This document shows positions 1-33,593 of a DNA stretch of 33,593 nucleotides, in pieces. This stretch comes from a virus, in IMG/VR virus record IMGVR_UViG_3300025159_000219, positions 1 to 33,593 of that record. One strand, 5' to 3'. The notes under the pieces were generated by a model. The model saw only the letters and a program-made list of their open reading frames with translations, searched no databases and was not told the DNA's origin. Position 1 is the stretch's first letter. Every line of letters begins with the position of its first letter. The position numbers were made by a program, and so were the translations under genes.

Positions 1-72
1 TCTGGCAAGATATTTTTCGAGAAACAAGGATTTAAAGAATTACAAATAACGTTATATAAGGAGTTGATTTAA
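1..72 (+). CDS. Possible 3' end of an upstream structural gene (partial)
   Basis: Frame 1 is open from the window edge to a TAA at 70-72, directly before the ATG of the next gene. The AAGGAG ribosome-binding site of that gene lies inside it. This matches the close packing of the other rightward genes. Frame 2 is also open to a TAA at 47-49, so the coding frame cannot be settled from the sequence available. Confidence 0.3.
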   Translation, partial: SGKIFFEKQGFKELQITLYKELI

Positions 73-561
73 ATGCCACAAGCAATATTACCACTGGCAA
101 TGATAGGAATGCAAATACCAGGAATGATATCTGCACGTAAACAAGAGAAACGAATGTCTCAAATGCAAGACGCACAGTTGGCCAGAATAGGAGAAGCAGA
201 ACAAATGGCAAAAGGTGGGCCTCTATCAGAAGCAAATCTGGCTGAATTAGGCAAGTACAAAGAACAATTTAGAGCAGGACAAGCAGAAAGAGGTCTTTTT
301 TCTTCTGGTGTTTCAGCAGCACAAGAAGGAGAGGTTATGCCACAGATGGAACAAAGATTAAGAGATGCTCAGGTTCGCCAATTATTAGATGTTGCCCAAG
401 GATACGACCCAATATTATCCAGTCAAGCGGCAAGGATGGCTGGCGGAGGCGGAGGAATGGGCGGAGAAATGATGGGTATGGGAATGGAAAAATTAGTAGC
501 AGGAAAGGGCGAGGACTGGTGGGGGTTAAAAAAACCTAAACCTACAAGTTTTAATGTCTAA
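73..561 (+). CDS. Putative internal virion / ejection-type small protein, 162 aa
   Basis: Not recognised at family level with certainty. The N-terminal ~20 residues are hydrophobic and rich in Met, Ile and Pro. They are followed by a Gln/Glu/Ala-rich amphipathic helical stretch (about residues 22-115) and a Gly/Met-rich tail containing GGGGG and repeated GM. Small helical proteins of this sort commonly sit immediately before the large ejection proteins in short-tailed phages, and here two larger genes of that type follow in the same direction. AAGGAG precedes the ATG at good spacing. The function is inferred from position and composition only; a structural or assembly role is more likely than an enzyme. 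Confidence 0.5.
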   Translation: MPQAILPLAMIGMQIPGMISARKQEKRMSQMQDAQLARIGEAEQMAKGGPLSEANLAELGKYKEQFRAGQAERGLFSSGVSAAQEGEVMPQMEQRLRDAQVRQLLDVAQGYDPILSSQAARMAGGGGGMGGEMMGMGMEKLVAGKGEDWWGLKKPKPTSFNV

Positions 562-578
562 GAAAGGGGTGAATAAGA

Positions 579-1481
579 ATGGCTGATTACTTATCGAACA
601 TGCTTGCTGGTATTTCAAGAGGATATGTTGAATCTATGAGAGCCAAACAAGAAGAAGAAAGAACTATCCGATTACAGACCAAAATGTCTGAAATGCAATT
701 TGAGAATGAGAGAAAAATGCGCCAGTTGGCCATAGAAGAAACTGCTAAAGCAGAAGAAGAAAAAAGAGAAAGAGAAATCCAGGGTTATAAAAAATTGGGG
801 GTCAGTGTTCAAAAACATGCTGATTTACTGGGAGATTCTCCTGAACAAGTACAACGCTCTTTGGCAATAGGGAAGTTAATGGAAGAAGAAGGGATATCTC
901 CTGAAGTTGCAAATATTATTTATAAGACAAAAGCCACTGGAACAGGAGAGTTTGCAGAGGAAAGATTAAAATTACAACAAGAGAAACTTCAATTTGAGCA
1001 AGAAAAATTTAAACAATTACAAGAATTTAAAAAAGACTTGCAAAATAAAAAGGCTCCATCAGAAGTTATAAAAGCGCAAGAAGCATATAATAGATCAATA
1101 GCAGCAATGAGAAGTGAAATGGCCAAGCCAAAACGGAGAGGCGTAACCAAAGAACAAACTATGTTGGAATATTCAGAACAAATTAATAATAGTGCTGCAA
1201 CAGTAGAAAGATGGAGAGAAGAAGCAGAATTACCTCCACTTGGTTTAGCTACTATCGAAGAAGAAGATACTCCTGCTGCATGGTATCAAAAATTATTTGG
1301 TACTGAAACTGTTAAAAAGCCAGTATTGAAAGGTAAAAAAATTGAGGCTAAAAAAGAAACTCCCATTAAACCTACTAAAGATTGGAAAACCAGAATAGAT
1401 GAAATAAAGAAAGAAAACCCTAAAATTACTCCAAAAGAGATTGCAGCTAAATTAAAAAATGAAGGGATAGAGATTAAATAA
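579..1481 (+). CDS. Coiled-coil virion-associated protein, 300 aa
   Basis: The protein is dominated by charged, Gln/Glu/Lys-rich heptad-like helices (residues ~20-75 and ~120-165). A Lys-rich C-terminal region ends in a small helical motif resembling a putative DNA- or protein-binding tail (KITPKEIAAKL). There is no signal peptide or membrane segment. AAGGGGTGA precedes the ATG, and the stop codon overlaps the next ATG (TAATG), so the two proteins are probably co-translated. The place between a small Gly/Met-rich protein and a very large protein suggests an internal core or ejection component. No catalytic motif is visible; the family is not recognised. Confidence 0.5.
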   Translation: MADYLSNMLAGISRGYVESMRAKQEEERTIRLQTKMSEMQFENERKMRQLAIEETAKAEEEKREREIQGYKKLGVSVQKHADLLGDSPEQVQRSLAIGKLMEEEGISPEVANIIYKTKATGTGEFAEERLKLQQEKLQFEQEKFKQLQEFKKDLQNKKAPSEVIKAQEAYNRSIAAMRSEMAKPKRRGVTKEQTMLEYSEQINNSAATVERWREEAELPPLGLATIEEEDTPAAWYQKLFGTETVKKPVLKGKKIEAKKETPIKPTKDWKTRIDEIKKENPKITPKEIAAKLKNEGIEIK

Positions 1482-4400
1482 TGGTTACGCCTAGAGCATC
1501 TGAGATCGCCAAAGTAGTAAAATATTTAAAAAGTATTGGAGAAACTGGTGTTTCTGCTGAAACTCCTAAGTTGGGATTACAGTATGAAATAGGATTAGCT
1601 AAAACAGCACCCGAAGCTGTAAGTAAGAAAGTTCGTACACCACATTGGATAAATTCTGATACGGGGGAGATTATTACTTCTGGAAAACCAGGTCAGGCAC
1701 ATGATGAAATATTAAAAGAAGCAAAAGGGGAAGTATTAAAAAAATTCCAACGGACTCCTAATATTGGTAGAATATCTGAATTTCCTGATTATGTATCATT
1801 TGAATTTGGTACAATAGGAGAGGCTGGTGTTAAACAATTTGGTGATCCTGAAAAAGTAATACCTATGTTACAAGGGAAATTTAGTAAGCCTATTGTAATC
1901 CCTGATGAGAAAGTGTATGGTAATTTAGCAGGGAAGGTGTTTGGTGTAGGAGCTATTCCTGCTGCTGGTATTGCAGCACAGGATAATCAGGAAGATATTT
2001 ATGCTCAAGTACAAAAAGCTAGTAAGGAAGATATTTTTTATGAACAAGTCCGCTATGCTGCTGGTAGAGAAGATTTGAATGAAAATTTACCTGGAGATGT
2101 AAGAGATGAAATAAAAATGGCAGATGATTCACTTGAAAATAGTTTGCCTAAACGATGGAAGGATTACAAAGAAAGTATAAAAACAAAATTAGCAGAAGAA
2201 ATGCCTTATTCTGTTCCTGGGGGATTGCTTTATACAGCTATCGGTACATTATCTGAATTTGATCCAATCGAATCTATTTATGATTTAAGAAAAAATTATT
2301 TAAATCCTAAACCAACGATAGAAGGGGAATGGACTATAGAAAAACAAAGACAGGCTTTTAAAGAAGAATTGTTTGCTAATTTTGAGGCTTTGGGGGAGAT
2401 GGCTAATTTCATACCAGTTGCAGCTTTACTTACTAAGGCTGGAAAAATCGCCAAAGTATTTAAAAGAACACCTATCCCTAATAAAGTCATATTACCGGAG
2501 GGACTGCATCCTATTATGCAACAATCTGATGCTATAAATATAGTTAAGGCAGATGAAATTGAGAAAATATTTATAGAACCTACTGGATTTGCTGAGACTG
2601 GGATTGAACCTTTTAAACCAGCACCATTGACAAGGTTAGATCAGTTTGAACTTACTGCTAAAGATTTTGGTATGATAGAACCTACTGCTTATGCTCCCAC
2701 AAAGATCATTAAGCATAGTGAAATAAAAGATGTCAAAAGAATGATTACTAAAAAGAATAGGCTTGATACTCCTGAAAATCCAAATCCAAAAGTAAGAGAA
2801 AAAATACAAGAGATAGAATCTAAATATCCTGATCCATTTAAAACAAAACCCCACCCCGCTATTCAATTGGCTGATGAGGCTGACGCTCGTTTAAGTACAT
2901 TACATAATGCAGATGACATGGTTGATGTGCCTAAAGAAACATTCATGAAGGGTAATCAAAGAGCAATAACAGAAGCAGAAAAAGAATTTACTGCTAGTGT
3001 TAATACTGTTTTAGCCAGGAGCGGGAATCCATACTTAGAGGAAATTTTACAACGTATGTATCAATTTTCTGATGATGCAGAAAAGATGGCAACCCATTAT
3101 GCAGGGAAATTAACAGAAAATATATTGGCCAAATTGAGTAAAAAAGAGTGGATTAATTATATAGATTCTTTGCTTAATCGTTATAATACCACACACCCTA
3201 ATGCCAAATTCAAAGCACTGGCGACTGGTATTAAACCCGTGAATGCAAAAGTACAGAAAGCTATTGATGAAACATACGATAGAACCAAAAATATCTTTGA
3301 TAAACTTCAGACCGAGGGATTGCCTATAGCTAAAGATTCAAGAGAATTTTATCCTTTACAACCATTGAGGGATTTTCATAGTGAAAAAGAAGTAAATAAA
3401 TTGGCTGAATTTCTTGTTAAAACAAAACAAGAAAAAGATATTGTATCTGCCAAAACAATGTTAGCGGAACGATATGCTGCAAAAAATGTTGATAGACAAT
3501 ACGCTGGTATAGAAAAAGCAAGAGAATTTACTGCAAGAAATCATCAAGATTTAGTGGATCATGGATTTAATACTGATCGAAATGTGTGGCAGAATTATTT
3601 TGATAAAGCAAGCCATAGATTGAGTGAAGTCAAACAATGGGGAAGAAATGGAGAAAAGTTTGAATATTTAAGAAAAGCTGCTGCTTTATCACATCCCCAT
3701 GAAGCTCGAATTGCTGAAAAAGCATATTTGAGATTAACTCGCAGAGAACCTATGAATGCTGTTGCTAAAAAATGGGCTGATAGAGCAGTTAATTATACCT
3801 ACATGACATTTGGAGCTAAAATAGCATTGATGCAGGTGTTATCTCTAGCTGATGTTGGGGCAAGATTTGGTTATGTTAGATCACTCTTACAGATACCCAA
3901 AACATTAAAATCTACTATAACTGCTGCAACAAAATTAGGAATGACAGAGAGAGAATTTATTCAAGATACTGGTACAATATATACCAATTTTGTGAATGAA
4001 GTTAGAGAAGTAATGTCTCGAACAAATAGATTATCAGATAAATATACTCGTTTTGCTGGTATATCTAAAATGGATGAATTAACTAGGATTCATGCTACAT
4101 GGACAGCTAAAAGTTATCTTGATCGAGGATTAAAACAACTTCAAGCAGGAAAGGGAGAAAAGTATTGGGAGAAAGCTCTTAGAGAAGTTTTTGTCGATAT
4201 CAAAAAATTAAAAGCTAAAGGATATAAATTAGATAGAGATGAATATACAACTATAATTAAGAGACTTGTTGATCCTACTATTGGTCGTACTAGACCATTT
4301 GAATTGCCTATATGGATGTCTAGTCCTTATATGAACACAGTTTTGTTATTTAAGAAATTCGGTACTGTTCATACCAAGTTTTTAAAAGATCAGGTATTAA

Positions 4401-4831
4401 AGAAACCTTCAAGATGGCTTCCTGCGTTAGCTGGACAATATCCATTGGGGATGGCGGTAGGAGAAATAAAAAGTAAATGGACAGGAAAAGAAAGACCCGA
4501 AGGATTAATGTGGCATATTGATAATCTTGCTATAGCTCAATTTATGGGTATTTTAGGAGATTTTATTATGATGGCTGACAGAGGGAAAGATATGTTATTA
4601 AGATCGGTAATGGGGCCAGTGATAGGGAATTTAGTGGATTGGGCAGCAATAAATGTTCAAACGGTACATAAATTAACTAATGGTGATCCACAACCATTCA
4701 AACAATGGAACAATAAATTTATCGACCAGTGGATAGCTCCTATCCCCCATATTGGGCCTTATTTACAGACAGAACTAAAAGATGTATTATATCCAGAAAT
4801 GAGAATTAAAGAACGACAAAAGTATGGGTAA
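1481..4831 (+). CDS. Very large internal virion / DNA-ejection-like protein, 1116 aa
   Basis: The longest gene in the window. The N-terminal third is mixed alpha/beta and Pro-rich; residues ~470-900 are long charged helices; the C-terminal ~350 residues contain several moderately hydrophobic helices (for example around 780-800 and 1010-1050) and Trp-rich patches. No lysozyme or transglycosylase signature is obvious. Proteins over 1000 residues at the end of the structural operon are typical of the internal core proteins that short-tailed phages push into the host envelope during genome entry. The start overlaps the preceding stop (TAATG). The assignment rests on size, position and composition. 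A large polyvalent-type protein or a tape-measure-like protein are alternatives, though nothing resembles a classical tape-measure repeat. Confidence 0.5.
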   Translation: MVTPRASEIAKVVKYLKSIGETGVSAETPKLGLQYEIGLAKTAPEAVSKKVRTPHWINSDTGEIITSGKPGQAHDEILKEAKGEVLKKFQRTPNIGRISEFPDYVSFEFGTIGEAGVKQFGDPEKVIPMLQGKFSKPIVIPDEKVYGNLAGKVFGVGAIPAAGIAAQDNQEDIYAQVQKASKEDIFYEQVRYAAGREDLNENLPGDVRDEIKMADDSLENSLPKRWKDYKESIKTKLAEEMPYSVPGGLLYTAIGTLSEFDPIESIYDLRKNYLNPKPTIEGEWTIEKQRQAFKEELFANFEALGEMANFIPVAALLTKAGKIAKVFKRTPIPNKVILPEGLHPIMQQSDAINIVKADEIEKIFIEPTGFAETGIEPFKPAPLTRLDQFELTAKDFGMIEPTAYAPTKIIKHSEIKDVKRMITKKNRLDTPENPNPKVREKIQEIESKYPDPFKTKPHPAIQLADEADARLSTLHNADDMVDVPKETFMKGNQRAITEAEKEFTASVNTVLARSGNPYLEEILQRMYQFSDDAEKMATHYAGKLTENILAKLSKKEWINYIDSLLNRYNTTHPNAKFKALATGIKPVNAKVQKAIDETYDRTKNIFDKLQTEGLPIAKDSREFYPLQPLRDFHSEKEVNKLAEFLVKTKQEKDIVSAKTMLAERYAAKNVDRQYAGIEKAREFTARNHQDLVDHGFNTDRNVWQNYFDKASHRLSEVKQWGRNGEKFEYLRKAAALSHPHEARIAEKAYLRLTRREPMNAVAKKWADRAVNYTYMTFGAKIALMQVLSLADVGARFGYVRSLLQIPKTLKSTITAATKLGMTEREFIQDTGTIYTNFVNEVREVMSRTNRLSDKYTRFAGISKMDELTRIHATWTAKSYLDRGLKQLQAGKGEKYWEKALREVFVDIKKLKAKGYKLDRDEYTTIIKRLVDPTIGRTRPFELPIWMSSPYMNTVLLFKKFGTVHTKFLKDQVLKKPSRWLPALAGQYPLGMAVGEIKSKWTGKERPEGLMWHIDNLAIAQFMGILGDFIMMADRGKDMLLRSVMGPVIGNLVDWAAINVQTVHKLTNGDPQPFKQWNNKFIDQWIAPIPHIGPYLQTELKDVLYPEMRIKERQKYG

Positions 4832-4868
4832 TAAAGGGGGCTAACTGCCACTAGGGGGCGATTTTTTA

Positions 4869-5066
4869 ATGCAAATACAGATTAGTGTTAAAAGAATCTT
4901 TAAATTACTAGGATATTGTGTGTTAGTAGCATATATTGGGCTAATACCTTACATTCTATACCAGGTATTGTGGTCTGTTAATGCTAATAGGGTTGAAAAC
5001 TTTCAAAATCATGTTGAATTATATAAACAACAGCAGCAACTTTGTCAAAAAGACAGTTCTATCTAG
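4869..5066 (+). CDS. Small membrane protein at end of structural operon, 65 aa
   Basis: One long hydrophobic segment (residues ~10-35, rich in Leu, Val, Ile and Tyr) is followed by a hydrophilic Gln-rich tail. It is preceded by AGGGGG at a workable distance. It is the last rightward gene and its end overlaps the tail end of the convergent leftward gene by 8 bases. A holin, pinholin or i-spanin-like role is possible for a single-TM protein at this spot, but nothing in the sequence is specific. The function is unknown. Confidence 0.5.
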   Translation: MQIQISVKRIFKLLGYCVLVAYIGLIPYILYQVLWSVNANRVENFQNHVELYKQQQQLCQKDSSI

Positions 5067-5202
5067 TAAAGAGACTATTTAAAAATTCCTGATATTTTTC
5101 AGTTTCTTTTTTTATAGTTTCTATGGTAGCAATACACCAACTGCCTTCTCTATCTCTGTAATTAACAAAATTATCAAAGATCAATATATCTGGTATCTTC
5201 AT
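5059..5202 (-). CDS. Small hypothetical protein, 47 aa
   Basis: Last gene of the leftward operon. It opens with MKIPDILIFDNFVNY and ends with a charged helix. Its ATG overlaps the stop of the upstream lipoprotein gene (ATGA), with AAAGGA just upstream, which supports translation. Its 3' end overlaps the convergent membrane-protein gene by 8 bases. No known family recognised. Confidence 0.6.
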   Translation of the reverse strand: MKIPDILIFDNFVNYRDREGSWCIATIETIKKETEKYQEFLNSLFTR

Positions 5203-5474
5203 TTATTGATTTCCTTTATAGTTACAGAACATTTTGCCAGTTCCATCTCTGTTTGTAGAACGTAAGCAAACAGCGTTCTCATTTCTTCCAGTGAGAGACA
5301 GATATATTTATCCGTACTGACTCGAATTATTTGGCAATCATTAAATGTAAGATTGGGGCGTACTGGTATTATAGGCTCTGTATACTTTACTTGAACACCA
5401 GAACATCCAATTAAAAGTACCAGCAATGCAAGTGCGAATCCAGTTAAAACACAACTTATTATAAAATTTTTCAT
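5199..5474 (-). CDS. Phage lipoprotein, 91 aa
   Basis: Start placed at the ATG at 5474, one base after the preceding stop, because this begins a clean lipoprotein signal: MKN, a hydrophobic core (residues 4-20) and lipobox LIGC with the lipidated Cys at 24. The mature part is about 67 residues, with two further Cys, and is predicted to be anchored to a membrane and periplasmic. Small lipoproteins in phages often act as outer-membrane spanins or as superinfection-exclusion proteins. Which one applies here is not visible. An in-frame start 33 bases further upstream would spoil the signal peptide. Confidence 0.75.
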   Translation of the reverse strand: MKNFIISCVLTGFALALLVLLIGCSGVQVKYTEPIIPVRPNLTFNDCQIIRVSTDKYICLSLEEMRTLFAYVLQTEMELAKCSVTIKEINK

Positions 5475-5475
5475 T

Positions 5476-5787
5476 TTAATCCCACAAGCTCCTATAATAT
5501 TTACCAAACAACTCTAAACCTTCTTGTATTCTATTATTTTCTTCTATTGTATCTACACCCTCTTTTTCATCCAATACAGCTTCAAAACTCCATATCATTT
5601 TATTTAGGACATCATCCCATTGCTTTTCTGATAAATCACCAGGATACCCATGAAGTTTTTTCTTAAACTGTTTCAATGCAGGAAGAATAATTAATGCTAA
5701 TGTATGATCTAAATTCCATGTATCATACTTATCTATCCTGACGTTGACTGCTCTGTTTTTTCTGTGTGGCCCAATATATACTTTCAT
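5476..5787 (-). CDS. Conserved phage protein with DTW-x-x-DHTLALIILPALKQ motif, 103 aa
   Basis: The sequence begins MKVYIGPH and contains a 'D-T-W-x-x-D-H-T-L-A-L-I-I-L-P-A-L-K-Q' block at residues ~22-40, then a Trp-containing helix that ends in FGKYYRSLWD. I recall this arrangement from a widespread family of phage hypothetical proteins of unknown function. The protein is soluble with no signal peptide. The upstream stop TAA directly precedes the ATG, and GGAG lies within the upstream coding end. The usual family members are longer, with an insertion before the second helix, so this is a compact version. Confidence 0.75.
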   Translation of the reverse strand: MKVYIGPHRKNRAVNVRIDKYDTWNLDHTLALIILPALKQFKKKLHGYPGDLSEKQWDDVLNKMIWSFEAVLDEKEGVDTIEENNRIQEGLELFGKYYRSLWD

Positions 5788-6012
5788 TTACTTCTCCATT
5801 GTTTTTGCATATTCATTCCAAAATTCATCGTGGCATGGACAAATACAACCTCCTAAACATAATTCATCTTTATCTTCATCCCCACACTTTAAACAATATG
5901 CTCCAGGCCATCCGCTCCACCAATGTTCATCGGCATTTTCACCATGCAAAGATTTATTAGTAGGGCAAGATTTTTTTTCTAATTGAAAACAAGTTAAAAT
6001 GTGTTTATCCAT
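5788..6012 (-). CDS. Small Cys-rich, probably zinc-binding protein, 74 aa
   Basis: Contains ordered Cys pairs: C40-x2-C43 (YCLKCGDE), then C52, C56, C58 and C60 (LCLGGCICPCHDEFW), with a Trp-rich stretch (HWWSGWPGAY). This is consistent with a structural zinc site. It overlaps the upstream gene by 8 bases and abuts the downstream ATG. The function is unknown; small zinc proteins of this sort often act as host-takeover adaptors in phages. Confidence 0.65.
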   Translation of the reverse strand: MDKHILTCFQLEKKSCPTNKSLHGENADEHWWSGWPGAYCLKCGDEDKDELCLGGCICPCHDEFWNEYAKTMEK

Positions 6013-6211
6013 GTCTACACTCTTGGCTACAATATAATATTCTGGGTAGTCCTAACCCTGCTACAGTTAAATTCTCAAGATCAAGAAACTTTCCTTTCCT
6101 TAATCTCTTGGCAATAATTTCTTTCACATGGTAGCTTCTGTAATGTACTTTTTTGCAAGTTCTACAAATATAAGCTATTTCTATAGGCTTATTTAAATTT
6201 ACATTACTCAT
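6005..6211 (-). CDS. Zinc-ribbon small protein, 68 aa
   Basis: An N-terminal C-x2-C (residues 16 and 19, ICRTCKKVHY) and a C-terminal C-x3-C (61 and 65, YCSQECRHG) form a plausible four-Cys zinc ribbon around a basic helix. It sits in the coupled leftward operon and overlaps the next gene by 8 bases. The spacing to the preceding gene is 3 bases. No specific function can be assigned. Confidence 0.65.
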   Translation of the reverse strand: MSNVNLNKPIEIAYICRTCKKVHYRSYHVKEIIAKRLRKGKFLDLENLTVAGLGLPRILYCSQECRHG

Positions 6212-6214
6212 TTT

Positions 6215-6400
6215 TTACCCCAATTCATATCTATCCCATGAATTTTCTTCTGCTAATCGTCTTACATAATCCATAAATAATCTAATTTCCAATCTATGTG
6301 GGAGATAATTAACAACAGCAAATTCAGGTGTAAGACTACCATTATAGGTAAACAATAAACCCTTTTCCGTATCATAATATTGAATACTAATTTTTTCCAT
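6215..6400 (-). CDS. Hypothetical protein, 61 aa
   Basis: Start chosen at the ATG at 6400, whose A is shared with the TAA of the upstream gene (TAATG). GGAG lies 10 bases upstream, inside that gene. A longer in-frame start exists at 6427 but lies within the upstream coding region and has no better site. The protein has no visible motif; it is mixed alpha/beta and ends SWDRYELG. Confidence 0.55.
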   Translation of the reverse strand: MEKISIQYYDTEKGLLFTYNGSLTPEFAVVNYLPHRLEIRLFMDYVRRLAEENSWDRYELG

Positions 6401-6678
6401 TAAGAGTGATCTCCACGATTTTTCCATTCATCATTAAAATCCTTGGATTCTTTTGCTCCTTCTACAGATTTAAATTTCTCGGTGTAATCCTTCTCAATCT
6501 CCTGGTGTTTCTCTTGTATCTTCTCCTTGTTCCTCCTGATTCCCAACTCCCTTTCCATCTTCCTTGTTTGTGATTTCAGATAAATCAATCGCAACCAGAT
6601 TAAAAGTAGTCCCAGTCCCACTATAATCTTTTTCCAATACTTCCTCAGAAAGACCAAAAGTTCTAAAAAACTTAACAT
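6400..6678 (-). CDS. i-spanin-like membrane-anchored coiled-coil protein, 92 aa
   Basis: A single hydrophobic segment at residues ~18-34 (IIVGLGLLLIWL) follows a short basic N-terminus. The rest is a highly charged Lys/Glu helix. A TM anchor plus periplasmic coiled coil is the architecture of inner-membrane spanins. The start has one of the strongest Shine-Dalgarno sequences of the window (AAGGGGGGTGATTA). The first 185 bases lie in another reading frame inside the 3' part of the 142-aa gene at 6494-6922, so this is an extensive same-strand overlap. The spanin role is inferred; the partner could be any of the three lipoproteins in this operon. Confidence 0.6.
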   Translation of the reverse strand: MLSFLELLVFLRKYWKKIIVGLGLLLIWLRLIYLKSQTRKMERELGIRRNKEKIQEKHQEIEKDYTEKFKSVEGAKESKDFNDEWKNRGDHS

Positions 6679-6922
6679 ATTTTCTAATCACCCCCCTTTG
6701 ATTTTCAGCAATAGTGTTTAATGTCAGTTCGTTTCTTTCTAACCTTTCCACCAATGTTAATATTGAAGATATTTGATGGATATAATCTTTTCTATTCTGG
6801 CAACCTTCCTCAAATGATTTAGAAAGATCATAATTATATTCCCATGTGTGTAAAATAGTATACCTAAAGTAATGTTCTACAATCCACTTGATCCTGAATT
6901 TTAACAAATCCCATATATTCAT
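6494..6922 (-). CDS. Hypothetical helical protein, 142 aa
   Basis: Begins MNIWDLLKFRIKWIVEHYFRY and is mostly helical up to residue ~95. It then has an acidic, low-complexity tail (EEQGEDTRETPGD). The tail is exactly the part overlapped out of frame by the i-spanin-like gene, which may explain its unusual composition. The ATG overlaps the upstream stop (ATGA). No recognised family. Confidence 0.6.
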   Translation of the reverse strand: MNIWDLLKFRIKWIVEHYFRYTILHTWEYNYDLSKSFEEGCQNRKDYIHQISSILTLVERLERNELTLNTIAENQRGVIRKYVKFFRTFGLSEEVLEKDYSGTGTTFNLVAIDLSEITNKEDGKGVGNQEEQGEDTRETPGD

Positions 6923-7170
6923 ATTTTCCCCTTCTCAGATAAGATATATCCTAACTGAAATCCTTCCATGAAGATGCCCTCCATACATACCACACGATCC
7001 CTTAAACATTGAAACATATCTTTCATATCAGGGGGTGTGTTAAGACTATATTTAAACCATAACATACCAGTAATCTTACTTTCAAGATCATTCAATATAT
7101 TTATGGTAATTTTCTTATCAAACGGTATAGCTGGTGAATGATGTTCTCCAACAGGTATATTTACACTCAT
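6919..7170 (-). CDS. Hypothetical protein, 83 aa
   Basis: Soluble protein with a helical core (ITINILNDLESKITGMLWFKY) and two Cys. Start and stop are each tied to neighbours by ATGA overlaps, which strongly supports expression. There is no recognisable domain. Confidence 0.6.
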   Translation of the reverse strand: MSVNIPVGEHHSPAIPFDKKITINILNDLESKITGMLWFKYSLNTPPDMKDMFQCLRDRVVCMEGIFMEGFQLGYILSEKGKI

Positions 7171-7361
7171 TCAATATCTCCCTCACACCAAGGGCAGTCA
7201 ATGTATGGGCAAGGCTTCATTATTTTATGGTAGTTGGCTTCTGGTTTACTTACAAAATTTGTATATTCTTTCATATCAGAAAACAAACTATAGAAACTTT
7301 GTTCAGGGTCATCTCTATATTTTTTAAAATACATCAGATATTTTTTAGCTGGCTTTCCCAT
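7167..7361 (-). CDS. Hypothetical protein with C-terminal Cys motif, 64 aa
   Basis: Basic N-terminal helix rich in Tyr and Lys, followed by a C-terminal KPCPYIDCPWCEGDIE segment. Its three Cys (C-x4-C-x2-C) could hold a metal or act as a treble-clef fragment. GGAGGGG lies 4 bases before the ATG. Coupled by ATGA to the next gene. Function unknown. Confidence 0.6.
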   Translation of the reverse strand: MGKPAKKYLMYFKKYRDDPEQSFYSLFSDMKEYTNFVSKPEANYHKIMKPCPYIDCPWCEGDIE

Positions 7362-7575
7362 TACCCCTCCATGCTATCAAACATTCTTTCAACTCCCTAG
7401 CCCCCAACACGAATGCAGCGAATGTAACAAAGGGCCATGAATCTAACCCATCAATTAAATACAATGTAGTAACCCCAATCAACATAAGATTCTTGAATGA
7501 TGTTAAACTTATCAATAGATATTTAAATCTATTGTTAATTAATTCCCCCAACGGTATTACATAATAATTTTTCAT
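7345..7575 (-). CDS. Two-TM holin-like membrane protein, 76 aa
   Basis: Two hydrophobic segments (residues ~28-42 and ~47-60) are separated by a short DGLDSW turn. The N-terminus is basic and so is the C-terminus (RELKECLIAWRGNGKAS). Size and topology fit a class II holin; the 'FVLGARELKE' end resembles a family of small phage membrane proteins often annotated as holins. GGGAG precedes the ATG. The endolysin is about 2.4 kb upstream in the same operon, so the lysis role is plausible but not proven. Confidence 0.55.
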   Translation of the reverse strand: MKNYYVIPLGELINNRFKYLLISLTSFKNLMLIGVTTLYLIDGLDSWPFVTFAAFVLGARELKECLIAWRGNGKAS

Positions 7576-7778
7576 TCATACACTCCCGTTATTCTAAAAT
7601 TACCATGATGCCCGTAAACGAACGGACATATCAGATGTTCTCCCTTTATAGTAACAAAATCATCATATCTGAGGTCTTTTGCCATTTCTACAGCACCTGA
7701 TAAAGATTCTGCATCTATGACAATACTACAAGTTATTGTTACTTCCGCCATAACATTAAATGAGCTTATTTTTTTCAT
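7572..7778 (-). CDS. Hypothetical protein, 68 aa
   Basis: Alternating beta-type residues (EVTITCSIVIDAESLSGAVEMAKDL) give a beta-beta-alpha pattern. This resembles small phage proteins of unknown function that carry the phrase 'V-I-D-A-E-S-L'. Coupled by ATGA to the holin-like gene downstream. Confidence 0.6.
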   Translation of the reverse strand: MKKISSFNVMAEVTITCSIVIDAESLSGAVEMAKDLRYDDFVTIKGEHLICPFVYGHHGNFRITGVYE

Positions 7779-7950
7779 AATTTGAACTCCCGAATTTTAA
7801 TATTCTAAATGTTACGTGCCCAAGATAGAATGTTAACATCCACCTATTAATTTTATGGTAGGAAAATTCAAATCCAAAATTCACATAGTCGGTCTTCTTA
7901 TATCTGTAAGTATGAGTAGTCAAATATTTGAAATTTTTTACTCTTAACAT
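7756..7950 (-). CDS. Hypothetical basic protein, 64 aa
   Basis: Start placed at 7950 because GGAGG lies 9 bases upstream and the ATG shares its A with the stop of the small lipoprotein (TAATG). The longer form from 7968 would lack a site. The protein is basic and rich in Tyr, Phe and Lys (KNFKYLTTHTYRYKKTDY). Family unknown. Confidence 0.6.
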   Translation of the reverse strand: MLRVKNFKYLTTHTYRYKKTDYVNFGFEFSYHKINRWMLTFYLGHVTFRILKFGSSNYEKNKLI

Positions 7951-8111
7951 TACCTGACCTCCACACAAACATAGACATTCAATACTTTTTCTGCCCTTAT
8001 TTTAACACACTCTCGTCTCATCTTCATCAGGTCTGGTTTGTGGGCACAGCTAAGAATAAATATACTTCCTACGACCACGCCAATCAACTTGTAGTATAGT
8101 TTTCTTTGCAT
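7950..8111 (-). CDS. Very small lipoprotein, Rz1-like candidate, 53 aa
   Basis: An N-terminal basic region and hydrophobic core (residues 9-20) lead into a lipobox ILSC with Cys22, giving a mature peptide of ~32 residues (two Cys remain). The first 62 bases overlap, in another frame, the 3' end of the 58-aa gene at 8050-8226. Its own stop overlaps the next ATG. A tiny lipoprotein with an out-of-frame start inside the preceding gene is reminiscent of Rz1 nested in Rz, although the upstream product here has no membrane anchor. The o-spanin role is therefore a guess. Confidence 0.6.
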   Translation of the reverse strand: MQRKLYYKLIGVVVGSIFILSCAHKPDLMKMRRECVKIRAEKVLNVYVCVEVR

Positions 8112-8226
8112 TTTTTATAGATACCCTTTGTTCCTCTGCCATTAATTTAGGACTGCTTTTATGTAATGCCTTAATTATTTGACTGAGTTTCCTATGATCT
8201 GATTTCTTTTTATCACGATTGCTCAT
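8050..8226 (-). CDS. Small basic protein, 58 aa
   Basis: Highly basic (KKKSDHRKL, RGRRKY) with helical character; it could bind nucleic acid. The ATG lies 14 bases inside the 3' end of the MazZ-like gene. The site (AAGAAG) is modest. Its 3' part overlaps the small lipoprotein in another frame. No family recognised. Confidence 0.5.
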   Translation of the reverse strand: MSNRDKKKSDHRKLSQIIKALHKSSPKLMAEEQRVSIKNAKKTILQVDWRGRRKYIYS

Positions 8227-8620
8227 TTACTTCTTTGAATGCCTCCAATAATTGTGATGCCTTCCCTTTTGTTGGCCTATCATCAATCAAATTACCATTC
8301 GCAATAGCATCTAATACAATCCCGCATCCTGCTCTAATATGTGCTAAGTGATGAATCCCACTATCAGATGCCAAATCTTCCCCATCAAGATAAGCAAGCC
8401 AATGCCTCATTATAGCAGCTAGATAGATAGATAATTGTATCTGTCCTTCTCTCCAATTATAAGGGCCATATCCAGTAGTGCCATCCGCTCTTTTGGTCAG
8501 ATATGCTCCAAATTTCATAGCCATAGCTTCTTGAATGATGGCTACAGGGGGAATTAAATTAACAGGTACTTTTTTAACCCCCAATAAATCTTTTGGGTTT
8601 GTTTTATCTGGATTAAACAT
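8213..8620 (-). CDS. mazZ: MazZ-like dGTP/dATP diphosphohydrolase, 135 aa
   Basis: The sequence follows the N-terminal dATP/dGTP diphosphohydrolase family closely: PKDLLGVKK (residues 9-17), a helix with PPVAIIQEAMAMKFGA, YGPYNWRE (51-58), RHWLAYLDGED (72-82), DSGIHHLAHI (86-95) and NLIDDRP (110-116). In 2-aminoadenine (Z-DNA) phages, MazZ removes pyrophosphate from dGTP (and dATP), giving dGMP as substrate for PurZ. Relatives also occur in phages without PurZ. The start at 8620 is preferred because GGGGGGACATT precedes it and the N-terminus then matches the family. 36 further in-frame bases upstream are possible. It is next to deoxyribosyltransferase-like and MazG-like genes. No purZ is present in this window. 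Confidence 0.85.
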   Translation of the reverse strand: MFNPDKTNPKDLLGVKKVPVNLIPPVAIIQEAMAMKFGAYLTKRADGTTGYGPYNWREGQIQLSIYLAAIMRHWLAYLDGEDLASDSGIHHLAHIRAGCGIVLDAIANGNLIDDRPTKGKASQLLEAFKEVNEQS

Positions 8621-8897
8621 AATGTCCCCCCGGCTCTCTGGAAGGTTCCTTTTCATCTAATGCCCCAGGGAAAAATTTATCTATCTTCTCAAACAGTTTA
8701 TCTATATTTAACATAAATTTTTGTTCATAAATTATTGGGTCTTTCTGTAGCCCACCGGACTTTTGAAGTATATTAATCAGTGTATCTAAGGCAGACAATT
8801 CTTCAAAATCAAGAACAAAAACTGTAGGAGCCTGATCTGATTTGTGAAACACGAAAGCATATTTTTGATCTTGTAAAATCAATTCTAATTGTCTCAT
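8613..8897 (-). CDS. Hypothetical protein, 94 aa
   Basis: Start moved to the ATG at 8897, where AAGGTGGGG sits just upstream; a GTG at 8909 is the other option. The N-terminal ~40 residues look beta-rich (RQLELILQDQKYAFVFH), followed by helices. It overlaps the MazZ-like gene by 8 bases. Location inside the nucleotide-pool cluster does not show its function. Confidence 0.55.
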   Translation of the reverse strand: MRQLELILQDQKYAFVFHKSDQAPTVFVLDFEELSALDTLINILQKSGGLQKDPIIYEQKFMLNIDKLFEKIDKFFPGALDEKEPSREPGGHYV

Positions 8898-8914
8898 TTC
8901 ATTCCCCACCTTAT

Positions 8915-9328
8915 CTATTTATAATCTTTTGCATCTTTTAATTCTTGTGTAGTAAATTTTTGCTCTAACTTTTTGTAACAACTTTCCCAATCAGGGAGTA
9001 TTTCATCCACTAAATGATGAAAGATATGTTGTGGATCACCAACAATCCATACTAATTTAAGATGAAATTGTCCTAGAGCCAATCCTAATTCTACTGCTTT
9101 GCCTGTACTTATTCCTTCTGCATCCATTATAAATAAATCGCAAGATAATACTTCGGCTCTATCTTTATCAGCTAATTTTCTGCCCCATTCACATGCTGTC
9201 AAAAAATCAGGCTTGACAGTTTCATCAATCCAAGAAGAAACTATAGTATGTCCCATAGACCATAATTTATCTCTGATAGGACGCATCTTTAATCTATTAG
9301 TAAAACTAGCTGAAAGATATACTTTCAT
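8915..9328 (-). CDS. Nucleoside 2-deoxyribosyltransferase-like protein, 137 aa
   Basis: Begins MKVYLSASFTNRLKMRPIRDKL, the typical first strand and helix of the nucleoside 2-deoxyribosyltransferase-like Rossmann fold. CDLFIMD (residues 63-69) and STGKAVELGLALGQ (75-87) correspond to the active-site regions, with Glu80 in the place of the nucleophile. Family members exchange bases between deoxyribonucleosides or cleave the N-glycosidic bond of nucleotides. The direct substrate cannot be told from sequence. ATGA overlap with the MazG-like gene upstream and 17-base spacing to the next gene suggest one nucleotide-metabolism unit with MazZ. Confidence 0.8.
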   Translation of the reverse strand: MKVYLSASFTNRLKMRPIRDKLWSMGHTIVSSWIDETVKPDFLTACEWGRKLADKDRAEVLSCDLFIMDAEGISTGKAVELGLALGQFHLKLVWIVGDPQHIFHHLVDEILPDWESCYKKLEQKFTTQELKDAKDYK

Positions 9329-9672
9329 TTCGCATACCTTTCTTCTAATTTCTTTAAATTATTTTTGGCAACATCATCCAAACGTAAATTAAACCTCTCA
9401 GCAAGTTGAGCAATATACCACAATACATCACCTAATTCGCCCTCTATCTTCTTCCTATCTTCTTCTGTTACTGTTCTTCTATCTCTAACTATCTTTTTTA
9501 TAATTTCCAATACCTCTCCAGTTTCTCCTGACAAACCCAAAGCTGGATATAAAAATGTATATACTGGAAAAAATTGAAAGTCATGACTATGTTCATACTG
9601 TTGTTGTACGATAGCAAAATCAGGATATTGAGCAGTATCTTCTGTCTTATCTTGATAATCATTAAAGTTCAT
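9325..9672 (-). CDS. MazG-like nucleoside triphosphate pyrophosphohydrolase, 115 aa
   Basis: Shows the all-alpha NTP pyrophosphohydrolase signature: GLSGETGEVLEIIKK with E50-x2-E53, and EGELGDVLWYIAQL with E79-x2-D82, which together bind Mg2+. The reaction is hydrolysis of (d)NTP to (d)NMP and pyrophosphate. The length is that of single-domain phage MazG proteins. AAGGAAATC precedes the ATG, which overlaps the stop of a 32-aa gene (TAATG). In this context it probably shapes the dNTP pool or removes a specific nucleotide; a (p)ppGpp role, proposed for some phage MazG, is also possible. Confidence 0.85.
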   Translation of the reverse strand: MNFNDYQDKTEDTAQYPDFAIVQQQYEHSHDFQFFPVYTFLYPALGLSGETGEVLEIIKKIVRDRRTVTEEDRKKIEGELGDVLWYIAQLAERFNLRLDDVAKNNLKKLEERYAK

Positions 9673-9770
9673 TAGAATGATTTCCTTAAACTAAACTTGC
9701 TATTTGCCTCTTTCAATTCCCACCCTTCTTCTAGCCATTCCTTGATTATGATTAAATTATTTTCATTCAT
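9672..9770 (-). CDS. Micro-protein, 32 aa
   Basis: A tiny gene between the lipoprotein stop (directly before this ATG) and the MazG-like ATG (TAATG overlap). AAGGGATGATT supplies a good ribosome-binding site. The peptide is one amphipathic helix with two Trp (KEWLEEGWELKEA). Function unknown, but the perfect fit between neighbours argues that it is translated. Confidence 0.55.
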   Translation of the reverse strand: MNENNLIIIKEWLEEGWELKEANSKFSLRKSF

Positions 9771-9992
9771 TTAATCATCCCTTCTTTTCTTGTCATCTTT
9801 ATCGTCTTTGTCCCCTTTTTCACACTTTACCATAACCGGCAGAACAAATTCTTCTTGGTGTCCATCGGGGTAAATCAAAAGAACGGACTCCGGTGTTATG
9901 ATGATTTCAGTTGCTCCTGGTACTACAATTGTGGTATCAACATCCCCACAACCCATCATAATAAACACAGCTAATAGCAATAATTTTTTCAT
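9771..9992 (-). CDS. Lipoprotein next to endolysin, o-spanin-like candidate, 73 aa
   Basis: MKKLLLLAVFIMMGCGD: a short basic start, a hydrophobic core and lipobox MMGC with Cys15. The mature protein is beta-type for ~40 residues and ends in a highly charged Lys/Asp tail (KGDKDDKDDKKRRDD). It is coupled to the endolysin by an ATGA overlap, the usual place for a lysis gene. An outer-membrane spanin subunit or host-shielding lipoprotein are the two most likely roles. Confidence 0.75.
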   Translation of the reverse strand: MKKLLLLAVFIMMGCGDVDTTIVVPGATEIIITPESVLLIYPDGHQEEFVLPVMVKCEKGDKDDKDDKKRRDD

Positions 9993-10531
9993 TCAAGTAC
10001 CTCTCGTCTCAATTTTTCAAGTCTGTTTAACCATCCTTGTAGAAAAACTTTCTGACTTGGATTTGTTTTGACTATCGCTTTATAAAACTCATATCGTTTT
10101 TGTAAATACGTCATTACTAATGGTTTTTCCCCTCGGTGTTTTATATCATGTTGTACAGCAAATATTGTTTTAGGGCCTATAATTCCATCAGGGAAAACAC
10201 CAACTATAGATTGAAGAAACTTTACTGCCCTGGGAACTCCATGATTAATTGCTGAGTCAAAGTGAACCAACGAGAGTTTATCGGGCAAAAGGTTAGCACC
10301 TGACGGTTCCCAGTAATCTCTAAGATAAATGGTTCTTGCATCTTCTTTCGTGAGAGAGGGAATATCGAGATTTGGGTATTGATTCTTAGATATACCCCAT
10401 TTCGTTTCGCCTCCCTTGTCTTTAGGGTGATTTGCATACCCACCTTCCTCTCCTATTGTGAATGCAAAGCATTTTTCAAAACTCATTATTATTAATACTC
10501 CTATGATTAATATTAATATCTTAATTTTCAC
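9989..10531 (-). CDS. GH108-type endolysin with N-terminal signal or SAR anchor, 180 aa
   Basis: Residues ~24-110 match the glycoside hydrolase 108 (zliS-type) muramidase: the catalytic E-G-G-Y motif at 29-32, followed by HPKDKGGETKWGIS. Residues ~110-180 resemble the C-terminal peptidoglycan-binding half (VFPDGIIGPKTIFAVQ). It hydrolyses the glycan strand of peptidoglycan. The N-terminal MKIKILILIIGVLIIMSF is a strong hydrophobic segment, so the enzyme is exported as a signal-arrest-release or cleaved protein. Start is a GTG at 10531 that overlaps the upstream gene by 11 bases. Confidence 0.88.
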   Translation of the reverse strand: MKIKILILIIGVLIIMSFEKCFAFTIGEEGGYANHPKDKGGETKWGISKNQYPNLDIPSLTKEDARTIYLRDYWEPSGANLLPDKLSLVHFDSAINHGVPRAVKFLQSIVGVFPDGIIGPKTIFAVQHDIKHRGEKPLVMTYLQKRYEFYKAIVKTNPSQKVFLQGWLNRLEKLRREVLE

Positions 10532-10661
10532 CGATCAACTCATCTATTTCTGCCACAATCTTTTCAAAATCATGGTGAGGAACTGTGCCCTCATAATCCA
10601 AGAAATTCTGTATTGTGTCTCGCCATTCTTGTAGTAACTCAGAGTCCATCAATATATCCAT
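10521..10661 (-). CDS. Small acidic protein, 46 aa
   Basis: Acidic, helical peptide (LLQEWRDTIQNFLDYEG, EKIVAEIDELIGEN). Starts one base after the stop of the endonuclease VII-like gene and overlaps the GTG of the endolysin, so translation of the endolysin is probably coupled to it. No recognised family. Confidence 0.55.
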   Translation of the reverse strand: MDILMDSELLQEWRDTIQNFLDYEGTVPHHDFEKIVAEIDELIGEN

Positions 10662-10662
10662 G

Positions 10663-10950
10663 TTATAACCCCAATGCTCTCTCTCTTTTTAGATATTCTA
10701 CCACACTTAAAGCTGTTTCTAAAGTATTTCCTGCCACTCTAAAATTGTTACAGTGATAACAAAGTAACCCTCTTACTCTTTTGTTTTTATGATCGTGGTC
10801 TACGTTCACCCTTCTATGTTCAAACAATATTCCACAGACTGCACAACAATTTTTCTGAGCAGATAACATTTTTTTAAACTGCACTAAATTTATAGCATAC
10901 CTTTTTTTTAATGTCCAGTTTTTTTTCTTGTCTGCATTATTGTATGGCAT
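10663..10950 (-). CDS. Recombination endonuclease VII-like HNH nuclease, 95 aa
   Basis: Zn-binding Cys pairs C36-x2-C39 and C64-x2-C67 surround the beta-beta-alpha-metal core VNVDHDHK (D51, H52, D53, H54) and RVRGLLCYHCN, the signature of the endonuclease VII family. T4 endo VII resolves branched DNA; short versions like this may be resolvases, nicking or homing-type HNH enzymes. GGGGAAC precedes the ATG. Between the Cas4-like nuclease and the endolysin it most likely serves DNA recombination or packaging repair. Confidence 0.85.
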   Translation of the reverse strand: MPYNNADKKKNWTLKKRYAINLVQFKKMLSAQKNCCAVCGILFEHRRVNVDHDHKNKRVRGLLCYHCNNFRVAGNTLETALSVVEYLKRERALGL

Positions 10951-11704
10951 CTTTTTTTGTTCCCCACTCTAATTCTTTTATATTTTCTTCCATTTCAATT
11001 GGGTCGCCAAAACAATATTTATCTCTAAAAGTACAACTCTTACAAAACTTCTTGTACTCGGCTGATCCTGTATCTAGTGGTGGGGGTAATTCTTTTCTAT
11101 TAAAAAGTCTTCTTATTTCATCCCACCAATCATTTACTTCTTTCAATAATTCTTCTGTTACAGCTACTCTAAACACTTTCAAGATGGCAGATTCTTTAGA
11201 GATATATGCTATCACTAATTTATCTACTCTGTACTTCTTATTTTTAATCCAATATGTTATTGCCTGAAATACATGGTGATGATCGGGTTTCTTTGATTTC
11301 AATATCTTGCTCCATATCCCACCATCCGTAACAGTTTTCAATTCGTTTAATTCATTAAGACCATTATCATCCCTTAATATAAAATCAAACTTTGCCCCTA
11401 TATCATCATCATATTTACTTACATATTCTTCTGCTGCAACTAACCTACCACTTACTGTCCTTAAAAGAGTTACTATAGCGTTATGGAAAATTTCTCCAAT
11501 CCAGAAAACACGCTTAGTTCTTGGGTCAATATCATCTTCCTTAGCATTAATCCGGTTTAGTATGGTAGCTCTTTTACAAAATCCAGCATTAGAAGCAGCA
11601 AACTTTACTTTATCTTTTCTTCTGGCTTTTCTTTCTTCATATCTTAAATTAATAGCTTCATCAAGTATCTGTTCTAGGAGACTCCAAAATTTTTGTTTGG
11701 CCAT
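10937..11704 (-). CDS. Cas4/RecB-like PD-(D/E)XK nuclease with Fe-S cysteines, 255 aa
   Basis: RecB-family motifs are visible: H74 (EIFHNAI), D107 (KFDFIL), E121-L-K123 (NELKTV) and Q147-x3-Y151 (FQAITYW). A lone Cys43 (AGFCKRAT) and C221-x2-C224-x6-C231 near the C-terminus make the four ligands of the [4Fe-4S] cluster found in Cas4 and AddB nucleases. Likely a 5'-to-3' ssDNA exonuclease for phage recombination or host DNA degradation. There is no CRISPR array or other cas gene in the window, so a phage recombination role is preferred. GGGATGATTA precedes the ATG. Confidence 0.85.
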   Translation of the reverse strand: MAKQKFWSLLEQILDEAINLRYEERKARRKDKVKFAASNAGFCKRATILNRINAKEDDIDPRTKRVFWIGEIFHNAIVTLLRTVSGRLVAAEEYVSKYDDDIGAKFDFILRDDNGLNELNELKTVTDGGIWSKILKSKKPDHHHVFQAITYWIKNKKYRVDKLVIAYISKESAILKVFRVAVTEELLKEVNDWWDEIRRLFNRKELPPPLDTGSAEYKKFCKSCTFRDKYCFGDPIEMEENIKELEWGTKKDAIQ

Positions 11705-11900
11705 TAATCATCCCATTCCTTCTTTTAGTGTCGGCACATACAACTAAGTGCCTACATTTTCTGTTATTACCTTGTTGACATATTGAGACAGGTGGCTGTA
11801 TCTTTAGAGGCTTACGACAGCATTTCCTCTGTCTGCTCCAGCTATATACCCTACAGCTAGGTAGGTGTCTATTCGACCCCTTTTTAGCAGCACCCGTCAT
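11661..11900 (-). CDS. Small basic Cys-rich protein, 79 aa
   Basis: Strongly basic, with Cys at 16, 27, 28, 41, 49 and 55 in an arrangement that suggests a zinc-stabilised fold (CRVY...RKCCRKPL...ICQQG...KCRHLVVCAD). The last 43 bases overlap the Cas4-like gene in another frame. GGA lies 10 bases before the ATG and the gap to the OB-fold gene is 6 bases. Without homologue support it remains hypothetical; a nucleic-acid-binding helper is possible. Confidence 0.5.
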   Translation of the reverse strand: MTGAAKKGSNRHLPSCRVYSWSRQRKCCRKPLKIQPPVSICQQGNNRKCRHLVVCADTKRRNGMINGQTKILESPRTDT

Positions 11901-11906
11901 CTTTGT

Positions 11907-12428
11907 TTAGTCCGTTGCTTCTGGATTTGGATTTAATACTTCTTCTACCTTAGCAGCATCTTCCTGGTTTACTACCTCTACATTCCCAGTAGAGATATAT
12001 CTGAATAGATGATCTGCCAATGATACAGTTTTGTTCAGAAGAACATCCAGACTTGTAACCTTTTTGGAAGCAGGATGATTATAATACCCTAGAACAAGAT
12101 CGCCAGAGACCTTTAAAGCCTCACGCCTATCAACTGAGCTATAATCAGCACTACTAAATGATTTGGTTGTGGGAGTACCAGCCGGAGCAGCCGGAGCAGG
12201 AGGCGCAGAAGCAATCTTGGTTAAACTATCTATGTTGTTGTACCCTTTTTCATTCTTGTGGGATGCAAATTCTACTGTGTCCTTCTCCACTACCCCTGAA
12301 TCCGTGAGCAGCTTATTGGTAAAGCCTAAAGAATACCAAGCTCCTGAGATTAATAGTGAGTGGGCTGTCCTCGCCCCGTTCGCTGTATTTACCACCTTCT
12401 GATTAATCTTCTCTACTATTCCTTGCAT
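11907..12428 (-). CDS. Putative OB-fold ssDNA-binding protein, 173 aa
   Basis: Residues 1-70 read as short beta strands (GIVEKINQKVVNT, HSLLISGAWYSLGF, KDTVEFASHKNEKGY) typical of an OB fold with aromatic residues. They are followed by an Ala/Pro-rich linker (APPAPAAPAGTP), a helical C-terminal part and an acidic tail. This layout suits a phage single-stranded DNA-binding protein. Start placed at 12428, where AGAGGGAAA precedes the ATG. The promoter at 12543-12572 would start transcription near 12536, so the longest in-frame ATG at 12536 would be essentially leaderless. It is close to the nuclease and polymerase genes. Confidence 0.6.
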   Translation of the reverse strand: MQGIVEKINQKVVNTANGARTAHSLLISGAWYSLGFTNKLLTDSGVVEKDTVEFASHKNEKGYNNIDSLTKIASAPPAPAAPAGTPTTKSFSSADYSSVDRREALKVSGDLVLGYYNHPASKKVTSLDVLLNKTVSLADHLFRYISTGNVEVVNQEDAAKVEEVLNPNPEATD

Positions 12429-12542
12429 TGATTTTCCCTCTCTTTGTGATTTTATTAACCGCATTCCATTAATAAAAACATTCCAATTGTACATATACCC
12501 GTTTGCATGGTATGGAATGTATTCTCTGACCTTCATATATTA

Positions 12543-12572
12543 ATTATATCATATCCAAAAGGCCAAAGTCAA
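12543..12572 (-). promoter_or_regulatory. Sigma70-type promoter with extended -10, for the SSB-endolysin operon
   Basis: On the minus strand TTGACT (12572-12567), an 18-base spacer, and TATAAT (12548-12543) preceded by TGA. It shares the sequence pattern of the promoters at 16955-16984 and 23845-23874. Expected start near 12536, giving a ~108-base leader before the OB-fold gene. Confidence 0.8.
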
Positions 12573-12599
12573 GTTTTTCGATATAATTCTGAAAATATT

Positions 12600-12761
12600 T
12601 TAGTCATCTGCCAGGTCGCATTTAAAATCAGAATCTTCTGTACTCAAAAATCTTTCTATTTGAGATTCCGTCATATAAACAGTATAAACATTTGTATAAT
12701 CATCATATCCCACTGGTACTACAAAGAGACATTTTAATCTCGGCTCTCTATTCTTCATCAT
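12600..12761 (-). CDS. Small acidic protein downstream of DNA polymerase, 53 aa
   Basis: ATGATG at 12761/12758 overlaps the TGA of the polymerase gene; GGAG lies upstream in the polymerase end. The product is small and acidic at its C-terminus (EDSDFKCDLADD) with a beta-rich N-terminal half. It ends 28 bases before the promoter of the next transcription unit. Unknown function. Confidence 0.6.
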   Translation of the reverse strand: MMKNREPRLKCLFVVPVGYDDYTNVYTVYMTESQIERFLSTEDSDFKCDLADD

Positions 12762-14404
12762 ATTTTCTCCATTTCGTACAAGTTTCTCCCTATTTTGTGT
12801 TCAGTATTGTACTTAACTTTCAATTCTACCCCAAAAAACCTATGAAAATGTTCAGCAAAGTTACCATACTCCTTCTTAACTATCTGAATAACCTCATCTT
12901 TTTCTTCTGGATGTATGTCAATAGTGAGATCGTCATGGCAATCTAAACATACATGACTGTGATATCCTTCTAATTTTTCCGATAGCACGATTGTCATAAT
13001 CTTGTTATAATCTGTGCCTATTCCTTGTATCGGAGCATTCAGCCCTTCATTGTAATTATCTGTGTGTCTACCTCTATGGGTATAAGGATGCTCTACATAC
13101 CTTTCATTCATAATTCTTGCTCCAATTATACTAAATAACTCAGATAATTCGGGATATCTAACAACTGTTAGGTCGTGTACAAATTCCTTCGCCTGGGGCC
13201 AAGTAAACCCATACTCTTGTACTAAGGTATACCCCCGGCCCCCAAATATCGTACTAAAATTAGCATTCTTGGCTCTAGTTCTGTCCGGTAAGAATTTAAA
13301 TTTCTTTAGCGTAGCATCATGAATGTCATATCCCGACATAAGATCATCTGCTAACTTGTGCTTCCCTGTTACAATCCATACCAATTCCGCTTGTAGTAAT
13401 GCTTCTAACCTTGACCAATCGTTTGATAATAAATATCCATCAGGAAATTTAGAAATAATGCACTTCTTAAATTCACTCGTTTCTTTCCTCGGCATCACCT
13501 GAATAAAATGCTCAGATAATCTCCCAGTAACAGTAGAGATAAAAGAATAATTAGGATAATAATATCCCTCAGTGAGCCTCGATCTGAACCCTTCATTATA
13601 TGTCCCTATCTGTTTTGTACATGCTCTTAGTATTAATAATAACGCTGCCTCTTTCGATTCTTGATTCTCTGCTAAATCTTTTAACACAAGTTCATTCAGT
13701 TTTATATTCTTCTTTTCGGTCAATGGTACTTTAAAATATTTTTGGAAATATTCCTTAACAGACTTCGATGTATCACTATCCCAATCTAACTTGCTAGAAT
13801 AATTTCTTAATTCTTCAAGTGTCTTGCTTCTCTTAGCTGTCCACATAGCTCCTTGTCTATCTAATTCATCGACATCTATCTTTATTCCTCTCATTTCGAG
13901 TGGGGTTAAATGTTTTACATACCCCATCATCATTTGAAATAGAGTCCACTTCCCAGTTCTTTTTAACGCCGACTCTGTTAAATCTTTTAACTGTTTAGTG
14001 AATATTAAGTCGTGTTTGTTATAAAGTTTCAGCCAATCTTCGTCATTCCAATATTCTTCTCTTTCAAAGTCTATCATCTTCTTGTAATTAGGATATTGAT
14101 ATAGTAACTTTGCCAAATTTTCCAGTTTATAACCATGACTGTCTAAATCTTCTCGAAGAATATGGACAGCTATTTGAGTATCATATAAATTCTCAGGCCA
14201 TTCATCCCATTCAGGAAATTGTTTTAACAAACATTTCAGATCATACTTGATATTATGCCCTATTAAAAAATCATACCCTTTTAAAGTAGGGTATTCCAAG
14301 TCTTGAGATATTCCTTCTTCGTCTAAAAAACCATTGAATAGCACTTTAAACTTTGGCGAGTGGTGGTCTAGCCCTATGGTTTCGCAATCGAGTGTTATTT
14401 CCAT
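12758..14404 (-). CDS. Family A DNA polymerase with 3'-5' exonuclease, 548 aa
   Basis: The exonuclease domain is at residues 1-140: D6-C-E8 (Exo I), N51-x3-D55 (Exo II) and Y128-x3-D132 (Exo III). Polymerase: TVTGRLS at 292-298, motif A D329WSRLE334, motif B R377/K379 to FGG389 (RTRAKNANFSTIFGG), motif C H490-D491-D492. The usual motif C is HDE, so D492 in place of Glu is unusual. 548 residues is shorter than T7 polymerase (~700) and lacks a large thioredoxin-binding insert. It replicates the phage genome with the Prim-Pol/helicase. Start ATG at 14404 with GGA upstream; TTG at 14428 is an in-frame alternative inside the upstream gene. Confidence 0.92.
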   Translation of the reverse strand: MEITLDCETIGLDHHSPKFKVLFNGFLDEEGISQDLEYPTLKGYDFLIGHNIKYDLKCLLKQFPEWDEWPENLYDTQIAVHILREDLDSHGYKLENLAKLLYQYPNYKKMIDFEREEYWNDEDWLKLYNKHDLIFTKQLKDLTESALKRTGKWTLFQMMMGYVKHLTPLEMRGIKIDVDELDRQGAMWTAKRSKTLEELRNYSSKLDWDSDTSKSVKEYFQKYFKVPLTEKKNIKLNELVLKDLAENQESKEAALLLILRACTKQIGTYNEGFRSRLTEGYYYPNYSFISTVTGRLSEHFIQVMPRKETSEFKKCIISKFPDGYLLSNDWSRLEALLQAELVWIVTGKHKLADDLMSGYDIHDATLKKFKFLPDRTRAKNANFSTIFGGRGYTLVQEYGFTWPQAKEFVHDLTVVRYPELSELFSIIGARIMNERYVEHPYTHRGRHTDNYNEGLNAPIQGIGTDYNKIMTIVLSEKLEGYHSHVCLDCHDDLTIDIHPEEKDEVIQIVKKEYGNFAEHFHRFFGVELKVKYNTEHKIGRNLYEMEKI

Positions 14405-14405
14405 A

Positions 14406-14696
14406 CTAATCCGTGTAAGCCTCGACAATTTTCAGTTTATATGTTCTGTAATCTATTTCTTTAAATTCTTTCAACTGTGGCCCCGACCAACAAGTAGCAT
14501 TTTTTACAAAACTATGTCCAAATCTTTGCACTAATTCTTTAATATCTTCTTCCTTTGGTTTATAATTCCCTTCTTGTAATCCTGTTGTGCTATCCCAATA
14601 ATTTTTTACCGTAACGAGATATTCATATACACTATCAGCATACGCTCTTGGCTGTCCTGATCTTATTGTTTCTATTTCTATAATTATTTTACTCAT
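14406..14696 (-). CDS. Hypothetical protein, 96 aa
   Basis: Soluble protein that begins MSKIIIEIET with a beta strand, then SGQPRAYADSVYEYLVTVKNYW and a helix. The ATG overlaps the upstream TGA (ATGA). It is directly upstream of DNA polymerase with a 1-base gap to its ATG, so it may be a replication accessory protein; no motif proves that. Confidence 0.55.
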   Translation of the reverse strand: MSKIIIEIETIRSGQPRAYADSVYEYLVTVKNYWDSTTGLQEGNYKPKEEDIKELVQRFGHSFVKNATCWSGPQLKEFKEIDYRTYKLKIVEAYTD

Positions 14697-15010
14697 TTCC
14701 AATAAAATCTCCCTTTCAGCGTTTCACAGTAAACTGCACCAAGTTCTTTTTCGACTGAAAACCAACAATCTTCATGAGATTCTGTTTTACTATTAGGTAT
14801 TAGAAAACTTCTCCCAATCCAATACCCGTACCTACTATCCAGAAATAATCTATACAGACTTTTCTTGGTTTTGTAATAAAATTTATCTGGCTCTAGTATA
14901 TCCGATGTAAATTCCCAACAATATAATCCTCTTTCCCATACCCCACTATATATCATATTATAACCAATTTTTTTATGTTTATTCGATAAGTGAACTTTTA
15001 TACTATCCAT
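14693..15010 (-). CDS. Hypothetical protein, 105 aa
   Basis: Rich in Tyr, Trp and charged residues, probably beta-rich (GVWERGLYCWEFTSD, YRLFLDSRYGYWIGRSF). Its ATG shares bases with the stop of the upstream gene (TAATG). Family not recognised. Confidence 0.55.
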   Translation of the reverse strand: MDSIKVHLSNKHKKIGYNMIYSGVWERGLYCWEFTSDILEPDKFYYKTKKSLYRLFLDSRYGYWIGRSFLIPNSKTESHEDCWFSVEKELGAVYCETLKGRFYWK

Positions 15011-15396
15011 TATTTTTTTAACCTCTTAATATATTCTGTAATAGTTTTATGATTTTCTTCGCTATTGCTGTCATACCCTCCAAAACCTACAGAAAATTTA
15101 TCGGATTGGAGATATTCAAGAGAAGTTTCTTCGGGTTCAAATTGGTCTTCAAATCCATTGCAAGAACAATGACTGCCATGAACTTCATACAATTTTTTAT
15201 CCTTCTTTCCTCTCAGTAAAAAGAAACCAGTAGAATCACATCCCCAACTGCCCACAGACTCATACGCTATTAGAATATCATATTTTCCTCTTATATCTGC
15301 ATCAAAATTCTTATCTGAATACCATTGATCCCGAATGTGATCGTATATTTCTTTCAAATCTAAATCTTTCAAATCTTCTAAAAATAATCTATCCAT
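15010..15396 (-). CDS. Conserved phage protein with GSHCSCNGFEDQFEPEE motif, 128 aa
   Basis: Start moved to 15396, where GAAGGGGG lies upstream and the overlap with the helicase stop is 8 bases. The central block (YESVGSWGCDSTGFFLLRG, then YEVHGSHCSCNGFEDQ, then PEETS) is a pattern I recognise from phage hypothetical proteins found near replication genes. Several Cys and His could bind metal. Function unknown. Confidence 0.65.
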   Translation of the reverse strand: MDRLFLEDLKDLDLKEIYDHIRDQWYSDKNFDADIRGKYDILIAYESVGSWGCDSTGFFLLRGKKDKKLYEVHGSHCSCNGFEDQFEPEETSLEYLQSDKFSVGFGGYDSNSEENHKTITEYIKRLKK

Positions 15397-16903
15397 TAAA
15401 TACCCCCTTCGCCCAATCAACAGTTAGCTGTTTGAATAATTTTCTAGCCCTTCTTTTATTCTTCATTCCGGTGAACCAAACAGTCATTTCATCCTTATCT
15501 TTTATCATCCCGATACAGAGATTAATCACCATCAATTTAAACATCTTCGCCTCTGATAATCTATACTCCCGCATTTTATAGCACCAAGGTTCCTTGCTAT
15601 CAGAATAATCTTTGAAGGTGATAGTAACGTGATCTAAAACCATAACATGACAGTTATTCTGCCTTGCAAGATTCCCAAGTTTCATCATCGTGTCCCTTAA
15701 CTCAAATCTATTTTCATTCAATCCTCTTGATGATGGTATCCTGGCAAAATAATCCACAATTACTAGCCCTGGGTTTATTTCTTTGATCTTTTTTTCTATA
15801 CTTTCTACGGTAGCAGGATGATATGTAGCATCGAGCAAGAAAACATCTGTCAAGGATTCTTCTGGATCAATGTTATGCCCATCATATCTTTCTTTCACCG
15901 ATTTCAGTTCATCTTCATAAAAAACGTGTAGAACATTGTACCCGTTCTTAACTGCATTAGCTCCTATCTGGCAAGCAATAGTCGACTTCCCTGTTTCCTG
16001 CTCTGCTACAAACAGACTCAGTTCTTTTAATCCTAACCCACCATCAAGGTACTGATCTAAACTTTTTATGCCTGTGGGTATAACTTCCACCGGGGGAAAA
16101 TCTATCTTTTTAATCTCAGAATATTTGTGAATATTGGTAGCGGGGGGAGGAATCGAACCTCCATCTGTCAGCTTATGAGACTGATCGTCTACCATTGACT
16201 GTGCCCCGCTAGGTTCATATCTTGAAACACTTTTTGCTATACTTTCTACTTCTTTCTCTGATAATGGTGGATTGCAACTCATAAAATTTTCTTCTTTCAA
16301 CGCTGCAAGTATAACAGGATACTCGAACCCTTTATTTCTCATTATTCCTGCTCTGGATGTTAGGTAAGCATTTCTCTTTCCTTCTCCAATCATTTGTATA
16401 TCATAAGTTTTAGGAGAGTGAATAATAGGTTCTTCTAACTTCCACATTAATTCTTTAGGAAATTCTGCCAAAGGACATTCCCACGGTGCTATACTCCATG
16501 AGTAAGGTTTACCAGTATCAGGATGGATAGATGGGGGAGCAACTACATACCCATTATCTGACCTGACATCCACACCATCTGCTATTTTTCCTACAGAATT
16601 TTTAATTCCTTCCTGGTATTTAAAATAATAGTGCAATCCTTTTCCCGTCCTAGCTATAGGTGTATGAAAAGTGGGATCATGGGAAGTATAAAACCAATTA
16701 TCAAATTTGTCTACATCCACTACAATTATTCCAGATACCTTGCCTGTTTGAATCCCTATATTCACACCTTCATTGGGAGTATATCCGAAACCAGGAATAT
16801 ATGCGATTGCATTATTCCAATTTTTTTCTATAGGTATTTTACCTCTTAATGCAATTAATTTCCATCCGAAGTTTTTGTATCTTTCGATATAGTTTTCTGA
16901 CAA
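15389..16903 (-). CDS. Prim-Pol / PriCT / RecA-fold helicase fusion, 504 aa, with internal tRNA gene
   Basis: Residues 1-155: bifunctional primase-polymerase (VVDVD with D63 and D65, ARTGKGLHYYF around H91, GVDVRSDNGYVVAPPS). Residues ~175-230: PriCT helical domain ending SVSRYEP. Residues ~262-504: RecA-like helicase with Walker A AEQETGKST (K306; first Gly replaced by Ala300), Walker B LVIVDYF (D384), and GNLARQNNCHVMVLDH. It would make primers and unwind the fork. Codons 232-257 coincide with a complete tRNA gene in the linker, still in frame. The start is TTG at 16903, fixed by GGAG 8 bases upstream; no in-frame ATG precedes the Prim-Pol core. Two separate proteins cannot be excluded. Confidence 0.88.
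   Translation of the reverse strand: MSENYIERYKNFGWKLIALRGKIPIEKNWNNAIAYIPGFGYTPNEGVNIGIQTGKVSGIIVVDVDKFDNWFYTSHDPTFHTPIARTGKGLHYYFKYQEGIKNSVGKIADGVDVRSDNGYVVAPPSIHPDTGKPYSWSIAPWECPLAEFPKELMWKLEEPIIHSPKTYDIQMIGEGKRNAYLTSRAGIMRNKGFEYPVILAALKEENFMSCNPPLSEKEVESIAKSVSRYEPSGAQSMVDDQSHKLTDGGSIPPPATNIHKYSEIKKIDFPPVEVIPTGIKSLDQYLDGGLGLKELSLFVAEQETGKSTIACQIGANAVKNGYNVLHVFYEDELKSVKERYDGHNIDPEESLTDVFLLDATYHPATVESIEKKIKEINPGLVIVDYFARIPSSRGLNENRFELRDTMMKLGNLARQNNCHVMVLDHVTITFKDYSDSKEPWCYKMREYRLSEAKMFKLMVINLCIGMIKDKDEMTVWFTGMKNKRRARKLFKQLTVDWAKGVFNG
16135..16210 (-). tRNA. tRNA with CAT anticodon (Met or lysidine-type Ile2), inside the primase-helicase ORF
   Basis: Seen directly: acceptor AGCGGGG (16210-16204) pairs with CCCCGCT, followed by discriminator A and encoded CCA (ends 16135). 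Anticodon arm TCAGT-CTCATAA-GCTGA (last pair T-G), anticodon CAT; 5-base variable loop; T arm GGAGG-TTCGATT-CCTCC. Total 76 bases. The D arm is weak: GTC-AATGGTA-GAC with only 3 pairs and CACA in place of the usual TA-G. CAT may decode AUG or, after lysidine modification, AUA, which is frequent in these AT-rich genes. It lies on the sense strand of the surrounding CDS. Confidence 0.85.
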
Positions 16904-16954
16904 TTATTTTTCTCCAAGTAATCTTTATCCTGTGTTATATATTCATTATACTTA

Positions 16955-16984
16955 ATTATACCATATTCAAACCCTCAATGTCAA
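16955..16984 (-). promoter_or_regulatory. Sigma70-type promoter with extended -10, for the replication operon
   Basis: Minus strand TTGACA (16984-16979), 18-base spacer, TATAAT (16960-16955) preceded by TGG. A second TATAAT occurs at 16950-16945. Expected start near 16948, 45 bases before the TTG of the primase-helicase. Confidence 0.85.
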
Positions 16985-17246
16985 GTTTTTGGGGCTATTT
17001 TCAATATTTATTTTTGAACAACTTTCGCCATAACTCTTTCTTGACCATGATAAAGAATCTATCTATCATGTAACACTGTAATAATATTACATATAATAAT
17101 ATTATAACTAATACTGTATTAATATATATATATATACATATATGTTCTTTTATACTGTTATACATATTATTTATGTTTCCTTATCAAGTAGTATATACTA
17201 GTATAATATACTATACAGAATACCCCTATTATTAGTAATGTGATTA
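16985..17246. repeat. AT-rich gap with a series of palindromes
   Basis: Between the zinc-finger gene and the replication promoter. Perfect inverted repeats: GTAATA-A-TATTAC (17078-17090), TAATAC-T-GTATTA (17109-17121), TAGTATATACTA (17189-17200) and the overlapping TAGTATA-A-TATACTA (17199-17213), plus a (TA)n run near 17121-17133. No T-tailed GC hairpin is seen. It may be a protein-binding or unwinding region, or a processing/termination zone for the upstream operon. Confidence 0.55.
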
Positions 17247-17498
17247 TCATATGAATATATATTTATCAATATCCACTGTAGCATCTTCTTTCTTTATAAG
17301 TGGTGCTACGATTTTTTTCAGTAAGCTATCATATCCCCTATCTTGTAATTCTTCTTTGTCTTGTTTGTATATCACCAGTAAAGTAGGGTGATGTAAAAAC
17401 CACCCACAATTTACACACTCTATGGTGTATATTTTCCCTTGTCTAGTTTTAAGCCAATATGGAGGTTTTAAAAACCCATTACATTTAGGACAATTCAT
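17247..17498 (-). CDS. Zinc-ribbon protein, 83 aa
   Basis: Start placed at 17498 since AAGGAGG lies 7 bases upstream. This begins MNCPKCNGFLKPP with Cys3-x2-Cys6 and later C28-x2-C31 (ECVNCGWFLH), a classic zinc ribbon, then a charged helical tail. It overlaps the upstream gene by 14 bases. Last gene before the AT-rich gap. Probable nucleic-acid or RNA-polymerase-binding small protein, not specified further. Confidence 0.7.
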   Translation of the reverse strand: MNCPKCNGFLKPPYWLKTRQGKIYTIECVNCGWFLHHPTLLVIYKQDKEELQDRGYDSLLKKIVAPLIKKEDATVDIDKYIFI

Positions 17499-17658
17499 TA
17501 CAATCCTCCTTAAAAACATACCGAGCTTCATCTTCAACTGGTGATAAGATTAAACTCCACGAATGGTCATTTATCAAAAATCTCCAGATTCTTCCATACT
17601 GATCTATTGCAAACAAGTCATTACTGTTAGCAGTTATTTGAGTAAATTTGATTATCAT
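17485..17658 (-). CDS. Hypothetical protein, 57 aa
   Basis: Begins MIIKFTQITANSND and carries an AIDQYGRIWRFL strand pattern, like a small beta-sheet protein. GGGGGACAGTA precedes the ATG, which shares its A with the stop of the 39-aa gene. Function unknown. Confidence 0.6.
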   Translation of the reverse strand: MIIKFTQITANSNDLFAIDQYGRIWRFLINDHSWSLILSPVEDEARYVFKEDCNELS

Positions 17659-17777
17659 TACTGTCCCCCAATCTTTAAATAAAAACTGTTTTGATACCTT
17701 TCCCTTACTTCTTTAAAATAATCGATCCTGGGGCAACGTACCCACGTAGAAATACCATTCTTAATGTATATCCACAT
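17658..17777 (-). CDS. Micro-protein, 39 aa
   Basis: Starts inside the 3' end of the kinase-like gene (another frame) and ends in a TAATG overlap with the next gene. Basic and aromatic (MWIYIKNGISTWVRCPRIDY, then EVRERYQNSFY). The ribosome site is poor (GGTAGATG), so translation may depend on coupling. Low to moderate support. Confidence 0.45.
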   Translation of the reverse strand: MWIYIKNGISTWVRCPRIDYFKEVRERYQNSFYLKIGGQ

Positions 17778-18216
17778 CTACATCTACCAGATAGAGTTTT
17801 CCTTTCGAGTAAATTGTATTAGTCGGGTATTTATCATGAACAAAATCTAATTGCATATCTACTATGATGTTTTTCGCAAAATTAGTATCTTCCAGTTCCT
17901 TTATAATTTCTTCCATCTCTTTCGGCACAGGCTCCGATTTTATGTATTCATGATACGTTGTTACTTTATAATTTGACATTTTATCAAATCCTACAAATTC
18001 TGGTGTAGTTACATATTTTTTAAATCTCCTGGGAGTTTTTTGCTTAACTACCTTTTCCACTGTCTTTATTCTCATAATTATTCCTTCCTCTGAAAAATCC
18101 GTAAAGGCATCTTTGTGCCATATCTTTTTTACAAGATGTTCCCCTACACGGTATACTGCGCCTTCCTCCCCACAACCTATATATCTTGCTCTTTTATACA
18201 GCTTACCTTTTTTCAT
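17761..18216 (-). CDS. Mini protein-kinase-like protein, 151 aa
   Basis: Shows scaled-down kinase motifs in the right order: Gly-rich loop G14-C-G16-E-E-G19 with AVYRV, Lys30/31 after the next strand, an acidic helix, catalytic-loop-like H127-D128-x4-N133 (HDKYPTN), and a metal-binding-like LVDVDVD (D145). The D-to-N spacing (+5) and N-to-D spacing (~12) match true kinases. At 151 residues it lacks most of the C-lobe, so it could be an active atypical kinase, a pseudokinase or an inhibitor. A soluble cytoplasmic protein. GGGATATTGAGAA precedes the ATG; 14-base overlap with the gene upstream. Confidence 0.65.
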   Translation of the reverse strand: MKKGKLYKRARYIGCGEEGAVYRVGEHLVKKIWHKDAFTDFSEEGIIMRIKTVEKVVKQKTPRRFKKYVTTPEFVGFDKMSNYKVTTYHEYIKSEPVPKEMEEIIKELEDTNFAKNIIVDMQLDFVHDKYPTNTIYSKGKLYLVDVDVDIH

Positions 18217-18775
18217 TTCTCAATATCCCACCAAAAGCAGTCAATATCTTCCTATTTTCTCTCAAGTCTGTTTCCACTCTTTTCTTAATCTTGCTTACCA
18301 TGCTAAGATTAGTTTTTAATTTCTTCTCTAGTATAACTATTTTTTTCAATTGAGAGTTATAACTAGATATGATAGGATTTTTTCTCTTTTGTTCTTTTCT
18401 CTTAGGCAATTCTTTTGGTATCTCTACGGGCACGATGTCTACGGGTACGATGGGAGCTATCGTTATTTCTTCCGGGGAGAATGTTATCAATTGTAATGGT
18501 GGTGTAGGAGTATTATCTTTACTTAGTGTGTTACTATTCATAGTATCAGAAGTTAACTCAAAAACCTCGATGGGATTAAGTGTTGTTTCAGTAAGTGTCT
18601 TAGGGTTTGAGTTTTCTTCTGTGAGTTTATTCCACGGGTGTACAACACCATTCAGGTGGCAACACTCCCCACCCTCCCCGAAATTATGCTCACAACACCG
18701 TTTCCCATGAATACCCATATGAAAGTGTGGTTTGCCTTTTGGCTTTTTTATATTAAAACTATCTAATCTTTCCAT
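18203..18775 (-). CDS. Cys/His N-terminal, Pro/Thr-rich protein, 190 aa
   Basis: Residues 15-45 carry a His/Cys cluster (PHFHMGIHGKRCCEHNFGEG, then ECCHLN) likely to bind metal. Residues ~55-125 are a Thr/Pro/Ile-rich low-complexity linker with a repeated APIVPVDIVPVEIP-like phrase. Residues ~130-190 are a Lys-rich coiled coil. A tethered adaptor protein is suggested; no family recognised. Confidence 0.55.
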   Translation of the reverse strand: MERLDSFNIKKPKGKPHFHMGIHGKRCCEHNFGEGGECCHLNGVVHPWNKLTEENSNPKTLTETTLNPIEVFELTSDTMNSNTLSKDNTPTPPLQLITFSPEEITIAPIVPVDIVPVEIPKELPKRKEQKRKNPIISSYNSQLKKIVILEKKLKTNLSMVSKIKKRVETDLRENRKILTAFGGILRNEKR

Positions 18776-18778
18776 TTT

Positions 18779-19090
18779 TTAAATATACACTCCTATATTG
18801 TCTTTAACGTAGAACATACTCTCTTGATTAAGCCACGATTTAAAATATTTCAATGTCAATTCCAACATATCCGTTAAATTATTATCTGTTACTATCTCAA
18901 ACACCTTGACAGGTTCACTAAATTCTTTTCCCTCAGAGTTTACCCAAAACCCACTCCCATCATATTCTGTCCACCCCATAGCAAATCTTTTTAACTCTGC
19001 CCTGATATGATTGAAGTTAGTATCTTCTACCATGCTAGGGCATACTCTATTCCCTTTAAATTGTTTTGGTATATAGAGTTTATATATCAT
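18779..19090 (-). CDS. Conserved protein with GWTEYDGSGFWVNSEG motif, 103 aa
   Basis: Small alpha/beta protein with the core 'A-E-L-K-R-F-A-M-G-W-T-E-Y-D-G-S-G-F-W' at residues ~31-49, then strand KVFEIVTDN and a helix with LKYFKSWLNQESMFYVKD. The layout (helix, Gly-Trp turn, strand, helix, 'Q-E-S-M-F-Y') is one I have seen in small proteins of phages and bacteria with unknown function. Its ATG lies inside the 3' end of the zinc-ribbon gene upstream (11-base overlap). Confidence 0.6.
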   Translation of the reverse strand: MIYKLYIPKQFKGNRVCPSMVEDTNFNHIRAELKRFAMGWTEYDGSGFWVNSEGKEFSEPVKVFEIVTDNNLTDMLELTLKYFKSWLNQESMFYVKDNIGVYI

Positions 19091-19214
19091 TTTTTATCTT
19101 TACCTTTCTGGAAAAATCCATTCCACAATTTGCACACCTAAACCATAACAGTTTTCCGAGTTGGCCTAAAAAGTTTAATGTCCCGTTACACAGTTGGCAA
19201 TGTTTCATTCTCAT
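19080..19214 (-). CDS. Zinc-ribbon micro-protein, 44 aa
   Basis: C6-x2-C9 (HCQLCNG) and C27-x2-C30 (RCANCGMDF), separated by 17 residues, form a minimal zinc ribbon. GGGAAAG precedes the ATG, which overlaps the upstream TGA (ATGA). Unknown target. Confidence 0.65.
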   Translation of the reverse strand: MRMKHCQLCNGTLNFLGQLGKLLWFRCANCGMDFSRKVKIKNDI

Positions 19215-19366
19215 TTTATTTTTCTTTCCCATTCTGTGCTGTCTAGAGAGTTATCCTTCCTTATACGCTTTAAAGTGTCCATTGGTTTAATATTAGCATC
19301 CTTCACCACTTTTGTCAAGATGTTCCGGTACGTTTCCATCTTTTGTCTATTGTTCTTTTTTGTCAT
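19211..19366 (-). CDS. Small basic helical protein, 51 aa
   Basis: Lys/Arg-rich helices (KKNNRQKMETYRNILTKVVKD, IKPMDTLKRIRKD). The ATG is inside the preceding gene's 3' end (20-base overlap, other frame) and the stop overlaps the next ATG. No known family. Confidence 0.55.
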   Translation of the reverse strand: MTKKNNRQKMETYRNILTKVVKDANIKPMDTLKRIRKDNSLDSTEWERKIK

Positions 19367-19496
19367 GCCATGCCCTCACTAATTCTACGATACATTTTTC
19401 ACATATATTTCTACATCCTATCCCTATATTGAATTGATATACAAACTTCTCACACCCGCACTTGATACAAAAATCTTTTTTCAGTTTGATATCCAT
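19347..19496 (-). CDS. Zinc-finger micro-protein, 49 aa
   Basis: C10-x2-C13-x-C15 (FCIKCGCEKF) and C28-x3-C32-x2-C35 (GCRNICEKCIVEL) suggest a zinc ribbon or small knuckle. AAGGGT lies before the ATG. It begins 9 bases after the pseudopilin stop. Confidence 0.62.
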   Translation of the reverse strand: MDIKLKKDFCIKCGCEKFVYQFNIGIGCRNICEKCIVELVRAWHDKKEQ

Positions 19497-19505
19497 TTTG
19501 TACCC

Positions 19506-19922
19506 TTATTGTGATCCTTTGCTCTTAATATCATCCCCAAGTCCTAAATCATCTATCCCATCTAATCCAATTGAATATAGAGTGTACTGAGTTTTTGACA
19601 GTCTGGTAAACTCAAAATCCTGTTCCCAGGCATCGGTTGGAACCGAACTGATAAAACCAGGTACAAGTACACTCAATGTTGTGGGAGTGTTCCTTTTATC
19701 CCCGTAATATTCTGCTAGCGTCATGTCAAGCGAAAGTAATGTCAATCTTGTTTCCGCTTTCACAAAACCTTGTAAGGCCGGGAGTACAAGTAGAACAAAT
19801 ATCAGCCCGAACCCGGCAATCACTACCAGTAATTCTACCATTGTGAATCCTTTCTTGTCGTCCTTCACAATTTTACCTACAGCTTTCCCGTGTTGTTTAA
19901 TCATACCTATTATCTTTTTCAT
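19506..19922 (-). CDS. GspG-like type II secretion / type IV pseudopilin, 138 aa
   Basis: A prepilin peptidase site KKG25-F26-TMVE30 (Glu at +5 of the mature protein) is followed by a hydrophobic helix (LLVVIAGFGLIFVLLVLPAL). The C-terminal part has the GspG-like pattern P-T-D-A-W, strands QDFEFTRL, YTLYSIGLDG and an Asp-rich loop (121-132) like the calcium site of major pseudopilins. The leader (25 residues, basic) is long. Host prepilin peptidase would cleave and methylate it and assemble it in the inner membrane. A pilin gene is very unusual in a phage; it may modify the host's pilus or secretion machinery. AAGGGGAAAACT precedes the ATG, and a hairpin lies just upstream. Confidence 0.85.
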   Translation of the reverse strand: MKKIIGMIKQHGKAVGKIVKDDKKGFTMVELLVVIAGFGLIFVLLVLPALQGFVKAETRLTLLSLDMTLAEYYGDKRNTPTTLSVLVPGFISSVPTDAWEQDFEFTRLSKTQYTLYSIGLDGIDDLGLGDDIKSKGSQ

Positions 19923-19936
19923 AGTTTTCCCCTTTT

Positions 19937-19960
19937 ATTATTGTGTCTTTTCACAATAAT
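19937..19960 (-). promoter_or_regulatory. Perfect hairpin just upstream of the pseudopilin gene
   Basis: ATTATTGTG (19937-19945), 6-base loop, CACAATAAT (19952-19960): a 9-bp perfect stem between the preceding gene's stop and the pilin ribosome site. In the leftward RNA it is followed by AAAAGGGG, not a U-tract, so mRNA stabilisation, processing or translational control is likelier than termination. Confidence 0.55.
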
Positions 19961-19964
19961 TGAT

Positions 19965-20372
19965 TTAACTTATTAAATCTTGCTTTGCCTTAGTCCACAG
20001 ACTCAAGAATGTTTCATCATGATCCGGTTTTAACTCAAGAAGTGATTCAATAACTCTGCTCAATATACTGTGGTATTGATTGATCCTTTCTACTATATCC
20101 TTAGTATTATCCCCCGTTTCCGGTATGCTCATTGAGGGGTTCGGTGTCTTAAATACATCATCCACCGTTATCTTATCAGGGTTAGTCGGAAAAGTCTCAA
20201 CTGAGGGTAACTTGGTGGCCTTTACTGGCCCATCCTGATCGACTACCTTACCCTTTTTCTTTAATTTACTACAATACCCACAAAGTTTTAAACCAAAATT
20301 GACTTTCACCCCTAACCTATAGACCGGTTCATTACACTTCACACAAACAAACTGCACAGTTTTACTTTTCAT
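19965..20372 (-). CDS. Zinc-ribbon protein with helical C-terminus, 135 aa
   Basis: N-terminal zinc ribbon C10-x2-C13 and C31-x2-C34 (FVCVKCNEP, LCGYCSKLKKK), a Pro/Thr/Asp-rich linker (residues ~45-90) and a helical tail (IVERINQYHSILSRVIESLLEL). A transcription- or replication-factor adaptor is plausible. Two bases separate its ATG from the preceding stop and it is followed by the pilin gene. Confidence 0.6.
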   Translation of the reverse strand: MKSKTVQFVCVKCNEPVYRLGVKVNFGLKLCGYCSKLKKKGKVVDQDGPVKATKLPSVETFPTNPDKITVDDVFKTPNPSMSIPETGDNTKDIVERINQYHSILSRVIESLLELKPDHDETFLSLWTKAKQDLIS

Positions 20373-20373
20373 A

Positions 20374-20553
20374 TTATCCTTTCCTTATCGTATCTTGTTT
20401 AACCTTGACATCATCTATCAAAGTCTGAAGTGATTTTAACGCTGACACTAGATCACTTTCCATCCCACTATCTATCACTGTTTGCTTCAATGCTCGATTC
20501 AATATCTCTTGTGCCTGTTTAAGTCTGAATAACTCGATGTGTGTGAATGTCAT
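20374..20553 (-). CDS. Small helical protein, 59 aa
   Basis: Two amphipathic helices (FRLKQAQEILNRALKQ, DLVSALKSLQTLIDDVKVKQ). AAGGGG lies 9 bases upstream of the ATG. It is the first gene after the internal promoter at 20601-20629 and the inverted repeat at 20571-20588. Function unknown. Confidence 0.6.
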   Translation of the reverse strand: MTFTHIELFRLKQAQEILNRALKQTVIDSGMESDLVSALKSLQTLIDDVKVKQDTIRKG

Positions 20554-20570
20554 TTTTATTCCCCTTAATT

Positions 20571-20588
20571 GGTTAACACTTGTTAACC
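20571..20588. promoter_or_regulatory. Operator-like inverted repeat GGTTAAC-N4-GTTAACC
   Basis: Perfect 7-bp arms around ACTT, located about +6 to +23 relative to the predicted start of the leftward promoter at 20601-20629. The stop codon of the 45-aa gene lies in one arm. This is a typical place for a repressor operator or for a 5'-end RNA hairpin. Confidence 0.5.
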
Positions 20589-20720
20589 TTCTATTAGTTT
20601 ATTATACACTATCCTTGACAATCTGTCAAGGGGAGTGATCTTAGGTGATAACTTGATCTTCGACTCCACTAACTTGAATGCTTCTTTTTTTGATAGAGCT
20701 TGAAAATCTGTTAGCTTCAT
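20583..20720 (-). CDS. Small basic protein, 45 aa
   Basis: AGGTGA precedes the ATG, a good ribosome site. The peptide is helical and basic (ALSKKEAFKLVESKIKLSPK, LDRLSRIVYNKLIEG). Its last codons contain the internal promoter and both inverted repeats, so DNA signals and codons share the same bases. No recognised family. Confidence 0.5.
   Translation of the reverse strand: MKLTDFQALSKKEAFKLVESKIKLSPKITPLDRLSRIVYNKLIEG
20601..20629 (-). promoter_or_regulatory. Internal consensus promoter overlapped by palindrome
   Basis: Minus strand TTGACA (20629-20624), 17-base spacer, TATAAT (20606-20601). A perfect palindrome CCTTGACA-N3-TGTCAAGG (20613-20631) covers the -35 box. Together with the repeat at 20571-20588 it has the form of a regulated promoter for the downstream pseudopilin segment. 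Confidence 0.6.
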
Positions 20721-20727
20721 TTTTCAC

Positions 20728-20859
20728 CTATCTTTCTAAGTTTTTTACTTCGTGTTTATTTCTAAGGTGATCTTCAAAGTCTGTTACATAATCAAAGTTG
20801 AGCAAACACAATCTGCATACGAATACTTCCATGATGAAATACAAATCAGATACTTTCAT
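20728..20859 (-). CDS. C2H2-like zinc-finger micro-protein, 43 aa
   Basis: VCRLCLLNFDYVTDFEDHLRNKHE gives C15-x2-C18-x13-H32-x4-H37, the eukaryotic/Ros-like C2H2 zinc-finger layout, with Phe and Leu at the usual core positions. AGGATAAA precedes the ATG. Such fingers bind DNA in other phage/plasmid proteins, so a small regulator is possible; it lies just upstream of the palindromic promoter region. Confidence 0.65.
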   Translation of the reverse strand: MKVSDLYFIMEVFVCRLCLLNFDYVTDFEDHLRNKHEVKNLER

Positions 20860-20860
20860 T

Positions 20861-21169
20861 TTATCCTAACCTCCCAGTTTTAAAACATAGATCGCATATC
20901 GTGTGTAACTGTTTAAAATACTCGAAAGTGTACCACGTTCCACAATAGGGACATTTTAATTCCCAGTCAAGAAAATCTATCACTCTTGTGAAAAAACTGC
21001 TGTCGCATAAAAACGACCAAGTAACAAAAACTTTAAAGTTACCTTTCTTTTGATGTTCTAATAGAAAATCCCCTGGCTTGCTCCATCTTTCCCTTGCTGT
21101 TCCTTGAAATACTCTGCACTCTTCCGCAGTTTTTTTGTTGAATACTTTTAATCCTATTTCCTTATACAT
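20861..21169 (-). CDS. Zinc-ribbon protein, 102 aa
   Basis: The C-terminal half has C73-x2-C76 (LKCPYCGTWY) and C92-x2-C95 (TICDLCFKTG), a zinc ribbon. The N-terminal half is basic with aromatic strands (FKVFVTWSFLC). It follows the HicA-like gene by one base. Function unknown. Confidence 0.6.
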   Translation of the reverse strand: MYKEIGLKVFNKKTAEECRVFQGTARERWSKPGDFLLEHQKKGNFKVFVTWSFLCDSSFFTRVIDFLDWELKCPYCGTWYTFEYFKQLHTICDLCFKTGRLG

Positions 21170-21170
21170 C

Positions 21171-21359
21171 TTATTCTCTTTCTATCAGATTAGCTCTGAC
21201 CAGTCTGTTTAATTCTTTACTTTGGATTATATCATGAGAGTTATGTCTTGTCAAGGTGAATGTCAAGGATTGATATTTAACCATGACATGCGAACCTTTA
21301 CAATATCTAATCTCACACCCACGATTGACAAGCAATTTTTCGAGATCACGGTATCGCAT
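21171..21359 (-). CDS. HicA-like mRNA interferase, 62 aa
   Basis: Matches the HicA fold: helix RDLEKLLVNRGCEIR, a strand with the catalytic-type GSH (G22-S23-H24, 'CKGSHVMVKY'), strand LTFTLTRHN, then an 'S-K-E-L-N-R-L-V-R' helix. HicA proteins bind dsRNA and cleave mRNA, and are normally held by HicB; no HicB-like gene is adjacent. AAGGAAAACT precedes the ATG. A consensus promoter lies inside the coding region. A solitary phage HicA may act in host shut-off or be silenced by an antitoxin elsewhere. Confidence 0.72.
   Translation of the reverse strand: MRYRDLEKLLVNRGCEIRYCKGSHVMVKYQSLTFTLTRHNSHDIIQSKELNRLVRANLIERE
21226..21254 (-). promoter_or_regulatory. Internal consensus promoter within the HicA-like gene
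   Basis: Minus strand TTGACA (21254-21249), 17-base spacer, TATAAT (21231-21226) preceded by TGA, an ideal extended -10 promoter. A second CCTTGACA lies 12 bases upstream. It would transcribe the zinc-ribbon genes and the pilin region. Confidence 0.55.
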
Positions 21360-21379
21360 TAGTTTTCCTTAAGGTTCCC

Positions 21380-21784
21380 TTATGGTTTCCTTTGAATATC
21401 TTTTACAAGCCATCGTCTCCCCATTCTTCTTGAATGCGTCATGAACTCTTTCCAGGTGCAAGGTTTGTCTTGATTTGGATTGTATATTAACCCATTTTCA
21501 AAGGCTATAGCGTGGTTTCCGAACCTATCACCAACTATTATTATACCCTTCCCTGATAAATCTATAGGACTATCATCCGATGGAGTATTACCATATTTCC
21601 CTCTAAATTTTTCGGTATCATACCATACCGCAAGGGATGATAGCAGTTTATGTTGCCACTCGACAGTATAGATATTACCTCTTTTTGTAGGATAGTATCT
21701 CGACCAATGTTTGTAGTCAAGATTTTCGACCATACAAATTGATGCCAACCAGCATTGGTTAGGTTTTTGTTTGATATGTCGCAT
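21380..21784 (-). CDS. C39-like papain-fold cysteine peptidase, 134 aa
   Basis: QKPNQCWLASICMV near the N-terminus (Gln6, Cys11) looks like the oxyanion Gln plus catalytic Cys of C39-type peptidases. GNHAIAFENGLIYNPNQ holds His91 and a following Y-N-P-N (Asn102/104), where the third residue sits. The length matches a bare peptidase domain without signal peptide or membrane part, so it would act in the cytoplasm. The substrate is unknown; it might process a phage or host peptide. The ATG shares its A with the stop of the upstream gene. Confidence 0.65.
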   Translation of the reverse strand: MRHIKQKPNQCWLASICMVENLDYKHWSRYYPTKRGNIYTVEWQHKLLSSLAVWYDTEKFRGKYGNTPSDDSPIDLSGKGIIIVGDRFGNHAIAFENGLIYNPNQDKPCTWKEFMTHSRRMGRRWLVKDIQRKP

Positions 21785-21987
21785 TAGCTTACCTTGTCTA
21801 TCAATCCGTTTTTAACTATGATTGTGGCATACCATGTCCTTTTAGTATAAGGACAAGGCCCCACTACAGCGTATTTACCATCACCTTTAAATTCAGGCCC
21901 AAATAGACTGGTTTCTATAAAACTAGGTTCCTTCCCGATTGCTTGTTTCAATTCTTTTTTTGTTTTAAACCCGTATATTCCCATCAT
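21784..21987 (-). CDS. Conserved small protein with MGIYGFKTKKEL start, 67 aa
   Basis: Pattern MGIYGFKTKKELKQAIG, then FIETSLFGPEF, VGPCPYTKRTWYATIIVKNGLI, recognised as a small protein common in phages and bacteria with no known function. ATGATG start; the second ATG at 21984 is equally likely. GAGGG lies upstream. Stop overlaps the peptidase ATG (TAATG). Confidence 0.72.
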   Translation of the reverse strand: MMGIYGFKTKKELKQAIGKEPSFIETSLFGPEFKGDGKYAVVGPCPYTKRTWYATIIVKNGLIDKVS

Positions 21988-21991
21988 GATT

Positions 21992-22093
21992 TTATCCCTC
22001 TCTTTCCTTGTAAAAGATACATTGACAGATTAAACATATTCCTTTTAATGTTATTTCTGAAAAGTGATACCATGTTATTTTGTGCTTATGCAT
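21992..22093 (-). CDS. Cys-containing micro-protein, 33 aa
   Basis: Begins MHKHKITWYHFSEI and carries C20-x2-C23-x-C25, a half zinc-ribbon with nearby His residues. AAAAGGATAAA precedes the ATG, the same ribosome-site type as in neighbouring genes. Unknown. Confidence 0.55.
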   Translation of the reverse strand: MHKHKITWYHFSEITLKGICLICQCIFYKEREG

Positions 22094-22105
22094 AGTTTTA
22101 TCCTT

Positions 22106-22789
22106 TTATATTGTTCTAACCACAAAACCGCTAATATCCTTCCGTGCCTTGCCTTTGGGTTTTAATCCGATGATAGTCCCTGCCTTATCTAAAAACCTTA
22201 AATCGCTATCATCACCACTAACCACGTCATATCCATGCCATTCGTTAGGCATACTTTCAAATAAGACTGCTACATTCCCATGCCTTTTTAGAATGTCTAG
22301 GGACTGGATTTCATTAGTTTCAGATCGTGAAAAGGTTAGGTGATAGTTTTCAGGCAGTCCCCCATCAAGAAATTTAACCATCCTTTGATAGTTTTTCGTA
22401 TAGTCATAGAATTGTATCTCAGGGAATGTTTCTATAACCCCATACGTTTCTATTGTTAGGTCAGAGGTTCCATTCAATCTTACCACAGGGATAAATCCCT
22501 TTTTGTGTGCGTACTTCTCAAAGTTTTTAATCTCATGTTTCAATTGACTGATAAAACCTACCCGGTCTTTAAAGAAGTATTCAGTTTTTCGCTTACGGGC
22601 CTCTTGAATACTGTTAAATTGTCCACGTCCGGCAGTATTCAAGCACGTATCAATACACCCGGGACTAGCGAACGGGCATACTTGATGTCCGCTCGTGTTA
22701 GCAGGGGATAGGTAAAGGATTGCTGTCATATATCCCTTTGCTTGTCCCTTGACAGTCTTATAATTACTGTCAATGTTTAATAGCTTCAT
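22106..22789 (-). CDS. GP88-family phage protein, 227 aa
   Basis: The sequence follows the mycobacteriophage gene 88 type: an N-terminal N-x-K-T-V-K-G stretch, YLSPANTSG, then C38-PFASPG-C45-IDT-C49-LNTAGRG and the helix EARKRKTEYFF. Next come VVRLNGTSDLTIE, FYDYTKNYQRM, YHLTFSRSE and a C-terminal GLKPKGKARKDISGFVVR. The Cys cluster suggests a metal or Fe-S site. The biochemical function is not established for the family. Two neighbouring small genes overlap or abut it; the upstream stop shares bases with its ATG. Confidence 0.85.
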   Translation of the reverse strand: MKLLNIDSNYKTVKGQAKGYMTAILYLSPANTSGHQVCPFASPGCIDTCLNTAGRGQFNSIQEARKRKTEYFFKDRVGFISQLKHEIKNFEKYAHKKGFIPVVRLNGTSDLTIETYGVIETFPEIQFYDYTKNYQRMVKFLDGGLPENYHLTFSRSETNEIQSLDILKRHGNVAVLFESMPNEWHGYDVVSGDDSDLRFLDKAGTIIGLKPKGKARKDISGFVVRTI

Positions 22790-22986
22790 TATATTCCCTT
22801 TTCTTTTAACTGTTTACTAACATATTCCCTAAATTCATTTTCATTAAATCTTGCGTTATCATTCGCAAGGCAAGTTAGCAGTTTATCATAAACAGACGCC
22901 ACTCCATCTAATTCCCCATGAATTTTGACATCGAAAATACTATCTGCGATAACATCCGCCAATTTCATGTAGTCTTTTTTTGTCAT
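22789..22986 (-). CDS. Small acidic helical protein, 65 aa
   Basis: MTKKDYMKLADVIADSI, then VYDKLLTCLANDNARFNENEFREYVSK: a pattern seen in many short phage and prophage proteins ('hypothetical, tackling early region'). No catalytic motif. Overlaps the GP88 ATG by TAATG. Confidence 0.62.
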   Translation of the reverse strand: MTKKDYMKLADVIADSIFDVKIHGELDGVASVYDKLLTCLANDNARFNENEFREYVSKQLKEKGI

Positions 22987-22987
22987 T

Positions 22988-23137
22988 TTATATTCTCCTA
23001 TCGTTTAGGTTAGCTGCTATTTCACTATCACGACTTTCAATCAAGTCTATACAACCTTGACATAGTAGGTCTGATTCTGAAAATTGTACGTTGAAATCTT
23101 CACCACAACGTTCGCATGTTAGGATATACATATTCAT
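22988..23137 (-). CDS. Zinc-ribbon micro-protein, 49 aa
   Basis: C8-x2-C11 (LTCERCGEDF) and C26-x2-C29 (LLCQGCIDLIE) with an acidic helix after them. GGAGGATAAA precedes the ATG. Early leftward gene; probable adaptor or regulator. Confidence 0.65.
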   Translation of the reverse strand: MNMYILTCERCGEDFNVQFSESDLLCQGCIDLIESRDSEIAANLNDRRI

Positions 23138-23154
23138 TTTATCCTCCGATTCTT

Positions 23155-23286
23155 TTATAGTGATTCAATCTGGTTTTCAATCTGATTAACTTCCTTTAAA
23201 TACGCTTCAAGTGATGTAACGAGAGATATGCTGTGATACTCAGCTTGTGATAAGATGTAGTTAAATTCTGTTTGCGTTAAATACAT
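23155..23286 (-). CDS. First leftward gene, small helical protein, 43 aa
   Basis: Start placed at 23286, where GGGAGTATAACA precedes the ATG; the in-frame extension up to 23433 is hydrophobic, poor in ribosome signal and lies in the control region. The peptide (LTQTEFNYILSQAEYHSISLV, then LEAYLKEVNQIENQIESL) is helical and acidic. Unknown function. Confidence 0.55.
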   Translation of the reverse strand: MYLTQTEFNYILSQAEYHSISLVTSLEAYLKEVNQIENQIESL

Positions 23287-23499
23287 TGTTATACTCCCAT
23301 TATTGTTTGATTCATACGCCCATAGTAATGCATAGACTGTGCCATGACATTTTAACATACAACATGTTGATAACATTAATGATGTGATAATCACACACCA
23401 TGTTATATTGAGTAAATGAGAAGTAAAGTACACAATGTTATGCCAATAATTGACACTATAGACATTACATTACTACATCATTTATAATGCTATCTATAC

Positions 23500-23648
23500 T
23501 ATGCTATGCTATAGTATTAAGACTGAATGAATGTAATAGTATAGTGTAATAGATGGAAGTGTGTCCCCAAGCAGGGGTATTGTAGTGTGCTACTATAACA
23601 TTCTACTACTTGTTGATAACCTGTGGATAACTTATGCTATGCTATAGT
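23500..23648. repeat. 16-bp direct repeats TATGCTATGCTATAGT
   Basis: Identical copies at 23500-23515 and 23633-23648, with further partial CTATGCTATA and GCTATAG copies up to 23673. They flank the DnaA-box pair and look like iterons. Confidence 0.65.
23611..23630. other. Tandem DnaA boxes
   Basis: TGTTGATAA (23611-23619) and TGTGGATAA (23622-23630), 2 bases apart. The second is a perfect match to TTATCCACA on the minus strand; the first has one mismatch. A third TGTTGATAA is at 23365-23373. Suggests host DnaA loading at a phage origin. Confidence 0.6.
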
Positions 23649-23844
23649 GTAGCGCTATAGTGCTATGCTATAATGCCCTTGCCCAAGGGTAGCCCATCCC
23701 AATGGGGGGGGAGGAGGTAGAACTGGGGACTGAAATTTCTACATACTTTTGCATAGGAACATATTATGCAATTTTACAACACTAAAAATAATATAACATC
23801 CCACAAGGTTGTGATACTTTTATCCTGACTTTTGACTAAAATAC

Positions 23845-23874
23845 TTGACTTTGGCACTTTCAATATGTTATAAT
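23845..23874 (+). promoter_or_regulatory. Sigma70-type promoter with extended -10, for the rightward operon
   Basis: TTGACT (23845-23850), 18-base spacer, TGT-TATAAT (23869-23874). The same sequence pattern as the two leftward promoters. Expected start near 23881, with a leader of about 123 bases before the first gene. Confidence 0.85.
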
Positions 23875-23909
23875 TATAGTATATACTTTAATCATACCTT
23901 TCTATCTAT

Positions 23910-23968
23910 ATAAAAAACCTCCTGTATAATAATATAATATAATATAATATATATAATAAAAAACCTCC
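23910..23968 (+). repeat. Duplicated ATAAAAAACCTCC in the rightward leader
   Basis: Identical 13-base copies at 23910-23922 and 23956-23968, separated by an AT-repeat tract (AATAT)n. CCTCC is complementary to Shine-Dalgarno GGAGG; the RBS of the next gene has AGGAG at 23992-23996. Confidence 0.55.
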
Positions 23969-24003
23969 ATATAACATAACATAATATTATTAGGAGTATT
24001 CTT

Positions 24004-24198
24004 ATGCATATAATATTAAATACAATTCTTTATATTAATAATAAAATAAATAATAAATTATGTTATATATATAATAATATATATTCTTTTAATTTTATTG
24101 ATTTAATATTATATATTATATTGATCGTATTTATATTCTATCCAGTATTATATTTACTTACTGGTATTCTTACATTAATCAAGTTTATTTATTGGTAA
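24004..24198 (+). CDS. Small hydrophobic protein, 64 aa
   Basis: Very rich in Ile, Asn, Tyr and Leu with extreme AT codon use. One or two membrane segments at residues ~33-62 (LILYIILIVFIFYPVLYLLTGI). AGGAG precedes the ATG. First gene after the rightward promoter. Membrane role, possibly related to superinfection or lysis; not recognised. The low complexity leaves some doubt that it is a real gene. Confidence 0.5.
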   Translation: MHIILNTILYINNKINNKLCYIYNNIYSFNFIDLILYIILIVFIFYPVLYLLTGILTLIKFIYW

Positions 24199-24222
24199 AA
24201 TAAAAAATGATTGGAGTTGGTT

Positions 24223-24672
24223 TTGTATAGATATATTTTTGATATCCCTTACGCTACTACTAAAAAATTTGAATCAAATATTTTATTTGATAAAATAAAA
24301 AAAGAGTTTACCACACAAAAATTATTCAATGAATTGATCAAGGTAATTAAATCTGGCCCTATAGTTAATATCACAAAATGTGGGGGGGTTCTTGGTAGGA
24401 ATAATGAAGGACATAGAAAACCTGATGAGATTTTGATTGATCCAAGAATTAGATTGGCAGAATTACCAGGAGTTTTAATCCATGAATTACTTCATAGCTT
24501 GTTCCCACAACTGGATGAAAGAGAAATACTTGGGTTAGAATTTTTTTTCACAAAGAAAGCTAAGAAATGGCAAATAACCAAGATTGTAAACCTAACAGCA
24601 GAATATTGTAAACTTGATTTTAAATTTTATATTAAAAGAGTTCATGTAAAAAATATTTTGAAGAGGAAATAA
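24223..24672 (+). CDS. HExxH zinc metalloprotease-like protein, 149 aa
   Basis: GVLIHELLHSLFPQLDERE contains the HExxH motif (residues 87-91 from the chosen start), where two His and a Glu bind and activate zinc, followed by 'FPxLDE', which could supply the third ligand. Fits small SprT/ImmA-type phage peptidases. Start chosen as TTG at 24223 because GGAG ends 6 bases upstream; the longer TTG form starts on the ribosome site itself. It is directly before the small terminase gene (TAATG overlap), so it may mature or regulate a virion or packaging protein. Confidence 0.68.
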   Translation: MYRYIFDIPYATTKKFESNILFDKIKKEFTTQKLFNELIKVIKSGPIVNITKCGGVLGRNNEGHRKPDEILIDPRIRLAELPGVLIHELLHSLFPQLDEREILGLEFFFTKKAKKWQITKIVNLTAEYCKLDFKFYIKRVHVKNILKRK

Positions 24673-25316
24673 TGGGCGGGTTTAATAATCCAGAGACAAG
24701 AAAAAAAGCTATGGAAGCGAGTCTTAACACTCGTAATAGAAATAGAGAAACAAAGTTTGGAAACATCTTGAAAGACAATCCTGATAATCTTCCTGTTCTT
24801 GTTAGTGAAAAAGATGTTGAAAGTTTAAAAGATATTCATCCTGGTTTTATACCTTCTGTATCACAATTACAAATCTTGGCCATAGCACTCAGCCTAGATC
24901 ATGGTGATTCTATCAGGGAATGGTTCAGGGCTGCTGGACTGAATAGAAATAGTTGGTATTATTGGCTCAGTAATCCTGGGTTTGTAGTATGGTGGAATAA
25001 GGCTTTTCTTAGAGGGATAGAGCAGTACCGGAGCGAATGGATATCAATAGGGCTTAAACGGATGAATAGTAATGATCCTGATAGATTTAATTATTGGAAA
25101 AATGTAGGAGAAAAGATTTTTGGATTTATAGCTGAATTGAAAGTTAAAACTGATAAAAGTCCAGAAGAAGAAGAATTGACTAAAGAATTACTTGAATTAG
25201 TCAGTGGAATAAATCAAGATAAAAATATGAAACAGATTGATGGACAGGTTATTGATGTTGAACAATTGAGTAAAGATGTTGAAGGAGTTGAAGAAATAAA
25301 TGAGACGAAAAAGTAA
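24672..25316 (+). CDS. terS: Terminase small subunit (HTH), 214 aa
   Basis: The helix-turn-helix of the phBC6A51-type TerS: DSIREWFRAAGLNRNSWYYWLSNPGF (residues ~79-104), preceded by a helix and followed by helices and an acidic C-terminal part (EEEELTKELLELVSG). It recognises pac/cos sites and activates the large subunit. The stop of the metalloprotease overlaps its ATG. The large subunit is about 4.3 kb downstream, separated by fibre genes, an unusual split. Confidence 0.75.
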   Translation: MGGFNNPETRKKAMEASLNTRNRNRETKFGNILKDNPDNLPVLVSEKDVESLKDIHPGFIPSVSQLQILAIALSLDHGDSIREWFRAAGLNRNSWYYWLSNPGFVVWWNKAFLRGIEQYRSEWISIGLKRMNSNDPDRFNYWKNVGEKIFGFIAELKVKTDKSPEEEELTKELLELVSGINQDKNMKQIDGQVIDVEQLSKDVEGVEEINETKK

Positions 25317-27453
25317 TCCAGAAGCAGCCGATAGTGGCGAGATAGTTAGAAATATTCCTTCTGGCACACAAGATGTAAATATTGTTGGTGGAATAGCAAC
25401 ATTATCTGTAGATTTAGATAATGCTGATGATGATGTTTTAGTTTATGGTTTTGATGGAACAATTAATAGAAAAATTAAAACAGATACAAATGGCAATTTG
25501 ATAGTTGATACAGAACTTCCTGTTGCTGTTGCATTAGCTGATGGTACAGCCAATCCTACTATACCAAGTGTAGGTAGTTTTTTACTGGGATGGAATGGCG
25601 CAACATGGGATAGAGTTAGTGTTGCTAATGCTGGTAGACTTCAAGTAGATGTTATTACTGGTGGCGGGGGTGGTGGAGGAACAGAATTTGACGATGGGGA
25701 TGTGATAGATACAACTAGTCAGGGGACACTTCTGATGGTTACTGATACTATCCCAGGTACAGCATTCGCAATGAGAGGAAATGCAAGCGGTATTTTTATA
25801 CAAGATGGTGGGAATAGTATCACAATTGATGCTGCAAGTTTACCGCTCCCAACAGGTGCTTCTACAGAAACAACATTAGCTCTTATTAAAACTAATACAG
25901 ATAATCTTAATGTAGCACTATCTACGATATCAACAGAAGCGACACTTGCTTTGATAAAAGCTAAAACAGACAATATTGATGTAGCTTTATCTACAAGAAC
26001 TAAACCCGCAGATACTCAAATCGTAGGAGATGGCGGAGGCAGTCTTACAGTAGACAACTCTACTCTTTCAGTAGTCGGGGGAGGGGTGGAAGCTACTGCT
26101 CTACGAGTTACTATAGCCAATGATAGCACAGGGGTTTTATCAGTTGATGATAATGGGGGAAGTCTTACAATTGATGGGACTGTTACCGCAACAGGAGCAA
26201 ATACTCCCTCAGACAATTTTGCTAATCCTGTGAATGCAGTTCCTTCACAATCATTCTTGATGGGATGGGATGGAGCTACTTGGGACAGATTAAAGACAAC
26301 TGATGTAGGGGCTACTGCTACTAACGGAATTTTAGCAGAAGGTCTTTACGCATGGGCAGGCGGGCCAGAATCAGTAGGATCAACATGGGTTAGATTACAC
26401 GCAGGCAATTTTGGAGCAGATGGTAATAGCAACAATTTTGTTCAATTATCTACAGCCGATTTTCTTTTAGTATTCAATGGAACTACGTGGGATAGAATCA
26501 GATCAGGGGCTTTTGGTGATGATATTTCTACTGCCACTTTTGCTCTTGGATCAACAAAAACCCAAACAGCTATGTATGCTTATGACCAGGTAGCGGGTAA
26601 TTATAATAACGTAAGATTTGCTAGAACAGATGGGGCAGCGTTAGGTGTAGGCACTGGCAATGATGGAGTATTAGCTGATGGCGTTCATTATAGTGATGGC
26701 GCAGGGTCTTGGAGACCTGCAAGACTTGCTTCAGGCGATGGTTTTGTAGGTTCTACTGATATTCCTGCTACTGCAATGTATGGATTTGATGGCACAAATT
26801 TCGATAGATTAAGAACGGTGGAAGTAGGGGATAACGCTTTAGTAGGATTATTAGGGACTGGAGTTTATGGTTATGACGGGGCTACATGGGATAGAGTAAG
26901 AATAAGTTCAAATGGAAGTTTAAGAGTAACAGGTGCAGATGATACCCCAAGTGATACCTTTGCGAATACTAATTTTGCAATAAGTATTAATACCATATCA
27001 GCACTTATGCTTTTTGATAGTTCTGGATCACAATGGCAAAGACTTCAAGGATTTAGTTCTGATAATCCAAACGGAAATAGAGTAATAGGTTCTTATGAAA
27101 TAGATAATACTGATGGATCAACTACAATAAATAGAGTAAGAATGTCATTCAGTCAGTCTACTACTGGTATCACAACTAATGCTGCTGGAACAGCAGTTAA
27201 TATGACTACAACTCCAATGAGTAAACTTGCGATGATTGTAGATAGAACAGCAGGAGCAACTAACACAGTGGATGTTCGGGTTGAAGCATCATTCGATGGA
27301 ACAATCTTTGTTCAGGTTGCACAGATAACCGATCTTACAACTGAACCAGTATATATTAGCACAAGCGATGTTCCTTCAAAGTATATGCGATATAATGTAG
27401 TAACTGTTGGGGCAGGAAATACTCTTACTATTCAACTATTAGCGGTGAGATAA
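25300..27453 (+). CDS. Repeat-rich fibre / decoration protein, 717 aa
   Basis: Contains about eight copies of a 'Y-G-[FW]-[DN]-G-[AT]-T-W-D-R-[LV]-[KR]' unit (for example around residues 46-60, 93-106, then FLMGWDGATWDRLK, FLLVFNGTTWDRIR, AMYGFDGTNFDRLR, GVYGYDGATWDRVR, ALMLFDSSGSQWQRLQ), Gly-rich linkers, and a 'TLALIK.NTDNLNVALST' pair near 192-232. The C-terminal ~100 residues form a beta-rich domain (FDGTIFVQVAQIT). It is a beta-solenoid or beta-bead virion surface protein, likely a tail or head fibre. Starts 17 bases inside the TerS gene end (ATG at 25300). Confidence 0.75.
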   Translation: MRRKSNPEAADSGEIVRNIPSGTQDVNIVGGIATLSVDLDNADDDVLVYGFDGTINRKIKTDTNGNLIVDTELPVAVALADGTANPTIPSVGSFLLGWNGATWDRVSVANAGRLQVDVITGGGGGGGTEFDDGDVIDTTSQGTLLMVTDTIPGTAFAMRGNASGIFIQDGGNSITIDAASLPLPTGASTETTLALIKTNTDNLNVALSTISTEATLALIKAKTDNIDVALSTRTKPADTQIVGDGGGSLTVDNSTLSVVGGGVEATALRVTIANDSTGVLSVDDNGGSLTIDGTVTATGANTPSDNFANPVNAVPSQSFLMGWDGATWDRLKTTDVGATATNGILAEGLYAWAGGPESVGSTWVRLHAGNFGADGNSNNFVQLSTADFLLVFNGTTWDRIRSGAFGDDISTATFALGSTKTQTAMYAYDQVAGNYNNVRFARTDGAALGVGTGNDGVLADGVHYSDGAGSWRPARLASGDGFVGSTDIPATAMYGFDGTNFDRLRTVEVGDNALVGLLGTGVYGYDGATWDRVRISSNGSLRVTGADDTPSDTFANTNFAISINTISALMLFDSSGSQWQRLQGFSSDNPNGNRVIGSYEIDNTDGSTTINRVRMSFSQSTTGITTNAAGTAVNMTTTPMSKLAMIVDRTAGATNTVDVRVEASFDGTIFVQVAQITDLTTEPVYISTSDVPSKYMRYNVVTVGAGNTLTIQLLAVR

Positions 27454-27455
27454 TT

Positions 27456-27935
27456 ATGGCAGGGATTTTGTCAAAATCAGGGAGTACCATAAGACACCCG
27501 CAGGATTTAAGTCAGATCGGGTGCAGAGTTAGAGATACTGCCGACCAAAGTGTTGCTAATAATACAAACACAGTTATAACTTTTAATACTGAACGGTATG
27601 ATACTGATGGAATACATAGTACATCTGTTAATACTTCAAGATTAACTGCACAAAGAGCAGGGAAATATCTTATTTTTAGTAATTTACGGTATGCTTCAAA
27701 TGCAACTGGTCTGCGAGACAATTTTATTCAGCTTAATGGATCGACTATTATAGGTTATAATCGAGACCAAGCTGTTACGAGTAATGTTACGATTCTTACT
27801 ACAACTATAATTTATCAATTAGATGTGGGAGATTATGTTGAGTGTATTGCTAGACAGTCAAGTGGTGGAGCTTTGAATGTAGAAACTATAGGAAATTATA
27901 GTCCTGAATTTGGAATGACTTTAATGCAAGAATAA
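27456..27935 (+). CDS. C1q-like fibre protein, copy A, 159 aa
   Basis: Residues ~10-30 (RHPQDLSQIG) precede a C1q/TNF-like jelly-roll: VITFNTERYDTDGIHST, RAGKYLIFSNLRYASN, GDYVECIARQSSGGALNV, SPEFGMTLMQE. Closely related to the following gene. Host-binding fibre or head-decoration role is likely. GGTGAG precedes the ATG. Confidence 0.75.
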   Translation: MAGILSKSGSTIRHPQDLSQIGCRVRDTADQSVANNTNTVITFNTERYDTDGIHSTSVNTSRLTAQRAGKYLIFSNLRYASNATGLRDNFIQLNGSTIIGYNRDQAVTSNVTILTTTIIYQLDVGDYVECIARQSSGGALNVETIGNYSPEFGMTLMQE

Positions 27936-28012
27936 GGAGAGGAAGATCAAATGGCCGGTATAAGATCATTTGCAGGGAGTACCATAAGACACCCGCAGGA
28001 TTTAAGTCAGAT
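27478..28012 (+). repeat. 40-bp perfect direct repeat within the C1q-like genes
   Basis: Bases 27478-27517 are identical to 27973-28012, in the same codon phase near the start of each copy, though most of the remaining sequence has diverged. It indicates a gene duplication with later exchange or strong DNA-level conservation. Confidence 0.85.
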
Positions 28013-28430
28013 TGGGGCCAGGGTTTTTAATTCAGCTAATGAATCTATCTCTAACGCAACTTTAACTGCCATAACTTTTGATTCTGAAAGATATGATACT
28101 GATAATATACACAGTACATCCTCAAACACGTCAAGATTAACTGCTAATCATGCTGGAAAATATATTATCTCTGGTGGTATGGCTTATGCCTCCAATTCTA
28201 CAGGGCAAAGATTTATAGGTGTTAGGTTAAACGGAGCCACCTATATTGATGTACATGAAGTTTTGAATATAGGTGCTAATAATCATAGCGTAAGTATTTC
28301 AACAATTTATCACCTTGTTATCAATGATTATGTTGAATTAATAGCTTACCAAACTAGCGGTGGAGCATTAAATGTTCTAACTTCAGCTAATGATTCACCT
28401 GAATTTGAAATGACATTAATTCAGGAATAA
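27951..28430 (+). CDS. C1q-like fibre protein, copy B, 159 aa
   Basis: Same length and domain order as copy A (RHPQDLSQIG, AITFDSERYDTDNIHST, HAGKYIISGGMAYASN, NDYVELIAYQTSGGALNV, SPEFEMTLIQE), with the central loops differing most (GQRFIGVRLNGATYIDV against GLRDNFIQLNGSTIIGY). Such loop divergence suits receptor recognition. AAGGAGAGG precedes the ATG. Confidence 0.75.
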   Translation: MAGIRSFAGSTIRHPQDLSQIGARVFNSANESISNATLTAITFDSERYDTDNIHSTSSNTSRLTANHAGKYIISGGMAYASNSTGQRFIGVRLNGATYIDVHEVLNIGANNHSVSISTIYHLVINDYVELIAYQTSGGALNVLTSANDSPEFEMTLIQE

Positions 28431-28440
28431 AGGAGAGATT

Positions 28441-28683
28441 ATGGCATATTCATTATATGAATATTCACAAGATAAAGCTACTGAAAAAGTGGTTTTACAA
28501 AAAAATAATGGTAAGTATGAATTACATTATTCTAAACCAGAAGGTAATTTTATCCAAACTATTGATGGAGAAGTGTTAACAAAAGTTTTGAATAACGAAA
28601 TTCCAGATGGAAATATATTTGGTGATCCAGATGTACAACTAGTTTTTGATGAACTTAAAGCAGACATACTTGCTTTAGGATAA
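28441..28683 (+). CDS. Hypothetical structural-operon protein, 80 aa
   Basis: Acidic, mixed alpha/beta (KVVLQKNNGKYELHYSKPEGNF, FDELKADILALG). AAAGGAGAG precedes the ATG. Between the fibre genes and the next small protein; could be a fibre chaperone or scaffold. Not recognised. Confidence 0.6.
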   Translation: MAYSLYEYSQDKATEKVVLQKNNGKYELHYSKPEGNFIQTIDGEVLTKVLNNEIPDGNIFGDPDVQLVFDELKADILALG

Positions 28684-28695
28684 TAGGAGATTAAA

Positions 28696-28833
28696 ATGAT
28701 AAAAGTTACAATAGAAGAATTAGTAACATTGATTGGTCGTCAACAAATAACTATTGAACAAATTACTGGTGAAAATATAAAATTACAAACACGATTGAGT
28801 GAAATGTTGGAAGGCAAAGTACCAAACAATTAA
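28696..28833 (+). CDS. Small coiled-coil protein, 45 aa
   Basis: One amphipathic helix rich in Gln, Ile and Glu (TIEELVTLIGRQQITIEQ, then NIKLQTRLSEMLEG). AGGAGATTAAA precedes the ATG. Located in the virion operon; possible fibre trimerisation aid or chaperone. Confidence 0.6.
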   Translation: MIKVTIEELVTLIGRQQITIEQITGENIKLQTRLSEMLEGKVPNN

Positions 28834-28855
28834 AATAAAGTAAGGGGAGATTAAA

Positions 28856-29521
28856 TTGGCAAGTTATTTTAAAATATTTAAAACACTTAATGATAGAATA
28901 TCAGGCAAAAAAGCAGATAAATATGAAGATGAAAATTCTCACCAAACAGTCGCAACCGATTTGGAAGTAAGTTCTGGTGTTGGTACTTCTACCAGTGGAG
29001 ACACTTCTCATATTGGTGTAATTATGGGAAATCTTCTTGGTGATGTTTTAACCAAAACTCGTAATTATCTTTTTGGTGTTGCTGGTAAATTTTCTATAAC
29101 TGGGAGTAAGTCTACCACATATCCTGCTGGTGGAGTTTTAGGAATTGTAGCAGATGGAGTAACAGATGTTGATGGGGCTGTAGTTGCTGTTCTCGATGGA
29201 GATAGTTCACAAACAATCGCCAATGCAGCATTTAAAGCAAAAGGATTAAATTCTACACCTGGGTCTGGATTTACTTACGGTGTTGATTTATTCGATGATG
29301 GGGGTTCAGAATATCCTGATTTACCTATACTTAACGCAGATGTTCGTTTAAGTAAAGAAGTATGTGTTTTCCAGGGTGCAGGTGTACCAACAGATGCAGT
29401 AACGGGTGCTGGATTTGCTGAAATTGGATCACTTTATTTGGATCGTACAAATGGCAATGCCTATCTTAATGCTAACACAAAAGCCTCACCAACTTGGAAA
29501 CTTATTACTAGGGCTGCATAA
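28856..29521 (+). CDS. Probable virion surface protein, 221 aa
   Basis: Start is TTG at 28856 with AAGGGGAGATTAAA in front. The N-terminal ~35 residues are basic and charged; the rest is Gly/Asp/Thr-rich beta sequence (ADGVTDVDGAVVAVLDGDS, GSGFTYGVDLFDDGGSEYP) and ends with 'GSLYLDRTNGNAYLNANTKASPTWKLI', a C-terminal motif typical of phage fibre or decoration proteins. No enzymatic motif. Confidence 0.65.
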   Translation: MASYFKIFKTLNDRISGKKADKYEDENSHQTVATDLEVSSGVGTSTSGDTSHIGVIMGNLLGDVLTKTRNYLFGVAGKFSITGSKSTTYPAGGVLGIVADGVTDVDGAVVAVLDGDSSQTIANAAFKAKGLNSTPGSGFTYGVDLFDDGGSEYPDLPILNADVRLSKEVCVFQGAGVPTDAVTGAGFAEIGSLYLDRTNGNAYLNANTKASPTWKLITRAA

Positions 29522-29599
29522 TAATTTTAGCTTATCTACCATGTGTAGAAAAAGTAACGATAATGTTCAACAACAATATCAGTTCACGGAAGATGAACA

Positions 29600-31102
29600 A
29601 TGGAAATTACTGAACAAAGAATAAAAGAATTGTCAGCCGAATCTAAGATTGGAACATTACGACAGATATACGCACAAGACTTTAGATTGTTCAGAAAGAA
29701 TTTAGTTTATACTCTTGATGAACACGATACAACAGGGAATGCTATTAAGAAATTTCCAGCATGGCCCTACTTGGATGAATTAGATGATGCCCTTCTTTCT
29801 CATCATTGGGTGTTTATTCTAAAGTCAAGACAGATGATGGCCACATGGGAACTAGTATCGTACCTTCTTTGGACTATATTATTTCATAAAGGAAAGAAGG
29901 TAGCATTCCAAAGTAAAAAAGGTGATGATGCTGATGCTCTTGTACAACGGGCGAAGGTAATATATGATCACCTCCCAAAATGGAAACCATTGGCAGAATT
30001 TAGTTATTCCAGAATTAAAGTGCCTGAAATGTACTCTGACGGATATGGCATTCCACAAGGGCCAGATCAGATTAGATCGTATACGTTTTCAGTAATATTT
30101 TCTGATGAATTTGGGTATCAAGAACAGTTACAAGATACATTTGGTGCTTCTAAACCTTCCGTCGATGGTGGTGGACAATTTGTTGCTGTAACAACATGGC
30201 CAAAAGGTAGAGCCAACTTTAGGAAACACTGGTTACATAATCCTGTATTTCAAGAGCCAAAAGGGAAATTGATTAAAATTCATTACAGCAAACGACCTGA
30301 TAAAAACGAGATTTGGAAGGCAGAAGCTAGGAAGGGATATACTGAAGAAGCCTGGAATCGTGAACAAGAAATGATTGAATTAGAAGCGGGAAAGAGAAGG
30401 ATATTTGAGCCTTTTAGTGAACTCCGCCACGTTAATCCTGGGTTGATGTATCAAAAAGAAAAACCTGTATTACGCTCCTGGGATTTTGGGTTTCATCGTC
30501 CAGCGTGTTCTTGGAATCAGATAGACGATCAAGATAGATGGAATGATCTTTATGAAGTATTAGGAAATGATGAAATTTTAGAGAATTTTGCGCCCAGAAT
30601 TATTGCAGAAAGCAATATAAGATATCCTAATGCTACCTTTATAGACTATTGTGATTATGCTGGAGAACAGAAATCAGATAAAAATAAGAAAACTTCTGTA
30701 CAAATTTTACTAGATTTTATTAAACAATATCCTATTAGTCGTCCTAATTTTAATATTGAAGATGGGCATGAAATGATTAGGAAGAAAATGGTAATGTGGA
30801 TTGGTGATAGACCAGCATATCAGATTCACCCATCTTGTGTGAATAGTATTGATGGGTTTTTATCAGGATATGTTTATGGCAGAGATGGAGTAACTCCTGT
30901 AGGCGATTTGAAAGACGAAGATGATAAAGAAAATAATGAAAAAGATTATTACAAACATCTTCAAGATTGTCGAAGATATAAATTTCAGAATATTTATACG
31001 AATAAGGGAGATAGAATGAATACCGGTACAAAACTTAATGCCAGACAACCCAATTCTTATAATTCAGTAAATATAAGAATGAATGCAAGGAAGGGAATGT
31101 AA
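29600..31102 (+). CDS. terL: Terminase large subunit, 500 aa
   Basis: ATPase: adenine/Walker A region LKSRQMMATW (K75-S-R-Q-M-M-A-T, compare K-S-R-Q-M-G-x-S/T), Walker B SVIFSDE (D169, E170), and a coupling region VAVTTWP. The RNase H-like nuclease starts near RSWDFGFHRPA (D295), then FIDYCDYAGE (D349/D352), with later acidic residues. It pumps DNA into the prohead and cuts it. GGAAG precedes the ATG. The stop overlaps the portal start (TAATG). Confidence 0.92.
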   Translation: MEITEQRIKELSAESKIGTLRQIYAQDFRLFRKNLVYTLDEHDTTGNAIKKFPAWPYLDELDDALLSHHWVFILKSRQMMATWELVSYLLWTILFHKGKKVAFQSKKGDDADALVQRAKVIYDHLPKWKPLAEFSYSRIKVPEMYSDGYGIPQGPDQIRSYTFSVIFSDEFGYQEQLQDTFGASKPSVDGGGQFVAVTTWPKGRANFRKHWLHNPVFQEPKGKLIKIHYSKRPDKNEIWKAEARKGYTEEAWNREQEMIELEAGKRRIFEPFSELRHVNPGLMYQKEKPVLRSWDFGFHRPACSWNQIDDQDRWNDLYEVLGNDEILENFAPRIIAESNIRYPNATFIDYCDYAGEQKSDKNKKTSVQILLDFIKQYPISRPNFNIEDGHEMIRKKMVMWIGDRPAYQIHPSCVNSIDGFLSGYVYGRDGVTPVGDLKDEDDKENNEKDYYKHLQDCRRYKFQNIYTNKGDRMNTGTKLNARQPNSYNSVNIRMNARKGM

Positions 31103-33213
31103 TGCCAGCAGAATATGAAGCAGAAGAATCTAGCCAAGAATTTATGATTGATAATAAAAATTATGCTGCTGATGCAGATAAGGCTGCTGATGCGCTAGAC
31201 TTTCTTAAAAAAGTATTCTCCGAATTAGAGATGTATAGATCATCTTTAAATTCTAAATATTTGGAATATTATAATATATATCGCACAGTACATGATATTA
31301 GATTTTATAATGGTGAAGCACAAGTTTATATTCCTGTCCTAAGAAAAGCAGCCGAACAATTTGTTTCCAGAGTTAAAAGAGCATTATTCCCTACTGATGA
31401 TGTGTTCGATGTTGAACCTTTAGATCAAGATACGGATGATGAATCCGATGTAATTTATGATTACATGAAGTGGCAAATAGAAAAGAGAGTTAAACTAAAG
31501 CAAAAAATTGATAGATTTTTAAGACAACTTGCTATGTTTGGGTGGGCGGTAGTCGAGTGCGGATGGGAAGAAGATATTAAAAAGATTGTAGGATTGAGAA
31601 AAAAGAGAGTGCCAGCAAAAGAAAAAAGAGTTGATCCCATAACTGGAAATGAATATTATGAAGAAACTGGTGAAATAGATATTGTTATTGAGGAAGCTGT
31701 AAAGGAAATTGTAAAGAAACGCAATCCGACATTTGATGTACAGGATAATTTTGCCACATATTTGTGGCCCCATACAGCTAATGATATGGATGAAGTTCAT
31801 GGTGTCATTACATTAAGTAAACAAACTAAAAATTGGTTATTATCTCAAAAGAAAAAAGGTGTTTATGTTAATATAGAATCTTCAGAAATGTCATCGGGGG
31901 ATTTAGATGACCAGTGGAATTGGTCAATGGAGGCAAGATTAGCCACTGACGGTTTGACCAACGCAAATGAATTAGATAAAACTTTTCCTAGAGTAACTCT
32001 TGTCAAATATCATGGTCTTTATAATTGGGGAACAGAAGAAGAACCAGATGAACATGAAACAGTAATCACTACTATTAGTAGCAGAATTTGTATCGAATTA
32101 AGAAAATGCCAATATTTTGATAATGAAAAACCATATGTTCTTGGGCGTATTAATGAATTGATGAATGAGATTTATTCATCTGGTCTTTACGAACCATTAG
32201 CCAAATTACAATATTATTTGAATGATACAGCAAATCAGACATTTGATAGCAATTATTATTCTCTTAACCCTATTGTTAAGTATGATCCAGGTCGTGTGGT
32301 AAATATAGCTTCTATTGCTTTTGCTCCTGGTGCTATGTGGGCATTGGCCGACCCTTCTGCTGCTGATATTATCAGACCCCCAGAGGTAGCCAGTATCGGA
32401 TTTAGTATCATGGCTCAAGTTAAAGCAATGATCGAAGAATATCCTGGTTTACAGAATATCCCAATGACAGGAAGAAAAGCTGCATTGCATATTCAAGCAT
32501 TACAGCAAGAGTATTCCTTGCCTGTACAACAAGTTGTTGAGAATTTAGAAGATACCGTAATGTCCCCTTGGTTGAAAAAAGCATATTCCAGAATACAACA
32601 GTTTTTAAATAAAAAAGATGTTGTTCGAGTAACTGGTAGAAAGGGACTTAAATATTGGAGAACAATTGATCCTACAAATCTAGCAGGAGATTATAATTTT
32701 TATTGGAGAGGGGCCAATCAAACTACAAATATACATATTAAATCTCAACAGATAGCACAATTCTTAAATACAATGTCTCCGTGGGTACAATTGATGATGC
32801 AACAACAGAAATTGCCAAATATTGAATGGTTATTAAAAGAATATTGGTCAGATGGTCTTGCTATGGATGGTGAAGATAAACTATTCATCAGTATGCAGGA
32901 TGAAAGAACATTGCCTCCTGATACAGAAAATATGATTATGGCATTAGGCAAACCGTTGCCAACTAGCAGGGGAGATAATCATGAGGAACACGTACAGATA
33001 CACCAAGCACTATTAAAATCAGAAATGCCCGAAATTGTGGAAATAGCTCAAATGCACATGGAGAAACATCAAAAGGATTTTGAAGCTATGCAGAAATTGA
33101 TGCAACAACAAGTCGCTGCTCCTGCACCAGAACAGACAGAGGGAGCAGGACAAGAAGTAGAAGGCGAAAGAATGATGGAAGGTAATCAAGAAGCAGGGAA
33201 TTATAGGGGGTAG
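31102..33213 (+). CDS. Portal protein, 703 aa
   Basis: Directly after TerL, with long helices and the portal-like core: YNGEAQVYIPVLRKAAEQF near the start, AMFGWAVVECGWEED, 'NPTFDVQDNFATYLWP', 'RINELMNEIYSSGLYEPLAK', a stem/crown region near 350-470, and a Gln-rich acidic tail (QQQVAAPAPEQTEGAGQEVEGERM). About 700 residues is the size of P22- or N4-like portals. It forms the dodecameric vertex for DNA entry and tail attachment. Confidence 0.88.
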   Translation: MPAEYEAEESSQEFMIDNKNYAADADKAADALDFLKKVFSELEMYRSSLNSKYLEYYNIYRTVHDIRFYNGEAQVYIPVLRKAAEQFVSRVKRALFPTDDVFDVEPLDQDTDDESDVIYDYMKWQIEKRVKLKQKIDRFLRQLAMFGWAVVECGWEEDIKKIVGLRKKRVPAKEKRVDPITGNEYYEETGEIDIVIEEAVKEIVKKRNPTFDVQDNFATYLWPHTANDMDEVHGVITLSKQTKNWLLSQKKKGVYVNIESSEMSSGDLDDQWNWSMEARLATDGLTNANELDKTFPRVTLVKYHGLYNWGTEEEPDEHETVITTISSRICIELRKCQYFDNEKPYVLGRINELMNEIYSSGLYEPLAKLQYYLNDTANQTFDSNYYSLNPIVKYDPGRVVNIASIAFAPGAMWALADPSAADIIRPPEVASIGFSIMAQVKAMIEEYPGLQNIPMTGRKAALHIQALQQEYSLPVQQVVENLEDTVMSPWLKKAYSRIQQFLNKKDVVRVTGRKGLKYWRTIDPTNLAGDYNFYWRGANQTTNIHIKSQQIAQFLNTMSPWVQLMMQQQKLPNIEWLLKEYWSDGLAMDGEDKLFISMQDERTLPPDTENMIMALGKPLPTSRGDNHEEHVQIHQALLKSEMPEIVEIAQMHMEKHQKDFEAMQKLMQQQVAAPAPEQTEGAGQEVEGERMMEGNQEAGNYRG

Positions 33214-33219
33214 AGAATA

Positions 33220-33387
33220 ATGCTACATGGAACACCAGAACACAAGAAAGAAATGAAAAAGAAAATGAAAAAAATGATGCCCAAGATGCTTGGTAAGGGT
33301 ATGGCAAGGAAAGCAGGAGAAGCATTACTTAAACGTAAAAGTAGAATGGAACAATTAGAAGAAAACTTGGAAGGGAAGTCATTTTAA
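33220..33387 (+). CDS. Small Lys/Met-rich protein, 55 aa
   Basis: KKEMKKKMKKMMPKMLGKGM followed by an Arg/Glu helix, extremely basic. Begins 6 bases after the portal stop and ends with a TAATG overlap. Possible scaffold, DNA-binding or head protein; unknown. Confidence 0.6.
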   Translation: MLHGTPEHKKEMKKKMKKMMPKMLGKGMARKAGEALLKRKSRMEQLEENLEGKSF

Positions 33388-33569
33388 TGGCTAAAAAGAA
33401 TGGTAAGAAAAGGGGAGTTAAATTTCTCCAAAAAATTGGTTTTTTACCACGTCCAGCAACCGGCCCTGGTGGAAGCAAAGAATATATGGATAGGTATGAA
33501 GAAGAACAAAAAGTTACTGAGGAAGAAAGTAAAAAGAGAGAAAAACGATTAAGAGGGAAGAAATTTTAA
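33387..33569 (+). CDS. Small basic protein, 60 aa
   Basis: Basic start (MAKKNGKKRGVKFLQKIG), a Pro/Gly turn (PRPATGPGGSKEYMDRY) and a charged helical end. ATG overlaps the upstream stop. Common kind of small protein between portal and capsid genes. Confidence 0.6.
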   Translation: MAKKNGKKRGVKFLQKIGFLPRPATGPGGSKEYMDRYEEEQKVTEEESKKREKRLRGKKF

Positions 33570-33570
33570 G

Positions 33571-33593
33571 ATGGGCAAAACGTGGAAAGATTC
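33571..33593 (+). CDS. Start of another small protein (cut by the window edge)
   Basis: ATG one base after the previous stop, with AGAGGGAAGAAA upstream; reads MGKTWKD then leaves the window. Its continuation is unknown. Confidence 0.5.

Follow-up and report, generated by a model that had tools for sequence, protein, structure and literature searches.

The stretch of DNA analysed here (hereafter the window) is a podovirus-like virus record of 33,593 bases, encoding a terminase, portal, internal virion protein, family A polymerase, primase-helicase, MazG, GH108 endolysin and GP88. Its portal is only about 20-26% identical to relatives among named phages. From its overlap with a second contig, IMGVR_UViG_3300025312_000138 (39,357 bases), the window is perhaps a fragment of a genome of ~44 kb. 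The gene under study, P0001, is flanked by short genes of the same orientation and accompanied by a small ORF with four cysteines (Table 1).

Sequence features of the gene and its product

The first-pass annotation had noted a pseudopilin gene at 19506-19922. The ORF is confirmed but its strand needs correction: it is read on the minus strand from an ATG at 19922 to a stop at 19506, and the plus strand of the interval contains many stops. The composition of P0001 (GC 39.8%) resembles that of the neighbouring genes. The product begins MKKIIGMIKQHGKAVGKIVKDDKKG/FTMVELLVVIAGFGLIFVLLVLPALQ and its C-terminal end is TLYSIGLDGIDDLGLGDDIKSKGSQ. The prepilin motif KKG/FTMVE occupies residues 23-30 (KKG/FTMVELL in the sequence) and gives a class III (prepilin) signal, in which a Gly precedes F/M and a hydrophobic stretch with Glu at mature position 5 (E30). 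Host prepilin peptidase is expected to remove the leader by cleavage before F26. A start at an internal GTG (V19) would shorten the leader to 7 residues, but the ribosome site there is weaker. The Asp-rich loop comprises D121, D124, D125, D130 and D131, of which D121 and D130/D131 line up with the loop of PulG that contains D117 and D124, the calcium site of GspG; in P0001 the loop is a candidate calcium site. The prepilin motif, hydrophobic helix and GspG-like C-terminal domain with an Asp loop that had been read from the sequence are thus all found in P0001.

Table 1. Features at and around the P0001 locus (positions in the window)
Feature	Position	Strand	Basis or remark
GspG-type pseudopilin gene P0001	19506..19922	-	ORF, profiles, structure matches; 138 aa (138 codons)
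25-residue basic leader ending KKG	19848..19922	-	sequence and TIGR02532; predicted cleavage before F26
Hydrophobic start of N-terminal helix, FTMVELLVVIAGFGLIFVLLVLPALQ	19770..19847	-	model helix 28-76, PulG alignment
Asp-rich loop	19524..19562	-	PulG alignment, sequence
Ribosome binding site, AAAAGGGG	19929..19936	-	sequence; 6 bases ahead of the P0001 ATG
49-aa ORF, CxxC...CxxC (zinc-ribbon-like)	19347..19496	-	sequence
Downstream flanking gene, 51 aa	19211..19366	-	gene-overlap comparison
Upstream flanking gene	19965..20372	-	conserved in sister phage (77% aa) and L116
Segment missing from sister phage	19359..19972	.	flanks join directly there; also missing in L116
Perfect sigma-70 promoter, TTGACA-17-TATAAT	20601..20629	-	upstream of gene cluster; sequence

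A divergent relative of the major pseudopilins

The Pfam T2SSG profile (PF08334) matches P0001 with 23.2 bits, above its curated cut-off of 21 bits. The prepilin N-terminus profile TIGR02532 also passes (16.7 bits, cut-off 16.3), and PF07963 (N_methyl) scores 19.0 bits, below its cut-off of 21.2. The NCBIfam equivalog for GspG itself, TIGR01710, detects P0001 (E = 1.4e-9) with 38.1 bits, below its cut-off of 88.85, so P0001 is a divergent GspG-domain pseudopilin rather than GspG proper. A bacterial GspG-like profile from which P0001 was left out gives it 62.8 bits, and 39.4 bits for the C-terminal part alone (the best of 1000 copies of the protein in which that part was shuffled reaches 25.9 bits), with mild circularity in these scores, as the profile was built from proteins found by their similarity to P0001.

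Structural comparison points the same way. In a phmmer search of P0001 against solved structures, the first match is PulG. The single-sequence model of P0001 is uninformative (pLDDT 53). Adding seven bacterial relatives gives an AlphaFold model (pLDDT 75.7) with a helix at residues 28-76 and a small sheet, a long N-terminal helix with a globular pilin-fold head. This fold leans on the alignment with the relatives, and no confident fold is obtained without them. The first eleven Foldseek matches of the model are GspG, EpsG and PulG chains. In VIA-align, seven major pseudopilin entries (3gn9, 3g20, 3fu1, 4lw9, 1t92, 5wda and 5o2y) score Z 11.4 to 9.3, led by 3gn9 (Z 11.4, rmsd 2.7 over 89 residues); the remaining matches have Z <= 7.7, and the first of these is XcpT, also a major pseudopilin. 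The assignment of P0001 as a phage-encoded pseudopilin of GspG domain type is therefore well supported, by T2SSG above its cut-off and by the GspG, EpsG and PulG structural matches, and the protein should not be filed as GspG itself. The structural comparison with GspG proposed in the first-pass annotation bears out its assignment for the model made with relatives, and its term GspG-like holds for the domain type and stops short of the equivalog.

P0001 shares with GspG/PulG/EpsG (TIGR01710, PF08334), the major pseudopilins of the type II secretion system (T2SS), the prepilin signal, Glu5, the long helix, the GspG head and the Asp-rich loop. GspG leaders are usually short, and the 25-residue leader of P0001 is longer. 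Its helix is about one turn shorter than that of PulG, the Pro in the helix start sits one place later, and the loop ahead of the PxDxW motif is shortened relative to GspG/PulG/EpsG. Unlike them, P0001 is phage-borne and lacks a gsp operon; P0001 aside, no T2SS gene was recognised among the ORFs of the window that were scanned or read.

Bacterial relatives of P0001 were sought by a genome scan and in samples of 285 Omnitrophota, 398 Pseudomonadota, 198 Nitrospirota and 294 Planctomycetota genomes. All relatives found are distant, sharing roughly 25-40% of residues with P0001 across most of its length. At E <= 1e-6, matches are commonest in the Planctomycetota sample (34/294) and rare in the Pseudomonadota sample (1/398). 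In a tree, P0001 occupies the longest branch (end branch 2.04) and is placed without support, so no donor is named and the phylogeny suggested for finding a donor lineage does not provide one. A comparison of 20 kb of the window with genomes from two phyla, 237 of one and 299 of the other, yielded tRNA and AT-rich matches only, none of them spacer-like.

Among phages, P0001 has no match in 50,697 phage records or in a viral structure library. A bacterial GspG-like query retrieves from known phages only two 219-kb records, 'Acinetobacter phage MD-2021a', which we presume to be host sequence. The PHROG family phrog_3433, 'pilin' (moron, auxiliary metabolic gene and host takeover), is likewise phage-encoded with a prepilin N-terminus, but it matches P0001 over residues 22-50 only (29 residues, E = 0.077), far from full length and leaving the GspG head unmatched. 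A prepilin-motif pattern scan of IMG/VR finds 61 loci, mostly DUF1559-type (PF07596) proteins of about 300-370 aa, which share with P0001 the prepilin signal and the location on viral contigs and differ from it in length and in having another C-terminal domain. The contigs L049-L077 and L079-L108 except L098 are IMG/VR contigs of 4-171 kb with prepilin-signal proteins (about 300-370 aa if complete), and all six of the proteins tested from the L049-L077 and L079-L108 contigs match DUF1559 (PF07596). L094 is likely a phage genome, since a neighbouring gene (7380-10094) looks rIIA-type by eye. In the phage contig L078, a 127-aa prepilin-like gene (5025-5408) lies between tail-type genes with an integrase-like gene nearby (by eye), and the N-terminus alone of its product matches known families.

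The expectation that pseudopilins are hardly ever reported in early operons of lytic phages therefore needs dividing. Prepilin-motif proteins are less rare than supposed (phrog_3433 and dozens of IMG/VR contigs), and none of those checked is of GspG type. Within the collections searched, the GspG type appears unusual among phages. No report of a phage-encoded GspG was found in the literature covered, mostly outside subscription journals.

Gain of the gene and its presumed early region

Only two near-identical contigs carry P0001, the window and IMGVR_UViG_3300025312_000138, in which the gene is identical; over 16.4 kb of matched sequence the two differ by 3 substitutions and 2 indels, none of them in P0001. 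The first-pass annotation had named a bacterial contaminant or chimeric join as what would overturn its reading. Such an origin might be suspected of a domain that belongs to bacterial proteins, but it is rejected and extremely unlikely: the second contig has the same locus with P0001 unchanged, the phage flanks are collinear on both sides in sister phages, and the composition is phage-like. P0001 is a genuine phage gene.

A sister phage (L008/L013, L009/L014 and L011; about 80% identical DNA) lacks bases 19359-19972, and there the two flanking genes overlap by 8 bases. The same two genes overlap in L116, a more distant relative whose helicase is 55% identical. In the window it is the 49-aa ORF whose end overlaps the start of the 51-aa gene; in the sister and L116 the upstream gene takes that place. 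Because both relatives lack exactly P0001 and the 49-aa ORF and have overlapping flanking genes, P0001 was gained, and the simplest reading of these alignments is one insertion of the two genes in the lineage of the window. The search of related phages that had been proposed thus yields the gene in the near-identical second contig and its absence from the sister and L116; no prepilin-motif protein was found on the available stretch of L116 or in related contigs. That its kin can dispense with P0001 is what a gene for exclusion or takeover would lead one to expect. The 49-aa ORF has no Pfam match; compared one-to-one with the upstream gene as a possible paralogue, it gives a non-significant E of 0.033.

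P0001 is the third gene behind the sigma-70 promoter, all 29 bases of which (20629-20601) are identical in the sister. The window holds three perfect TTGACA-(16-18)-TATAAT sequences (0.09 expected), all on the minus strand in the leftward block. Between 5.2 and 23.4 kb the genes are oriented leftward, with the P0001 block close to a divergent region at 23.4-24 kb. The ribosome site of P0001 is a strong one. Given this position and the perfect promoters, early transcription of P0001 by host RNA polymerase is likely, and the early operon proposed in the first-pass annotation fits a region that looks early.

Several other features of the window were observed. Just downstream of the promoter is a palindrome, GGTTAACAAGTGTTAACC (20571-20588), possibly an operator or 5' hairpin, which is missing in the sister although the promoter there is identical. 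The presumed early region (17000-21400, minus strand) contains many ORFs of 40-60 codons, several with zinc-ribbon-like CxxC pairs (e.g. 19080-19232 and 19347-19496). A minus-strand tRNA-Met(CAT) gene ending in CCA (16135-16210; Rfam 51.6 bits, cut-off 29) lies in frame within the primase-helicase ORF (15389-16903), in the linker that joins the two domains. At the corresponding linker the sister phage has a tRNA-Trp(CCA), also with a CCA end (L114 10703-10778, 59.2 bits), and L116 has no tRNA there. In the near-identical contig L113, a T-stem pair is broken by one substitution, the score falls to 44.2 bits and the ARAGORN call is lost. The linker tRNA is a possible case of protein/tRNA double coding. 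The adjacent 159-aa genes at 27456-27935 and 27951-28430 are duplicates (about 73% identical DNA over aligned parts), and the product of 27456-27935 matches a PHROG virion structural protein.

Possible roles of a phage-borne pseudopilin

The reading we rank highest, and hold tentatively as somewhat short of an even chance, is that P0001 is matured by the host prepilin peptidase, jams the T2SS or a type IV pilus, and so excludes superinfecting phages. The podovirus-like phage acquired the two-gene insert with its divergent GspG-domain pseudopilin in its presumed leftward early operon, where host RNA polymerase would transcribe P0001 early. The host would insert the product in its inner membrane, prepilin peptidase would mature it, and the mature protein would enter the type II secretion pseudopilus or a related type IV pilus. 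Its excess, or its misfit through a shorter helix and shorter loop, would jam or over-extend the filament; the jammed machine would stop cycling, and phages needing a working T2SS or pilus could not superinfect. The more specific proposal, in which a lytic-type podophage makes a decoy major pseudopilin that enters and stalls the T2SS pseudopilus or related pilus, achieving exclusion by mimicry of the piston subunit and not by motor inhibition, is possible but a little less probable.

P0001 keeps the features for filament entry, namely the cleavage site, Glu5, the helix and the GspG head with its Asp loop. Against jamming, no partner gene names a target, and the very divergent P0001 (end branch 2.04) could have another role. 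Exclusion genes are, moreover, commoner in temperate than in lytic phages. The first-pass annotation had likewise suggested that the product could poison the host's pilus or secretion system and block superinfection, and a close precedent for this has been published. In Ralstonia, the lytic podophage phiAP1 needs a functional, cycling T2SS; raising GspG alone about 10-fold cuts secretion by a factor of about 10 and leaves the cells mostly phiAP1-resistant (PMC9765573). As in the proposal for P0001, this case involves an extra major pseudopilin and a T2SS required by a lytic podophage; it differs in that an extra copy of the host gene was engineered, whereas P0001 is a divergent, phage-carried version. 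It is also established that phage proteins can exclude superinfecting phages by switching off type IV pili, some of them through the PilB motor (PMC11436027). There, D3112 Gp05, DMS3 Aqs-1 and a Pf4 protein block type IV pili, an outcome like that proposed for P0001; D3112 Gp05 and DMS3 Aqs-1 inactivate the PilB ATPase, and in the passages covered none of the three is described as a pilin mimic.

The other readings all rank below jamming. P0001 might never enter a filament, and instead act as a substrate decoy or inner-membrane inhibitor, the processed prepilin tying up prepilin peptidase or the assembly platform, or its fold might serve another early membrane takeover task. The basic 25-residue leader, unlike the usual short leaders of GspG, the shorter helix relative to PulG and the very divergent sequence all suit such a role, but the preserved GspG head and Asp loop would be needless for a mere leader decoy, and we consider it unlikely. 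The apparently functional, intact domain would suit a helper (auxiliary) gene that adds to or adjusts the host's secretion, adhesion or DNA uptake during infection, benefiting the infected cell, and excess GspG does lengthen the pseudopilus (PMC9765573). In that same precedent, however, secretion is lowered, a lytic infection leaves little time for such a benefit, and the record showed no further recognisable gsp gene; this role is less probable still.

Restriction of P0001 to one phage lineage, with the sister and the distant relative lacking it, is what a passenger gained without a selected function and bound to be lost would show. The intact frame, the gene's own ribosome site and its neighbour-like composition speak against a passenger, though its divergence from any donor is large, and we rate this slightly below the helper role. 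A virion part, for instance one whose prepilin-like helix serves in the tail or in crossing a membrane, is brought to mind by the 127-aa gene among the tail-type genes of L078; it is very improbable for P0001, whose neighbours are presumed early genes, whose locus is distant from the structural block, and which close relatives with the same structural genes lack.

That phages shut down type IV pili via the motor ATPase, that one podophage needs a cycling T2SS, and that prepilin motifs occur on viral contigs was already known; new, within the collections searched, is a GspG-type pseudopilin in a phage. Laboratory strains and a single 138-aa gene suffice for a direct test of the jamming claim. 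If it is true, P0001 would be a small natural inhibitor for studying how the pseudopilus is assembled and reset, and a phage bringing its own GspG would link pilus shut-down with T2SS-dependent infection and would point to the T2SS as a contested entry route in uncultivated bacteria.
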